Shown here piece by piece: positions 1 to 64,000 of a stretch of DNA of 64,000 nucleotides (the stretch's first letter is position 1; each line of letters opens with the position of its first letter). Source of the DNA: Sphaerochaeta associata. Its GTDB lineage: Bacteria; Spirochaetota; Spirochaetia; Sphaerochaetales; Sphaerochaetaceae. The notes below the pieces were generated by a model. That model searched no databases. It saw only the letters and a program-made list of their open reading frames with translations, and was not told the DNA's origin. The stretch is from NCBI RefSeq assembly GCF_022869165.1, contig NZ_CP094929.1, forward strand, positions 2,232,001 to 2,296,000. Reading direction: 5' to 3'. The position numbers and the translations under genes are program-made.

Positions 1-290
1 GCGCTTTCATCGATTCGGTCATCGCCTATGCAAACAGCGGGGAGATTAACTTCAAGCTGGAAAGCAAGGATGCTGCCATGGCCGCCTTGTATGCACGGTT
101 TGCTGAACAAGACAAGCCTGTCAAGGTAATGGATTTCGACGGATATCGCATCGAGTTCGACTCCTGGTGGTTCAACGTTCGGAAATCTAACACAGAACCT
201 TATCTTCGCTTGGTCGTAGAAGCCAAGAGTGCTGAAGAGCTGGCACTACGAACCGGAGAACTCTCCGAAATCATCAAGAAGTTCAACTAA
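1..290 (+). CDS. phosphomannomutase/phosphoglucomutase, C-terminal part (truncated by window edge)
   Basis: Only the last roughly 95 codons are present; the reading frame is open from base 3. The visible part is the C-terminal domain of the alpha-D-phosphohexomutase family, recognised by the phosphate-binding loop SNTEP preceded by a segment with DGYRIEF and followed by LRLVVEA. This family interconverts hexose-1- and hexose-6-phosphates. The active serine and metal-binding loops lie outside the window, so mannose versus glucose preference cannot be read. It ends 14 bases before galE and probably shares a transcript with it, which suits a nucleotide-sugar role. Confidence 0.85.
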   Translation, partial: AFIDSVIAYANSGEINFKLESKDAAMAALYARFAEQDKPVKVMDFDGYRIEFDSWWFNVRKSNTEPYLRLVVEAKSAEELALRTGELSEIIKKFN

Positions 291-304
291 GGCAGGAGCA
301 ACCT

Positions 305-1291
305 ATGAAAGTATTATTGTTCGGAGGTGCCGGATACATCGGTACGCATGTAGCTTTGGAGTTCATCGAACGCAACGATACCGTGGGAATATTTGACAAC
401 CTCTCATCCGGTTTGAAAAGCAACGTCCACCCGGAGGCTCTCTTTTATGAAGGTGATATTCGTGACAAGGCACGGGTACTCGAAGTGTTGTCACTCGGTT
501 GGGATGTGGTGATACATCTGGCAGCATATAAAGCTGCAGGGGAATCGATGATCAAGCCGATTAAATACACGGAGAACAATATCACCGGTTCCCTCAATCT
601 GATTACTGGTTGTATAAAGGCCGGGGTGAAGCATTTCATCCTCTCCTCTTCTGCAGCAGTCTATGGTGAACCTGCATACCTTCCGGTTGATGAAAACCAT
701 CCGAAGAACCCTACCAATTATTACGGGTATACCAAGCTGTGCATCGAAGAGAACCTGAAGTGGTATGCGCAGCTTAAGGATTTTGAGTATGTATCACTTC
801 GTTACTTCAATGCCGCCGGGTATGACGAGAGAGGAAGAATGTTGGGTCTTGAGAACAATCCTGCCAATCTTATTCCTGTAGTCATGGAAGTCGCCATGGG
901 TATTCGACCCAATCTTCTGGTATTCGGCAATGACTATGACACCGCCGATGGTACCGGAGTAAGGGATTATGTCCACGTCACAGATCTTGCAAAGGGACAT
1001 GTATTGGCTGCAGATCATCTGCTTGCAGGAAAAGGCAACCTGATTGTGAATCTAGGATCGGAAGAGGGTCTGAGCGTTCAGCAAATCCTCGATACAGCCC
1101 GAAGCATCACCAAAAAGCCCATAGAAGCGCAGTATGTCGATCGGAGACCAGGAGATCCGGCAAAGCTGGTAGCTTCTTCCAAAATGGCCCAGAAGGTCCT
1201 TGGTTGGAATGCAGAGCATTCATCAGCAGATACCATCATAGAGACAACCTGGAAGGTCTACGAGGCCAATCAGAAGCGAATGAAGGCATAG
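305..1291 (+). CDS. galE: UDP-glucose 4-epimerase
   Basis: This 328-residue short-chain dehydrogenase-type enzyme interconverts UDP-glucose and UDP-galactose in the cytoplasm using tightly bound NAD. The N-terminal Rossmann motif GGAGYIGTH is at residues 7-15, the catalytic Ser is in LSSSAAVYG (about 114-121), and the Y-x-x-x-K pair is Tyr140/Lys144. The length is normal for GalE. The ATG start has a GGAG ribosome site 7-8 nt upstream. It follows a phosphohexomutase gene closely and is followed by a strong terminator, so it closes that operon. A galM gene lies 5.5 kb away on the other strand, which completes a Leloir-type set only in part, as no galK or galT is visible. Confidence 0.95.
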   Translation: MKVLLFGGAGYIGTHVALEFIERNDTVGIFDNLSSGLKSNVHPEALFYEGDIRDKARVLEVLSLGWDVVIHLAAYKAAGESMIKPIKYTENNITGSLNLITGCIKAGVKHFILSSSAAVYGEPAYLPVDENHPKNPTNYYGYTKLCIEENLKWYAQLKDFEYVSLRYFNAAGYDERGRMLGLENNPANLIPVVMEVAMGIRPNLLVFGNDYDTADGTGVRDYVHVTDLAKGHVLAADHLLAGKGNLIVNLGSEEGLSVQQILDTARSITKKPIEAQYVDRRPGDPAKLVASSKMAQKVLGWNAEHSSADTIIETTWKVYEANQKRMKA

Positions 1292-1308
1292 GCCATCAGT
1301 TCCAATAG

Positions 1309-1332
1309 AGCGGCAGGATCCTGCCGCTTTTT
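1309..1332 (+). terminator. Rho-independent terminator after galE
   Basis: A perfect 9-base-pair inverted repeat (AGCGGCAGG with its complement, closed head to head) is followed directly by a T-run. It sits 18 bases after the galE stop codon. Confidence 0.8.
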
Positions 1333-1351
1333 CTATGCTCGTTATACCAAT

Positions 1352-1384
1352 AAAAAAAGACAACCCGTTTGGATTGTCTTTTTT
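1352..1384. terminator. bidirectional terminator between galE and tRNA-Asn
   Basis: An A-run, the stem AGACAA(T/C)CC, a short loop, the complementary stem and a T-run form a symmetric hairpin. It can stop galE read-through on the plus strand and tRNA-Asn transcription on the minus strand. Confidence 0.75.
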
Positions 1385-1389
1385 TCTTG

Positions 1390-1462
<73 letters not shown>

Positions 1463-1483
1463 ATATTGCTTCGAACGATTGGT

Positions 1484-1512
1484 ACATTACCTCATACCAT
1501 TTTTTATGTCAA
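1484..1512 (-). promoter_or_regulatory. probable promoter of tRNA-Asn
   Basis: On the minus strand a perfect TTGACA (1507-1512) is separated by 17 bases from TAATGT (1484-1489), about 21 bases before the mature 5' end of the tRNA. The -10 match is weak, but position and -35 quality support it. Confidence 0.5.
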
Positions 1513-1571
1513 GCAGTTTTCTCTACAATCAAGACAAAATCGGGCAAAGAAAGATCATACCGAATAGAAAG

Positions 1572-1595
1572 AACGGCTACCCGAAGATAGCCGTC
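1572..1595 (-). terminator. terminator after the 5'-nucleotidase lipoprotein gene
   Basis: The minus strand carries the stem ACGGCTA with its complement TAGCCGT around an 8-base loop, followed by TCTTTCT. It lies about 20 bases beyond the stop codon of the large lipoprotein gene. Confidence 0.6.
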
Positions 1596-1617
1596 CAATA
1601 AATCTTATTCGTGTGAA

Positions 1618-4600
1618 TTACTTCACAGGGTAGTTCTTCTTCAGGAACTCGATGAACACATCGCTCAACAGTGAACCTTCGGAGAGAACCTTACCGAACA
1701 TAGTGTATCCATCACCGCCGGCAGCCATGAAATCGTTGGTTGCAACCTTGTAGGTAGCATTACGATCGATGGCCTTGCCATTGAGCAGGACACGAAGGAT
1801 GCGCTTGCCAGGAGCCGCGAAACGGTTGTAAACAACCTGCAGATCGGTCTGGGAGAAGGCACCATTCTGGTCGGGCAGCTTGCTGTAGCCATGCTCGAGA
1901 GCGGCATACACATCAGAACCCTTCACTTCAACAACAGTGATGATGTTGGTGAACGGCAGGACGTTGATGACATCACCCATCGTCACGTTTCCAGCCTTCA
2001 AGGAAGCGCGGATACCACCACCATTGGTAATGGTGAAGTCAGCACCACTCTCTGCAGTCATTGCCATGGTGATCAACTTGGAAAGGTTGGTCTGCTTGGT
2101 GCGAACATTTGCACGTTCACCATCCAAGTTCTCTGGCAGGGTTGCCACAAGGGTGTTGAGCTTCTGGCTCAGCTGAGCGGACATGTATCCGACATACTCA
2201 TCGACCTGAGGATCGTTGGGAACATCAGTAATGCCGTATTGCTTGGCAAGAGCGGAATCCTTTGCGTTCAGGACGTCGGCAGCGGGAATCAACATCGGAT
2301 AGGTGGCAGTCACCTTACCGTTCTTGACATGCAGCTGAACCAGTCCGAGATTCTTCATATAGTCGCCGGTCTGAACAACAAGAGTATCACCAATCTTCAT
2401 ACCTTCCTTGAGGGTGGTATGGCTGTGACCATCGATAAAGAGGTCGATACCCTTGATCTTGCTGACAATCTTGTCGGTGGTGAGACCGGATGCTCCATCA
2501 GGATCCATACCGATGTGACCGAGTACGATGACATAATCAACATACTGTTTTGCCATATCGATTGCCATCTGACCAATCTCGAAGATCTCTTCGTTGGCAA
2601 AGGTAATGCCTTGGACGTTCTTCGGGTGGGTCTTGGTGGCGGTATCAGGAGTGGTCAAACCAACAACTGCAATCTTGAAACCATTGAAATCATACACCTG
2701 GTACGGCTGGAACAGCAGGTAGCCATTCTCATCCAATACGTTGGCGGAAAGAACCTTGAGGTCGGTATACTCTTCGGCAAACCTTGCAGCTTCAATAAGG
2801 CGGTCGGCGCCATAATTGAAATCGTGGTTACCAGGAGCAACTGCATCGTAGCCGAGCATGTCAAGCAGGACTCCAACAGTCTCTCCTTCAAACATGTTCG
2901 CAAGGTTGGTTCCGTGGGTTACGTCACCGGCATCAAGAACGAGAATGTTGTCGGTGAGAGCGCGTCCCATCTTCAGCATTGTGGAAAGCTTGGAATAACC
3001 CATTCCGCCGTCAGCAGGAACGATGCGTGCATGCACGTCATTGGTGTGGACGATGAACAGATCAAACTCAGCAGTCCCTGCATCGTTCTTAACGATTTCG
3101 GTAACACCAAGCGGATACTCAACAGCTTTTGGAGCTGCAACAGTTACAGGAGCGGGTGCCGGAGCCGGAGCGGGTGCAGGTGCGGGAGCGGGAGCGGGTG
3201 CTACTACCGGTGCGGGGGCAGGCGCTGCCGCCTTGCGTACCGGGGTCGGCCCAATCTTCGCCACAATGGCCGGATCCTCGGGCACGGTCACCATCACCGT
3301 GTATCCCAGCGCTCTGGCAAACGGCTCGTAGGCCTTGGCTATCGCACTCTTGGCTGGCTCGAGAACGTCGGCTGCAGGTAGCAGCATCGGATAGACGGCC
3401 TTCACCTCGTCGTTGGACACGCTCAGCTGTACAGCGCCAACGCTCTTCAGCTGCTCGTCGGCCCTGACGATCAGGGTGCCGTTCACGGTCTTCGCCATCG
3501 CAGAGCCATTGCCGTCGACAATCAAGTCGATGCCGTCGATGTTCTGGGCCACCATCTCGCTGGTGATCGGGCCTTTATCGCCCAGATCGCTCAGGATTAC
3601 CAGGTAGTCAACATATCCCTTGGCAAGGTCGACTGCATACTGGGCATTGTCCAGAATGATGTCGCTGGTGAAGCTCACACCCTGGATCGGCTTCGGGGCT
3701 ACCAGGCCGGCAACGCCAACCTTGAATCCGTTGAAGTCGTAAATCTGGTAGGGCTGCGCAACCAGGTAACCGTTCGCGTCGAGGGCGTTCACGCTCAGCG
3801 GCAGGGCCTTCTTCGTTCCGGCGATGCCGGTAGCCAGCTGCACTGCCTGCGGGGTGTAGGCGTCGTAGCCAAGCTCGTCAACGACTTCGGCCGCCAGCAT
3901 CGCTGCCTCGGCGGGAACCTCTCCAACATCGCCGCTGTTCAGAAGCAGCCAGTTGTCGGAAAGTGCACGTCCAGCCTTCAGGGCGGTCGAGAACTTCGCA
4001 AGTCCCAGTCCACCGTTCTCGGCGTAGATGTTGCCTGACAAATCATTGGTATGGACGATGAACAGGTCGAATACCTTCGCTCCGTCATCATTCTTTACAA
4101 TTTCCTTCACTCCGTAGGGCAGCTCGATCTCAACAGGAGCAACAGCTACGGGTGCCGGTGCCGGGGCCGGTGCAGGAGCGGGTGCAGGAGCGGGTGCGGG
4201 TGCTACTACCGGTGCGGGGGCAGGCGCTGCCGCCTTGCGTACCGGGGTGGGCCCAATCTTCGCCACAATGGACGCATCCTCGGGCACGGTCACCATCAGC
4301 GTGTATCCCATCGCTCTGGCAATCGGCTCGTAGGCCTTGGCTATCGCACTCTTGGCTGGCTCGAGAACGTCGGCTGCGGGAAGCAGCATCGGATAGACGG
4401 CCTTCACCTCGTCGTTGGACACGCTCAGCTGTACAGCGCCAATGCTCTTCAGCTGCTCGTCTGCCCTGACGATCAGAGTGCCGTTCACGGTCTTCGCCAT
4501 CGCAGAGCCATTGCCGTCAACAATCAAGTCGATGCCGTCAATGTTCTGGGCCACCATCTCGCTGGTGATCGGGCCTTTATCGCCCAGATCGCTCAGGATT

Positions 4601-5391
4601 ACCAGGTAGTCAACATATCCCTTGGCAAGATCGACTGCATACTGGGCATTGTCCAGAATGATGTCGCTGGTGAAGCTCACGCCCTGGATCGGCTTCGGGG
4701 CAACCAGGCCGGCCACGCCAACCTTGAATCCGTTGAAGTCGTAAATCTGATAGGGCTGGGCAACCAGGTAACCGTTCGCGTCAAGTGCGTTCACGCTCAG
4801 CGGCAGGGCCTTCTTCGTTCCGGCGATGCCGGTAGCCAGCTGCACTGCCTGCGGGGTGTAGGCGTCGTAGCCAAGCTCGTCAACGACTTCGGCCGCCAGC
4901 ATCGCTGCCTCGGCGGGAACATCACCAACACTGCCGCTGTTCAGAAGCAACCAGTTGTCGGTAATCGCACGCCCGGCCTTCAGGGCGGTCGAGAACTTCG
5001 CAAGTCCAAGCCCACCGTTTTCGGCATAGATGTTGCCGTTCAGGTCGTTCGTATGCACGATGAACAGATCGAATACCTTCGTTCCATCATCATTTTTTAC
5101 AATTTCCTTCACTCCGTAAGGCAGCTCCATTTCGGCAGGAGCAGCAGCTACAGGGGCGGGGGCCGGAGCCGGAGCAGGAGCGGGGGCTACCGGTTCAGGA
5201 GCCGGTGCCGGTGCCGGGGCCGGGGCGGGCTCAGGAACGGGTGCTACAGGAGCGACTGGCTCGGGAGCAGGTTCTACGACAGGAGCCGGCGGTATTGGCT
5301 CAACCTTTGCGGTGCTCTTACAACCTACAAGGGAAAAAGCCAACAAAGCTACCAGCATTGCTGTCATAATTGTTCTTGAAAGACGTTTCAC
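1618..5391 (-). CDS. three-module 5'-nucleotidase-family lipoprotein (two modules probably inactive)
   Basis: This very large (about 1257 aa) secreted lipoprotein has a signal peptide ending in the lipobox LVGC, a Pro-Ala-rich linker, then three tandem metallophosphoesterase (UshA/CpdB-like) modules joined by PAPAPA linkers, and a single C-terminal 5'-nucleotidase substrate-binding domain containing NGGGIRAS. The last module keeps the canonical metal ligands: HTNDVH, DAGD, GNHDFN and GHSH. The first two modules show DLN/DLS, NSGS/NSGD, PQAVQLAT and GNGS at these places, so they should not bind metal. The start chosen is GTG at 5391, because AGGAGG lies 6 nt before it; the ATG 15 nt further upstream would contain that ribosome site in its own codons. 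The likely role is outer-surface or periplasmic nucleotide salvage. The function of the dead modules is unknown. Confidence 0.85.
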   Translation of the reverse strand: MKRLSRTIMTAMLVALLAFSLVGCKSTAKVEPIPPAPVVEPAPEPVAPVAPVPEPAPAPAPAPAPEPVAPAPAPAPAPAPVAAAPAEMELPYGVKEIVKNDDGTKVFDLFIVHTNDLNGNIYAENGGLGLAKFSTALKAGRAITDNWLLLNSGSVGDVPAEAAMLAAEVVDELGYDAYTPQAVQLATGIAGTKKALPLSVNALDANGYLVAQPYQIYDFNGFKVGVAGLVAPKPIQGVSFTSDIILDNAQYAVDLAKGYVDYLVILSDLGDKGPITSEMVAQNIDGIDLIVDGNGSAMAKTVNGTLIVRADEQLKSIGAVQLSVSNDEVKAVYPMLLPAADVLEPAKSAIAKAYEPIARAMGYTLMVTVPEDASIVAKIGPTPVRKAAAPAPAPVVAPAPAPAPAPAPAPAPAPVAVAPVEIELPYGVKEIVKNDDGAKVFDLFIVHTNDLSGNIYAENGGLGLAKFSTALKAGRALSDNWLLLNSGDVGEVPAEAAMLAAEVVDELGYDAYTPQAVQLATGIAGTKKALPLSVNALDANGYLVAQPYQIYDFNGFKVGVAGLVAPKPIQGVSFTSDIILDNAQYAVDLAKGYVDYLVILSDLGDKGPITSEMVAQNIDGIDLIVDGNGSAMAKTVNGTLIVRADEQLKSVGAVQLSVSNDEVKAVYPMLLPAADVLEPAKSAIAKAYEPFARALGYTVMVTVPEDPAIVAKIGPTPVRKAAAPAPAPVVAPAPAPAPAPAPAPAPAPVTVAAPKAVEYPLGVTEIVKNDAGTAEFDLFIVHTNDVHARIVPADGGMGYSKLSTMLKMGRALTDNILVLDAGDVTHGTNLANMFEGETVGVLLDMLGYDAVAPGNHDFNYGADRLIEAARFAEEYTDLKVLSANVLDENGYLLFQPYQVYDFNGFKIAVVGLTTPDTATKTHPKNVQGITFANEEIFEIGQMAIDMAKQYVDYVIVLGHIGMDPDGASGLTTDKIVSKIKGIDLFIDGHSHTTLKEGMKIGDTLVVQTGDYMKNLGLVQLHVKNGKVTATYPMLIPAADVLNAKDSALAKQYGITDVPNDPQVDEYVGYMSAQLSQKLNTLVATLPENLDGERANVRTKQTNLSKLITMAMTAESGADFTITNGGGIRASLKAGNVTMGDVINVLPFTNIITVVEVKGSDVYAALEHGYSKLPDQNGAFSQTDLQVVYNRFAAPGKRILRVLLNGKAIDRNATYKVATNDFMAAGGDGYTMFGKVLSEGSLLSDVFIEFLKKNYPVK
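3201..5204. repeat. two near-identical tandem ~1002-bp coding repeats
   Basis: The same DNA landmark (CTACTACCGG followed by the APAP-coding stretch) recurs at 3201 and 4203, a period of 1002 bases or 334 codons. The two copies encode modules 2 and 1 of the lipoprotein and differ at only a small number of residues that I can see (for example DLN versus DLS, RAITDNW versus RALSDNW). This is recent in-frame duplication. The third module (1618-3120) is much more divergent. Confidence 0.9.
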
Positions 5392-5514
5392 GTGTTTCCT
5401 CCTCATGACGTTCTCATGTGTCGTTGTATACGTACTCAACAACACTATAACACACACTGTTAGAATCGGATACATCAAAAATACGCGAAAAATGGTGATT
5501 TAGGCCTTTATTTA

Positions 5515-5553
5515 CAGAAAAAAGAAGCCTGTGATTGGTATTTTCACAGGCTT
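5515..5553 (-). terminator. terminator for the 56-residue protein gene
   Basis: On the minus strand the stem AAGCCTGTGA pairs with TCACAGGCTT around a 9-base loop and is followed by TCTTTTTT. It sits about 30 bases after the stop of the small gene at 5581-5751. Confidence 0.8.
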
Positions 5554-5580
5554 ATGGTTACAATTCGGGATTAAAAATCC

Positions 5581-5751
5581 TTACATCAAGTCTTTCGGCT
5601 TGCGAGCGGTATTCCCAGATTTCTCACAATAAGCCACGTGTCGCAGTTTTCCATTTTCGAAAACTGCTTTCATCTTGATCGGGCCGCCCCAGCGACTCAT
5701 CATAACCTTTGCACCTTCACGGCGAGCGTTCTTTGATACGTTACCTGCCAT
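5581..5751 (-). CDS. small basic protein of unknown function, 56 aa
   Basis: I do not recognise this protein. The minus strand gives a 56-residue ORF beginning MAGNVSKNARREG and ending ARKPKDLM. It is rich in Lys and Arg, contains RWGGPIKMKAVFENGKL and has one Cys (YCEKSGN). It is preceded by GGAGGG about 9 nt before the ATG and followed by a clear terminator, so it looks like a real monocistronic gene rather than chance. Size and charge resemble small ribosomal or nucleic-acid-binding proteins, but no known ribosomal protein signature is visible. It is not part of a longer neighbouring frame. Confidence 0.7.
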   Translation of the reverse strand: MAGNVSKNARREGAKVMMSRWGGPIKMKAVFENGKLRHVAYCEKSGNTARKPKDLM

Positions 5752-5846
5752 ATACCTATCCCTCCATACAATTTGCTCAATTCTTGGTTACTATAGCGAT
5801 TCTCACCTGTCAAGTCAAATCCCTACCTTTCCATTTTATCTACTTG

Positions 5847-5875
5847 TTGCAACTTTGACAATCCAAACATAGAAT
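5847..5875 (+). promoter_or_regulatory. promoter of yidD, probably giving a leaderless mRNA
   Basis: TTGCAA (5847-5852), a 17-base spacer and TAGAAT (5870-5875) lie only 6 bases before the yidD ATG. There is no ribosome binding site, so transcription would start at or next to the start codon. Confidence 0.5.
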
Positions 5876-5881
5876 GTTCAT

Positions 5882-6166
5882 ATGAAAAAAACTGTAAAGT
5901 TGCTCAGATATATATTTCTTATTCCGGTATACCTCTACAAAGGTTTGCTTTCACCATTCTTTGGAGGCAGCTGCCTCTACCACCCCACCTGCTCCACCTA
6001 CATGGTAGATGCCGTACTCAAACACGGCATCATCAAAGGTTCGGTCATGGGCTTCGCCCGCATACTGCGGTGCAGCCGCTGGTACTACGGCGGTGATGAT
6101 CAAGTCCCACAATTCTGGACTTGGAAAACAATCAAAGACGGCTTCATCCTTTTCAAGAAACATTGA
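5882..6166 (+). CDS. yidD: membrane protein insertion efficiency factor YidD
   Basis: This 94-residue protein has the family hallmarks: a short amphipathic or hydrophobic N-terminus (YIFLIPVYLYKGLLSPFFG), then CLYHPTCS, and later the basic ILRCSRW motif. YidD assists insertion of inner-membrane proteins together with YidC. It usually lies in an rpmH-rnpA-yidD-yidC cluster; here it stands alone, convergent with udk, and the two stop codons abut. There is no Shine-Dalgarno sequence, but a -10-like TAGAAT ends 6 nt before the ATG. Confidence 0.93.
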   Translation: MKKTVKLLRYIFLIPVYLYKGLLSPFFGGSCLYHPTCSTYMVDAVLKHGIIKGSVMGFARILRCSRWYYGGDDQVPQFWTWKTIKDGFILFKKH

Positions 6167-6778
6167 TCATCGTGAGAGCTCCTTGACGAATGGAATCAAC
6201 ACCGACAACGCATTCTCGTTGTAGCCACCTTCTGGTATTATGATATCTGCAAAAACTTTAGTAGGCTCAATAAAGTTGAAATGCCCCGGCCTCACCACCT
6301 CAAGATACTGATTGCATACACTCTCGATCGTTCTGCCGCGCTCGGCAATATCCCGTTTCAAACGCCGAATGAACCGAATATCGTCAGGGGTGTCCACATA
6401 GAGCTTCAAATCGAGCAAGTCCCGAACCTGCTTATCGTAGAGAACCATCAACCCCTCAATAATCACCAAGGGTTTGGGTTCTACATGTACGGACTCTTCC
6501 TTCCGGCGATGGTGGACGAAATCATACAAAGGCATCTCAATACTCCGACCCTCTTTCAACGCCCTCAGGTGCTCATAGAGAAGCTCGATGTCGAATGCAT
6601 CGGGGTGGTCGAAATTGAATGCAGTGATATTCTCATTACTGATGAAAGAAGCCGACCGATAGTAATTGTCCTGGGGAATGAAAACGAAATCGGAACAAAC
6701 CTCTCCGATTTTCCGTACAATAGTGGATTTTCCGGATCCGGAACCTCCGGTAATTCCAATGATCTTAACTTCCTTCAT
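6167..6778 (-). CDS. udk: uridine kinase
   Basis: This 203-residue P-loop kinase phosphorylates uridine or cytidine to the monophosphate in pyrimidine salvage. Walker A GGSGSGKS lies within the first 20 residues, followed by the family motifs DNYYR, FDHPDAFD and the lid region RRLKRDIAERGR. The ATG at 6778 is preferred because GGGGAG then sits 6 nt upstream; an ATG one codon earlier is possible. It ends directly against the convergent yidD stop and lies 41 bases downstream of galM, with which it is probably cotranscribed. Phosphoribulokinase-like alternatives are less likely given the length and motifs. Confidence 0.9.
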   Translation of the reverse strand: MKEVKIIGITGGSGSGKSTIVRKIGEVCSDFVFIPQDNYYRSASFISNENITAFNFDHPDAFDIELLYEHLRALKEGRSIEMPLYDFVHHRRKEESVHVEPKPLVIIEGLMVLYDKQVRDLLDLKLYVDTPDDIRFIRRLKRDIAERGRTIESVCNQYLEVVRPGHFNFIEPTKVFADIIIPEGGYNENALSVLIPFVKELSR

Positions 6779-6819
6779 CATGTGCTCCCCTACGGCTGCG
6801 AATACTTCAGACCCGATTG

Positions 6820-7851
6820 TCATCTGCACCCAAAACTAAAGATGGTTGCATGCTTGAAACTACGTTCCTTGTTGAATATGCAGGACGGGAACTCAGGATG
6901 GTTCGGACTGTCTGGATAGTACTGGGTCTCAAAACACATGCCCGCATGCTTGGGATAGGCCACATTACCCTTCCCTATTTCCTTTGCTTTCAAAAAGTTG
7001 CCTGTATAAATCTGTACAGCGGGCATAGTTGTACTGATCTTCATCGTACGGCCGCTGATCGGCTCATGCACCGATGCAAACTCAACCATTTTTTCCGAAT
7101 TGCGGGAGAGAATGAAACAATGATCGTACCCTCCGGCCTTCTCGATGTCCCGACCCACACTCTTTTTCTTGGTGAAATCGAAAACCGTTCCTTGAACATC
7201 GATAATATTTCCGGTTGGAATTGAAGCAGAGTCCACCTCGAGATACCGGTCACATGCAAGTTGCAATTCATGACCAAGAATGGTACCGCTGGCTGCACCC
7301 CCCAAATTGAAATAGGTATGATTTGTCAGATTGATGGGAGTCGGCCCCGAAGCCGTAGCTTCATACTCAACATGTAGACTGCCGTTGCTTGTAAGCACAT
7401 AGGAAACGGTGCAATTGACTGCATGAGGGAAGCCTCCATCGCCCGAGGGACTGAAAAGGCTCAGGACCACACCCGGGTCACCGTTCAAATCGAACGTCTC
7501 GACATGCCAATTGCGCCAGCCCCAGTTGCTCCTGCCGCTGTGAAGACTGTTGTTTCCCTCATTTTTCTCAAGTACGCAGGTCTTGCCGTCCAGCACGAAC
7601 TCGGCATTGGCGATTCTATTGGCAAATCTGCCCACAACCTGTCCAAAATACGTAGTTGAGGTAAGGTTGTCCAACGGATTATCGAAACCAAGAACGATGT
7701 CACGAATCTCGCCGTTGCGGTCGGGGGTTTTCAGCGTCTTAAGGTTGGCCCCGAGACTGAGAATCTCTGCAGTGATATCACCCTGGGAGAGTGTAATCAA
7801 ATAAATGTCATCACCTTCAGCGGTAGTGGCAACCGAGCGTTTGGTCAACAT
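6820..7851 (-). CDS. galM: aldose 1-epimerase (mutarotase)
   Basis: This 343-residue cytoplasmic enzyme interconverts the alpha and beta anomers of aldoses, feeding galactose or glucose metabolism. The catalytic His is in NLTNHTYFNLGG (middle of the protein), and the general-base Glu is in CFETQYYPDSPNH near the C-terminus. The length matches bacterial GalM. AAGGAAG lies about 6 nt before the ATG. The gene leads a probable galM-udk transcript and lies downstream of lepA, separated by 86 bases that hold a GC-rich hairpin. Confidence 0.93.
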   Translation of the reverse strand: MLTKRSVATTAEGDDIYLITLSQGDITAEILSLGANLKTLKTPDRNGEIRDIVLGFDNPLDNLTSTTYFGQVVGRFANRIANAEFVLDGKTCVLEKNEGNNSLHSGRSNWGWRNWHVETFDLNGDPGVVLSLFSPSGDGGFPHAVNCTVSYVLTSNGSLHVEYEATASGPTPINLTNHTYFNLGGAASGTILGHELQLACDRYLEVDSASIPTGNIIDVQGTVFDFTKKKSVGRDIEKAGGYDHCFILSRNSEKMVEFASVHEPISGRTMKISTTMPAVQIYTGNFLKAKEIGKGNVAYPKHAGMCFETQYYPDSPNHPEFPSCIFNKERSFKHATIFSFGCR

Positions 7852-7888
7852 AGGGTACTTCCTTGATCAGTTTCTTTTCAAAGAGTAT

Positions 7889-7911
7889 ACACCCCCTCTC
7901 ATGGAGGGGGC
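7889..7911 (-). terminator. GC-rich hairpin between lepA and galM
   Basis: CCCCCTC and its complement GGAGGGGG form a compact stem with a 4-base loop just downstream of lepA on the minus strand. The following T-content is poor, so this is a weak or partial terminator. Confidence 0.4.
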
Positions 7912-7937
7912 AACAGAGAATGCGGCAGAGTGTACTG

Positions 7938-9755
7938 TTACTTCGAATCGTCTCCGCTTTTAAGAACCGCGAGAAATGCGCTCTGAGGAATCTCCACATT
8001 GCCGACCATTTTCATGCGCTTCTTTCCCTCTTTCTGTTTCTCAAGGAGCTTGCGCTTTCTGCTGATATCACCACCGTAACATTTGGCGGTAACGTCCTTG
8101 CGGAATGCCGTGATGGTCTCTCGGCTGACAATGGTACCCCCGATGGCCGCCTGGATTGCTATCTTATATTGCTGGCGGGGAATTTCACCCCTGAGCCTTT
8201 CACACACTTGTCTGCCACGGGTTTGGCTGCTCCCGCGGAAAACCAGCTGACTTAAGGCATCCACAGGTTCACCGTTCACCAGAATATCCAGACGGACCAA
8301 ATCCGTGCGTTTATAACCGATGACCTGGTAGTCGAACGAAGCATAGCCGCGGCTGATCGACTTCAGGCGGTCATAGAACTCGAAGAGAACCTCGGCAAGA
8401 GGCATCTCATATATGAGCTCGACGCGTTTCTCATCCAGATAGTTCATACCGGTCTGCGTCCCGCGTTTCTCCATGCACAGATTGATGATCGGCCCTACAT
8501 ACTGAGTCGGGGTGATCACATTGGCCTGGATGTACGGCTCCTCCGCGTAATCCACCCGCATGGGATCCGGATACTCCAAAGGATTGTCGATATTGATGGT
8601 CTCACCGTTTTTAAGGTGAACAATATACTTGACCGAAGGGCTGGTGAATACAATGGATAAATCGAATTCACGCTCGATTCTCTCCTGAATCACCTCCAGA
8701 TGCAGCATTCCCAAGAAACCGCAACGGAACCCGAATCCCAACGCAGCTGAGCTGTCCTTCTCATAGATGAGGGATGCGTCGTTGAGCTTCAGCCGCTCAA
8801 TGGCGCTGACCAGCTCCTCATAGTCATTGGTGTCAACCGGATAGATGGAACTAAAGACCACCGGCTTGACATCCTTGAATCCTGGAAGCGGTTTCTTCGC
8901 CGGATGAGCGGTGGTGGTTATCGTATCACCGACTCGTACGTCACTGATGGTTTTCACTCCGGTGATGACATATCCTACATCACCGGCATGCAGCTCGCCT
9001 GTCTTGATGAGCTCCAATTGGAATACTCCGGCCTCCTCGACCTTATAGACGCCGCCTGAATGCATGAACTGAATTTCAGTTCCAACTTTCATGACTCCAT
9101 CGAAGACTCGGCAGTGCACGATGACACCCCGGTACGCATCGTAATGTGAGTCGAAAATAAGAGCCTGCAATGGCAAGGCATCATTTCCCTCTGGGTGTTT
9201 GATCTGCTTGACAATGGCCTCAAACAACGTATCCACACCGAAACCGGTCTTGGCACTTACCTGGACCGCCAACGAACTGTCCAGCCCAAGATCGTGATCT
9301 ATCTGATGAAGACATGCCTCGATGTCGGCGGAAGCAAGGTCCACCTTGTTGATTACCGGGATAATCGTCAAATCATGTTCCATAGCCATATACAAATTGG
9401 CCAGGGTCTGAGCCTCTACACCCTGTGAGGCGTCAATAAGAAGCAACGCACCTTCACAGGAACTGATCGCACGTGAGACCTCGTAGGAGAAGTCCACATG
9501 GCCCGGAGTATCAACCAGGTTCAGCGCATAGGTCTTCCCATCCTTGGCGGTATAAGGAATCGTCACCGCCTGGCTCTTGATGGTGATGCCCCTTTCCCGT
9601 TCTATGTCCATATTGTCAAGAATCTGAGCTTGGGCGGGGCCTCGGGCGCCATTGATGTGGGCCATCTCAATGAAACGATCGGCAAGGGTGGACTTGCCGT
9701 GATCGATATGTGCGATAATACAAAAATTTCGGGTCAGTCTGGAATCAGCACTCAT
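7938..9755 (-). CDS. lepA: elongation factor 4 (LepA), back-translocating GTPase
   Basis: This 605-residue translational GTPase has the G-domain motifs AHIDHGKST (15-23), DTPGH (82-86) and NKVD (136-139). They are followed by the EF-G-like domains and the LepA-specific C-terminal domain, which contains DVTAKCYGGDISRKRKLLEKQ split over its conserved basic helix. It acts on the ribosome to remobilise stalled complexes. AAGGA lies 6 nt before the ATG. It follows ftsH by 8 bases, so ftsH-lepA is one operon. The length equals that of typical LepA. Confidence 0.97.
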   Translation of the reverse strand: MSADSRLTRNFCIIAHIDHGKSTLADRFIEMAHINGARGPAQAQILDNMDIERERGITIKSQAVTIPYTAKDGKTYALNLVDTPGHVDFSYEVSRAISSCEGALLLIDASQGVEAQTLANLYMAMEHDLTIIPVINKVDLASADIEACLHQIDHDLGLDSSLAVQVSAKTGFGVDTLFEAIVKQIKHPEGNDALPLQALIFDSHYDAYRGVIVHCRVFDGVMKVGTEIQFMHSGGVYKVEEAGVFQLELIKTGELHAGDVGYVITGVKTISDVRVGDTITTTAHPAKKPLPGFKDVKPVVFSSIYPVDTNDYEELVSAIERLKLNDASLIYEKDSSAALGFGFRCGFLGMLHLEVIQERIEREFDLSIVFTSPSVKYIVHLKNGETINIDNPLEYPDPMRVDYAEEPYIQANVITPTQYVGPIINLCMEKRGTQTGMNYLDEKRVELIYEMPLAEVLFEFYDRLKSISRGYASFDYQVIGYKRTDLVRLDILVNGEPVDALSQLVFRGSSQTRGRQVCERLRGEIPRQQYKIAIQAAIGGTIVSRETITAFRKDVTAKCYGGDISRKRKLLEKQKEGKKRMKMVGNVEIPQSAFLAVLKSGDDSK

Positions 9756-9763
9756 ACTCGTCC

Positions 9764-11731
9764 TTATTCGTTCGGTTGTTCAACAGGAGGTAGCTCGGTC
9801 TCCTCAGCAGCAGGGTATACAATCTGGTCGAAGCCCAAGAGTACGCGAATCTGGGCATCGTCCAATGTCTCCTTCTCCACCAATTCCTTGGTGAGAAGTT
9901 CAAGCTTGTCCCGGTTTGTCGACAGAAGATCCCTCGTCTCAGCCATCGCCCCGTCAAGAATAGCATGAATCTCCTGGTCTATCCGCTTTGCCGTCTCCTC
10001 GCTGTAATCCTTGTGCTGGGTAATCTCCCGCCCAAGGAACAAGGGTTCTGACTCATCGGCAAGATTGACAAATCCCAAACCACTCATGCCCCACTCTGTG
10101 ACCATGCGGCGGGCCAGATCGGTCGCCTGCTTGATATCGTTGCTGGTTCCCGTGGTGGTTTCACCGTAAACCAGCTCTTCAGCGACATAGCCGCCCATGC
10201 ATACCTTTATCCAATCGCTGAGCATGGACTTGGTCTTGGTATAGGGATCACGTTCGGGAAGGCTTACCGTCAACCCGAGAGCTCTGCCGTGGGGGATGAT
10301 GGTAACCTTGTGCAAGGGATCCAGGTGGGTCAGATAATAATGCAGGAGGGCATGACCGGCTTCATGGTACGCAGTAGCAAGCTTCTCCTTCTCATTCATC
10401 GCACGACTCTTGCGTGCAACACCAAGCAGGATCTTATCCCTGGCCTCTTCCATATCATCCATACTGACGGTGGATTTATTCTTGCGCGCAGCAAACAAGG
10501 CCGCCTCATTGACCAAGTTGGCCAAGTCGGCACCACTGGTGCCTGCACTTCCACGGGCGAGCCGCTTCAAATCCACATCTTTCTCCAACTTGATCTTTCG
10601 ACAGTGGATCTTCAAAATCTCTTCACGTTCCTTGATATCGGGAAGGTCCACTACAACCTGTCTGTCGAAACGTCCGGGTCTGAGCAGTGCAGGATCCAGT
10701 ACATCAGGACGGTTGGTCGCCGCCATGACAATAACGCCGACTGTGGTGGAAAAGCCGTCCATCTCGACGAGAATCTGGTTGAGCGTCTGTTCACGTTCAT
10801 CGTTTCCACCGCCAAGCCCACCGCCGCGGGTGCGCCCGACAGCATCCAACTCATCGATAAACAAAATACAGGGAGCGTGCTTGCGGGCCTGCTCGAATAA
10901 ATCTCGGACACGCGCCGCACCCATACCGACAAACATTTCGACAAAGTCGGAACCACTGGTATGAAAGAAAGATACTCCGCTCTCTCCAGCCACGGCTTTC
11001 GCAAGCAGCGTCTTACCGGTTCCCGGAGGTCCCACCAACAAAACACCACGGGGTATTTTTGCCCCGACTTTGGTGAAGCGGTCGGGATGCTTGAGGAAGG
11101 CGACAACCTCTTCCAATTCGTATTTTGCCTCAACCTGGCCTGCAACATCCTTGAAAGTGGTCTTGGTATCGGTATCCATGTACTCCTTGGCCCTGCTCTT
11201 GCCCAAGGTGGACATCATCTTCCCGTTCAACCCGCTGGATTGGCGGTACAACATAATGGTAAAACCGATGAAGATTATCCAAGGCAGGAGTTGCAGAATA
11301 ATTTGCAGAAAGGAAATCTCTTGTACACTGCCGGTGACCGAAACACCTTTCGTCTTCAAGGAAGGAAGCAGACTTTCATCAAAATACGGAATCCTCGTCT
11401 GTGCTGAAATTCCATTCTTCAAGACGAAGCGGATCAAGGACTGCTCCTTGATCTCAACCTGCATAACTTGGTTTGCATCCACATACCCGATAAATGTCGT
11501 ATAGGGAACCACCTGGTCCTTGACACCGGCGGCTGAATCAAAAAACATATACGCAAACATAATCGCCAAGGTGATGAACACAATCAAGGCGAAACGGTTT
11601 TTTGGGTTGTTTGAAGGCCTGAACGACGGTTTCTTGTTATCCTTGCCCGGACCTTGCCAATATTGGTTGGGGTCTTGGTTGTCAGACTTTTTTTCCGAAT
11701 CGCTATCTTGGCTGTCTTTTCTCAATTTCAC
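9764..11731 (-). CDS. ftsH: ATP-dependent zinc metalloprotease FtsH
   Basis: This 655-residue membrane-anchored AAA+ protease degrades misfolded membrane proteins and short-lived regulators. Two membrane helices (about 47-65 and 141-162) flank an extracytoplasmic segment. Then come Walker A GPPGTGKT (234-241), Walker B ILFIDELD (289-296), the second region of homology, and the zinc site HEAGH (456-460). The N-terminus is unusually polar, with [15 protein letters not shown]. The start is GTG with AAGGAA 8 nt upstream, and this start lies inside the end of tilS (29-base overlap), which suggests translational coupling. Confidence 0.97.
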
Positions 11732-13154
11732 TGCAATTGTTCCTTTTATTACTACTATATATATTTGTCAATCTTCGGGCAAGTGGAGCTTTGAACCGCT
11801 TGGCAAGCCGGTCGCGGCCTCCTAAAAACCGTGCAAAAACGGCTACAAGGCCGGAGCGGTCGGCAAGCACCACAACCAAAGGATACAGATGTTTGGGTAT
11901 CTTATACGAAGAGAGCAGTTTCGTCACCTTGACCGTTCCTCCCTCCAAACAAATTTCATCGGAAAGCTGAACAGACCGGAGCACTGGCGTGTCAAGTTGG
12001 GTGGCATCGAGGGCAAGCAGATCAGGATCAAATGAGCCTAGTTCATAGGGAATGCTCCTGAAAAATACGTCGTTCCCTAGATCCATGATCTGTGTTGCCC
12101 CCGGATTTGCCAACTGACGGCAAAAATGCCAACAGCCTTGGTCCACTTTGTGGCAAGTGCATAAATCCTCATCCAGCTTGCAGTGATACGATCCCGATTG
12201 CAAAACCCAATTCCCGCCATCCCCGCTCTCCTCCAACGCCTTTCGCAGACGCTGGATGAAGGATCCCTTGATGCGTTCACCAGTTTCAAAGTGTGCGATA
12301 ATGCGAAAAAGCACAAGTTCCCGGATAGCGGGGGCGAGGAGGATGAACCAGGAACGAGAGAATTCGGCGCAATCGGGCATAAATGACACAGCCTTAAGAG
12401 CGTGCTCGGTCAGAGAATCCAATAACCGACCAACCTCGCCGAAACGTCTGCTCATCAGTGCAATGGCATCGTAAGCTCCGCCGAACACTGAAAGGATAGG
12501 CGGCGTGATAGTATGTCGGATGGTATTTCTCAGGTATGCATCCTCGTTGTTGGTCGAATCTTCAGACCAAATCATCGCATGCTGCCCGACATAGTCGGCA
12601 AGCTCTGCATGAGAACACGCAAGGACAGGTCTGATGAGGGTAAGCTTGCGGCCTTCGACTGTCCGGACTTGCCGCACTCCCTCCAAGGCCGTTATGCTTG
12701 CGCCTTGGAAAAGCCTCATCAATGTTGTCTCCAATTGGTCGTCTGCGTTGTGGGCGGTGGCGAGATGGGTACACCCCGCTCGTGCACATTCATCATACAA
12801 TGCCTCGTAGCGTAGATGTCTTGCAGCCTCTTCCAGTCCTCCTCGTCTCCTGGCCGCCGCCATTGCAACCGAGCCTTCGCCAAGATCAAGGATACGCAGA
12901 CCAATGCCCAGCTTCAGGCAATTCTCTCCATTCAGAGCCATTTCAGCCTTAAGCTCCTCGGCCGGGCGCAGATGATGCTGCACATACATCACGTGCAAGT
13001 GATCTGGGGTGTACAACTGCCTCAAGGCAAGAAGCAGTGCAAGAGAATCACTGCCCCCGGAGAATGCGACTCCGATCCGTGCTTGATCATCGATGTGGTA
13101 CTCAGCGAGAAATGCAACAACCTTATTCAGCACCTCTGCGTCGATTGTAGGCAA
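11703..13154 (-). CDS. tilS: tRNA(Ile)-lysidine synthase
   Basis: This 483-residue N-type ATP pyrophosphatase makes lysidine at C34 of the minor Ile tRNA so that it reads AUA. The PP-loop SGGSDS is at 32-37, followed by a conserved HNADDQLET segment. A long C-terminal region is present, as in E. coli-size TilS. The start is TTG at 13154, supported by AGGAGGTGAT just upstream, which is a near-perfect anti-16S match, and by the absence of an in-frame ATG nearby. Its start lies within pth and its end within ftsH, so pth-tilS-ftsH are physically interlocked. Confidence 0.94.
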   Translation of the reverse strand: MPTIDAEVLNKVVAFLAEYHIDDQARIGVAFSGGSDSLALLLALRQLYTPDHLHVMYVQHHLRPAEELKAEMALNGENCLKLGIGLRILDLGEGSVAMAAARRRGGLEEAARHLRYEALYDECARAGCTHLATAHNADDQLETTLMRLFQGASITALEGVRQVRTVEGRKLTLIRPVLACSHAELADYVGQHAMIWSEDSTNNEDAYLRNTIRHTITPPILSVFGGAYDAIALMSRRFGEVGRLLDSLTEHALKAVSFMPDCAEFSRSWFILLAPAIRELVLFRIIAHFETGERIKGSFIQRLRKALEESGDGGNWVLQSGSYHCKLDEDLCTCHKVDQGCWHFCRQLANPGATQIMDLGNDVFFRSIPYELGSFDPDLLALDATQLDTPVLRSVQLSDEICLEGGTVKVTKLLSSYKIPKHLYPLVVVLADRSGLVAVFARFLGGRDRLAKRFKAPLARRLTNIYSSNKRNNCSEIEKRQPR

Positions 13155-13677
13155 CCATCACCTCCTGCAGCATCTTCCCTTCCACCAATTCGACCAAGGC
13201 TTGCGAAGCCAGGCGAATCCCATCCAGAATCCTCTCATCATCCATATTGCCCAGTACATGATCAACCACCGACACACCTTCTTTCGGACGGCCGATACCT
13301 ACATAGATGCGGATGAATTCTCCGCTTCCCAGGTGTTCGATCAAGCTCTTGAGCCCATTGTGACCGGCAGAAGAGCCTCCTTTACGTATGCGAATCATTC
13401 CAGGGGGTAGATCCAACTGGTCACAGATTACAATGATATCCGATGCCTCAATGCCGGGAAAGTGTTTGAGAACCTTTGCGCTTGCATTCATATACGTCAG
13501 GGGCTGGACCAACAGCACTTCTTCACCCACCTTGGCTTGACGATAGAGACGAAAACAGCGTTTTTTCAGAGTAACCTGAAAAAACGCTGCACATGTACTC
13601 ACTACATCAAAGCCGACATTGTGTCGGGAGTGCTCATACTTGGTCCCGGGGTTTCCCAGTCCAAGAATCAACTTCAT
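13123..13677 (-). CDS. pth: peptidyl-tRNA hydrolase
   Basis: This 184-residue cytoplasmic enzyme releases peptides from prematurely dropped peptidyl-tRNA. The N-terminal motif GLGNPG (6-11), the catalytic His19 in SRHNVGF, and the conserved QPLTYMNASAKV and GHNGLKS segments are all present. The ATG overlaps the rplY stop by four bases (ATGA-type), and its 3' end overlaps tilS by 32 bases. The neighbouring rplY-pth pair is a very common bacterial arrangement. Confidence 0.96.
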   Translation of the reverse strand: MKLILGLGNPGTKYEHSRHNVGFDVVSTCAAFFQVTLKKRCFRLYRQAKVGEEVLLVQPLTYMNASAKVLKHFPGIEASDIIVICDQLDLPPGMIRIRKGGSSAGHNGLKSLIEHLGSGEFIRIYVGIGRPKEGVSVVDHVLGNMDDERILDGIRLASQALVELVEGKMLQEVMVAYNRRRGAE

Positions 13678-14309
13678 TTCTTTGCCTTGGCATCCTTGGT
13701 GGGTTCGGCGGGAGCAACGGCTTCAACCACTTCTTCAACGACAGCTGCAGTTTCAGCCTTTACACCCTTGACGGAGGCAACGGTCTTGGACAGGTCGTCG
13801 AGCACCTTGACACCGGCGGGAATCACCACATCCTTGAGATGGAGGCTCTGGTTGATTTTCATGGCTGACACATCGGCTTCGAGAGCGGCGGGAAGGTCCT
13901 TGGGCAGACATTCAATTTCAACTTCATGCATGACCTGGTCAAGAACACCACCTTCCTTGGTTCCCACGGGGTTGCCCTTGAGAATGAGGGAGACAAGCGT
14001 ACGAAGAGCCTGGCCGCGGGTGACTTCAAAGAAGTCCACGTGCTTGATTTCGCCGATCATCAGATTTTCCTGATAATCCTTCATCAGACACTCATACTGC
14101 TTCTTGCCGACCGTAATCTTAAGCAGTGCGGTTTCAGAGAAATGGCGCATCTTGTTTGTGAATTCACGGGAATCCAGGATAATGTGCACCGGAGCATTCT
14201 TTCCATAGATTACAGCAGGGATACGCTTTGCTCGAAGCAAACGACGGGCACCGGCACTACCGAAATCTTCGGTTCTCAGTTCCGCCTTCAAACTCTTGTT
14301 ATCAGACAT
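13674..14309 (-). CDS. rplY: 50S ribosomal protein bL25 (CTC-type, with C-terminal extension)
   Basis: This is a 211-residue general-stress-type L25. The N-terminal domain binds 5S rRNA (LRTEDFGSAGARRLLRAKRIP in segments). The second beta domain contains IECLPKDLPAALEADVS. The tail is rich in Ala, Glu and Lys and ends with DAKAKK. The start at 14309 (MSDNK) is chosen because AAGGAG lies 5 nt upstream; an ORF extension 11 codons further lacks one. It heads the rplY-pth-tilS-ftsH-lepA series, with a start/stop overlap to pth. Confidence 0.95.
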   Translation of the reverse strand: MSDNKSLKAELRTEDFGSAGARRLLRAKRIPAVIYGKNAPVHIILDSREFTNKMRHFSETALLKITVGKKQYECLMKDYQENLMIGEIKHVDFFEVTRGQALRTLVSLILKGNPVGTKEGGVLDQVMHEVEIECLPKDLPAALEADVSAMKINQSLHLKDVVIPAGVKVLDDLSKTVASVKGVKAETAAVVEEVVEAVAPAEPTKDAKAKK

Positions 14310-14434
14310 ACAAACTCCTTGTACTCTCATTGGCGCATGCATCGATGCCCAATTACCATAGCATTTTGGATATTTAGAATACCACTAGGAAGCGAGTATA
14401 GAGTGTTTTGCCGTAGTAAGGCAAGCCCTCCGCA

Positions 14435-14469
14435 AAAAAACAGGGGCAATCCATAGAAAGGATTGCCCT
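14435..14469 (-). terminator. terminator of tRNA-Gln
   Basis: The stem GGGCAATCC with its complement GGATTGCCC and a 7-base loop (14443-14469) is followed on the minus strand by CTGTTTTTTT. It begins 2 bases after the tRNA 3' end, so it serves the tRNA transcript. Confidence 0.85.
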
Positions 14470-14470
14470 A

Positions 14471-14542
14471 CTGGGAAGGAGGGATTCGAACCCCCGATGC
14501 CGGCACCAAAAACCAGAGCCTTAACCGCTTGGCGACTTCCCA
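14471..14542 (-). tRNA. tRNA-Gln (anticodon TTG)
   Basis: The acceptor arm TGGGAAG/CTTCCCA pairs fully and the discriminator is G. The D-arm has CGCCAAGCGGTTAAGGC. The anticodon loop TTTTGGT gives anticodon TTG, and the T-loop is GTTCGAATC. It is very close to the standard bacterial tRNA-Gln in the D-arm and anticodon region. CCA is not encoded. Confidence 0.95.
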
Positions 14543-14556
14543 ACAACGGATACGAC

Positions 14557-14583
14557 AGTATACGAAAACAATGGGTTTGTCCA
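14557..14583 (-). promoter_or_regulatory. probable promoter of tRNA-Gln
   Basis: TGGACA (14578-14583) and TATACT (14557-14562) on the minus strand are separated by 15 bases, and the -10 ends 14 bases before the tRNA. The short spacer is suboptimal. It lies directly beyond the spoVG stop. Confidence 0.45.
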
Positions 14584-14588
14584 GCGGT

Positions 14589-14873
14589 TTATTGCAGCTC
14601 TTCCTCGCCTGCAGCTTCTCCGGTGTCGGAGGCATACGCCTCCATGATGATTTTTTGGAGGTGGTCGCGGAAATCACTGCTTATCGGATGCGCGACATCC
14701 TTGAATTCACCATTGGCCAACTGCCTGCTCGGCATTGCTATGAAATCACCATCACGGCCCTCGATGACCTTGATATTGTGCACTACAAATTGGCTATCGA
14801 ACGTAACGGTCACATAAGCCTTAAGTTTTCCTGTCTGATTGACTTTCCGTACACGTACTTCTGCAATATCCAC
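14589..14873 (-). CDS. spoVG: SpoVG family RNA/DNA-binding regulator
   Basis: This 94-residue protein contains the conserved SpoVG core: DIAEVRVRKV, LKAYVTVTFD, FVVHNIKVIEG, FIAMPSR and DVAHPISSDFR. SpoVG proteins bind nucleic acid and modulate gene expression; in spirochaetes a SpoVG is known without sporulation. The GTG start at 14873 is preferred because GGAGG lies 5 nt upstream; the longer frame to 14939 overlaps ispE and adds unrelated residues. It follows ispE by 38 bases, the same gene order seen around ispE-spoVG in other bacteria. The acidic tail ends GEEELQ. Confidence 0.93.
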   Translation of the reverse strand: MDIAEVRVRKVNQTGKLKAYVTVTFDSQFVVHNIKVIEGRDGDFIAMPSRQLANGEFKDVAHPISSDFRDHLQKIIMEAYASDTGEAAGEEELQ

Positions 14874-14911
14874 AAAAACCTCCAAACAACTCCAACCAAC
14901 TTCATCAAACT

Positions 14912-15793
14912 TTAACTCATCAAATGTGTAATCCAACACCTGACACGAGGGCCGAAAGCGGCGACAACGTCTGCATGCACATCATGGACTTGGGAAGCAT
15001 CCTCACTGACGAAAAACCAACAGGCTCCACTACCGCTCATGCCGAAAAACCCTTCATATTCTTTGGCTACTGTTTCCAGAGCCGTATAAAATGCACCATT
15101 GCTCGAGCACGACTGAAAATCATTATACAATAAACCCCTCCACTTATGGGAAGGTTTTTCATATATTTGCAACAATTCCTGTATACCCGGCATGTACACA
15201 TTTTCCTGATTCAATCTCATTTCATCAAGCATCCGATAGGCTGATGACGTCGATACGTCAAAAAAAGTCGGCATAACCAACAAAGCAGGCATCGGCCGGC
15301 TGTCCAAAGGAGCAACGTTTTCCCCCTTCCCTGTTACAAGAGCGGCACTATAGCCGTAAAGGAAGAAGGGGACATCGCTGCCGACCTGCAAAGCAACCGA
15401 ATGCAACACTTGTGCTGGCAGGGCATGCTTGGAGTCGATCGCCTGCAACATAGCCAACAAGCTGGCTGCATCGCTCGAACCTCCTCCAAGTCCTGCTTTC
15501 ACAGGAATCTGTTTGTCACACTTGATTTCCAAATGCAGGGTACTGCCTCCAGCTTCATGCCAAAGGCGGGCTGCTTTCGTCAAGGTATTATCTTTAGGAC
15601 TGCAGTACGCTTCCAACCCCTGCACCTGCACATCAAAAGTCTCGCTCTCCTTCCATCGAAGCGTGATGGTATCGCTCAAGCCCACCAAAGCGAACAAGGA
15701 CTGGATGGGATGATACCCATCCGGATAAGGAAGTCCGACGGCCAGATGCAGATTTATTTTGGCATGGGCAGGGCGCGAACACACGGTATCCAT
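14912..15793 (-). CDS. ispE: 4-diphosphocytidyl-2-C-methyl-D-erythritol kinase
   Basis: This 293-residue GHMP kinase carries out the fourth step of the MEP isoprenoid pathway, phosphorylating the 2-hydroxyl of CDP-methylerythritol. Motif 1 AKINLHL is near the N-terminus, and the glycine-rich ATP loop PVKAGLGGGSSDAA is at about 95-108. A third GHMP motif (GMSGSGACWFF) is near the C-terminus. The start is uncertain: ATG 15793 gives the usual spacing to AKINL, and ATG 15820 adds nine residues; neither has a clear ribosome site. It is cotranscribed with spoVG. Confidence 0.93.
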   Translation of the reverse strand: MDTVCSRPAHAKINLHLAVGLPYPDGYHPIQSLFALVGLSDTITLRWKESETFDVQVQGLEAYCSPKDNTLTKAARLWHEAGGSTLHLEIKCDKQIPVKAGLGGGSSDAASLLAMLQAIDSKHALPAQVLHSVALQVGSDVPFFLYGYSAALVTGKGENVAPLDSRPMPALLVMPTFFDVSTSSAYRMLDEMRLNQENVYMPGIQELLQIYEKPSHKWRGLLYNDFQSCSSNGAFYTALETVAKEYEGFFGMSGSGACWFFVSEDASQVHDVHADVVAAFGPRVRCWITHLMS

Positions 15794-15932
15794 GGCTAAC
15801 AGAGTATCAAAGCGGAACATGGTTGTCTAGTAAGATTTTTGCATATGTAGTTTCTTAGAGCAGATTATTATCAATAATACCACTCTAAAAGTGACTAAAG
15901 TGATGGAAATCCAATACAAATCACAGATTGCT

Positions 15933-16664
15933 TCAAGTCCAGGCACCTATTGAGCAAAGCTGCTCTGCAACCTTCTCCTTCCACCCTTGATTAGCCTGGG
16001 GACTGGCCGGACTTGGATGCAATATAGAGGAGATGACGGTATCGGCTCTCGACCCGGCAACATTGACGAATTTTTGCATCGCATATTTGCCTACTCCGAT
16101 CAGATGGGTCGGCTCAAGCAGTTCGATCACATCAAGCAGATAACGGTCGCAAATTGTCTCAAGGGCGAGCCGTTCACCCCGCGCCAACATATCTGGGGTG
16201 ATGTTTTTTGCAGAAGGTTTCCTGTCCATAAAGACCAGCGGACAATAATTGGTGACCGCCATCTCCGACGAGAAAGCTTCGGCGGTGCCGTAATGCTCGG
16301 CAAGCAATCCCCAAAGCCGTCTTCCGCTGACTTCGCTTCGTGGCGATGCCAACCCCAGCACCGGTCGGGCAGGATGTTCAACCAAGGGTTTTGCAATTTC
16401 GGCTTCGAGCTTGAGAAAATGTTTTACTGCTTCTATCTCCCCAAAAGGAACCCCGGTCTGGGTCATCCCGAAAGGTCCTGGGTTCATCCCCAAAAGGAGA
16501 ATCCTGACCGGACGGCTGAGGTAGTTGCGAATATACAGTTCATGCATCGGCCAGGCATAGGACAAGGGATTATAAATATAGCAATCACAACTGAAACGAA
16601 GTGTTTCCACCTGCTGTGCAAAGACTTTCGTGCGTTCAATGACCTTTTCTTGCAGCGTAAGCAT
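15933..16664 (-). CDS. SMUG1-type single-strand-selective uracil-DNA glycosylase
   Basis: This 243-residue protein belongs to the SMUG family of the uracil-DNA glycosylase superfamily, which excises uracil and oxidised pyrimidines from DNA. The diagnostic active-site motif GMNPGPFGMTQTGVPFGE (near residue 80) and the late helix motif LHPSPASPQAN match vertebrate and bacterial SMUG1. The intervening LVFMDRKPSAKNITP is also typical. AGGGGG lies 6 nt before the ATG. It stands alone, divergent from the following HAD gene with a gap of only 51 bases. SMUG1 is patchy in bacteria, so horizontal acquisition is possible. Confidence 0.9.
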   Translation of the reverse strand: MLTLQEKVIERTKVFAQQVETLRFSCDCYIYNPLSYAWPMHELYIRNYLSRPVRILLLGMNPGPFGMTQTGVPFGEIEAVKHFLKLEAEIAKPLVEHPARPVLGLASPRSEVSGRRLWGLLAEHYGTAEAFSSEMAVTNYCPLVFMDRKPSAKNITPDMLARGERLALETICDRYLLDVIELLEPTHLIGVGKYAMQKFVNVAGSRADTVISSILHPSPASPQANQGWKEKVAEQLCSIGAWT

Positions 16665-16715
16665 ACATTCCCCCTAGGCAGACAGTAAGCGTGTACCGTA
16701 TGATGATACCCCAAC

Positions 16716-17477
16716 ATGGCACAAATGAATGAGAAACTCAAGGGAATCATTTTTGACAAGGACGGTACACTCTTCGACTATGCCCAAGTATGGGAGGATG
16801 TGCTGAAGGAAGGCATCAACAGTGCTTTTGTGTCGATGGGAAAGGCGGAGCATCAGAAGGCCAAAAAGGCGATGCTTCACCTCATGGGTATAGACGAGCA
16901 CGGGGACTGCCATCCAAAAGGACTTGTATTCACCCACCGCCCGATACAGATTTTGCGCAGATTCCTCTTATACTGCATCCGTTACAGAGTGAACGCAATC
17001 AAGGCAATACGGGCCTACCACCAAAGTGTACAGAACAGCGAGGTTCTGCTCAGCGAAAAGCTGGGAAAAATGGATTTTTCGCTTCAACAAACACTGTTTT
17101 CAACCCTGAAGGAGCGAGGCTACTCCATTGGAATCATCACCAATGACAACGCATCCTCCACCTCACTCTTTCTCTCCTTGATGGGATTGAGCGATCATAT
17201 CGATTTCGTCTCCTGTCGGGACAGCAATTATAAGAAGAAACCGCACCCCCAGGCATTTTTGGAGTTCTGCAGACAGCAGGACATCATGCCCGGCCAGGTT
17301 GCGATGGTCGGTGACACCATCACCGATATGTTGTTCGCCAAGCGGTCGGAAGCCGGTTACACCATCGCCTTGCTCAGCGGAAGCAATGACAATAAGAGCC
17401 TTAGGCCTCTTGCCGATGTCGTATACCCCGATATCTCAGCGCTCCTTGCGGACAAACGGCTCTTTCCTGCTCCCTAG
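16716..17477 (+). CDS. HAD-superfamily hydrolase (phosphoglycolate phosphatase-like)
   Basis: This 253-residue haloacid dehalogenase-type phosphatase has motif I DKDGTL (Asp14 nucleophile, Asp16), a helical cap (about 25-110), motif II IITND, a conserved Lys in KKPHPQAF, and motif III GDTITDML. The layout is that of the Gph/PGP subgroup, but the substrate cannot be told from sequence. The start is either ATG 16716 or ATG 16725. No Shine-Dalgarno is present; TATGAT (16699-16704) ends 11 nt before the first ATG, so the mRNA may be leaderless. It is monocistronic. Confidence 0.85.
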   Translation: MAQMNEKLKGIIFDKDGTLFDYAQVWEDVLKEGINSAFVSMGKAEHQKAKKAMLHLMGIDEHGDCHPKGLVFTHRPIQILRRFLLYCIRYRVNAIKAIRAYHQSVQNSEVLLSEKLGKMDFSLQQTLFSTLKERGYSIGIITNDNASSTSLFLSLMGLSDHIDFVSCRDSNYKKKPHPQAFLEFCRQQDIMPGQVAMVGDTITDMLFAKRSEAGYTIALLSGSNDNKSLRPLADVVYPDISALLADKRLFPAP

Positions 17478-17529
17478 TATTTTTTAACTATTAGTTCAAC
17501 CATAATTCAGTTAAGGAGTTACTCGTTTC

Positions 17530-17607
17530 TTGACAAATCGGGTGTATTCTGTGAAAATCGAATCACTGACGCCTGTTTCAGGTGTATAGTATGTTTGTAT
17601 CATACAC
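17530..17607 (+). promoter_or_regulatory. promoter region and inverted repeat upstream of the acyl-CoA synthetase gene
   Basis: A perfect TTGACA (17530-17535) is followed after 17 bases by GAAAAT (17553-17558, 4/6 match). Further down, GTGTAT (17582-17587) and ATACAC (17602-17607) form an inverted repeat around AT-rich sequence that could be a regulator site. The remainder of the 17478-17630 gap shows nothing else. Confidence 0.4.
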
Positions 17608-17630
17608 ACTAACGCGGAGTACCCCCTAAC

Positions 17631-19340
17631 ATGAAACACTCTTGGGATGATTTGGATCAATATCGCGGGGTGCTGTTCCAAGGACAGTGGCCGACCATTA
17701 TAGATTTATTGCTTATCACTGAACAAAAATTCGGGACGAGAAACAGCTTTACCGTCTTCCGTCCCGACAGGGTCACCCTTACCTATACGGAGCTTCTCAA
17801 TCATGTGAAGAGGGTCGGCTCCTACCTCATGGAACAGGGAATCAAGAAAGGGGACCGTATCGTCATCAATGGAAAGAACAGTCCATCATGGGCCATAGCG
17901 TATCTGGCAACCTTGTACGCCGGAGCTGTGGTGGTACCACTGGACAATCAGCTGCACACCGACAGGGTTGAAAACCTCAGCAGTTTTGTAGATGCCTCGT
18001 TCTTTTTCGGCGACAAACCTGTCATTGTATCTCTCGACACCCAGAAAGCTTGGTTTAAAAATCTAAAAGGCTTGGCTACACTTGGCTCGGGCAGCGACCA
18101 TCATCCCAGTATTGATGCACTTGCGCCTGTTTCTCTTGCTGAACGAATCCCCTCTTTGGAACACGACCTTGCTGCAATACTTTTTACCAGCGGGACCACC
18201 GGAAATGAGAAAGGGGCCATGCTCACCCATGCAAACATCGTAAGTGACCTCTATCAAGCCTGCGACGGCACATTCCTGAGTCTGGATGAGACCGATGTCC
18301 TGTATGCATTGCTTCCCCTGCACCACTCCTATTGCTGTACTGCAGTACTCCTTGAGTCCATCAAGCATGGTGCCGAGTGTGTTTTCGGTCAGGACATCGC
18401 TGTCAGCAGAATGATCAACGACCTCACACAGGGTAAAGTCACCATATTCATGGGAATTCCCCTGCTGTACAACAAACTGCTCTCCGGTCTGCTCAAGCAG
18501 GTGAAAAAAAAGGGCTTCTTCGTGAATGCATTGATCCACACCATGATGACAATCAACGGCTTCACCAAGAAGTACCTGCACTGGAATCTCTTTCGCAAGG
18601 CATTCAATAAATTACTGCTCGAAAAAATCGGCCTTGACCGCAACAATTTCCTTATCTGCGGGGCAGGTCCCCTCAGTCCGAAAGTGTTCAAGCAATACCA
18701 ACAACTGGGCCTTGACTTCATCCAGGGGTACGGGCTGACCGAAACCAGCCCGATTCTCACCCTCAACCCCATAAGCCACTTTAAGATTGATTCTGTCGGG
18801 ATGGTTTTTCCGATGGTGGACATGATCATCGCCGAAGCTGATTCGAATGGAGTGGGAGAAATCCGGGTGAAAGGACCAAACGTCACCCAAGGGTATTACA
18901 AGGATGCGGAGCATACAGCCGAGCTTTTTGACGAGCAAGGATATTTGAAGACAGGAGACCTGGGATACTTGGATAAGGAGAACTACCTCTACCTCAAGGG
19001 AAGGGCGAAAAACATCATAGTCACCGAAGGCGGCAAGAATGTCTATCCGGAAGAAATCGAGGATCTCTTCCAGCTCTACACGCAGGTGGATCAGATCCTT
19101 GTGCGCGGGTATCAGGAGAACAAGGATGTACCTGCCGAGATGATCGAGGCTGTTGTCTATCCCAATGCAGACTACTACAAGGACCATGGTGTTTCCATCC
19201 AGGAAGATCTGGACCGGGTCATCAAGGAAGTGAACCAGCAACTGTCCGGATACAAGAAAATCACCCGTCTGACAATTTTAGACAAACCGATGGATATGAC
19301 CAGTACAAAAAAGATCAAACGCAACAAGGTGACGGCTTAG
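17631..19340 (+). CDS. AMP-forming acyl-CoA synthetase (long-chain fatty acid-CoA ligase family)
   Basis: This 569-residue ANL-superfamily adenylating enzyme activates a carboxylic acid, probably a fatty acid, to acyl-AMP and then acyl-CoA. The P-loop TSGTTGNEKGAMLTH (about 184-198), the motif GYGLTETSP, the hinge KTGDLGYLD, and the C-terminal catalytic Lys region STKKIKRNK are visible. The long insert between P-loop and GYGLTETSP is typical of fatty acyl ligases. A weak GGAG lies about 10 nt before the ATG. No beta-oxidation gene is nearby, so the role is probably use of exogenous fatty acid for lipids. The substrate is an inference. Confidence 0.88.
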   Translation: MKHSWDDLDQYRGVLFQGQWPTIIDLLLITEQKFGTRNSFTVFRPDRVTLTYTELLNHVKRVGSYLMEQGIKKGDRIVINGKNSPSWAIAYLATLYAGAVVVPLDNQLHTDRVENLSSFVDASFFFGDKPVIVSLDTQKAWFKNLKGLATLGSGSDHHPSIDALAPVSLAERIPSLEHDLAAILFTSGTTGNEKGAMLTHANIVSDLYQACDGTFLSLDETDVLYALLPLHHSYCCTAVLLESIKHGAECVFGQDIAVSRMINDLTQGKVTIFMGIPLLYNKLLSGLLKQVKKKGFFVNALIHTMMTINGFTKKYLHWNLFRKAFNKLLLEKIGLDRNNFLICGAGPLSPKVFKQYQQLGLDFIQGYGLTETSPILTLNPISHFKIDSVGMVFPMVDMIIAEADSNGVGEIRVKGPNVTQGYYKDAEHTAELFDEQGYLKTGDLGYLDKENYLYLKGRAKNIIVTEGGKNVYPEEIEDLFQLYTQVDQILVRGYQENKDVPAEMIEAVVYPNADYYKDHGVSIQEDLDRVIKEVNQQLSGYKKITRLTILDKPMDMTSTKKIKRNKVTA

Positions 19341-19357
19341 GGCGTTCATGCTACAAT
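19329..19357 (+). promoter_or_regulatory. promoter of mtaD inside the preceding gene, probably leaderless
   Basis: GTGACG (19329-19334), 17 bases and TACAAT (19352-19357) precede the mtaD ATG by 7 bases. There is no ribosome site. The -35 lies in the last codons of the acyl-CoA synthetase gene. Confidence 0.5.
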
Positions 19358-19364
19358 ACCGCCT

Positions 19365-20654
19365 ATGAAACTACTCCTATCCAATGCCTTGATTGTTCCA
19401 ATGACGGCTCAAGGCCTTTATTTTCGTGGTGATATCGGTATTGACGGCAGGCATATTGCCTTTACAGGAACGAACGATCCTTCGTTTGTTCCCGATCGAA
19501 TCATCGACGCTTCTTCCTCTATTGCAATGCCGGCATTGGTCAACGCCCATACTCACTTGAGCATGGGCTTGATGCGCAACTACAAGGACGATATGCCCAC
19601 CCTTCAGGCTTGGTTGGCTGAAATATTCCCCATCGAAAACAAGCTTACCGAGAGGGACGTGCTGCTTGCCTCCCGTCTGGGCCTGGTCGAGCTGATCCAA
19701 AGCGGTGTTACCACCTTCGCCGACATGTACTTCCATCCCCAGTCCACTGCGGAAGCTGTGTTGGAAGCCGGTATTCGTGCAAGCATCAGTGTGACGCTGT
19801 TCGGCGGTCTTGAAGAGAACAAGCAACGTGTCTACGATCGTGAGAAACTTCTGAGACCGTATATTGATCGAAGTGAAGGGCGCATCCAGATCGACTGCGC
19901 ACCCCATGCCATTTACACCTGTCCCAAGGAGACGTACCAATTCGCCCACAGTTGGACGAAGGACCATCAGGCGATACTGCACACCCACCTCAGCGAAACA
20001 CAGCTGGAGGTCCAGGATTGCATACGGGAGACAGGAAAAACCCCCTTGGAGTATCTCTTGGATATCGGAGCCTTGCAGGATGTGAAGAGTTTGCTGGCCC
20101 ATTGTGTACACCTGACTGATTCCGAAGCGGATGCATTGCATGACCTGGACTCCAGCCTGGTACATAACCCGAGCAGCAACTGCAAGCTCTCCAGCGGTAT
20201 AGCGCCCATCAGCTCCTATATCCAGAAAGGAGTCACGGTAGCCCTTGGGACCGACGGGGCAAGCAGCAACAACAATCTCAATATGGTCGAGGAGATGCAC
20301 ATCGCCAGCCTGTTGGGCAAGGTGCATGCCACGACGCACCAAAAGCTGCATCCGTACGATGTGCTGCGCATGGCGACTGCCGACGGTGCCAAAGCCTTGG
20401 GCTTGCAGCAGAAAATCGGAATGCTGAAGGCGGGCATGGAAGCTGACATTCTTCTTGTGGATATTCATAAAAGCCATTTGACTCCACTGAACGACCCATT
20501 CAGCGCCTTGGTCTATGCAACCCAGGCCTCCGATGTGGACACCCTCATCTGTCAGGGCAGAGTTCTCATGGAAGGCCGCAGGCTGATGACTTTGGATCAG
20601 GATCAAATCATCAAGGATGTTCAGAAGAGCTGGGCGGATGTTCAGCAACGATAG
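19365..20654 (+). CDS. mtaD: 5'-methylthioadenosine / S-adenosylhomocysteine deaminase
   Basis: This 429-residue amidohydrolase deaminates methylthioadenosine, S-adenosylhomocysteine or 5'-deoxyadenosine to the inosine analogues. Metal and substrate motifs are in order: NAHTHLSMGLMR (HxH), HTHLSET (His and Glu), LLAHCVHL (His) and LGTDGASSNNNL (Asp). The length fits the MtaD/SahN group rather than guanine deaminase or chlorohydrolases. It lies 11 bases before mtnA, which supports a methylthio-nucleoside salvage role. No Shine-Dalgarno is present; a TACAAT box ends 7 nt before the ATG. Confidence 0.9.
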   Translation: MKLLLSNALIVPMTAQGLYFRGDIGIDGRHIAFTGTNDPSFVPDRIIDASSSIAMPALVNAHTHLSMGLMRNYKDDMPTLQAWLAEIFPIENKLTERDVLLASRLGLVELIQSGVTTFADMYFHPQSTAEAVLEAGIRASISVTLFGGLEENKQRVYDREKLLRPYIDRSEGRIQIDCAPHAIYTCPKETYQFAHSWTKDHQAILHTHLSETQLEVQDCIRETGKTPLEYLLDIGALQDVKSLLAHCVHLTDSEADALHDLDSSLVHNPSSNCKLSSGIAPISSYIQKGVTVALGTDGASSNNNLNMVEEMHIASLLGKVHATTHQKLHPYDVLRMATADGAKALGLQQKIGMLKAGMEADILLVDIHKSHLTPLNDPFSALVYATQASDVDTLICQGRVLMEGRRLMTLDQDQIIKDVQKSWADVQQR

Positions 20655-20665
20655 GAGAGAATCAC

Positions 20666-21703
20666 ATGGATGAGTCGTTTGTCGCCCTGCAGTTCAAAGA
20701 AGAGAAACTGGTTCTGTTGGATCAAAGAATCTTGCCCACCCACGTGGAGTATGTACAGTGTGCAACCTTTGAGGAGGTAGAGTTCGCAATTCGCGATATG
20801 ATCGTTCGAGGAGCTCCGGCCATCGGCGCTGCAGCAGCATACGGCGTGTACCTTGCCTTGAAACAGTGTTCCGGGGAAACGGATTTCTATCAGGCATGCA
20901 CCTTTCTTGGTCAGGCGAGACCGACGGCGGTGAACCTGATGTGGGCGATAGAACGCATGCTCTCCGTATATGAACAATGTAAGATTGGAGGTCGTCCGCA
21001 TGCCTTGCGAAGGCTTCTGTCCGAGGCGCATGCCATCCGCGAAGAGGACATCCGGACAAACAAAACCATCAGCAGGATTGGAAATAGAATCGTACCCGAT
21101 AGGGCTACAATTCTCACCCACTGCAATACAGGAGCCCTTGCAACCGCTGGATGGGGAACAGCCTTGGGGGTGATCAAGCAGGCTTTCTATGACAACAAGC
21201 AAATCTTTGTCTATGCCGATGAGACGCGGCCCCGCTTTCAGGGAGCCAGGCTTACCGCATGGGAGCTGATGGAGGCAAAGATTCCCTCCAAACTCATTGT
21301 CGACAGCGCTGCAGCCACGCTCATCCGGGATGGGAAGATCGACTTGGTCATCCTTGGAGGCGACCGGGTCGCCGCAAACGGGGATGTCGCAAACAAGTTG
21401 GGAACCTTTGCACTTTCAGTAATCTGCAAGGCGTACGGCATACCCTTTTACAGCGTAGTACCGGTTTCCACCATCGATTTCGCCATACCTGACGGATCAG
21501 CCATCCTCATCGAGGAGCGGGAAGCAACCGAAGTCACCCATGTCCAGGGAGTGCAGGTTGCTCCTACGGGCACGCAGGTCTACAACCCGGCTTTTGATGT
21601 CACGCCACACCAGAACATCACCGGCATCATCACCGAACGGGGAATCATCTATCCTCCGTTCAAGGAAAACATTGAACGACTTCGACGTGGAGAGTCTCTC
21701 TGA
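20666..21703 (+). CDS. mtnA: methylthioribose-1-phosphate isomerase
   Basis: This 345-residue member of the eIF2B-related isomerase family converts 5-methylthioribose-1-phosphate (or 5-deoxyribose-1-phosphate) to the ribulose form. The motifs RGAPAIGAAAAYGV, NLMWAIERM, LTHCNTGALAT (active-site Cys) and LGGDRVAANGDVANKLGT (active-site Asp) are all present. GGAG lies about 9 nt before the ATG. It follows mtaD directly. The phosphorylase that must make the sugar phosphate and the downstream aldolase or dehydratase are not in the window. Confidence 0.94.
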   Translation: MDESFVALQFKEEKLVLLDQRILPTHVEYVQCATFEEVEFAIRDMIVRGAPAIGAAAAYGVYLALKQCSGETDFYQACTFLGQARPTAVNLMWAIERMLSVYEQCKIGGRPHALRRLLSEAHAIREEDIRTNKTISRIGNRIVPDRATILTHCNTGALATAGWGTALGVIKQAFYDNKQIFVYADETRPRFQGARLTAWELMEAKIPSKLIVDSAAATLIRDGKIDLVILGGDRVAANGDVANKLGTFALSVICKAYGIPFYSVVPVSTIDFAIPDGSAILIEEREATEVTHVQGVQVAPTGTQVYNPAFDVTPHQNITGIITERGIIYPPFKENIERLRRGESL

Positions 21704-21797
21704 TATCCTGAAGCAGTTTTTTAGAAAAAAATCATTGTCCGGAGAATTGGTGAAATGGGCAATAGAAGGGCCCTTGGTTGAGCACTCCCTCAGCTGA
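21672..21797 (+). CDS. possible short ORF (41 aa) overlapping the end of mtnA
   Basis: A TTG at 21672, preceded by AAGGA, opens a 41-codon frame out of phase with mtnA. It gives NDFDVESLSDILKQFF and then RKKSLSGELVKWAIEG. The composition is protein-like (amphipathic, KK/SL pattern). Its stop codon falls inside the palindrome at 21787-21800. It may be a small protein, a remnant of a longer gene, or chance. I do not recognise it. Confidence 0.25.
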   Translation: MNDFDVESLSDILKQFFRKKSLSGELVKWAIEGPLVEHSLS

Positions 21798-21800
21798 GGG
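21787..21800 (+). terminator. palindrome after mtnA, possible terminator
   Basis: CCCTC-AGCT-GAGGG is a perfect palindrome that can form a 5-bp stem, followed by TATTTGT. It is the only hairpin between mtnA and gdhA. T-richness is modest, so function as a terminator is uncertain. Confidence 0.4.
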
Positions 21801-21876
21801 TATTTGTCCCTATGCATCTACGCATCCCGCAAAATTATTCATGAATTTTTCGTATTTCCGAAAGCCTTTACCAACT

Positions 21877-21924
21877 TTGACAAATTCATTAGTATCGTAT
21901 GCAGTTTCATGTATATTTATACAT
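21877..21924 (+). promoter_or_regulatory. promoter/operator region of gdhA
   Basis: A perfect TTGACA (21877-21882) is followed by AT-rich sequence but no good -10 at 17 bases. The inverted repeat ATGTAT-4 nt-ATACAT (21909-21924), just before the ribosome site, could be a regulator site or include the -10. Confidence 0.35.
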
Positions 21925-21947
21925 ACCTATGAGGAGTGATACCCAGC

Positions 21948-23309
21948 ATGCACGACGCGACCCAAAAGATTCTTGATCATGTGATCAAGCTCGATCCACA
22001 TCAAAAGGAATTCATCCAAGCGGTGACATCGTTCCTTTCCTCCATCGACACCTTGGTGGACGACCTCCCTCAGGTTGTATATCACAAAGTACTCGATCGT
22101 ATTGTTGAGCCCGAGCGGGTTATCATGTTCAGAGTACCCTGGATTGACGATGACGGACAGCTGCAGATCAACCGCGGTTATAGGGTGCAGATGAACAGCG
22201 CCATCGGTCCTTACAAGGGGGGGCTTCGCTTTCACCCGTCTGTAAACCTCTCGATTCTCAAATTCCTGGCATTCGAGCAAACCTTCAAGAACAGCCTCAC
22301 CGGCCTATCCATGGGCGGCGGCAAGGGAGGAAGCGACTTCAATCCCAAGGGAAAAAGCGACAATGAGGTGATGCGTTTCTGCCAGAGTTTCATGACCGAG
22401 CTTGCACGCCATATCGGTGAGGATACCGATATTCCCGCCGGTGACATCGGTGTCGGCGGCCGGGAGATCGGGTATATGTACGGCCAATACAGGCGAATGA
22501 CCAATCGCTCTGTGGGTATTCTTACAGGGAAAGGGCCTTCCTACGGGGGCTCGTTCATCCGTCCCGAGGCAACCGGCTACGGCCTGGTATATCTCACTGC
22601 GGCAATCCTTGAATCCAAGGGCATGAGCTTGGAGGGCAAGAGTTGTCTGGTGAGCGGAAGCGGCAACGTAGCACAGTTCACCATCGAGAAACTGCTGCAG
22701 ATGAAAGCCAAGGTACTCACCCTCAGTGACTCCTCCGGAGTCCTGATCGACCCGAGCGGCATCGATGAGAAGAAACTGGCCTACATCAAAACGCTCAAGA
22801 ATGTGCGTCGTGGAAGAATCGCCGAATATGCAACACAATACAAGGAAGCAACCTACATTCCTCACAATGGAAGTCAGGAAAGCAACCCGTTGTGGAACGT
22901 CAAGGCTGATTATGCATTCCCCTGTGCCACACAGAATGAGATCAACGCTCAGGATGCACAAAACCTTGTGGTAAATGGGATCAAGCTTGTCGGCGAAGGG
23001 GCGAACATGCCCACCACCCTGGAAGCGGATGCAATCTTCAAGGACAGCGGCATTCTTCATGCCCCGGGCAAAGCAGCCAACGCCGGCGGCGTAGCGGTTT
23101 CCGGCCTTGAGATGGCCCAGAACAGCCAGAAGCTCCAGTGGACTCCCGGCCAAGTCGATCAGCAGCTGCAGCAAATCATGAAGAACATCTTTGCCTCCAT
23201 CAGCAGTGCCGCTGAAAAATACAGCACCAAGGACAACTATGTCGATGGTGCGAATATTGCAGGATTTTTGAAAGTCAGTGAAGCCATGATCGCCCAAGGT
23301 TATGTATAA
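21948..23309 (+). CDS. gdhA: NADP-type glutamate dehydrogenase
   Basis: This 453-residue hexameric glutamate dehydrogenase aminates 2-oxoglutarate with ammonium, the main ammonia assimilation or glutamate step in many anaerobes. Conserved parts are KGGLRFHPSVN, the Lys-containing MGGGKGGSDFNPKGK, PAGDIGVGGREIGYMYGQYR (split around its Asp), and the nucleotide-binding SGSGNVAQF. Size and the DTDIPAGDIGVG pattern match the NADP-dependent small-subunit class. ATG 21948 with GAGGAG 11 nt upstream is preferred over a GTG at 21936 that lies inside that site. A strong terminator follows. Confidence 0.95.
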   Translation: MHDATQKILDHVIKLDPHQKEFIQAVTSFLSSIDTLVDDLPQVVYHKVLDRIVEPERVIMFRVPWIDDDGQLQINRGYRVQMNSAIGPYKGGLRFHPSVNLSILKFLAFEQTFKNSLTGLSMGGGKGGSDFNPKGKSDNEVMRFCQSFMTELARHIGEDTDIPAGDIGVGGREIGYMYGQYRRMTNRSVGILTGKGPSYGGSFIRPEATGYGLVYLTAAILESKGMSLEGKSCLVSGSGNVAQFTIEKLLQMKAKVLTLSDSSGVLIDPSGIDEKKLAYIKTLKNVRRGRIAEYATQYKEATYIPHNGSQESNPLWNVKADYAFPCATQNEINAQDAQNLVVNGIKLVGEGANMPTTLEADAIFKDSGILHAPGKAANAGGVAVSGLEMAQNSQKLQWTPGQVDQQLQQIMKNIFASISSAAEKYSTKDNYVDGANIAGFLKVSEAMIAQGYV

Positions 23310-23330
23310 GGCCTACATTACTGCCAAGCA

Positions 23331-23357
23331 AGCAGGTCTTCGGACCTGCTTTTTTTG
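23331..23357 (+). terminator. Rho-independent terminator after gdhA
   Basis: AGCAGGTC-TTCG-GACCTGCT forms a perfect 8-bp stem with a UUCG tetraloop followed by seven T residues, 22 bases after the gdhA stop. Confidence 0.95.
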
Positions 23358-23447
23358 TACTCAGAGCAATACATCATCCAGCGATGGGGAAAATCAACTG
23401 TACGGCAATGCTTTTTTCGAGTAGAATGGGAGACAAGGAGAATACCG

Positions 23448-23828
23448 ATGAAAGAACAAGAATTTTACGTTTGCAAACATTGTGGAAACATTGTTGCCAA
23501 GGTGATCGACCGTGGGCCGAAAATCTCTTGCTGTGGAGAAGAGATGATTGTTCTAAAGGCAAATACAGTTGATGCTGCCAAGGAAAAGCACGTTCCTGTC
23601 GTAAAGATTGAAGGCAACAAGCTTGAGGTGAACGTGGGCTCGGTGGACCATCCGATGACAAAAGAACACCACATCGCCTTCATCTATGTCCAGACCGAGA
23701 AGGGCGGAATGCGCAAGAGTCTTCCTGTTGATGGAAAGCCCCATGCAACCTTTGCTCTCGACGACGACAAAGCCATTGCTGTGTACGAGTACTGCAACCT
23801 TCACGGGCTGTGGAAGGTAGAGCTCTAA
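23448..23828 (+). CDS. dfx: desulfoferrodoxin (2Fe superoxide reductase)
   Basis: This 126-residue two-domain protein reduces superoxide to peroxide without making oxygen, typical of anaerobes. The N-terminal desulforedoxin-like domain supplies the Fe(Cys)4 centre (CKHCGN and SCCGEEM). The C-terminal catalytic domain has the His/Cys ligands of centre II in EKHVPVV, EHHIAF and YCNLHGLW. The Glu of the KEKH segment is adjacent to the iron site. AAGGAG lies 7 nt before ATG 23448; the upstream frame extension has no support. It is convergent with the ABC ATPase gene, overlapping it by four bases. Confidence 0.96.
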   Translation: MKEQEFYVCKHCGNIVAKVIDRGPKISCCGEEMIVLKANTVDAAKEKHVPVVKIEGNKLEVNVGSVDHPMTKEHHIAFIYVQTEKGGMRKSLPVDGKPHATFALDDDKAIAVYEYCNLHGLWKVEL

Positions 23829-24538
23829 GAACTCACCAGAGCCTGTACCAACGAGGCTTCCAAAGCCAACAGTGTTTGATCACCAATATTCCTCGCTTTG
23901 CGGGGAATATCTATTTTTTGGTAAAGCAATGGTTTTTTCGGATCGCCAAGACAACAAACAGCATCCCCGAGAAGAATAGCCTCCTTGGGGTCATGGGTCA
24001 CAAACAACGTTGTTCTCGGGCTCTCCTCCCAAAGGCCGATGAAGGCCTTGAGCAGATTCACCTTGAGCTTGATATCGAGGCTCTGGAACGGCTCATCGAG
24101 CAGCATCAGCTTTGCAGGATGGGCGAACGAGCGGGCGATGGCCACCCGTTGTCGCATACCCCCCGACAGCTGGGCTGGATAGAGGCAGGCACTATCCGAC
24201 AAGCCCACCATCTCAAGATAGTGCAGTACTACACGCTCCCGCTCGACTCTACTGGACACGAATGATCGCAAGGCAAGCTCGACGTTGGTGAATACAGTGC
24301 TGTGGGGAAGCAAGCGCGGTTCCTGGAAGAGATAGCTTATGCTACCCTCCTCCTCTGCTTCCTTGATCACACTCCCTCCGTCAGGTTTTACCAAACCGGC
24401 TGCAATCTGCAGCAGTGTGGTCTTTCCCTCACCCGATGGGCCCACCACCGAAAGAATGGAGCGAGTCTCGATTTCCAAATCAAATCCATCAAAAATGCAA
24501 TTTGCCCCGTATGCCTTGCTTATGGATTGGAATCGCAT
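23825..24538 (-). CDS. ABC transporter ATP-binding protein (nitrate/sulfonate/taurine class)
   Basis: This 237-residue ATPase has Walker A GPSGEGKTT, Q-loop YLFQEPRLLPH, signature LSGGMRQRV, Walker B LMLLDEPFQSLD and H-loop FVTHDP. It is closest in style to SsuB/TauB/ThiZ proteins. It energises import by the partner permease and binding protein encoded directly upstream; it overlaps the permease gene by 19 bases. It is the last gene of the tyrS-side minus-strand run. The substrate cannot be read from this subunit. Confidence 0.92.
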   Translation of the reverse strand: MRFQSISKAYGANCIFDGFDLEIETRSILSVVGPSGEGKTTLLQIAAGLVKPDGGSVIKEAEEEGSISYLFQEPRLLPHSTVFTNVELALRSFVSSRVERERVVLHYLEMVGLSDSACLYPAQLSGGMRQRVAIARSFAHPAKLMLLDEPFQSLDIKLKVNLLKAFIGLWEESPRTTLFVTHDPKEAILLGDAVCCLGDPKKPLLYQKIDIPRKARNIGDQTLLALEASLVQALVSS

Positions 24539-25308
24539 AGCGCACTCCTCGCATCAACATGCTTCTTGAGCTTTCCCAGCGACCATACCAGTCCATCGAA
24601 GAGTAAATCAAATACGGCAGTCAGCAGAATTGCCATCAACGTCCACGAGAGCACTTGGTCGGTCTCCAGCTGTACCTGGGAAAGCTGCATCCTGGCCCCC
24701 ACTCCATAACGGGGAACAGTAAGAACTTCAGCTGCGATGACCACCTTCCAAACCATTGACAGCGATGCACGCGACCCGATGATAAAGAAGGGGAGAAGAG
24801 AAGGAAGGGTGTAGTGCACAAGCTTGTCCCAGCCTCGTATGTCGTAGAGCCGGCACATTTCATCCAGGCTTTTGTCCATTTGTTTCACCCCCCCCTCAAT
24901 TTGCACATACATGACAGGAAAACCCATCAGGAAAGCAGAGAAGAGGGGTACGGTTCCGCTGGTGAACCAGATGAAGGCCAAAAGGATGATGCTCATCACC
25001 GGAATGGCCTTGAGCACGGTGACAAACGGCCTGAGTGCAAGGGAAAACAGAGGGAATTTTCCTCCAAGCAGACCGACCACCGTTGCACTGGCAACGATGA
25101 TCGCAAAACTCTGCAAAGCCCTGAGGATGGTGGCAAACACATTTGCTGAAAAAGGCTTCCATCGCACCAAATCGTTCAGGGCTGAGAACACAGGACCGAG
25201 TCCGGGAAGCAGAATCTGACTGTCCAGCAACACCGAGGCAAGCTGCCAAAACAAGAGCAGCAGAGCCGATGAGAGGAAGAGAATCAGACTACGCTTGACC
25301 GAACGCAT
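24520..25308 (-). CDS. ABC transporter permease (SsuC/TauC/ThiX class)
   Basis: This 262-residue inner-membrane protein has about six predicted membrane helices: an N-terminal anchor (LILFLSSALLLLFWQLASVLL) and a BPD_transp_1 core with an EAA-like loop around YTLPSLLPFFIIGSRASLSMVWKVVIAAE, read in parts. It forms the channel of the importer with its neighbouring ATPase and binding protein. It lies 11 bases downstream of the binding-protein gene. Confidence 0.9.
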   Translation of the reverse strand: MRSVKRSLILFLSSALLLLFWQLASVLLDSQILLPGLGPVFSALNDLVRWKPFSANVFATILRALQSFAIIVASATVVGLLGGKFPLFSLALRPFVTVLKAIPVMSIILLAFIWFTSGTVPLFSAFLMGFPVMYVQIEGGVKQMDKSLDEMCRLYDIRGWDKLVHYTLPSLLPFFIIGSRASLSMVWKVVIAAEVLTVPRYGVGARMQLSQVQLETDQVLSWTLMAILLTAVFDLLFDGLVWSLGKLKKHVDARSALCDSNP

Positions 25309-25319
25309 CAGTACATCCT

Positions 25320-26294
25320 TTACAGATACAGATCTTCTGAAGGAATGGTACCACCAATGGAAGCGGGACTGAAGCCGTGCAGGAAAGAAAAATATGCCTG
25401 CACTTCAGCCTTCGCTTCCTGACTTGGAATAAAGACCAGGTTGCAGGAAGGAATTGCAGGGGTTGCCATGGCACTCGCCATGATCCCGGCAGCCTCTATG
25501 GCCTGACCTGCGGCGATTGGATCTGCATTGACCCAAGCAACCGAATCCTCATATGCCTTCAGTACCGTCGCCAAAGCAAGCGGATGGTTCTTAGCGAAAG
25601 CCTCTGAGACGACAAGCACGCTCATCGGGTAATTGAGGACGCCCGAAAGCTGGTGGTAGAGGGATTGTACGTCCACGACTGCACGAGATTTGGGACTGCG
25701 GTTGAGAATCATGGAGACAAACGGCTGGGGCAGTACGGCCAGTGAGACCTTGCCGGCAATGACCAGCTGGGCGAGCTGGGCGGGGGCTGCAACCGAATAG
25801 TCGAGTATCACATCCTTGCCTACTTCAAGACCTGCCTGTTTAAGCAGAAGCTGGCTCATCTGGTCGGGGGTTGAACCCGCACCAGGGACATGGACAGTTT
25901 TCCCCAGCAGATCCTCAACCGATGATGCTGAACCATCGCTGGAAAGCACGCTGAGCATACCGTTTCCAATGACAGCGGCGAGTTTTACCTTTACACCCTT
26001 GTTATACAGATTTGCAGCCACATTGGTCGGAAGGCTGGCAAAATCCAGTTCTCCATTGGCCAGCCGGGCGATAACCTCGTTCGGGGAGGGGAACACACTC
26101 ATGTTGATGGTAACAGTATCACTGATTTTACCTTCATTTTGGGTCAACGCAACCGAAGAGAAGCCGGTGGGACCGGCCATAACGCCGAATTGAACATCCA
26201 ATGCGGAAGCAACCGGGGCCTCGGAAACCGCTTGGGCTCCCAGTGTGAAAGTGACGGTCAAAACAATTAAAAGAACATTCAGCAAACGTTTCAT
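25320..26294 (-). CDS. NMT1/SsuA-like ABC substrate-binding protein
   Basis: This 324-residue periplasmic solute receptor has a Sec signal peptide (hydrophobic LLNVLLIVLTVTFTLG, cleavage expected near AQA). It has the fold signature of the NMT1/SsuA family: GVMAGPTGFSSVAL, ANGELDFASLPTNVAANLYNKG in parts, and VHVPGAGSTPDQM. Such proteins bind sulfonates, pyrimidines or related small molecules; the ligand here is unknown. GGGAGA lies about 7 nt before the ATG. It is the first gene of the importer, behind a hairpin that separates it from tyrS. Confidence 0.85.
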   Translation of the reverse strand: MKRLLNVLLIVLTVTFTLGAQAVSEAPVASALDVQFGVMAGPTGFSSVALTQNEGKISDTVTINMSVFPSPNEVIARLANGELDFASLPTNVAANLYNKGVKVKLAAVIGNGMLSVLSSDGSASSVEDLLGKTVHVPGAGSTPDQMSQLLLKQAGLEVGKDVILDYSVAAPAQLAQLVIAGKVSLAVLPQPFVSMILNRSPKSRAVVDVQSLYHQLSGVLNYPMSVLVVSEAFAKNHPLALATVLKAYEDSVAWVNADPIAAGQAIEAAGIMASAMATPAIPSCNLVFIPSQEAKAEVQAYFSFLHGFSPASIGGTIPSEDLYL

Positions 26295-26310
26295 ATACTA
26301 TCTCCCTATG

Positions 26311-26331
26311 AAGAAAGGGGGTTTCCCCCCT
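26311..26331 (-). terminator. hairpin between tyrS and the ABC importer
   Basis: GGGGG-TTT-CCCCC forms a short strong stem followed on the minus strand by TTTCTTC. It would end or attenuate the aminoacyl-tRNA synthetase transcript before the importer genes. Confidence 0.55.
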
Positions 26332-26344
26332 CTCAATTGTCGAT

Positions 26345-27601
26345 CTACGCTATGATGATGCGGAAGTACCGCTTCTTGCCGGCCCTGAGAATCATTTCCC
26401 CAAAACCATCCAAATACGTTTCGTCTATCAAAGTCTTGGGATCATCAATCCTTGTTTCGCCAACCCACGCACCACCGCCTGCAACAAGTCTTCGCGCATC
26501 ACTGTTGGTGGCGGCAAGGTCGGTACGGCTGAAAAGGTCGAGCACCGGGATGCCGCTTTCAAGTTCGGAAGCTGCGATGGTGATCGAGGGCATGCCGTCT
26601 CTTCCTTCCTGCCCAAGGTTTGCGCCCTTGAACATAGCCTTGGCGGCAATCCGCGCCTTTTCGGCTTCCTCAACACCATGAATGATCCTGGTCTGCTCGT
26701 AGGCAAGCCGCTCCTTGGCGTCGTTGATGTTCACCCCGTCCTTCTCATACTGTGCAATCTCTTCCAATGGAAGGAAGGTGAACAGTTTGAGGAACTTGAT
26801 GACATCATCGTCGTTGACATTGCGCCAGTACTGGTAGAAGTCGTAGGGGCTGAAGAGCTCGGGATCGAGGAATACCGCACCCTTCTCACTCTTGCCCATC
26901 TTGTGCCCGTCGCTGCGTGTAATCAGGTTGAAGGTAAGGCCGTAGCACTCCGCACCATTCATCCTGCGGATCAACTCGATGCCGCTGACGATGTTTCCCC
27001 ACTGGTCGTCACCGCCGATCTGCAACCTGCATCCATGTTCCTGGTTCAGGATATAGAAGTCATAGGACTGAAGCAGCTGATAGTTGAACTCAATGAAGGA
27101 GAGACCACGCTCGAGTCGTTGCTTGTAGGATTCGAAGGTAAGCATGCGGTTGACCGAGAAATGCCGGCCTATCTCTCGAAGGAACGTGATGTAGTTCAGG
27201 TCGGTAAGCCAATCGGCATTATTGAGCATGATCGCCTTGCCCATCCCATCAGTCGGATGTTCGGAGAAGTCGACCACCGTGCCCAGCTGGGCCTTGATGG
27301 ACTTGCAGTTCTCCTGCACCTGCTCGGGGGTGAGCATCTTGCGCATTTCGGTCTTGCCCGAGGGATCGCCGATCATCGCAGTCCCACCGCCAACAAGGGC
27401 GATGGGGTTGTGACCGGCCTTCTGCAGATGGTGCATGGCAAAGAACGGCACCATGTGGCCGATGTGCAGGCTCCTGCCCGTCGGGTCGGCACCTACATAG
27501 AAGGTTACCTTCTCCTTGTCCATCAAATCAGAAAGTGCATCGAAATCCGTACATGCCTTGATAAACCCTCGGTCGACCAAGGTCTGAAGTGCTGTATTCA
27601 T
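26345..27601 (-). CDS. tyrS: tyrosyl-tRNA synthetase
   Basis: This 418-residue class I synthetase has the HIGH motif within RSLHIGHMVPF and the second signature as KMGKSEKG (KMSKS variant, as in many bacterial TyrRS). Tyr-binding residues are in YVGADPTG and QIGGDDQWGN. The C-terminal S4-like RNA-binding domain (about 350-418) ends the protein. It starts one base after the glyS stop, so it is the third gene of a gltX-glyS-tyrS operon. Confidence 0.97.
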   Translation of the reverse strand: MNTALQTLVDRGFIKACTDFDALSDLMDKEKVTFYVGADPTGRSLHIGHMVPFFAMHHLQKAGHNPIALVGGGTAMIGDPSGKTEMRKMLTPEQVQENCKSIKAQLGTVVDFSEHPTDGMGKAIMLNNADWLTDLNYITFLREIGRHFSVNRMLTFESYKQRLERGLSFIEFNYQLLQSYDFYILNQEHGCRLQIGGDDQWGNIVSGIELIRRMNGAECYGLTFNLITRSDGHKMGKSEKGAVFLDPELFSPYDFYQYWRNVNDDDVIKFLKLFTFLPLEEIAQYEKDGVNINDAKERLAYEQTRIIHGVEEAEKARIAAKAMFKGANLGQEGRDGMPSITIAASELESGIPVLDLFSRTDLAATNSDARRLVAGGGAWVGETRIDDPKTLIDETYLDGFGEMILRAGKKRYFRIIIA

Positions 27602-27602
27602 C

Positions 27603-28934
27603 TTACCGCTCCACCCGCTTGTACTCCTTGGTTGCCTGCTTGATGGTGGCTACCAGGTCCGAAATGGCGACTCGTACTTGCTCCATGCTGTCGCGAAGGC
27701 GCAAGGTTACCGTCTGATCCTCAAGGGTTTGGTAATCCACGGTTACGCAGTACGGGGTTCCGATCTCGTCCATGCGACGATAGCGTCTGCCGATGGCACC
27801 ACTGACATCGTAGAAGGTGGAAAAATCATCACGGAGCTCGCGTTCCAGCTTGGAAGCAAACTCGGCGATGCCATCCTTCTTGACCAGGGGCAGCACAGCC
27901 ACGGTGACCGGAGCAAGGTGGGGATGGAAGTGAAGAACCGTGCGAACATCGCCGCCTTCCAGCTCTTCTTCGTCGTAGGCATCACTGAGGGCCATCAACA
28001 CGTTGCGGGTAAGACCTGCTGAAGTCTCCACCACGTAGGGAATGTACCGCTCGTTGGACTCGGGATCGAGGTAGGTCATCTCCTTGCCGCTGAACGTCTG
28101 GTGCTGGGTGAGGTCGTAGTCGGTGCGACTGTGAACCCCTTCAAGCTCCTGCCATCCCATCGGGAAGAGGAACTGGATGTCGTAGGCATCCTTGGCGTAG
28201 AAGGCAAGTTCATCCGGACCATGCTGATGCCATCTAAGACTGCTCGGCTTGATGCCCATCTTGTGGTAGAACGCCATTCTCTGTTCTCTCCAGTAGCTGA
28301 ACCAGTGCTCGTCGCTGCCGGGCTTGCAGAACCACTGCATCTCCATCTGCTCGAACTCGCAGGAACGGAAAATGAAGTTCTTGGTGGTGATCTCATTGCG
28401 GAAGGACTTGCCGACCTGGGCGATGCCGAAGGGAATCTTGACCCGGCTGGAGGAGACTACGTTCTTGAAATCCACATAGATGCCCTGGGCGGTCTCCGGG
28501 CGGAGGTATATGGTCGAGCTTGCATCGGCATTGGCCCCGATATGGGTGGCGAACATCAAGTTGAAGTTCCTCGGCTCGGTGAAGCTGTCCTTCGTCCCAC
28601 AGGTCGGGCATGCACCCTTGAGGTCGATCTGGTCGGCACGGAAGCGGCTCTTGCACTGCTTGCAGTCAACCATCGGGTCACTGAAGTTCGAGACGTGACC
28701 GCTGGCCTCCCAAACCCGGGGATGCATAAGAATGGAAGCATCCAAACCTACGATGTCGTCATGGATCTGGGTCATCTCCTTCCACCAGAAATCGCGGATG
28801 TTGTTCTTCAACTGTACACCCAGTGGACCGTAGTCATACGCGCCGTTCAAGCCGCCGTAGATTTCGCTCGACTGGAAAATGAATCCACGTCGTTTGCACA
28901 AAGAGACAATCTTGTCCATCGTTACTTCTGCCAT
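27603..28934 (-). CDS. glyS: glycyl-tRNA synthetase, dimeric eukaryote-type
   Basis: This 443-residue class II synthetase is of the single-chain alpha2 type, not the bacterial alpha2beta2 type. It begins with a GFIFQSSEIYGGLNGAYDYGPLG stretch (motif 1 region, split here), then a zinc-ribbon pair CKQC and CPTC, class II motif 2 FRNEITTKNFIFR, motif 3 with ETSAGLTRNVL, and a C-terminal anticodon-binding domain. GAGAGAGG lies 8 nt before the ATG. Its start abuts the gltX stop with no gap. Confidence 0.96.
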   Translation of the reverse strand: MAEVTMDKIVSLCKRRGFIFQSSEIYGGLNGAYDYGPLGVQLKNNIRDFWWKEMTQIHDDIVGLDASILMHPRVWEASGHVSNFSDPMVDCKQCKSRFRADQIDLKGACPTCGTKDSFTEPRNFNLMFATHIGANADASSTIYLRPETAQGIYVDFKNVVSSSRVKIPFGIAQVGKSFRNEITTKNFIFRSCEFEQMEMQWFCKPGSDEHWFSYWREQRMAFYHKMGIKPSSLRWHQHGPDELAFYAKDAYDIQFLFPMGWQELEGVHSRTDYDLTQHQTFSGKEMTYLDPESNERYIPYVVETSAGLTRNVLMALSDAYDEEELEGGDVRTVLHFHPHLAPVTVAVLPLVKKDGIAEFASKLERELRDDFSTFYDVSGAIGRRYRRMDEIGTPYCVTVDYQTLEDQTVTLRLRDSMEQVRVAISDLVATIKQATKEYKRVER

Positions 28935-30419
28935 TTATCGTACCTCTCTCTTCAGTAAAGCCAATGCGTTTTCAATGCGTGCACATGTCACTTCCTGCCC
29001 AAGCAGGCCAATGGAATCAAACAAGGGAAGACTGACGGTGCTCCCGGTCAGTGCCACCCGCAGGGGCATGAACACCCCGTTGACCTTCAAGCCCATCTCA
29101 CCGGCCAAATCGGTAAGCTTCTGTTCGGTAGTCGCATGGCTCTCTCCCGCCTCAAAACCCTGTTTGAGGATCTCAAAGGCACGATCGAGAGCCGATACAG
29201 CAACAGCGAGCTCTACACCCTTGGCGGCAAACAGATTCACATCCTCGTAGGTCGGCTCCTCAAAGAGGAACCGCGTCAAATCCACCACATCACCAAGAAC
29301 CTTGAGCCGCTCCTTCACCACCTTGGTGAGATTGAGCAGCATGGATTCTTGATCACTGGACAGAGGAGCAGAAACAAAGCCTGCCTTTGTCATATAGGGA
29401 AGCAACAGAGCCAACAGCTCTTCGTCGCTCTTTTGTCGGATATACTGACCGTTGAACCAGTCCAGCTTCTTATAGTCGAAGACACCTGGAGCCTTGTTGA
29501 TCTTTTCCAGGCTGAATACCTGTTCCAAATCTTGCTTGCTGAAGAACTCCCGCTGTCCGTCATAGGACCAACCGACCATGCTCACATAGTTCATCAACGC
29601 TTCAGGCAGGTAGCCTTTTTCCTTGAAGTCCCGAACCGAGGTTGAACCGTGGCGTTTTGAAAGTTTCTGGCCATCCTTGCCCATCACCATCGGCAGGTGA
29701 CAGTACATTGGAGGCTCCCATCCGAATGCTTCGTAGAGCAGGATGTGAAGTGGGCCTGAGGGAATCCACTCCTGTGCGCGCATGATATGGGTGATGCCCA
29801 TCAGATGATCGTCAATGACGTTCGCAAGATGGTAGGTGGGAAAACCGTCGCTCTTAAGCAGGATGGGATCAGGACTGACATCGCGGTTGCGCCGGGTGAT
29901 GTCGCCCATCAGCACATCATGGAAGGTGGTCTTGCCGTCGGTGGGAACCTTGAGTCGGATTACCGGCTTGATTCCCTGCATTTCATATTCAGCTCGTTCA
30001 GCCTCGCTCAGGTTGCGGCAATGCCGGTCATACCCCTGCACTTCGCTCTTCTCTTCCTGCTGCTTGAGGCGGACCGCTTCCAAACGCTCGGGGGTGCAAT
30101 AGCAATAATATGCTTTACCGTCACGCACAAGCTGCTCGGCATAGCTGCGATACAAATCAAATCGCTCACTCTGGATATACGGGCCGCAGGGGCCTCCCAC
30201 GATGGGCCCTTCATCCCAAGCAATACCCAGCCAGGCAAGGGTGTCGTACAAATCCTGCAAGGATTCATCGCTGTACCGCTCACGGTCGGTATCCTCGACT
30301 CGCAGTATGAATTTGCCTGAGTTAGCTCGGGCAAAGAAATAGTTGAACAAAGCTGTCCTCACTCCACCGATATGCTGAAGCCCGGTCGGAGATGGGGCGT
30401 AGCGGACTCTCACTTCCAT
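28935..30419 (-). CDS. gltX: glutamyl-tRNA synthetase
   Basis: This 494-residue class I synthetase has the signature HIGG in PSPTGLQHIGGVRTALFN (a common GluRS variant of HIGH) and KLSKRHG. GAGGAG lies 9 nt before the ATG, and a promoter with a perfect TATAAT lies upstream. As the first gene of gltX-glyS-tyrS it probably sets the dose of three synthetases. No T-box or leader-peptide structure is visible in the short leader. Whether it is discriminating or also charges tRNA-Gln cannot be read here; a tRNA-Gln gene is present in the window but glnS is not. Confidence 0.96.
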   Translation of the reverse strand: MEVRVRYAPSPTGLQHIGGVRTALFNYFFARANSGKFILRVEDTDRERYSDESLQDLYDTLAWLGIAWDEGPIVGGPCGPYIQSERFDLYRSYAEQLVRDGKAYYCYCTPERLEAVRLKQQEEKSEVQGYDRHCRNLSEAERAEYEMQGIKPVIRLKVPTDGKTTFHDVLMGDITRRNRDVSPDPILLKSDGFPTYHLANVIDDHLMGITHIMRAQEWIPSGPLHILLYEAFGWEPPMYCHLPMVMGKDGQKLSKRHGSTSVRDFKEKGYLPEALMNYVSMVGWSYDGQREFFSKQDLEQVFSLEKINKAPGVFDYKKLDWFNGQYIRQKSDEELLALLLPYMTKAGFVSAPLSSDQESMLLNLTKVVKERLKVLGDVVDLTRFLFEEPTYEDVNLFAAKGVELAVAVSALDRAFEILKQGFEAGESHATTEQKLTDLAGEMGLKVNGVFMPLRVALTGSTVSLPLFDSIGLLGQEVTCARIENALALLKREVR

Positions 30420-30464
30420 CAGGATACACTCCTCTCAATGGTACTGTTGTACCGTAAAACAGAG

Positions 30465-30493
30465 ATTATAGCAACACGGAGAAGTGCCAACAA
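30465..30493 (-). promoter_or_regulatory. promoter of the gltX-glyS-tyrS operon
   Basis: On the minus strand TTGTTG (30488-30493), 17 bases and a perfect TATAAT (30465-30470) precede gltX, giving a leader of about 40 nt. Confidence 0.6.
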
Positions 30494-30719
30494 GGCGCCG
30501 ATTCATACACCTGTCCAAGCAGGGAAAGAAAAATGAGCCCTTGACTTGACCACCCTTCCCTATTTCGATACCGTACACTCAATTGACTTGAGGAGGACCA
30601 TCCTGATACCCGACGCTTTCCCAGCCTTCCTTGCAAGTGGGAACACCCACCTTGTGAAACTTTTCAAACTTCCGGTAGGACTTTTTACCACTTTCTATAC
30701 ATCACGACTTTTTAGTGTT

Positions 30720-31259
30720 ATGAGCATTTTCGACCAGTTCCCCATTGAACTGCTTCTCTTGCTTTTCTCCCTTTTCACCCTGCTCTTCGCTTATACCATT
30801 CAGCGCCCCTCAACGCACCTGCTGAGAACCCAGCATGCATTGTTGGTCGAGGATATCCTGCAACACGACCAGTTCCTCAAGCTCAAGGAGTACCGGCATC
30901 ACACCAACCATATCTACGACCATGCCCGGCGTGTTTCCTACCTCTCGTTTCGCATCAGCAAGGCATTGGGGATGGATTATCAGGCAGCAGCCCGAGGCGG
31001 CTTGCTTCACGACTTCTTCCTCTACGACTGGCGTGAGAGAAAACAAAACGACGAAAAGCGTTCGAGCCATGGAAAGGAACACCCTTTCATCGCTTTGGAG
31101 AACGCAAAGACCTATTTTTCCGTCAATTCATTGGAAGAGGATATCATCACCAAGCACATGTTCCCGAAGACCCTGGCCCTGCCCAGGTATAAGGAGAGCG
31201 TGGTGGTAAGCATCTCGGACAAGATTTCAGCAATCTACGAGTACGTAGTACGCGCCTAG
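30720..31259 (+). CDS. membrane-anchored HD-domain phosphohydrolase
   Basis: This is about 179 residues from ATG 30720: an N-terminal membrane helix (IELLLLLFSLFTLLFAYTI), then an HD domain with HHTNHIYDHARRVS, the metal-binding LLHDFFL, and HPFIALENAK. Such domains hydrolyse phosphate esters of nucleotides; the substrate is unknown. The 5' end is uncertain. The frame is open upstream to about 30546, and AGGAGG at about 30592 precedes a CTG or ATA codon that could start a longer form; ATG 30720 itself has no ribosome site. It is convergent with and overlaps the hydrolase gene by four bases. Confidence 0.75.
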   Translation: MSIFDQFPIELLLLLFSLFTLLFAYTIQRPSTHLLRTQHALLVEDILQHDQFLKLKEYRHHTNHIYDHARRVSYLSFRISKALGMDYQAAARGGLLHDFFLYDWRERKQNDEKRSSHGKEHPFIALENAKTYFSVNSLEEDIITKHMFPKTLALPRYKESVVVSISDKISAIYEYVVRA

Positions 31260-32098
31260 CGCTTGCCTTCCATCCAGGCAACCACAGCGGCCATCGCCTC
31301 ATTCTGCGCATCCATATTCTTGTCGTAGGGCATCAGGTGCCCGGCCTCAGGGATATGCAGATGCTTGTTCACACCCTTGCTCTTGCTTGTCGCCAAGACT
31401 GAAGCTTCTTGAGGAATGGTTGGATCCTTCCCTCCGCTGATTGAAAGCGTATCTGCCGCCAAATGGTCGATGCAGGCCACTGCCTGTCTCCTTACCCGCT
31501 CCAGCTCCCAAATTCCTTTGGGATACTGATACGACCAGTATTGAGAGCCAAGGAATGCATCGTCGTCTGCATCACCTTCATGATGGAAATGGTAGTCAGG
31601 GTCTGCCTGCCATGCCACTTTCCTGCGTTTGACAAAATGTCTGAGAACCCTGACCTGTGTGACCTGCAGCGAGGGAATAACCAAGGCCGGGGCAAGCAGG
31701 GCAAGGGCGTCTGCATCAAAGGCATCGGCAATAATGGCGGCGATTGCGCCTCCCATGGAGTGCCCCACCAACGAAACGTGGTCGTACCGCTGAGCCAGAT
31801 AGGCGAAAGCATCATAGGCTGTGCCTATCCAATCCTCGGCCTTACTTGCCAAGAAATCCTTGGCGCTGGTCCCATGCCCTGGATAGCGGGGACAATACAC
31901 ATCAAAGCCGGCAGCGAACAAATCAATACCCGGGCGAATAAGTTCACCGGGATAACCGGTGAAACCATGGCACAACAAGACTGCTTTTCTTACCGACCGG
32001 GCATGAACCATCGCCCACGGCCGTGCGCATTTCCTCACTGGCGCCTTATCCTGATAGTGATGCTCATTGAAGTCGGGAACTTTATAGGTTATCTGCAT
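31256..32098 (-). CDS. alpha/beta-hydrolase, esterase/monoacylglycerol lipase type
   Basis: This 280-residue serine hydrolase has an oxyanion segment LLCHGFTGYPGELI, the nucleophile elbow GHSMGG (Ser in the middle), an acidic residue in SGGKDPTIPQ and the catalytic His in PEAGHLMPYD. The order and the CRPRYPGHGTSAKDF-like stretch fit carboxylesterase/MGL-type enzymes that act on acyl esters. There is no signal peptide, so it is cytoplasmic. TAGGAG lies 5 nt before ATG 32098, which favours this over a start 5 codons upstream. It follows the LuxR-type gene by 8 bases and may be its target. Confidence 0.88.
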   Translation of the reverse strand: MQITYKVPDFNEHHYQDKAPVRKCARPWAMVHARSVRKAVLLCHGFTGYPGELIRPGIDLFAAGFDVYCPRYPGHGTSAKDFLASKAEDWIGTAYDAFAYLAQRYDHVSLVGHSMGGAIAAIIADAFDADALALLAPALVIPSLQVTQVRVLRHFVKRRKVAWQADPDYHFHHEGDADDDAFLGSQYWSYQYPKGIWELERVRRQAVACIDHLAADTLSISGGKDPTIPQEASVLATSKSKGVNKHLHIPEAGHLMPYDKNMDAQNEAMAAVVAWMEGKR

Positions 32099-32106
32099 GG
32101 AAACTC

Positions 32107-32994
32107 CTACCAACTCTGCTTCAGCAGATTCAAAAGGTCGATGCGGCTCCTCACCTGGGTTTTCCCGTAGATATTAGCCACATGGTTGTTCACCGTGTTT
32201 GCGCTGATGCCAAGCTGGCTTGCGATCTCCTTGTTGGTCAAGCCTTGGCTTATCAAGCGGATGACTGCAAACTCGCGCTCAGTGATATGGTACTCCTCCA
32301 AGTCCTCTAAAACAAGCTCTTTGTTCTTGACCACCGTCGACCTTCCCAAACGCACAAATTCCATGAATAAGAACGTCATGATGGTAATTGAGAGCGCCAG
32401 AAAGTAGATTCCGAACAACAACGGCTTGAGTGAGGGAAAGAGCAAGGCAAGCAGGATGGCGGGTACCATCGCTGCACTGACGATGATGATTGAAATCGCT
32501 GAAGTCCGGGCGGTCTTGTTTGCAATGGAGTTGATGTTCTTCAATGTCACCGAGAGACAGAAGGCAATGACGAAGACAAACAGCATGAGCATCAACTGGT
32601 CTATGATGAGCTTCTGCCAAAGTTCACGGCTTATGCCAAGCACCAAGTAAACCAGTGCGAGCACGTAGAACAACCCCTTGTACGGCTGTCTCCAAGGGTG
32701 AGCAATAACCCAGGTGGTAAAATAAGGGATGAATACAATAAGGAAGGTGAGATCGGCGATGACGATGAAGGCTATGCTGTAGGTGATGACATCAAAGACC
32801 AAACCCGAGAGATAGATACGTGAAAGGAGCTGCAGGGCCATCAGCATCATGCATCCCAACAGGGATGCATGACAGATGATGAAATAGGTCGCCCACCTCT
32901 GCTTGTTTGCCAGGCGGTAGACGATGGCAAGGGCCAAGGTCATGCACCCGAGGGCGAAGGCAAGCATGTATACGAGCAGCAGGATTCCACTCAC
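32107..32994 (-). CDS. seven-helix membrane regulator with C-terminal LuxR HTH
   Basis: This 295-residue protein has two parts. Residues 1 to about 215 contain seven clear hydrophobic helices (for example GILLLVYMLAFALGC, LMLMLFVFVIAFCLSV, IYFLALSITIMTFLF). The C-terminal 65 residues are a LuxR/GerE DNA-binding domain: EREFAVIRLISQGLTNKEI, then LGISANTVNNHVANIY. It would be a one-component sensor that binds DNA from the membrane. The start is GTG 32994 with only a weak upstream site. The next gene downstream is a hydrolase, and RloB-like and AAA genes lie upstream, ending 6 bases away. The signal is unknown. Confidence 0.85.
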   Translation of the reverse strand: MSGILLLVYMLAFALGCMTLALAIVYRLANKQRWATYFIICHASLLGCMMLMALQLLSRIYLSGLVFDVITYSIAFIVIADLTFLIVFIPYFTTWVIAHPWRQPYKGLFYVLALVYLVLGISRELWQKLIIDQLMLMLFVFVIAFCLSVTLKNINSIANKTARTSAISIIIVSAAMVPAILLALLFPSLKPLLFGIYFLALSITIMTFLFMEFVRLGRSTVVKNKELVLEDLEEYHITEREFAVIRLISQGLTNKEIASQLGISANTVNNHVANIYGKTQVRSRIDLLNLLKQSW

Positions 32995-33000
32995 CGCCTG

Positions 33001-33648
33001 CTACCCGTTCTTCTTGTTCAGACCAAGTTGCTTCTGATTGTGAGTCAGGTCCGCCAATCCGCAGATCTCGGTGATGTCATTGAGCATTGCAACGATATTG
33101 GTTGGCGCCAAGCCCAGCTTTCCTGCAACCAACGAGTTGTAGGAGCTGGCATTGACGGCAGCCTTCGACTTGGCTGAGTAGAGCCTCAAATGCAGGTTCA
33201 TACCCTCCCCAAGCAGATAGGAAGCACTGTTGGAGAACGAAGGGAATTGCTTGGCCAGTGCACTCTCAATCATTTTGGGATCCTGTACAAAGCCCTTGGG
33301 GGCCTGCAGGTGCAACAGGTACCAAAGCGGCAGGGAAGGATTGTTCCAGGCAAGCCTGACTTTCTTTTTCTCTGCAAGTACAAGCAGCTTGGAGACATCT
33401 TCCGAAGAAACCTTGAGATCGGCAAAACCGAATACCACCCATACACTGCTGTAGTTGCCGCTGTTGCGCATCTTGGCTGCAGTAGTGATCAAGCTGGAGA
33501 GGTCCTTGCAGTCCTGCTCCCAAATAACCGTCATATTGGAATAGCGGCAGTCCTTGCGCATCTGGGAGAAATACAAGGCCTCCGCTTCGGTTGCCGTCAC
33601 CAAGAGAATGGTTTGGCGGGGCTGTTGGGAAATTCGTTTGCGTGCCAT
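33001..33648 (-). CDS. RloB-like protein with apparently degenerate TOPRIM-type active site
   Basis: This 215-residue protein sits directly behind an AAA ATPase gene, the standard RloA-RloB (AbiL-type) order. The RloB scaffold is visible: an N-terminal basic stretch, a strand with LLVTATEAEALYF, VWVVFGFADL, LAWNNPSLPLWYLLHL and a helical tail. From the usual family pattern (C-E-G-E-K-T-E, F-D-R-D and F-E-L-W-L-L-L-H) I would expect acidic residues where this protein has Thr, Gly/Ala and Pro. The catalytic acids therefore seem lost. GGAGGA lies before the ATG. Family assignment is fairly secure; loss of activity is inference. Confidence 0.72.
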   Translation of the reverse strand: MARKRISQQPRQTILLVTATEAEALYFSQMRKDCRYSNMTVIWEQDCKDLSSLITTAAKMRNSGNYSSVWVVFGFADLKVSSEDVSKLLVLAEKKKVRLAWNNPSLPLWYLLHLQAPKGFVQDPKMIESALAKQFPSFSNSASYLLGEGMNLHLRLYSAKSKAAVNASSYNSLVAGKLGLAPTNIVAMLNDITEICGLADLTHNQKQLGLNKKNG

Positions 33649-33650
33649 TG

Positions 33651-34898
33651 TTACTCCTCCTTATCCTTGTTCGCATCGATGAAACAGAACTCCGAAAGAA
33701 TCGGAAGGGCACCGAACGCTCCATTCATATATTGACTCTGCGTCTTGTCCTTGCTGCGTGAGTACTTGAAGTTGGCCAAGCTGAAATAGACGGTGGCGCT
33801 TTCACTGTTCTTTTCGGCAAAGTACACGCCGTCGCGTCTGAGCAGGCCCGGACGAAGCAACGAGGGGTTGCAGTCGACCACCAGCATCTGCGAGTTGCAC
33901 TCATTATTGCTGGCCTCAAAGATCTCTACGATGTGGCACAATACGTTGGGGTGCAGGAGCATGCCGAAGTCATCGATGATCAAGGTCCTGGGCTTGGTGA
34001 AACTTTCAAAGAATGCCACACCCATCAAACACAGTCTTCTGAGGCTCAGGCTCTCCAAGTTGAAGAACGAGGCGTAGTGCTGGGTGACATTGGTATGGAT
34101 GAAAATGAGGCGGTCGTCCTTGACACGAATGTCGCGGATGTCGGTGATATCGACACTCCACAGGAAGTTGATCAGCTGCTGCACCCAATCAGGATGCTCG
34201 GTAAGCTGGGTGATCAGATACTTCTCGCTGATGTTCGAAACACCCATGGGAAGCAGATGCAGACTCTCATTGAACCAGGTGTACAGCGGTCCTGTCGTAT
34301 CACTGCCCTTGACTGCTGAAGCTGCAAGGTAGGAGTGCTTCTCATCAACCTTGCCCACCAGACGCTTCTTCTCACCGCGATAGGCTTTGCCCCATCGATA
34401 TGTATACGTCAGCTTGACATCATCAAGCAGAAGGGCCCCTTCATCAAGCTTGCGCTCAAACATCAATTTCTTCGATCGTTTGATCAAGTGAAAGAGAGAT
34501 TCCTCGAATATCTTTTCACGGTCGGCGACCAGGGTATACTGTGCGATTACCATCTCGCCGCTCTGCTCATCCTTTCCAAGCAGGATGCGGATGATGATGG
34601 TTGCAGGCTGCCCTTTCTCCTCAGAGTACGCAAATGAAGTACCGCTGAGAATCTGCAGGGGGTTCTCCGTCTCCTCTGCCGCGCACACAATACCCTTCAG
34701 CGCTTCCAAGGCACGTACAAACGAGCTTTTGCCCGCTCCATTGGGCCCTACAATGGCCGCAGTCTTGATAAGTCTCAACTTCTCGGTCACCGGTACAACC
34801 TTCGATTCGGGAAAACGGTTGTCCTTGACAGCCTCAAACGAAATCGTCTGAGCCGACTTTACGGACTTGAAGTTCGCTATCGTCATATCCAGCAGCAT
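33651..34898 (-). CDS. RloA/AbiL-type AAA ATPase (AAA_15/AAA_21)
   Basis: This 415-residue ABC-like ATPase of the family found in abortive-infection modules begins DMTIANFKSVKSAQTISFEA, then Walker A GPNGAGKSS (about 51-59). A late Walker B reads LIIDDFGMLLHP, where D-E is more usual, and the C-terminal family tail is LLRRDGVYFAEKN...YFSLANFKYSR. It is probably a sensor/motor that controls the RloB-like partner 2 bases downstream. AGGAGG lies 6 nt before the ATG. It is flanked by ordinary genes; no integrase, repeats or transposase is seen. Confidence 0.85.
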   Translation of the reverse strand: MLLDMTIANFKSVKSAQTISFEAVKDNRFPESKVVPVTEKLRLIKTAAIVGPNGAGKSSFVRALEALKGIVCAAEETENPLQILSGTSFAYSEEKGQPATIIIRILLGKDEQSGEMVIAQYTLVADREKIFEESLFHLIKRSKKLMFERKLDEGALLLDDVKLTYTYRWGKAYRGEKKRLVGKVDEKHSYLAASAVKGSDTTGPLYTWFNESLHLLPMGVSNISEKYLITQLTEHPDWVQQLINFLWSVDITDIRDIRVKDDRLIFIHTNVTQHYASFFNLESLSLRRLCLMGVAFFESFTKPRTLIIDDFGMLLHPNVLCHIVEIFEASNNECNSQMLVVDCNPSLLRPGLLRRDGVYFAEKNSESATVYFSLANFKYSRSKDKTQSQYMNGAFGALPILSEFCFIDANKDKEE

Positions 34899-34932
34899 GC
34901 GCTACCTCCTCACTCACCTGTCTCAGGTGGAA

Positions 34933-35565
34933 TTACAAAAGTGTTTCCATCTTCCCATACACCTGCGGCCATGCATTGAGGCATTGGACCAGGCGGAGGG
35001 GAAGCGTTTCATCTCCATGATTGTCCGTCGCTATGAGGTCAATCAAGTCTCGTTTCAGATACCCAAGGGAGTCGCCATTCTCCACTGCTTCCACGTTTGT
35101 TTGCAAGAGGCAGCCCAATTTCAGCAGCTCGCCGAGCAACGCACTCTGCGGTTCAAGCCACCGATAGCGTTCCACATGGGCAAGGATGGGCGTCAGCTTT
35201 TGCAGGATGAGAGTCTCTATGCGCTCAAGCAATCTCGCGGGGGGAAGGGAGAGCCCGAACTCAAGCAGAGCGTACTTTTGGGCGATAGGCACACAGACAA
35301 GCCGGGCCTGGTCTCCCACGTAGAGTTCACTACCCAAATAGGTGGTAATACCCTCCTTTGCAGCCTCTCCCTGCGCCCAGGCAAACGTCTGACGCAAATC
35401 TGCGATATTGGTGGTCACAAACGGGTTGTAGATATGGGGAGTGAAGGCGATGGTCGTAATCCCGTTCTCCAAATACAGATGGAGCATACGGGAAAAAGAT
35501 TCTTTGGAAACATAGCCATCATCGATCAAGGGAAGCAGATGGCAGTGAAGATCGCAAAGGCCCAT
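34933..35565 (-). CDS. PHP-domain phosphatase, CpsB/CapC-like
   Basis: This 210-residue metal-dependent phosphatase has the PHP signature DLHCHLLPLIDDG at the N-terminus, FTPHIYNP, an acidic GSELY and a late HVERYRW. This pattern matches bacterial tyrosine phosphatases of the CpsB/YwqE group that act on polysaccharide-synthesis kinases, though histidinol phosphatases are related. No cognate tyrosine kinase or capsule gene is visible, so the target is open. GAGGAG lies 6 nt before the ATG. Confidence 0.82.
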   Translation of the reverse strand: MGLCDLHCHLLPLIDDGYVSKESFSRMLHLYLENGITTIAFTPHIYNPFVTTNIADLRQTFAWAQGEAAKEGITTYLGSELYVGDQARLVCVPIAQKYALLEFGLSLPPARLLERIETLILQKLTPILAHVERYRWLEPQSALLGELLKLGCLLQTNVEAVENGDSLGYLKRDLIDLIATDNHGDETLPLRLVQCLNAWPQVYGKMETLL

Positions 35566-35644
35566 AGGAAACTCCTCTGGATGATTATATCCGGAATCAC
35601 AAAAATGTGAAAGAAAAAAAGGAGCTCACTTGCGATTTAGGCCA

Positions 35645-36181
35645 TCAAAACTCAATCATCGCTTCGGCTTTTCGGTCTGCAAGCTGTAAATGATGCTTCA
35701 CTTCCTGTATTTCACTCACCATATCAGCAATATCGATAAGGGCCTTGGGTGCATTGCGGCCGCTGATCACCAAATGGGGAAAGCCTTCCTTGGAGCGGTG
35801 GTCTGCAATCCAAGTGCACACCTCATCGGCATCAAGGTACCCAAGCGTGAGGGTGTAGGTGAATTCATCCAAGACTATCAGATCGAAGGCGGATGCGGAT
35901 ATCCACCGCTTGACCTGCTCCCAGCCACGTTTGGCAAGCTCGGCATTGAGCTTGTCATTCTCCCCTACCCAGGTAAAACCGGCACCGAAGTGTTTCCAGG
36001 TGACGCCAAGCTGTATCGCACTCTTGTATTCACCGCTGTCAAGCGTATCGGGATCCTGCTTGATGAACTGAACCACGGCGCACCGGGCCCCATGTCCGAG
36101 GGCACGAAACAGCTGTCCCATCGAGGCGCAACTCTTTCCTTTTCCATCACCTGTGTACACCAACACCATTGCCTTGCCCAT
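35645..36181 (-). CDS. cobO: cob(I)yrinic acid a,c-diamide adenosyltransferase
   Basis: This 178-residue P-loop protein of the CobO/BtuR/CobA family adenosylates corrinoids to make coenzyme B12. Walker A-like YTGDGKGKSCASMG is at about 9-22, followed by FIKQDPDTLDSGEY, LIVLDEFTYTL and the C-terminal HHLQLADRKAEAMIEF. GGAG lies 6 nt before the ATG. It starts 3 bases after the lipoprotein gene stop. No other cobalamin genes are in the window, so salvage is the likely role. Confidence 0.93.
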   Translation of the reverse strand: MGKAMVLVYTGDGKGKSCASMGQLFRALGHGARCAVVQFIKQDPDTLDSGEYKSAIQLGVTWKHFGAGFTWVGENDKLNAELAKRGWEQVKRWISASAFDLIVLDEFTYTLTLGYLDADEVCTWIADHRSKEGFPHLVISGRNAPKALIDIADMVSEIQEVKHHLQLADRKAEAMIEF

Positions 36182-36184
36182 CAG

Positions 36185-37369
36185 CTACTCCATCACCACA
36201 TACTGCATCATCATCACACCCTGACCGTCGAGGGTACTTTCCCCGCTGATCTGCCGCTGGGCCTTCTCGCTCTGGCTCTTTGCTTCCTGCATGCTGAGAA
36301 GTGCCGTATAGGCCTGTCTGGACCCTGAACGGTTGTATACATCGTTCATCAGGTCGACTGCTTCCGTAAATCTGCCCATCGCCTCAAGCAGCAAGGCAGC
36401 GTTATATCCGCTGGCAATATGACCATTGCCTTCATACAGCGAGAGGAACTGCCTATATGCCGCCTCATACGAACCACGCTCGGCCAGTGTATAGGCACCC
36501 TTTGCTGCTTCAAGCTTGGGCTTGTTGCTCATAAGGGTGAGCCGCTTGGTCTGCCAGGAAGGAGCCAGCTGCTTGGAGATGGTCGATGAGAAGGAGCGGA
36601 TGATCTTCTCGAACAAGGGCTTGAAGGAAGGGGCATACCCGCTTGAATACCTTCTCTCGTCACGATAGCCTCCGGGAGCTCCAGCATCATAGGTCCGTAT
36701 CCCGATTTTCGTCTCCTGATCCTCTTTTCCGGTAAAGGAACGGGAGAACAGAATAGAGCCGCTGCCCAGGTCGAAAATCGTATAGGTCAGTGTCAACGTG
36801 GCTTTCTGTACCAGGAAGTACTCCCTTGAGGTTACTTTCTCATAGCTCTTGATATTCACAATAGCATCATTTGGGTTAGGGTCGACATCCTCCGTCACAA
36901 AGGTCTTCACATCCCTTCCCACCACCTGCTCCTCTACATCCATATAGGAGATGGAACTCGAAAGCAGGGCCTGCATCCCCTTCGACTTGAGCATTGCTGA
37001 AGTATTCTCCCCTACTTTGGAGAGGGTCATATATGCATCGGTGACTTCAGGGGTAAGGACGGTGAAATATCCGGTGCCTTGTACGGAATCCAGAATCATG
37101 CGCGAGGCCGTCGAGGCGACGGAGGAGGCCAGATTTGTGTCATACCCGCTGGAAAGGGTGAAATCTGTTTCACTGAGGCCCTGTATCCAAGGGCTGAGCG
37201 GACGGCCGTATGGAAACTTGTAGGCATTTGTCGAAGCGACGGCGATGTTTCTCGATGCACTGAGGTCAACCTCACCGGGAACCAAATGCCTTACCGTAAT
37301 GGAAGTGGCGCAGGAGGTGAAGAAAATCACCATCGAGGCAACAATCAGAACCTTGCTCAGAACTCTCAT
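36185..37369 (-). CDS. CsgG-like lipoprotein with TPR-like C-terminus
   Basis: This 394-residue predicted lipoprotein has a signal peptide ending FFTSC (lipobox). The N-terminal two thirds resemble CsgG/FlgT-type outer-membrane proteins in pattern (ASTNAYKFPYGRPLS, ASRMILDSVQGTGYFTVLTP, TLTYTIFDLGSGSILFSRSFTG, in parts). From about 290 to 365 there are two TPR-like helix pairs (GAYTLAERGSYEAAYRQFL, GYNAALLLEAMGRFTEAVD). The role is unknown; a periplasmic or outer-membrane scaffold is a guess. Its ATG overlaps the pdxA stop by four bases and AAAGGAG precedes it. Confidence 0.7.
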   Translation of the reverse strand: MRVLSKVLIVASMVIFFTSCATSITVRHLVPGEVDLSASRNIAVASTNAYKFPYGRPLSPWIQGLSETDFTLSSGYDTNLASSVASTASRMILDSVQGTGYFTVLTPEVTDAYMTLSKVGENTSAMLKSKGMQALLSSSISYMDVEEQVVGRDVKTFVTEDVDPNPNDAIVNIKSYEKVTSREYFLVQKATLTLTYTIFDLGSGSILFSRSFTGKEDQETKIGIRTYDAGAPGGYRDERRYSSGYAPSFKPLFEKIIRSFSSTISKQLAPSWQTKRLTLMSNKPKLEAAKGAYTLAERGSYEAAYRQFLSLYEGNGHIASGYNAALLLEAMGRFTEAVDLMNDVYNRSGSRQAYTALLSMQEAKSQSEKAQRQISGESTLDGQGVMMMQYVVME

Positions 37370-38394
37370 ATGTACTCCTCTTTGCTTCGGGTATAGGAGG
37401 CCGCAACTTCGAGCGCCCGGACCATCCCGCTTGCGTCAGCCAGACCTTTTCCGGCAATATCGAAGGCCGTCCCATGGTCGACGCTGGTACGTAGAAAAGG
37501 AAGGTCCCAGGTGATGGAGATGGTCCGGTTGAAATCATAGGTTTTGGCAGCAATGTGGCCTTGGTCGTGATAGAGGGAAATCACCGCCCGATACTTACCC
37601 ATCCGCGTCTGATAGAACACCGAGTCGGCACCAATCGGCCCGACCACATCGATGCCTTGCCTGCGGGCCTCGATGACAGCCGGTTCCACACTCACCATCT
37701 CCTCATCCCCGAACAGGCCGTGCTCGCCGCTATGGGGATTCAAGCCCGCTACGGCGAGGCTGAGGCTCCGATCGAAGGCCGGACTGCTTTTTGTAATCCT
37801 GTCACAGGTAGCTATGGTTTCGAGCAGGCTCTCCTTGGTGACCGCATCACACGCTTGGCGCAGCGAGAGATGACGCGTATGAAAGAAAATTTTCAGTCCC
37901 ATGGTATCGAACATCGTAATCGCTTTCTTTGTATGGGTGAGCTCGGAAAGGATTTCGGTGTATCCGATATGCTCGATACCGGCAGCCCTCAGCGCTTCCT
38001 TGTGCAGAGGAGGCGTTACAACAGCATGTGCATAGCCTTGCTGCACCAAAAGCACGGCGGTCTCGGCCGATGCATACGCCGCTCTGCCGCACATGGCGCT
38101 GATCCGTCCATAGGCAAAGTGATTCATGTCGACAATGCTTTGGGTATAGAGAATCTTCCGGCTTCCCCCCTCCATCGCCTGCTCAAGACGGGTTTGGTCG
38201 CTGACAACTGAATCGAATTCGGCTTTTAAGCCCAAATCTGTTGCGAGTCTGGAAATAACAGGGACATCGGCAATAACGATGACGCCCACTTCATCAGGCA
38301 GTTGTGCGGCCTTCAGCGCTTTCAATACTATCTCAGGGCCAATGCCCGCCGGATCTCCGCAGGGGACGGCCAAATATCGCTTTGCTTGCATCAT
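37366..38394 (-). CDS. pdxA: 4-hydroxythreonine-4-phosphate dehydrogenase family (PdxA or PdxA2)
   Basis: This NAD-dependent metal enzyme of about 342 residues has CGDPAGIGPEIVLKAL at the N-terminus and metal-ligand histidines in TPPLHKEAL, LNPHSGEHG and YHDQGHIAAK. It has the C-terminal substrate loop TSVDHGTAFDIAGKG. It belongs either to vitamin B6 synthesis or to the PdxA2 group that works in threonate/erythronate catabolism; no other B6 gene is nearby to decide. ATG 38394 (or the adjacent ATG 38391) is chosen; the long upstream frame is unsupported. There is no ribosome site, but TATCAT ends 5 nt before the ATG. Confidence 0.88.
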   Translation of the reverse strand: MMQAKRYLAVPCGDPAGIGPEIVLKALKAAQLPDEVGVIVIADVPVISRLATDLGLKAEFDSVVSDQTRLEQAMEGGSRKILYTQSIVDMNHFAYGRISAMCGRAAYASAETAVLLVQQGYAHAVVTPPLHKEALRAAGIEHIGYTEILSELTHTKKAITMFDTMGLKIFFHTRHLSLRQACDAVTKESLLETIATCDRITKSSPAFDRSLSLAVAGLNPHSGEHGLFGDEEMVSVEPAVIEARRQGIDVVGPIGADSVFYQTRMGKYRAVISLYHDQGHIAAKTYDFNRTISITWDLPFLRTSVDHGTAFDIAGKGLADASGMVRALEVAASYTRSKEEYI

Positions 38395-38399
38395 GGCCC

Positions 38400-38428
38400 A
38401 TGATACCAGTGTGCACGAGTGCTGTCCA
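38400..38428 (-). promoter_or_regulatory. promoter of pdxA, leaderless
   Basis: TGGACA (38423-38428, 5/6), a 17-base spacer and TATCAT (38400-38405, 5/6) on the minus strand end 5 bases before the pdxA ATG. This is among the clearest cases in the window of a promoter placing +1 at the start codon. Confidence 0.6.
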
Positions 38429-38513
38429 TAACCACAGAACCAATTGACAACCGTACTACCTTCTCTTATGTTGTAATCAGTGGGATTGCAATACGATTTC
38501 AAGGAGTACCGGC

Positions 38514-38792
38514 ATGGCGAAATATCGTGAAGAAGATGATGAGCTCGATGATGAGGAAGATCGTTATTTCAGTAGGTTGGAGGACGAGGAAGACGCCTAT
38601 CTGGCTGATTTGTACGATGCTCCGGAAGTGATAGATTTCGGAGATGAAGACGATGAGATGCTCGATGACGAGGAAGATGAGGATGAACTTCTCGACGATG
38701 GCTTCATGGTCGAGGGGGATGAGTCTTTCGAGGACGAATTCTTTGAGGAAGAAGATGAATTCGACGACTTGGAAGACGAGGACATCCTCTGA
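38514..38792 (+). CDS. extremely acidic 92-aa protein of unknown function
   Basis: I do not recognise this protein. It has 92 residues, of which more than half are Asp or Glu, with few Lys/Arg (three in the first 25 residues). Runs such as EEDDELDDEED and DDEEDEDELLDD alternate with aromatic and aliphatic residues (FEDEFFEEEDEF). It has no Cys, no signal and no membrane helix. AAGGAG lies 8 nt before the ATG, and a terminator follows at once, so it is an independent gene. DNA mimic, chaperone tail or RNA-polymerase delta-like roles are possible but unsupported. Confidence 0.8.
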   Translation: MAKYREEDDELDDEEDRYFSRLEDEEDAYLADLYDAPEVIDFGDEDDEMLDDEEDEDELLDDGFMVEGDESFEDEFFEEEDEFDDLEDEDIL

Positions 38793-38813
38793 TTCCCCCA
38801 TCAACACAAGCAA

Positions 38814-38836
38814 GCCTCCCCCCCCCCGGGGAGGTT
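38814..38836 (+). terminator. terminator of the acidic-protein gene
   Basis: CCTCCCC and GGGGAGG form a 7-bp stem around a C-rich loop, followed by TTTTTC. The C-run is 10 bases long. Confidence 0.85.
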
Positions 38837-38858
38837 TTTCTATAATAAGGAAGACCCC

Positions 38859-39785
38859 ATGTACGATAGTGAACTCTTTGCCAAAGCCAGACTCTTCATA
38901 TACCGCAACGCCAGGGCTTTGGACCTCGCCCGTTGGCGCTTCCATTTCGAAGGTGCTGACAAGTCTGAAGTACTCGCCGCTCTTTCTGCCTATCAGAACA
39001 AGGATGGCGGCTTCGGCTGGGGTTTGGAAGCCGATGCATGGAACCCGAACTCAAGTCCCATACAAACCTGCACGGCAACCGAGATTCTTGACGAAACAGC
39101 CTTTTCAGACACACAGCATCCAATCATCCAAGGCATCCTCGCATATTTGGAAAGCGGCTCCTCCTTTGACGGGTCATTCTGGTATAAGGCAATACCAAGC
39201 ACCAACGACCATCCCCATGCTCCTTGGTGGGCGTGCACCGACAACTCCACCGGCAATGGAGACTACAATCCAACAGCCGCCCTAGCCGGGTTCCTATTCC
39301 GACATGCAAAGGGAAATGCACAGAGGGAACTACTGGCAATCCGCATTGTCAAAGAAGCATACGACCAATTGCTGGGCGGCGGCAGGGAGAACGGCTTTCA
39401 CACTATCATCTGTTATCTCAGGATGCATGACTATCTCAGCCAGATTCCTCGAAAGTCCCCCATCGATCTGCAGGAACTCGCATCAACACTCGTAGTTGCT
39501 GTGGACTCTCTTGTTGAGCAGGACAGCGATGCATGGATCAACTCATACAGCTGCAAGCCTTCGCACTTTCATCGGGCAAGTCAGCGACTGTTCACTCCCC
39601 TGTTGCAGGACCTCGGACACAAAGAGTGCACCCAGATCAAACAAACTCAGTGCGCGGACGGATCGTGGGCCCCTACCTGGGCTTGGGCCGACTATCCCGA
39701 ACAGTGGGCCGTTGCAAAGCTGTGGTGGAAGTCAGATTTAATCATACGAAATCTTCTCTTTCTCAGAAGCATGCACGCCCTGTAG
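38859..39785 (+). CDS. alpha/alpha-toroid protein related to squalene cyclase / prenyltransferase repeats
   Basis: This 308-residue protein carries QW-like repeat features: YQNKDGGFGWGLEAD (about 49-63), SFDGSFWYKAI and CADGSWAPTWAW (C-terminal). These are typical of the terpenoid-cyclase alpha/alpha barrel superfamily, but the DxDD motif of hopene cyclases is absent and the protein is about half their size. It has no signal peptide. The enzymatic role is unknown. AAGGAAG lies 5 nt before the ATG, and the gene follows the terminator closely, with a TATAAT near 38841. Confidence 0.65.
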   Translation: MYDSELFAKARLFIYRNARALDLARWRFHFEGADKSEVLAALSAYQNKDGGFGWGLEADAWNPNSSPIQTCTATEILDETAFSDTQHPIIQGILAYLESGSSFDGSFWYKAIPSTNDHPHAPWWACTDNSTGNGDYNPTAALAGFLFRHAKGNAQRELLAIRIVKEAYDQLLGGGRENGFHTIICYLRMHDYLSQIPRKSPIDLQELASTLVVAVDSLVEQDSDAWINSYSCKPSHFHRASQRLFTPLLQDLGHKECTQIKQTQCADGSWAPTWAWADYPEQWAVAKLWWKSDLIIRNLLFLRSMHAL

Positions 39786-39857
39786 CCGCACTGTTTGATA
39801 GAAAATACGTACATCTCATGGCTTTTAAAGAAAGTTCATGTTTCTACGAATAGATAC

Positions 39858-39886
39858 TTGCACTCCCAATTGTTTCTCTGTATAGT
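39858..39886 (+). promoter_or_regulatory. promoter of the first TrpX-like binding protein gene
   Basis: TTGCAC (39858-39863), 17 bases and TATAGT (39881-39886) precede the gene. A leader of about 20 nt holds AAGGAG. Confidence 0.6.
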
Positions 39887-39912
39887 AACATATACACCTA
39901 AGGAGAAAGACC

Positions 39913-40914
39913 ATGAATCGAAGAATAGTGTTGCTTGTTGCCCTCTGCATGATTGCCGTCTCGCCCCTGTTTTCCCAACCAACCGCCGAAGCCTCAAAGG
40001 GATATGAAATCGGCATTTCCAAAATGGTGAGTCATCCCGCACTCGACTCCATCGAGCAGGGAATAATGGACTATCTCAACGGTACCGGCATGCAGTTCAA
40101 TTTCGATCTGCAGAACTGCAACGCAGAAATTGCAACAGCCATCGCGATTGCTCAGAAGTTTAAAAGCGACAACAAGGATTTGGTTGTCGGCATCGCCACC
40201 CCCCCGGCCCAGGCCCTTGCACAGGTCATAACCGACAAGCCGGTCGTCTTCGGGGCGATAACCGACCCCTTGGCAGCCGGGCTGGTAGTCAATTACGACA
40301 AAACCGAGGATACCAATATTGCAGGTATTTCGGACCTCAATCCGCTGAAGCTTCAGCTTGAGACCTATTTTCGGATTGTCAAGCCGAAGACACTGGGGAT
40401 GATCTACACCAGCAGCGAAGCCAACGGAGTTGCACAGATGGAGCTTGCAAAGAGCATATGCGCCGAAAACAACGTCACCTTCGTTGCTGCAGCGGTCAGT
40501 AACTCCAGCGAAGTCAAGATGGCCGCCCAATCGATAGTCGGACGTGTGGACGCCATGTATGTGGCCATCGACAACACCGTAGTCAGTGCCATCCCCTCGG
40601 TAAGCGAAGTCTGCATGAAGGCTGGAATCCCTCTGTTCAACACTGATACGACCAGCAGCGACGGTATCGACTTTCTCATGAGCTGGGGCTTCAATTACTA
40701 TACCGTCGGAGTGGAAACCGGAAAGGTGGTTGAACGAATCCTCAAGGGAGAGAAACCCAGGGATATCGGAGCTGTATTCTTTGACGATCCCGCTCAGTTC
40801 GAGCTCTGGTTCAATCTCGACACTGCAAAGAAACTGAATATCAGCATCCCTCAGGACCTGCTTGATGGAGCGAAGGTGTTGGTCCAAAACGGAAAAAAGA
40901 CTATACGCGAGTAA
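39913..40914 (+). CDS. ABC transporter substrate-binding protein (TrpX-like), copy 1
   Basis: This 333-residue periplasmic solute receptor has a signal peptide (VLLVALCMIAVSPLFS). The PF04392-type pattern is present: GISKMVSHPALDSIEQGIMD, KFKSDNKDLVVGIATPPAQAL (in parts), NSSEVKMAAQSIVGRVDAMYV and NYYTVGVETGKVVERIL. Relatives bind tryptophan or other aromatic compounds; the ligand here is inferred only. It has its own promoter and terminator, separating it from its paralogue and the permease. It is about 60 percent alike to copy 2 by eye. Confidence 0.85.
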   Translation: MNRRIVLLVALCMIAVSPLFSQPTAEASKGYEIGISKMVSHPALDSIEQGIMDYLNGTGMQFNFDLQNCNAEIATAIAIAQKFKSDNKDLVVGIATPPAQALAQVITDKPVVFGAITDPLAAGLVVNYDKTEDTNIAGISDLNPLKLQLETYFRIVKPKTLGMIYTSSEANGVAQMELAKSICAENNVTFVAAAVSNSSEVKMAAQSIVGRVDAMYVAIDNTVVSAIPSVSEVCMKAGIPLFNTDTTSSDGIDFLMSWGFNYYTVGVETGKVVERILKGEKPRDIGAVFFDDPAQFELWFNLDTAKKLNISIPQDLLDGAKVLVQNGKKTIRE

Positions 40915-40932
40915 CGTTCATACTCCTTGTTT

Positions 40933-40961
40933 GGAGCCTGCCTTTCGGGGCAGGCTCCTTT
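40933..40961 (+). terminator. terminator between the two binding-protein genes
   Basis: GGAGCCTGCC and its exact complement form a 10-bp stem with a 6-base loop, followed by TTTCATT. Confidence 0.85.
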
Positions 40962-41050
40962 CATTGTAGTCGATATATTCAATTATTCGAATCAAATTAT
41001 AACCATATGCATAATCCATGAATTAATATTCAGTTATTTGCATAACATGA

Positions 41051-41079
41051 TTTACAAATGCGAAAAATAAGGCTATAGT
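41051..41079 (+). promoter_or_regulatory. strong promoter of the TrpXYZ-like operon
   Basis: TTTACA (41051-41056), exactly 17 bases and TATAGT (41074-41079) lie in an AT-rich stretch. The leader of about 35 nt carries GGAGG. Confidence 0.75.
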
Positions 41080-41119
41080 TTTGCAAACGAAAAGGATTAC
41101 CTGTTTTGGAGGAAATCAG

Positions 41120-42118
41120 ATGAACATCACACGCCGCTCCCTGTTCACCCTTGCCCTAGTTCTTCTTCTGACTTTCAGCGTCTTTGCTGCAGGACAGACT
41201 GAAGCCAAAGCCAGCGCTACGTACAAGATTGGAGTCTCAAAACTCCTCGCCCATCCCGCCCTCGACGCAGCCGAGAAAGGTTTGATGGATCACCTTGCCA
41301 CCACGGGCCTGTCGGTCTCCTATGACCTGCAGAATGCAAATGGCGACATCTCCACCGCTTCCTCGATCGCCCAGAAGTTCAAGAGCGACAAGGTCAATGT
41401 TGCTGTCGGTATCGCAACCCCCTCGGCCCAGGCCCTTGCCCAGGTGTTCCCCGTCTCCTCCGGCATTCCTGTAGTATTCAGTGCCGTCACCGATGCCGAT
41501 GAGGCAGGTCTGGTGGCTGCCAACATTGCCGGTGTCTCGGACAAGAACCCTGTCGACGAACAGATCAAGCTTTTGATCGACATCACCGGCGCAAAGCGCA
41601 TCGGTAACATCTATGCTTCAGGCGAAGCCAACGGCGTTGTGCTTATGGAGATGGCAAAAGCCGCCTGCCAGAAGTACGGCGTTGAGTTTGTTGCAAGCGC
41701 CATCAGCAACTCCAGTGAAGTTAAAATGGCCGCCCAATCCATCATCGACCGCGTCGACGCCATCTACATTGCCACCGACAATGCAGTCATCAGCGCCCTC
41801 GCTTCGATCGACGATGTCACCACCAAGGCAAACAAGGTCCTTTTCAGTGCCGACCCAAGCGGTGTGGAAGGATTGAATGCCATGATTGCATGGGGCTTCG
41901 ACTATTACAGCATCGGTGTTGAGACCGGCAAGGTAATTGAAAGAGTACTCAAAGGCGAGCAGGCCGGTTCGGTTGGAACCGTATACATCACCGATCCGAC
42001 CAAGTTTGAGCTGTGGTTCAATCTTGATACCGCCAAGAAGCTTGGTTATACTATTCCGCAGTCACTGCAGGATGGTGCTGCTGTGCTCATCAAGGACGGA
42101 AAGAAAATCAGCCAGTAA
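41120..42118 (+). CDS. ABC transporter substrate-binding protein (TrpX-like), copy 2
   Basis: This 332-residue paralogue of the gene at 39913 keeps the same blocks: GVSKLLAHPALDAAEKGLMD, GIATPSAQALAQV, NSSEVKMAAQSIIDRVDAIYI and DYYSIGVETGKVIERVL. A signal peptide is present (FTLALVLLLTFSVFAAG). GGAGG lies 7 nt before ATG 41120, which is preferred to an upstream frame extension of 13 codons. It is followed by the permease and ATPase genes and is the receptor most likely coupled to them. Confidence 0.88.
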   Translation: MNITRRSLFTLALVLLLTFSVFAAGQTEAKASATYKIGVSKLLAHPALDAAEKGLMDHLATTGLSVSYDLQNANGDISTASSIAQKFKSDKVNVAVGIATPSAQALAQVFPVSSGIPVVFSAVTDADEAGLVAANIAGVSDKNPVDEQIKLLIDITGAKRIGNIYASGEANGVVLMEMAKAACQKYGVEFVASAISNSSEVKMAAQSIIDRVDAIYIATDNAVISALASIDDVTTKANKVLFSADPSGVEGLNAMIAWGFDYYSIGVETGKVIERVLKGEQAGSVGTVYITDPTKFELWFNLDTAKKLGYTIPQSLQDGAAVLIKDGKKISQ

Positions 42119-42186
42119 TACGGGCTGGACAATCAATCGCCGGACTTGCAGAGTTCCGGCGATTTTTTCTGTGTAAGGGGTTTTAC

Positions 42187-43137
42187 ATGATTGAAGGAAT
42201 TTTCGTGGATGGCTTGGTCTTTTCGATCATGGTCATCGGTATTCTTATTTCCTATCGGATTCTCGACTTTGCCGACCTGACCTGCGACGGCTCGGTAGCC
42301 ACCGGTGCTGCAGTCGCCACCATGAGCATCGTGGCCGGTTTTCCCATTTTCGTCGCACTGCTGCTTGCTTTCCTTGCCGGTGTAATCGCCGGTATGATAA
42401 CTGCTGCAATCCATAACAAGCTGAAAATTCCCGGCCTGCTTGCCGGTATTCTCACCATGACCATGCTGTACTCCATCAATCTCAGAGTACTGGGCAATAA
42501 GGCGAACGTTCCGCTTCTCAGGGTGAAAACCATGTACTCCCAGCTCCCGGAGATTTTCAGTTTCATCCCTTCCGAATGGGCGGCGCTCCTTGGAACCCTG
42601 CTCGTCGTACTCTTCGTGAAACTGTTGATTGATATATTCTTTCGCACCGACCTCGGCGTCTCCATGGGAGCCATGGGTGGAAACGAGCAGATGGTCATCA
42701 GTCAGGGAATCAACCCCGATATCCTGAAGTTGATGGGCATCGGCCTTTCCAATGGACTGATTGCCCTTTCGGGCGGACTTCTTGCCCAGTATCAGGGGTT
42801 TGCCGATGCAAACCTCGGCCAAGGGATGGTGGTCCAGGGCCTTGCCGCCATCATGATCGGCGAGTTCCTCTTCTCCTCGAACCGCATCTCGCTGCTCACC
42901 CTTCGAGCAGTCTTGGGAGCAATCATCTACAAGGCCCTGATGTTCTTCGGCCGCAAGTATGGATATTTGGTGAATATAACCCCCAACGACTTCAAGTTGC
43001 TTACCGGCATCCTCGTGATCGCCAGCCTCTTCATCGCCCAGACAAGGAGTGCAGCTTCTTCGGCGGGTGCAAAGAAGAAAGCAATCGCCAGGTCCCAGGC
43101 CAGGCACGATTCGAAGGAGGATTCCACCAATGCTTGA
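42187..43137 (+). CDS. ABC transporter permease (TrpY-like, BPD_transp_2)
   Basis: This 316-residue inner-membrane protein has about eight or nine hydrophobic helices (GLVFSIMVIGILISYRILDF, GFPIFVALLLAFLAGVIAG in parts). It contains the branched-chain/sugar-class permease signature region GIGLSNGLIALSGGLLAQYQGFAD. It forms the channel for the binding protein encoded 68 bases upstream. Its stop overlaps the ATPase start by 8 bases. The C-terminus is basic (KKKAIARSQARH). Confidence 0.9.
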   Translation: MIEGIFVDGLVFSIMVIGILISYRILDFADLTCDGSVATGAAVATMSIVAGFPIFVALLLAFLAGVIAGMITAAIHNKLKIPGLLAGILTMTMLYSINLRVLGNKANVPLLRVKTMYSQLPEIFSFIPSEWAALLGTLLVVLFVKLLIDIFFRTDLGVSMGAMGGNEQMVISQGINPDILKLMGIGLSNGLIALSGGLLAQYQGFADANLGQGMVVQGLAAIMIGEFLFSSNRISLLTLRAVLGAIIYKALMFFGRKYGYLVNITPNDFKLLTGILVIASLFIAQTRSAASSAGAKKKAIARSQARHDSKEDSTNA

Positions 43138-43921
43138 TTTAAGCAACATCACCAAAGTATTCTACCCCGGGACAGTCAACGAGAAGATGGCCCTGGATAA
43201 TATCAATCTCCATGTAAACAAAGGAGATGTCATCTGTGTCGTAGGTTCCAACGGCTCGGGAAAGTCCACACTTTTCAACCTGATCAGCGGCACATACCCG
43301 GTCACGAACGGAAAAATCATATTCGACGGTACCGATGTAACCGCCAGTCCGGAATATAAACGGGCGATGACCATCGGCCGCATCTTCCAGGACCCTACCA
43401 AGGGAACTGCTGCAAACATGTCCATAGAGGACAATATGATTACCGCTGAGACCAAGGGAATGAAAGGCTTGAGAATCAGCCTGAACAACGAGAAGCGTGA
43501 ACAATTCGCATCGCTTTTGAAATTGATCGGGCTGCAGGACAGGCTCAAGGACAATGTAGGACTTCTCAGCGGCGGACAGCGTCAAGCGCTCACCCTGCTC
43601 ATGATTGTGATGAGCAGGCCCAAAATGCTGCTGCTCGACGAGCATACTGCAGCTTTGGACCCTCGAAACGCCCAGATTGTCATGGACCTCACCGAACGCT
43701 TCATCGCTGAGTACAAGCTTACCGCCCTGATGGTAACACACAACATGCAGTTCGCCATCAATTTCGGTAACCGCCTGATCATGATGGACGAAGGAACAAT
43801 CATTCTCGATGTCAGCGGCGAAGAGAAATCCAAGCTTACGGTTGAGGAACTTGTCAGGCTTTTCAAGAACCTCAGAAACAAGACCTATGCAAACGACGAA
43901 GCATTGCTGACAAAGGAATAG
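43130..43921 (+). CDS. ABC transporter ATP-binding protein (TrpZ-like)
   Basis: This 263-residue ATPase has Walker A GSNGSGKST, Q-loop RIFQDPTKGTAANM, signature LSGGQRQAL, Walker B KMLLLDEHTAALD (His in place of the common Pro) and H-loop MVTHNM. It powers the importer with the preceding permease. AAGGAGG lies 8 nt before ATG 43130; the longer frame upstream runs through the permease gene and is not real. This is the last gene of the operon. Confidence 0.92.
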   Translation: MLDLSNITKVFYPGTVNEKMALDNINLHVNKGDVICVVGSNGSGKSTLFNLISGTYPVTNGKIIFDGTDVTASPEYKRAMTIGRIFQDPTKGTAANMSIEDNMITAETKGMKGLRISLNNEKREQFASLLKLIGLQDRLKDNVGLLSGGQRQALTLLMIVMSRPKMLLLDEHTAALDPRNAQIVMDLTERFIAEYKLTALMVTHNMQFAINFGNRLIMMDEGTIILDVSGEEKSKLTVEELVRLFKNLRNKTYANDEALLTKE

Positions 43922-43936
43922 AAAATCCAAAGGTGC

Positions 43937-43965
43937 TTGCCTCCTTTCGGTATTCAGCCTAAGAT
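43937..43965 (+). promoter_or_regulatory. probable promoter of the MATE gene
   Basis: TTGCCT (43937-43942), 17 bases and TAAGAT (43960-43965) precede a GAGGA site and the GTG start at 43983. Confidence 0.45.
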
Positions 43966-43982
43966 AGGGCGAGGACCAGTTC

Positions 43983-45347
43983 GTGGGAACAATTAAGCCA
44001 ATTCAAGCGGCGTTGGAGCCAATGTTCACCCGCCGCTTTTTGTATACCTTGATCATCCCTTTGGTGATCGAGCAATTCCTTGCCGTCTCCATAGGCATGG
44101 CCGACACTGTCATGGTCGCCTCGGCTGGTGAGGCGGCCGTAGGTGCCATCAGCCTCGTCGATTCCATCACGTTTTTGATAATTACCTTGTTCGCCGCGTT
44201 TGCCACCGGGGGAGCCGTCGTCTCCAGCCAGTACCTCGGTAGAAAGGATTATGCTTCGGCAAATAGTGCCGCCAAGCAGTTGTTGGTTCTCTCTGTAGTG
44301 GTGTCCACAATTCTCATGGTGCTTTGCATTCCGTTTCGACGTCTCATCATCAGGTTTATCTTCGGTTCGATTGAAGAGCAGGTTCTTCTCAACGGATCCA
44401 CCTATTTCCTCTATATTCTTGCCTCTCTCCCCTTTTTGGCAACCTACAACGCCTGTGCCGCGCTTTTCAGGTCGATGGGCAACAGCAAGGTGAACCTGTG
44501 GGTGAGCATCATCATGAATCTTATCAATGTGATAGGAAATGCATACTTCATCTTTGCTCTGCATCTCGGAGTGACCGGTGCTGGACTGGCCACCCTTCTG
44601 AGCAGGATCATAGGATCGGCCATCATCCTTGCGCTCATCGCCAATCCCATGAATGTCATCTCAATCCGCAACTATCGGAAGCTGGAGTGGCGCCCGGAGA
44701 TGATCAGGCGTATTCTGCGCATCGGCATTCCCAATGGAATCGAAGGCTCTGTATTCCAAATCGGAAAGCTCTTGGTCCAAGGCTTCATCGCCGTCTTCGG
44801 AACTGCATCGATTGCGGCAAACGCCATCTCAGGCTCCGTTACCTCCTTCATCAACATCCCCGGGGGCGCAATCGGGCTCGCCTCGATAACCGTCATCGGA
44901 CAGGCCATCGGGGCGAAGAGACCCGACCAAGCCGTCTATTACGGAAAACGACTACTTTTAATCACCTATCTCTCCATGGCGGCCCTTGCCATCCCGGGCT
45001 ACTTTCTCACTCCCCATATTGTTCAAATTTTTAATCTTTCTGCAGAAGCCACCGAGCTTGCAAGCAATGTAATCCGTACCGCCATGATCTTCAGCGCCCT
45101 TCTGTGGCCGACAGCCTTCTCGCTTCCAAATTTTCTCAGGGCGGCAGGTGATGCAAAATATACCATGCTGGTCTCCATGTTCAGCATGTGGGCCTTCCGG
45201 GTGGCTATGAGCTATCTGCTGGCTATAACCCTGAACTGGGGAATCTATGGAGTATGGGCCGGCATGTACATCGATTGGCTGACCCGCAGCATGTTTTTCA
45301 TCGTACGCTTCATCCGCGGCAAGTGGAAGACAAAACGTGTCATTTAG
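43983..45347 (+). CDS. MATE-family multidrug/metabolite exporter
   Basis: This 454-residue inner-membrane protein has twelve predicted helices in two MatE repeats. It starts with FLYTLIIPLVIEQFLAVSIGMADTVMVA (in parts), the hallmark N-terminal segment, and has a second repeat around GIPNGIEGSVFQIGKLLVQG. It exports cationic compounds or metabolites with Na+ or H+; the substrate is unknown. The start is either GTG 43983 with GAGGA 8 nt upstream or ATG 44022. It is a separate transcript from the ABC genes before it. Confidence 0.9.
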   Translation: MGTIKPIQAALEPMFTRRFLYTLIIPLVIEQFLAVSIGMADTVMVASAGEAAVGAISLVDSITFLIITLFAAFATGGAVVSSQYLGRKDYASANSAAKQLLVLSVVVSTILMVLCIPFRRLIIRFIFGSIEEQVLLNGSTYFLYILASLPFLATYNACAALFRSMGNSKVNLWVSIIMNLINVIGNAYFIFALHLGVTGAGLATLLSRIIGSAIILALIANPMNVISIRNYRKLEWRPEMIRRILRIGIPNGIEGSVFQIGKLLVQGFIAVFGTASIAANAISGSVTSFINIPGGAIGLASITVIGQAIGAKRPDQAVYYGKRLLLITYLSMAALAIPGYFLTPHIVQIFNLSAEATELASNVIRTAMIFSALLWPTAFSLPNFLRAAGDAKYTMLVSMFSMWAFRVAMSYLLAITLNWGIYGVWAGMYIDWLTRSMFFIVRFIRGKWKTKRVI

Positions 45348-45387
45348 GCAATTCTGTTTAATTTATGTAAAATTTGGATAATCACCC

Positions 45388-45437
45388 TTTACAAATCCAG
45401 AAAGTAGTCTATCATAATACTTGAACGTGCTCGGGCA
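45388..45437 (+). promoter_or_regulatory. promoter and possible operator of the sugar ABC operon
   Basis: TTTACA (45388-45393), 16 bases and TATCAT (45410-45415) form a promoter. The near-palindrome GTGCTC-GGGCAC (45426-45437) lies just after the expected start of transcription, a position fit for the LacI-type regulator encoded at the end of this operon. About 110 nt of leader follow. Confidence 0.45.
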
Positions 45438-45547
45438 CTACGCAGAACATTTGGTATTTCCACCCCTAGTTATTGCATCCGTCCTACGTATACCCCTTTA
45501 CCTCTATGGTCAATTACTGGAGTAATCCAGAAAAAAAGGAGTCGTAT

Positions 45548-46627
45548 ATGAAAAAGAGTTTGTGTGTACTCTTGATGGTGTTGCTCACAGTAGCAACTCT
45601 CTTCGGAGCAGGTACGAAAGAAGATGCCTCTGTAATCAAGATCGGCGTTTCCATGCCCACCCAGAGCCTGCAGCGCTGGAATCAGGATGGAGCGAACATG
45701 AAGAGCCAGCTCGAAGCAGCCGGATACAAAGTTGACTTGCAGTATGCAGGCGACAATGACATTCCGACCCAGGTCGCACAGCTGGAGAACATGATCACCA
45801 CCGGATGCAAGGTGTTGGTCATTGCATCCATCGATGGATCGGCGTTGAGTGAAGTCCTGAAGCAGGCCAAGGCAAAAAACATTGCCGTCATCGCGTATGA
45901 CCGCCTGATCATGAACACCGATGCAGTAACCTACTATGCCACCTTCGACAACTTCAAGGTTGGAACCATCCAGGGAACCTACATCCGGGATGCCCTGAAA
46001 CTTGACAGCACCCCAGGCCCTTATTACATCGAGCTGTTCACCGGTTCTCCCGACGACAACAACATCAATTTCTTCTTTGGTGGTGCCATGTCGATTCTCG
46101 AGCCGTACATCAAGAGCGGCAAGTTGATCGTTCGCTCCGGCCAGACCACCAAGGCCCAGGTTGCAACCCTCAACTGGTCAACCGAAGAAGCCCAGAAGAG
46201 AATGGAAAACCTTATCACCGCCAACAACTACGGCCCGAAGGGCAACCGTCTCGATGCAGTCTACTCTTCCAATGACTCCATTGCAAACGGCCTGACCAAC
46301 GCACTCGTTGCTGCCGGTTACACCAAGGACAACTTCCCGATCATCACCGGTCAGGACTGCGACAAGCCTTCTGTAAAGAACATGTTGATGGGTCTGCAGA
46401 GCATGTCCATTTTCAAGGACACCCGCACCTTGGCAAGCAAGGTCGTCGAAATGGTCAACTCCATCGTCAAGGGCGAGAAAGTTGACATCAACGACACCGA
46501 GACCTACAACAACGGCGTGAAGGTTGTTCCTTCCTACCTTTGCGATCCCGTCTTCGCTACCGTTGACAATTACAAGGCTCTGTTGATCGACAGCGGCTAC
46601 TACACTGAAGCTGACTTGAAGATCTGA
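45548..46627 (+). CDS. sugar ABC transporter substrate-binding protein (ChvE-like)
   Basis: This 359-residue periplasmic sugar receptor of the ChvE/xylose-binding group has a signal peptide ([18 protein letters not shown]). It also has [39 protein letters not shown] (in parts), [22 protein letters not shown] and [14 protein letters not shown]. Relatives bind arabinose, galactose, glucose or xylose; which one applies here is not clear. AGGAG lies 7 nt before ATG 45548, so the 25-codon upstream frame is rejected. It is the first gene of the importer operon. Confidence 0.93.
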
Positions 46628-46644
46628 TTCTCCTTTTGATCCTT

Positions 46645-46668
46645 TGCGGGCAACTTCGGTTGCCCGCA
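46645..46668 (+). other. perfect UUCG hairpin between binding-protein and ATPase genes
   Basis: TGCGGGCAAC-TTCG-GTTGCCCGCA gives a 10-bp perfect stem with a UUCG tetraloop and no T-run after it. Such hairpins usually protect the upstream mRNA or cause partial termination, giving more binding protein than membrane subunits. Confidence 0.8.
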
Positions 46669-46685
46669 TCCTTTGGAGGTCCGTT

Positions 46686-48230
46686 TTGGAAACCCTACTA
46701 CTGGAAATGAAACACATCACCAAGACCTTCCCCGGGGTCAGGGCTCTCAACGATGTGAACCTTCAAGTTCGTCCGGGAGAAATCCATGCCATAGTTGGAG
46801 AGAACGGGGCAGGCAAATCCACCCTGATGAATATACTCAGTGGAGTCTATCCTGCTTCCACCTTCGATGGCGATATTCTTGTGCATGGAAAGAGTTGCCA
46901 GTTCCACTCCATCAAGGAGAGCGAGGAGCAGGGGATTGTCATCATCCACCAGGAGTTGGCGCTTGTACCCTATCTCACCATTGCCGAAAATATGTTTTTG
47001 GGTAATGAACAAGGCAGGATCTTTTCCATCGACTGGGACAAAACCTACAGCCGAGCCGACGAGCTGCTCGCACTCGTTGGTCTTGAGGAGTCCAGCAAGA
47101 CTTCCATCAAGGACATCGGTGTCGGCAAGCAACAGCTTGTAGAAATCGCCAAGGCGTTGGCAAAGAATGTCAAGGTCTTGATTTTGGACGAGCCGACAGC
47201 CTCTCTGAACGATACGGAAGCCAAAAAGCTGCTTGACCTGCTGCTGCAGTTCAAAGCAAGGGGGATGACCAGCATCCTCATTTCGCACAAGCTCAACGAG
47301 GTCTCCTATATCGCCGATCGTATAACTGTCATTCGTGATGGTGAAGTCATCACGACCATGGACAAGACCGTTGAAAGCTTCGATGAGAACAAGATCATCA
47401 AAGCCATGGTCGGGCGGAATATCAGCGACCGATTTCCCAAACGTAATGCCAAAATCGGTCAGGTAAGTCTTGAAGTGGAACATTGGACCGCTTTTCACCC
47501 TTTGTATGAGGGGAAAAAGGTCTGTGAGGATATCAATCTCAAACTTCACAAGGGTGAAGTTGTCGGCATCAGCGGGCTTATGGGTGCAGGTCGTACAGAG
47601 TTTGCGATGAGCCTCTTCGGCAAGAGCTACGGACGCAACATCACTGGAACGCTCAGGATCAACGGCAAGGAAGTCCAGCTGAACTCCATCAAGAACGCAA
47701 TCCAGAACAAGCTGGCATATGTCACCGAGGATCGCAAAGGCAATGGTTTGATTCTCTCCAAGTCCATCATGCAGAACACCACGCTCGCTAAACTGGATGC
47801 CATCAGCAAGTATCAGGTCATCGACCCTGATTTGGAACTGAAGGTGTCCAAGGAAGTGAACGAAAAATTGCATACCAAATGCTCGTCGGTGCTTGAGGAG
47901 GTGAACAACCTTTCGGGAGGAAACCAGCAGAAGGTATTGTTGAGCAAATGGATTTTCGCCGAACCCGATATACTGCTGCTCGATGAACCGACGAGAGGCA
48001 TCGATGTCGGTGCCAAATATGAGATTTACTGCATCATCAACCAGCTCGCCGAGGAGGGAAAGTCAATCCTCTTCATCTCAAGCGAAATGCCTGAGATACT
48101 GGGAATCTGCGATCGCATCTACGTCCTCAGTGAAGGCAGGATAGTCGGCGAGATGCTTGGGTCCGAAGCAAGCCAAGAAAAAATCATGAAATGCATTGTA
48201 CAGAATCAGAAAGGAGACCAACTGCCATGA
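46686..48230 (+). CDS. sugar ABC transporter ATP-binding protein (GguA/MmsA-like, dual cassette)
   Basis: This 514-residue ATPase carries two nucleotide-binding cassettes. The first has Walker [10 protein letters not shown] and Walker [12 protein letters not shown]. The second has a degenerate Walker A ([10 protein letters not shown]), signature [14 protein letters not shown] and [17 protein letters not shown]. This is the RbsA/MglA/GguA class. The start is TTG 46686, because GGAGG lies 6 nt upstream and the first ATG (46704) has no ribosome site. Its stop overlaps the permease start (ATGA). Confidence 0.93.
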
Positions 48231-49408
48231 GACACAGCCTAGGCATCAAGGATACCGTGAAGAAGAACTCCATGCTCATCGTTCTTCTGGCCACCATGGT
48301 TCTCTTCCAAGTGCTCATCAGCAGCAGCGGAAGGGGATCACTGTTTGCACCCTCCAATATTTCCAATCTCATCAGCCAAAACTCGTATGTCGTCATTTTG
48401 GCAAGCGGTATGTTGCTGTGCATCCTTACCGGTGGAAACATCGACCTCTCCGTGGGTTCGGTCGTCGCCTTGGTAGGAGCCTTGGCAGGAACCCTGGTGG
48501 TCAACCTGCATTGGAACATCTATCTGTCGATAGTGATTTGTCTTTTAACAGGGCTTGCCATCGGCGCATGGCAGGGCTTCTGGATCGCCTATGTCCGCAT
48601 CCCTCCTTTCATCACCACCCTTGCGGGGATGCTGTTGTGGCGCGGAGTGGCCTTGCTGATTCTCAACGGCCTGACCATTTCCCCCTTCCCTGCTGAATAC
48701 ACAAGGTATTTCAACAGCTTCCTCCCCAACACCGAAGATGCTGCGACAATTTTCTCCTTTACGGTCATCGTCGGAGTCGTCATCTGTTTGATCTATGGAT
48801 TCTGGGCTCTTTTTGACCGATACACCAAGAAAAAGAAGGGATACGCAACCGAACCTCTGGCCATCACGTTGGTCAAGGTCGTCTTGCTTTCGGTAGCTGT
48901 TCTGGTAGTATTTTCCCTGCTTGGAAGGCATAAGGGAGTACCTGTTGTATTGATCCTGCTTGCCGTCATTGTATTGGGCTACAGCTACTTCACCGCCCGA
49001 ACGGTACCGGGCAGGCACCTGTATGCGATGGGCGGCAATGAGAAGGCTGCAAAACTCTCCGGTGTCGATACCAACAGGGTGCTTTTCTTTGCATACGCCA
49101 ATATGGGATTTCTCTCGGCGGTTGCAGCCTTGGTGGGTGTGGCACGCTTCAACTCGGCCGCCCCGACTGCAGGCACCAACTACGAGATGGATGCCATCGG
49201 ATCCTGCTTCATCGGCGGTGCAAGTGCCTACGGTGGAACCGGTACCATCGGAGGGGCGATCATCGGAGCCATTTTCATGGGTGTCCTGAACAACGGAATG
49301 TCCATCCTCGGCATCGATGCCAACTGGCAAAAGGCTGTGAAAGGTATTGTAGTACTTGCGGCGGTAGTCTTTGATGTTCTCAGCAAAAAACGGGCGAAAT
49401 CGAGCTAG
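48227..49408 (+). CDS. sugar ABC transporter permease (GguB/XylH-like)
   Basis: This 393-residue membrane protein of the BPD_transp_2 class has about ten helices. Family markers are [20 protein letters not shown] (split around SVG), [38 protein letters not shown] and the late [11 protein letters not shown] and [19 protein letters not shown]. The length is typical of the XylH/GguB group. ATG 48227 overlaps the ATPase stop. Translation is likely coupled. The LacI-family gene follows 53 bases later. Confidence 0.93.
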
Positions 49409-49461
49409 ACACTGTTGCCAAGTTGTATTAAGTAGCTTACTCTCAGCTAAAAAGGACAACC

Positions 49462-50493
49462 ATGGCTGTTACGATTAGAGATATTGCAAAGAAGGCAGGG
49501 GTATCCAGGGGAACGGTGGACCGGGTACTCCACAATAGAAAGGGTGTCAATGAGGAGGTTGCCTCCCGGATTCGGGCTATAGCCAACGAGCTTGGGTTCA
49601 TTCCCAATCTTGCAGGCAAAGCCTTGGCGACCCGCAAGCAACCTCTGAGGATCGGCTGTCTGCTTCCCAGCATAGGCAACCCGTTCTTTGCAGATGTCAT
49701 TGCAGGCTTCAGGCAGGCTGAACGGGAACTCTCCGATTTCGGTGTCTCTGTCGATATAATGGAGGTGAAGTCGTTCGATCGATCGGTGCATCTCGATGCT
49801 ATCGAGACGCTGCAGAGCAAACGCTACGATGGGTTGTGCGTCACCACCATAAACGTTGAGCCTGTCATTGCAGCAATCGATAAGATCACCGAAGCCGGCA
49901 CTACCGTGGTTACCGTCAATACCGATATCAGCGATACGCATCGCCTCTGTTATGTGGGACCGGATTATTATCTGGGGGGCACTACGGCAAGCGGGCTGCT
50001 CAGCCTGGTTTGCAAGCAGCAGGAGCAGAAAATCCTCATCGTCACCGGTTCGTTCAACATCAAGGGACACCAAGAGCGCATCAGGGGTTTTCTCGAAGGC
50101 CTATCCACCCGCCGGATGGAGCATACCATCGTAGATATCATCGAAAGCCTTGATGACAACGAAAAGGCATACGAGCGGACGATTTCCTGCCTGAGAAGGA
50201 ACCCTCAGATCAACTGTCTCTATTTAACCGCTGCAGGTGTGCAGGGCGCATGTAAAGCTGTACAGGAATTAGGAAAGACTGGCATCATCCGCATACTCTG
50301 CTTTGATGATATTCCCAGCACAAAGGCCTTGATCAAGGAAGGGGTGATCACTTTCACCATTTGTCAGGAACCTCAACGACAGGGCTACGATGCAATTCAA
50401 AAGCTGTTTTTTCATCTGATGAACCAGCAGGAGCCTGTCGTTGATACCATTACCAGAACAATCATCAAGATTCGGGAGAATCTCGACGATTGA
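49462..50493 (+). CDS. LacI-family transcriptional regulator of the sugar operon
   Basis: This 343-residue regulator has an N-terminal HTH with TIRDIAKKAGVSRGTVDRVLHN (2-24, given in part) and the hinge helix LAGKALATRK. A periplasmic-binding-protein-like effector domain contains IGCLLPSIGNPFFADVIAGF and VVTVNTDIS. It probably senses the sugar imported by the neighbouring transporter and represses the operon. AAAGGA lies 7 nt before the ATG. The gene is convergent with rsfS, with 2 bases between stops. Confidence 0.93.
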   Translation: MAVTIRDIAKKAGVSRGTVDRVLHNRKGVNEEVASRIRAIANELGFIPNLAGKALATRKQPLRIGCLLPSIGNPFFADVIAGFRQAERELSDFGVSVDIMEVKSFDRSVHLDAIETLQSKRYDGLCVTTINVEPVIAAIDKITEAGTTVVTVNTDISDTHRLCYVGPDYYLGGTTASGLLSLVCKQQEQKILIVTGSFNIKGHQERIRGFLEGLSTRRMEHTIVDIIESLDDNEKAYERTISCLRRNPQINCLYLTAAGVQGACKAVQELGKTGIIRILCFDDIPSTKALIKEGVITFTICQEPQRQGYDAIQKLFFHLMNQQEPVVDTITRTIIKIRENLDD

Positions 50494-50495
50494 CC

Positions 50496-50834
50496 TTAGA
50501 TTTCTCGTTTCTGCCAGAGTTTTTCCAGCGAATAGAATTCTCTCAGCTCGGAGCTCATCAGATGGATGACGATATCCGAACAGTCTATGAGTTCCCAGCC
50601 GTCGCCGGCTGGATTCTTGTGCCGGTTGGCAACCTCAAGACCGAGATTATTCAGTTCGGACCAGATTTCGTGGGCGACTCCCTTGAGGTGTCCTACGCTC
50701 GAGACGGTGGCGATGATGAAACAATCAGCCCAGGAACACTCCGCTGATACATCAAGGATGCTGACATCCTTACACTTATGATCCTCAAGAAATTGGCCGA
50801 TTGCCTGTGCATTAGCCGCTACCAAGTCATTCAT
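50496..50834 (-). CDS. rsfS: ribosome silencing factor
   Basis: This 112-residue protein of the RsfS/Iojap family binds uL14 and blocks subunit joining during starvation. The conserved segments are KDVSILDVS, ADCFIIATVSSVGHLKGVAHEI (in parts), NPAGDGWELIDCSDIVIHLMS and YSLEKLW. ATG 50834 (MNDLV) with AAGGAG 9 nt upstream is preferred to ATG 50840, where spacing would be only 3. It is the last gene of the rplU-rpmA-obg-nadD-yqeK series. Confidence 0.95.
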   Translation of the reverse strand: MNDLVAANAQAIGQFLEDHKCKDVSILDVSAECSWADCFIIATVSSVGHLKGVAHEIWSELNNLGLEVANRHKNPAGDGWELIDCSDIVIHLMSSELREFYSLEKLWQKREI

Positions 50835-50840
50835 TCTCAT

Positions 50841-51422
50841 TTACTCCTTACGCTGGAAGCGCCGTATTTCCTCGACATAACGCCTCAGATACGCTTTCAT
50901 GTGCTCCCAGTCGGTATTCTGCGATAAAGCAAGACTCGTTCTCATATCAAAGACAGTTGCTTGCTTCACTGTCTCAAGCACTCCAAACGGATCGGTTTGA
51001 CCAGTAATGGAAGCAAGTGTATCGGCCAGGAGGGTTTTTCTCAAGTAGGGTGCGCCATCAGTCAACGCTTCAAGACAGAGCTGTGCATCGACCTGAGCCT
51101 CCTCTACACCCTTTGCAGACACGGCCAGCGTCACCGCCAGACCGCCGAAAGCCGCCAACTCACCGCCCTTGATCCGTGTCGCCGATGAAGATGCCAATCC
51201 CACAAGATTGACAGCTGCCATGGCAGGGTCGAGTTGTGCAAACGCTGCATATCCATCCACCACCGTCTGCGGAAGCAACAACACCGCCAGATGATCGTTC
51301 TCAATCCAACTTGCCCAAGCAGAATCACCATCGCTCAAAACATATTCAGCCTCTACGGCAGCGGGGGTGCAGCCATACAAGAACATACTGAAAAGCAAGA
51401 GAGCAAGTACCGGATATCTCAA
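50841..51422 (-). CDS. lipoprotein of unknown function between yqeK and rsfS
   Basis: This is a 193-residue predicted lipoprotein: a hydrophobic signal ALLLFSMFL followed by the lipobox LYGC. The mature part contains DSAWASWIENDHLAVLLLPQTVV and repeated Ala-rich helices, and ends in a basic patch YLRRYVEEIRRFQRKE. I do not recognise the family. Its start overlaps the yqeK stop by four bases and its stop immediately precedes rsfS, whose ribosome site lies in its last codons. It is thus a true member of the operon. Many bacteria have a LytR-type gene at this place instead. Confidence 0.75.
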   Translation of the reverse strand: MRYPVLALLLFSMFLYGCTPAAVEAEYVLSDGDSAWASWIENDHLAVLLLPQTVVDGYAAFAQLDPAMAAVNLVGLASSSATRIKGGELAAFGGLAVTLAVSAKGVEEAQVDAQLCLEALTDGAPYLRKTLLADTLASITGQTDPFGVLETVKQATVFDMRTSLALSQNTDWEHMKAYLRRYVEEIRRFQRKE

Positions 51423-52003
51423 AACGTTCCTCCGCTGCAGAGAAACCGGTAGAGTTCCTCCCCGCTAGCGCTTATCTGCTTGGCCTTGGCAACCAGATAG
51501 GCCCGTTCCTGTTCCAAAATGGCCAGACAGAGCTTCTCCGCTGTAGGATGCTCGAGAAGGCGCTGCCTGTCCTGCTCGCACAGGTGCGTTCTGTTCGGTT
51601 CCAGATAATCGGAAATATAGACTAAAAGACCCATGGTTCCCATGTGGATGCTTCCCAGGGTGTGGTACCGCACGGCAGTGCACACCTGATCCGAAAAACC
51701 ACGACCGGCAAGCAGCGATGCCGCCACCGGTGCATGCAGCAGCGTCGGGCACTCACGCTCCTCGCTCATGAGATCAAGGTTGTTCGCCAAAGCGTAGTCA
51801 ACCAACTGCTCCCTGCCCCACTCACGTGCCATGTCATGCATGAGCGCAGCAGCATACAACTCTGTTGCATCCAGATGGAGGGAGTATCGTTCGTTGAGCC
51901 TCAAGCAGGATTGCGCTACCGCCAGACTGTGGCGGTAGCGCTTTTCGCTCAGGCTCTCTTTCAGTTCGAACTCAAGAGCGGTACAGTCGATGCTCTTGTA
52001 CAT
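51419..52003 (-). CDS. yqeK: YqeK-type HD-domain Ap4A hydrolase (symmetrical)
   Basis: This 194-residue HD-domain protein has EKRYRHSLAVAQSCLRL, AALMHDMAREW (HD pair), LHAPVAASLLA, AVRYHTLG and YISDYLEPNR. These are the classic YqeK blocks. Enzymes of this family cleave Ap4A to two ADP. ATG 52003 with GGGGAGG 9 nt upstream is preferred over a TTG three codons earlier. It starts inside nadD (32-base overlap), the usual nadD-yqeK-rsfS order. Confidence 0.93.
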   Translation of the reverse strand: MYKSIDCTALEFELKESLSEKRYRHSLAVAQSCLRLNERYSLHLDATELYAAALMHDMAREWGREQLVDYALANNLDLMSEERECPTLLHAPVAASLLAGRGFSDQVCTAVRYHTLGSIHMGTMGLLVYISDYLEPNRTHLCEQDRQRLLEHPTAEKLCLAILEQERAYLVAKAKQISASGEELYRFLCSGGTF

Positions 52004-52607
52004 AACGGGCAACCTCCCCGGGCATCAAGCGAGCAATGTCATCACCGAGCTCGTCGCTCTCCCCCAACTCCCTGCATCGATTTCTAATCCTCGTAGAACT
52101 GTCTTCCAGCAGAGAATTCTCAAGATAGACAATATCAGCACAAAGATCATCCAACCGCACTACGCTGCCTTCGCGCCTGATGACTACAAAGGTAACAAGC
52201 TCCTTGAGTTGCTCATAGGCATGCCATCGATGAAGCGAGGAAACCAAATCGTCTCCCATCACCACAGCAAGCCTGCCTTTAATGGAGTAGTGCAAATAAA
52301 GATATTTGACTGTGTCATAGGTATAGGAAATCCCGCCGCGCTTCAATTCACAATCCTCGGCAATAAGCTCGAGCGGGGGATCGTCAGGATACATGGATGC
52401 ATATGCATCAAAACCCATGCGCAGCATATTCATGCGATGTACGGCATCAGCCGGGTTGGCATCCTGCTTGAAGTTGTTGCGGGCAACAGGTACGAAAATG
52501 AACCTTCGATAGGAAGTGGATGCAACAACCGTATGCACCAGATGCAGATGTCCCAAATGCACGGGATCGAAACTTCCGCCTACCATTGCAGTCGGTTCTG
52601 CCGCCAA
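51972..52607 (-). CDS. nadD: nicotinate-nucleotide adenylyltransferase
   Basis: This 211-residue NAD-synthesis enzyme couples nicotinate mononucleotide with ATP. The nucleotidyltransferase motif GGSFDPVHLGHLHLV is near the N-terminus (T/HxGH), and ISYTYDTVKYL and the late motif SSTRIRNR are present. The start is TTG 52607: GGAGG lies 6 nt upstream, and this gives the normal distance to GGSFDP; longer frames run into obg. It begins 10 bases after the obg stop. Confidence 0.94.
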   Translation of the reverse strand: MAAEPTAMVGGSFDPVHLGHLHLVHTVVASTSYRRFIFVPVARNNFKQDANPADAVHRMNMLRMGFDAYASMYPDDPPLELIAEDCELKRGGISYTYDTVKYLYLHYSIKGRLAVVMGDDLVSSLHRWHAYEQLKELVTFVVIRREGSVVRLDDLCADIVYLENSLLEDSSTRIRNRCRELGESDELGDDIARLMPGEVARYVQEHRLYRS

Positions 52608-52617
52608 AACAAGCCTC

Positions 52618-53724
<1,107 letters not shown>

Positions 53725-53731
53725 CTATCGT

Positions 53732-53983
53732 TTACTCGGTAACAATGCTGATATACTTGCGGTTGTTTCGGCTGTGGAACAAAACAGTGCCTTCAGCCTT
53801 TGCAAACAGCGTATAATCGGAACCGAGACCAACATTCTGACCAGGGTGGAACTTTGTTCCATGCTGGCGAACAAGAACTTCACCTGCCTTGACCAACTGG
53901 CCACCAAAGCGCTTCACACCCAGACGCTGGGAATTCGAATCGCGACCATTGCGGGAACTACCGCCACCTTTCTTATGTGCCAT
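53732..53983 (-). CDS. rpmA: 50S ribosomal protein bL27
   Basis: This 83-residue protein starts [19 protein letters not shown], the mature L27 N-terminus that reaches the peptidyl-transferase centre. No cleavable extension of the Firmicutes kind is present, and correspondingly no Prp protease gene lies between rplU and rpmA. AAGGAGG lies 6-7 nt before the ATG. Confidence 0.97.
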
Positions 53984-53995
53984 CTTGAGTCCTCC

Positions 53996-54310
53996 TTATG
54001 CAATGATCTTGTCGATCGTGATCAGGGAGTACCGCTGGCGGTGACCCTGGGTCCTTTTATAGCCCTTGCGGCGCTTCTTTTTGAACACTCTGATCTTGTC
54101 ACCCTTGAGGTCGCCTACCAGGGTCGCCTTGACCACTGCATCAGCTACATACGGGGTGCCAAACTTTGCATTGCTCTCATCCACAACGGCGAGAACGGTG
54201 GCGTACTCAAGGGAAGAACCAGCTTCACAGCTGCTGATATAATCAACCTGGACGGTTTCCCCTTCGACGGCCTTGTACTGCTTTCCGAGAATCTCTACAA
54301 GTGCGTACAT
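53996..54310 (-). CDS. rplU: 50S ribosomal protein bL21
   Basis: This 104-residue protein begins MYALVEILGKQYKAVEGE and ends with the basic FKKKRRKGYKRTQGHRQ segment that contacts 23S rRNA. ATG 54310 aligns with other L21 starts; an ATG four codons earlier overlaps the AAGGA site. It is first in the rplU-rpmA-obg operon, behind a good promoter. Confidence 0.96.
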   Translation of the reverse strand: MYALVEILGKQYKAVEGETVQVDYISSCEAGSSLEYATVLAVVDESNAKFGTPYVADAVVKATLVGDLKGDKIRVFKKKRRKGYKRTQGHRQRYSLITIDKIIA

Positions 54311-54347
54311 GTCGATATTCATCCTTAGATTTAGTTTGTGCCTGTCT

Positions 54348-54377
54348 CTTATACCACACTTTTAAAACAAGGTTCAA
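54348..54377 (-). promoter_or_regulatory. promoter of the rplU-rpmA-obg operon
   Basis: TTGAAC (54372-54377), 18 bases and TATAAG (54348-54353) on the minus strand give a start about 35 bases before rplU. Confidence 0.6.
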
Positions 54378-54420
54378 CAGCTTTTCCCAATTAAATGATT
54401 GAAAAACAAAGAAAAAGCTC

Positions 54421-54450
54421 TTGAAAACTTACCGACCGATAGGTTAGTAT
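54421..54450 (+). promoter_or_regulatory. promoter and autoregulatory operator of the TetR gene
   Basis: TTGAAA (54421-54426), 18 bases and TAGTAT (54445-54450) end 5 bases before the ATG at 54456. The imperfect inverted repeat ACTTACC-7 nt-AGGTTAGT (54427-54448) fills the spacer, the usual place for a TetR autorepression site. Confidence 0.55.
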
Positions 54451-54455
54451 CGGCT

Positions 54456-55031
54456 ATGCATGCAACATCAACCAAACAAAATCTCATCCTTTCGCTGCTC
54501 AAACTAGGCTCACAGCGGGGCTTGGAAGCCATATCGCTTTCAACTCTCGCAAAGGAAAACAACATCAGCAAAGCAGCAATTTTCCACCACTTCGCAAGCA
54601 GGGAGGCCATGATCGAGGAACTGTTCGACTATTGCAACACCCTCGCCTATCAGCAGATGGCTACCATCAGCCTCACAGGCAAGCCCAGCGAGGTGCTCAG
54701 ACGTGCGATGGACCACTGGCACGACCTGTATGCCAATGCACCGATGCGTCATTTCTACCGCATCATCCAAACCGAGGCACTGACGCACCAGGCGGCGAAA
54801 GCAATACAAACGACCTTGGACGAGATGCTTCGAGGCCAAAGTGGAATCCTATTGGAAAGTCTGAGTGAATCATCCCGACTCATCATCGAAGATCTCGACC
54901 TGGCCGTCCTCACGTTCAGCTCAGTCGTCCAGCAATTTCTCAGACGGGTGCTGCTGGACGAGACAGAGGACGTGGAGTGGGAGGAGGAGCGTTTCATCCA
55001 AAGCTTCTGCGCACTCTACCAAGGAACATGA
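54456..55031 (+). CDS. TetR/AcrR-family transcriptional regulator
   Basis: This 191-residue regulator has an N-terminal TetR HTH: LGSQRGLEAISLSTLAKENN, then ISKAAIFHHFASREAMIEELFDYC in parts. The C-terminal ligand domain is all-helical. ATG 54456 has no ribosome site, but a -10 box lies 5 nt upstream, so the mRNA is probably leaderless. The gene stands between divergent rplU and convergent argS, so the only visible target is itself. The ligand is unknown. Confidence 0.88.
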   Translation: MHATSTKQNLILSLLKLGSQRGLEAISLSTLAKENNISKAAIFHHFASREAMIEELFDYCNTLAYQQMATISLTGKPSEVLRRAMDHWHDLYANAPMRHFYRIIQTEALTHQAAKAIQTTLDEMLRGQSGILLESLSESSRLIIEDLDLAVLTFSSVVQQFLRRVLLDETEDVEWEEERFIQSFCALYQGT

Positions 55032-55032
55032 A

Positions 55033-56796
55033 TCACATCGAGGCGAGGAAGGGAATGCCTACCAAGCCGAATGCGTTTTTCAGTACCTGCAGGACCATGG
55101 TGGCAAGCTCGATGCGGCTGCGCACCAACACAGGGCTGGCGGCCTTAAGCACCGGATTGTCGTGATACCAACGGGAGAACAACTTGGACAAATCGTACAG
55201 GTAGGTGCACAACAGTGAAGGATCGTAGCTTGAGCCGGCCTTCTGCACAACCTCCGGATAGAGGGCGATCTGCTTGATGATCTCGCGCTCATCGCTGAGG
55301 GTGAGCAGACTGCTGTCAAAGCCCAGCTTCTGGATTTCTGCATACTCGAGTTCATACTTGCGTAACATGCTTGAGATACGAGCCCCCATGTACTGCAGAT
55401 ACGGACCGGTGTTTCCGTTGAAGGAAATGGATTCGGCAGGATTGAAAATCATATCCTTGGTGGGGGTAACCTGCAGCAGATAGTAGTTAAGTGCTCCCAA
55501 GGCGATGCTTTGGCTGGTTTTATCAACATCATCGACCAAGGCCTCTCGTTCCTTGGCCTCGATTTCCTTACGGGCAAGAGATGTCAGGGTATCGACCAAC
55601 TCGTCGGCATCGACGACCGTCCCCTCCCTGCTCTTCATTTTTCCATCCGGCAGATTGACCATGCCGTAGGAGAGATGGTGCAGGTCACTCGCCCACTCAT
55701 ACCCCAGTTTTTCAAGGACGTAGAAGAGAACGCGGAAGTGATACTGCTGCTCACTGGCCACCACGTAGATGAGCGAATCAAACGGCCAGTCCTTGTGCCG
55801 CATGATTGCAGTCCCCACATCCTGGGTCATATAGAGGCTGGTGCCGTCCTTGCGAAGCAGGACCTTCTTGTCCAGCTTGATGGGTTCGAGATCGACCCAT
55901 ACCGAGCCGTCCTCCTCGCGGTAGAAAACACCTTGCTCAAGACCTTTGAGAATCTCATCCTTACCGTACTTGTAGGTTTCGGACTCATAGTAGTAGGCAT
56001 CGAAGCTGATGCCCATCTTCTCATAGCTCTCCTGAAGGCCGTCCAACGTCCAGCCGTTCATCAACTTCCACAGTTCAATGACCTGTTCATCACCGGCCTC
56101 CCACTGTCTGAGCATCTCTTGGGCCTGGTCCTCTGCGCTTGGATCATCCTTGGCCCACTTGGCAAACATCACATAATACTTGCCGACCAGGTGGTCGCCC
56201 TTGATACCGCTGGATTGGGGTGTCTCGCCATTGCCGAACTTCTGGTAGGCGAGCATCGATTTGCAGATATGAACCCCACGGTTGTTTATCAGGTTGACCT
56301 TGCGCACCGTCGCCCCGTTGGCCTTCAGGACGGCCGCCACACTCTCACCGAGGCTGTCGTTGCGCATATGACCCAGATGCAACGGCTTGTTGGTGTTCGG
56401 ACAACTGAATTCGATGGTCACACGCTTGTCAGCCATGCTCTCATTCGTCCCATAGAGATGCTTTTGCTCGGCTATACTATGGGAAAGGGATGTGGCCAAT
56501 GCAGACATATCAATACGCACATTCAGATATGGACCGGCAACCAGCAGATCACCCAACGGACGGTCTGCAAGCTTCTCAATGCGGCCCTTGAGCTCGGTGG
56601 CAAGCATCGGCGGTGCTGTTCTCAGCATTTTTGCATACGTAAAAAGGGGAAACGCCAAATCCCCCAGCTCAGGCTTGGGCGGTGTCTGAACCGCTAGGGG
56701 AGGCATCTGCACATCCTGTCCGAGTACTTCTTTTGCATAGAGAGCCAACTGCTCCTCGATGAGCGTCTTCCAAATCTCACGTACGGCATTAAGCAT
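55033..56796 (-). CDS. argS: arginyl-tRNA synthetase
   Basis: This 587-residue class I synthetase has an N-terminal additive domain, the HIGH variant in CPNTNKPLHLGHMRN (about 135-149), MKSREGTVVDADEL in place of KMSKS (typical of ArgRS), and the anticodon-binding helical end (DPSLLCTYLYDLSKLFSRWY). AAAGGA lies about 9 nt before the ATG. It is convergent with the TetR gene with 1 base between, and 47 bases downstream of birA. Confidence 0.97.
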   Translation of the reverse strand: MLNAVREIWKTLIEEQLALYAKEVLGQDVQMPPLAVQTPPKPELGDLAFPLFTYAKMLRTAPPMLATELKGRIEKLADRPLGDLLVAGPYLNVRIDMSALATSLSHSIAEQKHLYGTNESMADKRVTIEFSCPNTNKPLHLGHMRNDSLGESVAAVLKANGATVRKVNLINNRGVHICKSMLAYQKFGNGETPQSSGIKGDHLVGKYYVMFAKWAKDDPSAEDQAQEMLRQWEAGDEQVIELWKLMNGWTLDGLQESYEKMGISFDAYYYESETYKYGKDEILKGLEQGVFYREEDGSVWVDLEPIKLDKKVLLRKDGTSLYMTQDVGTAIMRHKDWPFDSLIYVVASEQQYHFRVLFYVLEKLGYEWASDLHHLSYGMVNLPDGKMKSREGTVVDADELVDTLTSLARKEIEAKEREALVDDVDKTSQSIALGALNYYLLQVTPTKDMIFNPAESISFNGNTGPYLQYMGARISSMLRKYELEYAEIQKLGFDSSLLTLSDEREIIKQIALYPEVVQKAGSSYDPSLLCTYLYDLSKLFSRWYHDNPVLKAASPVLVRSRIELATMVLQVLKNAFGLVGIPFLASM

Positions 56797-56843
56797 CTGT
56801 TCGTTCCTTTATCTGTAGATACCGACTATACACCAAAAAAAAC

Positions 56844-57818
56844 TCAGACTTCAAGTCGAATGCTGATCTCCGCCGAACTGAGCACACTTTGCCGCCCCTG
56901 ATCATCCTGCACAACCAGATGGGCTTCATCGTCGATGCTCACCGCTGTTGCAGAAAAAGTCTGCCGGTCTTGATGGACCGTCACCTTCCGCCCCAAGAGA
57001 AGCGAGCGCTCACGATACACCGACAAGAAAGATCGGTCGGGCAGCTTGGATACCAATGCATGCAGGTTCTCGACCAATGAGGCAACCAAAAGATTGGCAT
57101 CGAAGGAGGCTGGAACCGAGGACGGGCCATCGAACAGGGAAGTAGCCGTGCCCTGCAATTCCAGAGGAAAGGCCGCCTGTGGTATGCAGAAGTTGATACC
57201 GATGCCCACTACGACGGCACTGAGCCTTCCGCTCTCAACTCCCAGCACCCCCTCGGTAAGGATGCCGCAGACTTTTCTTCCCTCAAGGTAGAGGTCGTTG
57301 ACCCACTTGATCTGGCAGCGCATGCCGCCGACTTGTTCAATGGCCTCCAGCGCAGCCACACTGGCTGCACTGGTGATGAGCTGGGCGGATTCAAGATTGA
57401 AAGCCATCGGCAGCAGGACACTAAGGTACAGCCCACCCTTGGGGCTGAAGAACGAACGGCCGAGCCGCCCCCTGCCCCCGCTCTGATAGGTGGCGACAAC
57501 AAGAGCCGGCTTCTCAGGGTGCTCGGAAGCCAGTACCTTTGCATAGCGGTTGGTTGAGTCAAGCGAATCGAAGAGATGCACTTCAAAAGACGGGAGTAAG
57601 CCGGCCAGCCTCTCCTTCTGCAAATCGGTGGTGGCGGTCAACAGCCGGTAACCCCTGCGAGAAATTCCTTCGATGACATGACCTTGGTCCCGCAGGCTTT
57701 CGATGGCCTTCCACACTGCGCTTCTGGTAATGTGCAGGGTGTTTGCAACCTCTTGGCCTGAGAGATATCGATTACGGTTTTGCTCCAAAAGGTGCAGTAC
57801 TGTTTGCTCACTTGTCAT
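56844..57818 (-). CDS. birA: bifunctional biotin-protein ligase / biotin operon repressor
   Basis: This protein of about 324 residues joins biotin to carboxylase carrier proteins and, with its N-terminal winged helix (LSGQEVANTLHITRSAVWKAI), represses biotin genes. The catalytic core has the biotinyl-AMP loop GGRGRLGRSFFS, KWVNDLYLEGRK and a C-terminal SH3-like domain. ATG 57818 is chosen because a perfect TTGACA, 17 bases and TACCAT end 7 nt before it; no ribosome site exists. The putative operator shared with bioY overlaps this promoter. Confidence 0.94.
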   Translation of the reverse strand: MTSEQTVLHLLEQNRNRYLSGQEVANTLHITRSAVWKAIESLRDQGHVIEGISRRGYRLLTATTDLQKERLAGLLPSFEVHLFDSLDSTNRYAKVLASEHPEKPALVVATYQSGGRGRLGRSFFSPKGGLYLSVLLPMAFNLESAQLITSAASVAALEAIEQVGGMRCQIKWVNDLYLEGRKVCGILTEGVLGVESGRLSAVVVGIGINFCIPQAAFPLELQGTATSLFDGPSSVPASFDANLLVASLVENLHALVSKLPDRSFLSVYRERSLLLGRKVTVHQDRQTFSATAVSIDDEAHLVVQDDQGRQSVLSSAEISIRLEV

Positions 57819-57825
57819 GGGCATG

Positions 57826-57854
57826 ATGGTAGGCAAGCTGGGTTTAATTGTCAA
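57826..57854 (-). promoter_or_regulatory. promoter of birA, leaderless
   Basis: On the minus strand a perfect TTGACA (57849-57854), a 17-base spacer and TACCAT (57826-57831) end 7 bases before the ATG. Confidence 0.6.
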
Positions 57855-57872
57855 CCCTTAGCTTGTTTACAA
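57848..57872. promoter_or_regulatory. candidate BirA operator between birA and bioY
   Basis: TTGTCAAC-9 nt-GTTTACAA is an inverted repeat whose half-sites match the known BirA box TTGTAAAC/GTTTACAA with one change. It overlaps the birA -35 and the bioY promoter. The spacer is shorter than in known BirA boxes. Confidence 0.65.
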
Positions 57873-57890
57873 TATAAAAAGCTCTATGGT
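57863..57890 (+). promoter_or_regulatory. promoter of bioY
   Basis: TTGTTT (57863-57868), 16 bases and TATGGT (57885-57890) lie before the bioY ATG at 57902, leaving only a few leader bases and no ribosome site. Confidence 0.45.
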
Positions 57891-57901
57891 ACATTCAGGC
57901 C

Positions 57902-58444
57902 ATGCATTATAAACGACTGTTGTTGACTTCGCTTTTCAGCGCCCTGATCATCATCGGAGCATACCTGCGGTTCCCGCTTCCTCCGGTTCCCATCACCCTG
58001 CAAACACTTTTTGTGCTGCTTGCGGGCTTTCTTGGTGGAACAAGGATGGCCCTCTCAAGTACTGCCATCTATCTTTTACTGGGAGCTGTTGGACTCCCGG
58101 TTTTCTCCAGCGGCGGAGGCCTTGGCAATCTGATAGGACCCACCGGAGGCTTCTTGATCGCATTGCTGCCTGCAGCCTGCATTGCAGGCATTGCGGGAAA
58201 TTTCTCTGCGAAGGCTGAAAAGCCAAGAACCTATCTTGCCTTGTGCCTGGGTTTCGGCCTTATCGCCACCCTGGTGATCTACCTTGTCGGCGTTCCATTC
58301 CTCAAGTACAATCGCTCGCTTTCGTGGGGTATTGCCATTCAGGCGGGTATGCTTCCCTTCCTGATCGGCGACGTCATAAAGCTGCTGGTGGCTTCCCAGC
58401 TGGCCCGGAGTTTTCAGCCAAGAATATCGCAGTTGCTGGGCTGA
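57902..58444 (+). CDS. bioY: biotin transporter BioY
   Basis: This 180-residue membrane protein is the substrate-binding S component of an ECF-type biotin importer. It shows the BioY pattern [24 protein letters not shown] (split), [33 protein letters not shown] and a late [15 protein letters not shown], with about six helices. The usual BioMN/EcfAAT partners are not nearby, so it must share a distant module or act alone. It is divergent from birA and probably repressed by it. Confidence 0.95.
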
Positions 58445-58484
58445 GCTCTTGCATAAAGACCTACAAGACACGTATGGTATGGTC

Positions 58485-59405
58485 ATGAAACAGTGCACTG
58501 AACAGCAATTCGACGCTTCAATCTATATTCCCTCATTCATGGGAACCTTCGATAGAGTGGCCGGGAATGCCAACTTCCACGGCCTCAAACCCCTGCCGCA
58601 AATGCTCGCCATCGGTGATATTTCCAACGAGCTGCTTGAGCTCATGTTCCCCGGCCGCTGCGGCCGTGACCAAGCCGATATGAGTCTTCAAGAAATACTG
58701 ACCATGCAGATGAACAAAGTCTGCTCCCTGCTCAAGGGTCAGCTTATGCTTGCCTATCGGTATGACAACCCCTCCATGGAGGAGTGTGAAGTGCTGGACA
58801 AGGCCGACTCGACGATACGGAACCTGTGCGAAGTGCTTCCCGGGCTGCGGATAAGCCTGAAAATGGATGCACGGGCGGCTTTCGAAGGGGACCCTGCGGC
58901 AAGGAACCTCAGGGAGGTGGTTCTCTCCTACCCTTGCATCAAGACACTGACCATTCACAGGGTGGCTCATGAATTATTCAGGATGGAGGTTCCACTCCTT
59001 CCCAGGATGATGAACGAGTATGCCCACAAGGAGACCGGTATCGACATCCACCCCGGGGCAGTGATCGGCAACTCCTTTTTCATCGACCACGGTACGGGTA
59101 CCGTCATCGGAGAAACAACGGTTATTGGAAACAATGTAAAGCTCTACCAAGGAGTGACCCTGGGGGCATTGAGTTTCCCCAAGGATGCCTGCGGCGCCCT
59201 GATCAGGGGAACCAAGCGCCATCCCACCATCGAGGACAATGTCACCATCTACTCCAACGCAACCATTTTGGGTGACATCACCATCGGTCGGAATGCGGTA
59301 ATAGGTTCCAACGTCTGGATAAAGGAATCGGTCCCTGAAGATACCATGGTCGTCATCCAGGAGCCGGAGATTACCTTCAGGGATTTGAAAATGCGCAAGT
59401 CCTAA
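58485..59405 (+). CDS. cysE: serine O-acetyltransferase
   Basis: This is a protein of about 306 residues. The N-terminal helical half is followed by a left-handed beta-helix with hexapeptide repeats ([19 protein letters not shown] in parts, [37 protein letters not shown]). It acetylates serine with acetyl-CoA, the first step of cysteine synthesis. The His and Asp catalytic pair are expected in HRVAHE and FIDHGTG. ATG 58485 has no ribosome site; TATGGT ends 6 nt before it. Its stop overlaps the convergent GNAT gene by four bases. Confidence 0.93.
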
Positions 59406-59959
59406 GGCCTGGCCTTGTCGCTGAGCAGTGTATAGCGGAGGTGGTCCTCCCACCTCCCGTTCAAAAACAAGTACCCTCTGCACACTCCTTCGGGAGAAAA
59501 ACCCAACTTTGTCACCAGAGCCCTGCTAGCCTCATTCGCACCCATGATGTTTGCCTCGAGACGATGCAGTTTCAATGCATCAAAAGCATAGGAGACTGCC
59601 GATGCAACCGCTTCTGCTCCATATCCCTGCCGCCAGAGGTCATGGTCGATGCTGTAGCCGATCTTCGCTGAAAGACTCACACCCCAGACGATGTGATTGA
59701 GGTATACGGTACCCACGACATGCTTCTCATCCCGTTTGGAAAAGAAGAGAAGGGGAAGCATTCTTCTCTGCTCATACAGATACGCTTGTCTTCTGCAGAC
59801 ATCCTCCAGCGAGGCAAGGGTATAGTAGCTGCTTTGATGCGTTACGGAGTACGGCTTGAATGCGAGGCGGTTGCGACTCTCATAGGCAAGCAGAGGCTTT
59901 GCAAATTCCACCGCACTCACATAGGCTCTCAGTCGTTTCGTTTCAAAGAGTGGCTGCAT
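59402..59959 (-). CDS. GNAT-family N-acetyltransferase (RimJ/RimL-like)
   Basis: This 185-residue acetyltransferase has the RimJ/RimL pattern: TKRLRAYVS near the start, [31 protein letters not shown] with the acetyl-CoA loop R-Q-G-Y-G, and [19 protein letters not shown]. The substrate, a protein N-terminus or a small molecule, is unknown. ATG 59959 lies inside the end of mtaB (17-base overlap). Confidence 0.85.
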
Positions 59960-61256
59960 CCGGGATGAACTCCATCCGTTTCTCCCTCCCAAGCACCTGA
60001 CCGAAGGTTCCTTTGATCAACATGCCCTCCCTGGCGAAAGCGGGAGAGGAAAGCACTTTTACATCCAAATAATTGCCGCTGAGCCCATACCAATGTCCGC
60101 CCTTACGGTTCTGCAGTATCACCTCTGCACCACCGCCTACCTGCCTGAGGCGATATGCGTGGTGAAGTTGCTCGCTCAGATTTCTCAACTCGAGCGCCCG
60201 CTCGTCACGCACCGATTCGGCGACCCGGTCCCTGGCCTTGTACAACGGTGTATCGGGTCGGGGTGAAAACGGGAACACGTGCAGAAAAGAGAACTGCTGG
60301 TCGATGATGAACCGTCGGGTTTCAGCGAAATCCTCATCACGCTCTGAAGGCAGCCCGGTGATGATATCGGCTGCCAGAAATGGATCGTTCTTCACCCTGC
60401 GAAGCCGGTCGAGGATGGCTGACAGTTCGGAAACGGTGTAATGGCGGTCGACCTTCTTCAACAGCCGGTCGCTTCCCGTCTGCACGGGAATATGAAAATG
60501 CGGCTGCATGCGCTTGTCGGTGAGCACATCGAGCAATCGATCATCGATATGGTCCGGTTCCATTGAGGAGAGACGGATGCGCACCGAGTCTGAAAGCTTT
60601 GCCAACAACTTCTCCAAAAGACCGCCAAGTCCATCACCCTGATGATCGTACATGGTCAGGTTCACCCCGGTAAGCATGATTTCCTGGAAACCGGCCTGCT
60701 CGAGTGCAAGAGCGCGCTCGGTGACCTGGTCGGCTTGCAGGCTTACCGCTTTTCCTCGGGCGATATGAACACGACAATAGGCACAGCTGTTGTCGCACCC
60801 GTCCTGGACCTTTAGATATGCACGGCTGTGATAGGAGAATGAAGCGGCATCGTAGTCAAATACACTTGCCTTTCCATCACTGAACGACAGACACCCTGCC
60901 TTGATGTCCATACCACCTACGATACCCGCTTTCAGATGCTTTGCAAGCTTGAGCAGGTGCGCTTTCTTCTCCAAAGGAACGACAATGACATTGTCGCTCA
61001 GCTCTGTAAGCTCTTTTTCATTGACCTGGGCATAGCAGCCGGTGGCAAGAGTCGGTGCCTGTGCGGCAAACTTGCGGATCATCCTACGCGCCTTCTGCTC
61101 CGCCTTGCTGGTCACGGTGCAGGTATTGACGACATACAGGTCGGCAGTATTCTGCTCCTCCACGATGGTGAACCCTTCCTGCGCAAAGCTGTCGGCTATC
61201 GCCTCGCTCTCACACTGATTGAGTCTGCACCCCAATGTATATACACATACGTTCAA
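59943..61256 (-). CDS. mtaB: tRNA t6A methylthiotransferase (MtaB)
   Basis: This 437-residue radical-SAM enzyme adds a methylthio group to t6A37 of tRNAs. The N-terminal UPF0004 domain has LGCRLNQCES and VNTCTVT, with cysteines for the second cluster. The radical-SAM site is CDNSCAYC. A C-terminal TRAM domain ends the protein. The LGCRLNQ start separates MtaB from MiaB and RimO. It overlaps the tyrA stop by four bases. Confidence 0.94.
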   Translation of the reverse strand: MNVCVYTLGCRLNQCESEAIADSFAQEGFTIVEEQNTADLYVVNTCTVTSKAEQKARRMIRKFAAQAPTLATGCYAQVNEKELTELSDNVIVVPLEKKAHLLKLAKHLKAGIVGGMDIKAGCLSFSDGKASVFDYDAASFSYHSRAYLKVQDGCDNSCAYCRVHIARGKAVSLQADQVTERALALEQAGFQEIMLTGVNLTMYDHQGDGLGGLLEKLLAKLSDSVRIRLSSMEPDHIDDRLLDVLTDKRMQPHFHIPVQTGSDRLLKKVDRHYTVSELSAILDRLRRVKNDPFLAADIITGLPSERDEDFAETRRFIIDQQFSFLHVFPFSPRPDTPLYKARDRVAESVRDERALELRNLSEQLHHAYRLRQVGGGAEVILQNRKGGHWYGLSGNYLDVKVLSSPAFAREGMLIKGTFGQVLGREKRMEFIPDAATL

Positions 61257-62002
61257 CGTCCTTCCTCCTGCTTCTTGAGGGCATCCATGACAGTATCAAG
61301 GGCCCCCTTGAGTCCCATGCGCATCTGCCTGGCATAGGGATTGTACCGCTGCAAATCATAAAACAACTGCAACGGGTCATTGCAGGTCTGCTGCATCACG
61401 GTTAAAAGAGTCTTATACCCTGTGGTTGCAAGCTCGGTGTCACCCAGAGAAAGCTCGGAAAGCGTCCGACCGATGAAGTGGGTGATACCCTGCGACCACG
61501 CAGCCTCGCGGTCGTGTTGGTCGCAGCTCATCTGGAGAACCTGGAGATTCCATCGCTTGAACTCCTCGACCCAAAATTGCAAGGTCGAATCTTCACAACG
61601 AACTGCGCTGATGACCAAGGGAAGCCCCTGGACCCCGTTCTTGCCTGAATCGGGACCGAACATGGGGTGGGTTGCAATGCATTGCACCTGTTTGGGAAGC
61701 TTCTCGCGCATCTGCTTGGCCGGATAGAGCTTGACCGAGCAGGTATCCATCACCACGGTGGTATCGGCGATTCTGGAGCTGGTACGATCGAGGACTTCGC
61801 TGAAAGAGCTGATGGAGACACAGAAAAACAACACCGAACACGCGAGAACCTCGTCCTCACTGCCCAGCCGCACCCCTTCGGGGGCGGTTTTTGCGCTTCG
61901 TCCATAGCCGACAACCGAGAATCCATGTTTGGCTAATTCCTTTGCCCAGAAGGAACCGAAACGACCCATTCCATACACGCCGACACTCATCTTAGCTTCC
62001 AT
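61253..62002 (-). CDS. tyrA: prephenate dehydrogenase
   Basis: This NAD(P)-dependent enzyme of about 249 residues converts prephenate to 4-hydroxyphenylpyruvate for tyrosine. It has the Rossmann motif GVYGMGRFGSFW, DTCSVKLYP, THPMFGPDSG (substrate His) and an all-helical C-terminal dimer domain with QGITHFIGRTL. The length is of the monofunctional type with no ACT domain. ATG 62002 follows TACAAT by 7 nt; no ribosome site is present. Confidence 0.92.
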   Translation of the reverse strand: MEAKMSVGVYGMGRFGSFWAKELAKHGFSVVGYGRSAKTAPEGVRLGSEDEVLACSVLFFCVSISSFSEVLDRTSSRIADTTVVMDTCSVKLYPAKQMREKLPKQVQCIATHPMFGPDSGKNGVQGLPLVISAVRCEDSTLQFWVEEFKRWNLQVLQMSCDQHDREAAWSQGITHFIGRTLSELSLGDTELATTGYKTLLTVMQQTCNDPLQLFYDLQRYNPYARQMRMGLKGALDTVMDALKKQEEGR

Positions 62003-62009
62003 GGCCGGC

Positions 62010-62039
62010 ATTGTACTCAGAAATCACTCATCCTAGCAA
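62010..62039 (-). promoter_or_regulatory. promoter of tyrA, leaderless
   Basis: TTGCTA (62034-62039), 18 bases and TACAAT (62010-62015) on the minus strand end 7 bases before the ATG. The -35 lies in the last codons of the MFS gene. Confidence 0.5.
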
Positions 62040-63181
62040 GGAGTCGGCTCCGCCTTTGATGCAAGCAAAAACAGGGCTGCAACGCCTAAGCTCAAGGCCA
62101 GGAGAAGGAACGAGGCCGAAAGTGAAGCAATGTTGATGACAAGACCCATCAGAAGAGGCATTCCAATCCTCCCGATGGTGGACCCCATGGACCGGATATT
62201 GGCCAGTTGCAACAGGTCGGAAGGCCAACAGGTAATCTCGAGCACCTGGCTTACCGGGTTCACTCCCCCCATGCCCAGACCCATCAGGGCCAGGCTCAGG
62301 TAGGCCCAGCCCAGGTTCGGGGCGAGAAAAAATCCCGACAAACCGAGCATGCCCACCAAACAAAGAGCCAGGAGAATACGATGAGGAGAGAACCCCTTCT
62401 TCAGCAGGGGGATGGCAGCCAAACGTGAAAGCGTACTGCCCGAGTGGAGGGTGATGATGGCCAGGCCGACCTCCTTCGCACCTGCACCATGCAACTGCGT
62501 TACTGCCAGCAAGGGGTAGACTACATTGCAATACTCCACTGCGTTGGCAAGGATGAGAAAGAGCAGGTACTTCACAAAGGCTCTGTGTTTCAACAGGGAG
62601 AACGAATCGGAAAGCTTTTGGTTCTTCCTTTGCTCCCACCCCTCGATCCCATCAGGCTTCACCAGGATGAACAATGCACCCATGACCAGATACACCAGGG
62701 ACATCTGCAGATATCCGTGGTACCACGTATGCTGTTTGAGAAATGCGATGTAATACCCGCTGAAGATGCTTGCAATGCTGAAGGTCAGATGCATCAGGGG
62801 TATATTGGTTTTCATGTGCACACGGTCCACATTGATCAGGACCATGATATTGCTGGTTCCGTACAAGTAGCCGCCCAATGCATTGAGCAGGAAAAACAGG
62901 CCGAATATGAGGGCGCTGCGACTGAGGCCCATTCCCAGCAAGGTAGCCGAGGAGGCAAGAATTCCAATAATCAAGAGAGAGTATGCATTCAGCTTTCTTG
63001 CGAGCAAGGGAAGGGTCAGGAAAGAGACGAAGGAACCGACCTGACTGAGGCTCATCAACAGCCCCATTTGGGCCAGCGAAATTGAACATGCAATCTGGAT
63101 CTCCTCACCCAAGCCGCCGAACAAGCTGCCGGTAAAAGCCAAGGCGACAACCATGACAAAGAGGAGAATACGGGTACCCAT
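62033..63181 (-). CDS. MFS-family transporter
   Basis: This is a membrane protein of about 382 residues with twelve helices of the major facilitator type: TRILLFVMVVALAFTGSLFGGL, the loop SQVGSFVSFLTLPLLARKL, then a central loop with KPDGIEGWEQRKNQKLSDS and a second half starting YLLFLILANAVEYCNVVYP (in parts). It resembles sugar or drug transporters; the substrate is unknown. ATG 63181 is chosen since the 30-codon upstream extension is unlikely; TATTGT ends 6 nt before it. Confidence 0.85.
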   Translation of the reverse strand: MGTRILLFVMVVALAFTGSLFGGLGEEIQIACSISLAQMGLLMSLSQVGSFVSFLTLPLLARKLNAYSLLIIGILASSATLLGMGLSRSALIFGLFFLLNALGGYLYGTSNIMVLINVDRVHMKTNIPLMHLTFSIASIFSGYYIAFLKQHTWYHGYLQMSLVYLVMGALFILVKPDGIEGWEQRKNQKLSDSFSLLKHRAFVKYLLFLILANAVEYCNVVYPLLAVTQLHGAGAKEVGLAIITLHSGSTLSRLAAIPLLKKGFSPHRILLALCLVGMLGLSGFFLAPNLGWAYLSLALMGLGMGGVNPVSQVLEITCWPSDLLQLANIRSMGSTIGRIGMPLLMGLVINIASLSASFLLLALSLGVAALFLLASKAEPTPC

Positions 63182-63300
63182 GAGCGGACAATAGCACAAG
63201 CAGGCAAGGAAATACAGAGCCTTTGCGTACTTTTCTAAGCCATCTGAACGTGGTAGACTACAACAAAGCAACTAAAATTTTCCTGTCAAGGAGCAGAACC

Positions 63301-64000
63301 ATGACGTTTGCAGAAAAAATGAAGGCCCAGGCAGCAAGGGCCAACAAGCATCTTGTCCTCGCAGAAGGAACCGAGCTGAGAACCATTCAGGCGGCACGCA
63401 AGATAGTCGATGAAAAACTAGCCAAAGAAGTAATTCTTGTAGGAAATGTCGAGGCTGTCGCCAAAGCGGCTGCTTCCGTCTCCACCTGCCTTGAGGGCAT
63501 CACCATTATCGATCCGGTAACCAGTGAAGACCGTAAGGCCTTCGCCTTGGAGTATTACGAGCTGCGCAAGCACAAGGGAATGACCGAAGAGGAAGCCTTC
63601 GAGGGAATCGTCGATCCGCTTCGCTGGGGGGCTATGATGGTCCGCCTGGGCAAGGCCGATGCAATGGTTGCAGGGGCTGAGAATACCACCGGCAACGTCC
63701 TTCTTGCCGCCTTCAACATCATCAAGACCAAGCCCGGCATCAAATATGCCTCCTCCTGCTTCGTCATGGCCACCGACAAGACCCAGTATGGTGTAAACGG
63801 CTCCTTCATTTTCGCCGACTGCGCCACCATCCCCAATCCAACGGCCGAACAGCTTGCCGAGATTGCTGAAGCATCGGCACTCTCCTGCAGGACGTTCCTC
63901 AATGCCGAACCAAAGGTGGCCATGCTCTCCTACTCTACCAAGGGATCGGCCAAGGGGGAGCTCGTGGACAAGGTCGTCACCGCAACCCGCCTCTTGAAAG
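63301..64000 (+). CDS. pta: phosphate acetyltransferase, N-terminal part (truncated by window edge)
   Basis: The first 233 residues of Pta are present. Pta interconverts acetyl-CoA and acetyl phosphate, part of the ATP-yielding acetate branch of fermentation. The family pattern is visible: [40 protein letters not shown] in parts, and [19 protein letters not shown]. It is the short (single-domain) type, as the protein starts straight at the PTA domain. AAGGAG lies 8 nt before the ATG. The rest and any ackA are outside the window. Confidence 0.95.

Follow-up and report, generated by a model that had tools for sequence, protein, structure and literature searches.

The closest described relatives of the locus studied here are systems that join an ABC-type ATPase to a TOPRIM effector. 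RloB has been treated as a toxin of the OLD_TOPRIM type that its AAA partner neutralises (PMC10440598), and in AriB, a related TOPRIM tRNase, the substitution E26A inactivates the protein and abolishes tRNA cleavage (PMC12409363). AbiL (AbiLi-AbiLii, Lactococcus)/RloA-RloB shares gene order, ATPase plus RloB architecture and clear sequence homology with the gene pair described here. Canonical AbiL/RloAB pairs keep the motifs ESxGT, DE, T(T)H and E-G/DxD/E, whereas the pair in our sequence is without these, and we refer to pairs of the latter type as derived. PARIS (AriA-AriB, class 4 OLD) likewise has a split ABC ATPase and TOPRIM effector, but AriB needs E26 for tRNA cleavage and the corresponding motif-I Glu is Ala in the RloB-like protein of our pair. 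The OLD nucleases (TsOLD, 6p74; the C-terminal domains of Burkholderia and Xanthomonas OLD) have the TOPRIM fold that is predicted for this protein; in our pair, by contrast, the acidic metal ligands are missing, and ATPase and TOPRIM are two separate proteins.

An AbiL/RloAB-type gene pair with open reading frames

The window, by which we mean the whole stretch of 64,000 nucleotides that was analysed, corresponds to G000:C1:2232001-2296000 in the 3.55 Mb, single-contig genome of Sphaerochaeta associata. The two genes of the pair are both open, lie on the minus strand with 2 bp between them, and are each preceded by a GGAGG-type ribosome site (Table 1). The RloB-like protein scores 48.8 bits against Pfam RloB (PF13707, E 1.3e-12), above the gathering cut-off of 31.5 bits, and the ATPase matches Pfam AAA_21 with 52.4 bits. 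The best PADLOC models for the pair are AbiLi (E 2.3e-58) and AbiLii (E 2.1e-10). In the same comparison only a weak AriA match (2.9e-12) and no AriB match were obtained, so that PARIS AriAB is not the best match. Canonical pairs from related genomes score above the window pair with the same HMMs. An earlier, sequence-only reading had recognised the order of an abortive-infection module, ATPase then RloB, in two intact genes with good ribosome sites and no frameshift, and had proposed a comparison with PF13707; the single operon, the profile matches and the open frames bear this out.

Table 1. Positions in the window of the gene pair, its diagnostic motifs and its immediate neighbours.
Feature	Position	Strand	Evidence
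7TM-LuxR-type regulator, next downstream gene	32107..32994	-	GerE E 1.7e-17; membrane part by inspection
Derived RloB/AbiLii-type protein, predicted OLD-TOPRIM fold without catalytic acids, 215 aa	33001..33648	-	Pfam RloB E 1.3e-12
RloB FELW Glu site, P107	33328..33330	-	canonical E 17/17; core S14 E10 P9 A4 + others
RloB DxD site, G74-F-A76	33421..33429	-	canonical D/D 17/17; core first position G33 S8 D3 T2 A1
RloB lineage-specific motif F27-S-Q-M-R-K-D-C-R-Y36	33541..33570	-	F27, K32, D33, R35 invariant (24-sequence core alignment A2)
RloB motif I, A19-T20 for catalytic E-G	33589..33594	-	canonical E 17/17, G 17/17; core E 0/47
Derived AbiLi/RloA-type ATPase, Rad50/SMC/PtuA-like ABC head, 415 aa	33651..34898	-	PADLOC AbiLi E 2.3e-58
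ATPase switch-His site, DCN (342-344) for T(T)H	33867..33875	-	canonical H 18/22, Q 4/22; core D342-C343-N344 47/47
ATPase Walker B, DD (D309-D310) for DE	33969..33974	-	canonical E 22/22; core D 47/47; two other families D 4/4
ATPase ABC signature site, ESLSLRR (282-288) for canonical ESxGTxR	34035..34055	-	canonical G 22/22, T 21/22; core Ser285 47/47, Leu286 45/47
ATPase Walker A, GPNGAGKS (51-58), kept	34725..34748	-	G51, N53, G56, K57, S58 each 47/47 in core clade
CpsB/CapC (PHP) tyrosine phosphatase, next upstream gene	34933..35565	-	PF19567 E 7.2e-31

The derived pair is a family-wide chromosomal locus

An RloB match was found in 127 of the 139 genomes of the GTDB family; the derived type is present in 125, two of the matches (G043, G164) being weak ones to canonical copies. 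Strong ATPase matches occur in about the same set of genomes, about nine in ten of the family, and in a phylum sample such matches (E <= 1e-60) are confined to this family. Within it the pair is essentially single-copy and occupies one syntenic locus. Most family genomes without the pair are incomplete or small, at 1.1-1.7 Mb. Four of them (L258-L261) have joined flanks in the order lipoprotein - LuxR - gltX - glyS, so that the pair was either lost there or, less likely, never gained. An RloB-profile search of a class sample, together with two later searches, placed the derived pair in 4 of 6 genomes from two other families of the same class, and a scan of a contig collection with the ATPase alignment gave at least one true relative among the matches listed. 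In the tree, all derived sequences form one clade (100/100) on a long stem of 1.36, apart from canonical RloAB, and the family sequences form one clade as well (98/98).

Whereas the derived pair is vertical, family-wide and in a clade of its own, canonical RloAB copies are patchy and also occur on phage contigs. Canonical RloA relatives lie on 187 matched viral-contig stretches; the same search found the derived type on none of the viral contigs. Plasmid and phage records held nothing above 60% identity to the pair, the best full-length hits being about 25-27%. The patchy, mobile distribution of AbiL/RloAB is thus not seen for the derived pair (125/139 genomes, one locus, 0 viral contigs). We rejected mobile-element cargo as an account of the locus on its fixed synteny, its absence from viral contigs and the identities below 60% in plasmid and phage records.

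The window's genome also holds a canonical RloA-type ATPase gene whose RloB-like neighbour is broken by a TAA stop (L123:5775-7139 in G000:C1:375000-390000; G000:C1:382179-382520). Elsewhere, two different canonical RloAB pairs lie ~10 kb apart (L129:3521-5431 and L129:14663-16721, G035:C17), a possible defence island.

A catalytically dead pair could still serve defence as a decoy, sensor or inhibitor, for instance by restraining, like an antitoxin, the canonical RloB toxins of its host genomes, or by sensing phage and signalling to another effector. Its homology to AbiL is clear, canonical RloB copies coexist with it in many family genomes, and TOPRIM_OLD toxins are neutralised by AAA partners (PMC10440598). 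Nonetheless, we consider a continuing defence role unlikely: inheritance is vertical and near-universal at one housekeeping locus, the pair is absent from the viral, plasmid and phage collections, its neighbour genes are unrelated to defence, and it is retained even where a genome yielded no canonical copy (e.g. G001, G007, G011).

Catalytic residues are replaced in both proteins

Residues were compared in an alignment of canonical proteins from related genomes (17 RloBs, 22 RloAs), 47 core orthologues, and 4 members from the two other families of the class. Positions E19, G20, E23, D75, D77, E108, H114 and Y139 are invariant in canonical RloB (17/17), and the window protein has A19, T20, E23, G74, A76, P107, H113 and F138 at these columns. 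The four catalytic acids of the TOPRIM effector are changed (E19 to A19, D75 to G74, D77 to A76, E108 to P107), and with them the Glu and DxD metal ligands of an OLD-type TOPRIM nuclease. Across the core clade the motif-I Glu is found in 0/47 sequences, the first and second Asp of DxD in 3/47 and 19/47, and the FELW Glu in 10/47; E23 (40/47) and the His at window position 113, canonical H114 (45/47), are kept. A second, independent alignment with viral canonical homologues showed equal canonical conservation at these window positions. A shift of the catalytic acids to nearby positions was rejected, as none was found in the joint alignment.

AlphaFold2 was run on the window proteins, one relative from the contig collection and viral canonical homologues, and gave pLDDT values of 92.4 for the window RloB and 90.2 for the ATPase. 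With VIA-align, OLD-nuclease domains rank 1, 2, 4, 5 and 6 among the matches of the RloB model at modest Z values of 9.0-7.4 (9.0, 8.1 and 7.5 for the leading ones), a resemblance to the OLD TOPRIM domains with which comparison had been proposed. The fold call is taken from VIA-align, since a PDB sequence search returned no relative of RloB and Foldseek alone gave no match at E <0.001. In the model, the replaced residues would sit at strand ends (predicted beta strands 14-18 and 68-74), the places of the TOPRIM acids. The best PDB matches of the ATPase model are Rad50/SMC heads (Z 18-21) and PtuA (Z 18.8).

In the ATPase, Walker A is invariant in the core clade as GPNGxGKS and the other motifs are changed. 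Canonical signature residues G298/T299 correspond to S285/L286 of the window protein, Walker B E323 (22/22) to D310, and the switch His to Cys343, which lies within a new fixed VDCNP motif; S285, D310 and C343 are present in 47/47 core sequences, where the signature Gly, Walker B Glu and switch His of AbiL/RloAB would stand. New invariant motifs of the core orthologues are ESLSLRR, DDFG and VDCNP. As the same substitutions are fixed in relatives, they are not a chance feature of one gene. With Walker A intact, the ATPase probably still binds nucleotide; with the catalytic Glu, signature Gly-Thr and switch His all gone, ATP hydrolysis is likely to be slow or absent. The RloB-like protein, for its part, has probably ceased to cut nucleic acid.

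The sequence-only reading had seen IIDD in place of DE at Walker B, and Thr, Gly/Ala and Pro at the acidic positions of RloB. The Walker B change is real, but the loss in the ATPase was understated, since the signature Gly-Thr and the switch His are replaced too. For RloB it was right in substance, in that E19, D75, D77 and E108 are gone and were not merely displaced (motif-I Glu 0/47, first DxD Asp 3/47). In detail, however, it is Ala19 that stands in the column of the lost motif-I Glu, Thr20 takes the place of the adjacent Gly, and Glu23 and His113 remain, so that not every conserved site was lost.

The kept E23 and H113, together with the new invariant charged residues, would suit an alternative in which the proteins are still enzymes with relocated active sites, RloB acting through E23, H113, the new R-K-D-x-R-Y and N166 and the ATPase hydrolysing slowly through D310. 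We judge this improbable, because nearly all members have lost the motif-I Glu and the first DxD Asp, E26A by itself suffices to abolish AriB activity (PMC12409363), and the ABC composite-site signature and switch residues are gone in 47/47.

Gene neighbourhood

The pair stands in the fixed order pdxA - lipoprotein - cobO - CpsB/PHP - ATPase - RloB - 7TM-LuxR - alpha/beta hydrolase - gltX - glyS - tyrS, in which pdxA, glyS and tyrS were named by sequence inspection. The gap between ATPase and RloB is -83 to +12 bp in 47/47 loci. In 31/47 loci CpsB lies immediately upstream of the pair, at no more than 150 bp, and in 41/47 LuxR lies immediately downstream, within about 60 bp; both are then always on the strand of the pair. 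The order in the two other families is sugar-nucleotide transferase, Wzz/BY-kinase, CpsB, then the pair; all four loci carry CpsB and Wzz/BY-kinase (the latter split over shorter ORFs in 1/4), and in one of the two families the same LuxR gene follows.

CpsB of this type was found in 79/139 family genomes and not in the other 60, although the majority of those 60 still have the pair. The LuxR gene is also present in genomes that lack the pair. Neither gene is therefore obligatory for the pair, and strict family-wide co-occurrence of the pair with CpsB or LuxR was not seen among the 139 genomes.

Several further observations concern the surroundings. A Wzz/BY-kinase of 856 aa with a tyrosine-rich YGYGYG tail is encoded 48 kb from the pair (L256:6678-10918; G000:C1:2314677-2318917), adjoined by a putative SLBB-type export protein assigned by inspection, and is a likely partner of the window's CpsB phosphatase. 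In one family member, six copies of a CpsB-like phosphatase gene lie elsewhere than at the pair (G162:C1 19063, 2582397, 2643735, 2644699, 2647028, 2648621), suggesting an expansion of polysaccharide loci. In the window, positions 38514-38792 (+) may encode a 92-aa protein made mostly of Asp/Glu with recurring aromatics, overlapped by an opposite-strand ORF, and a 237-aa ORF at 30546-31259 (+), which on inspection resembles an HD-domain protein, is oriented opposite to the co-directional genes around it.

The synthetase genes raise the idea of a translation-linked complex, in which the dead TOPRIM would bind tRNA or other RNA and act with the adjacent gltX-glyS-tyrS. The relative AriB is a tRNase (PMC12409363), and gltX lies on the strand of the pair in 42/47 fetched loci, directly abutting it in one genus. 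Against this, the adjacency may be mere conserved chromosome structure, lipoprotein, pdxA and cobO being syntenic too, and the fetched stretches of one of the two other families showed no gltX. We give this RNA-binding role little credence.

Purifying selection on both genes

Both ORFs are open at 47/47 loci examined, and frameshifted homologues, which would have spoken for decay, did not appear. For the nearest genome pair dN/dS is 0.036 for the ATPase and 0.071 for RloB, as against 0.061 for gltX nearby; additional pairs give 0.01-0.11 for the two genes. All these values are approximate, since dS is near saturation. Simple decay of a defence module, to which the loss of catalytic residues taken alone might point, is rejected as next to impossible given the open frames, the low dN/dS, the invariant replacing residues of the ATPase and the long vertical retention. 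'Eroded', the term of the sequence-only reading for the catalytic residues, is the wrong word, as the replacing ATPase residues are themselves invariant. Its proposal of a repurposed, non-nucleolytic or domesticated pair in place of simple decay gains support from the replaced acids, the open frames, the low dN/dS and the presence of the pair in 125/139 genomes.

Discussion

The gene pair is homologous to AbiL/RloAB, but three tested features, the effector acids, the ATPase catalytic set and the distribution, show it to be no working member of this kind of defence. Sequence comparison shows that other residues occupy the catalytic centre of each protein, those in the ATPase being invariant, and that purifying selection acts on a pair that has been passed down vertically at a single chromosomal locus. 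We think it probable, with some confidence, that the pair is domesticated, nuclease-dead and without a part in defence. Counting against the nuclease-dead reading are E23 and H113, which RloB keeps, and the Asp that 19/47 core members have at the second DxD column. Most likely the pair is an ATP-binding complex with a housekeeping role, and this role is probably regulatory. No report of the derived pair in these bacteria was found in the literature.

The evidence is best explained if an ancestral AbiL/RloAB module, with an ABC-type ATPase sensor and an OLD-TOPRIM nuclease toxin, was domesticated before the families concerned split. ATPase and RloB would form a stable complex which, through its ATP-bound state and the RKDxRY surface conserved in RloB, may serve as a binding or signalling platform in place of a suicide nuclease. 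Control of envelope polysaccharide synthesis might then be exerted by this complex jointly with two products of the operon, the CpsB tyrosine phosphatase and the 7TM-LuxR regulator. We put forward this last step only tentatively. The evidence for it is gene order, namely the CpsB, Wzz/BY-kinase and transferase neighbours, and the position of the locus beside gltX-glyS-tyrS counts against it. Genes of CpsB/Wzc-type capsule phosphoregulation neighbour the pair both here and in each of the two additional families; no AbiL/RloB-type pair is known to belong to such regulation.

The usual picture of defence genes is one of mobility and rapid loss. The present case is a toxin-type defence pair that has been kept through the history of a whole family, with enzymatic sites lost and new invariant ones gained. 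The result also calls for caution with defence-finding tools, which can give the label AbiL to a core gene pair that is apparently inactive. It is possible, though on balance doubtful, that an abortive-infection module was converted once, before several families of the class diverged, into a core envelope regulator, a double pseudo-enzyme derived from an OLD-TOPRIM defence system. The locus makes the transition from immune module to housekeeping regulator directly testable.
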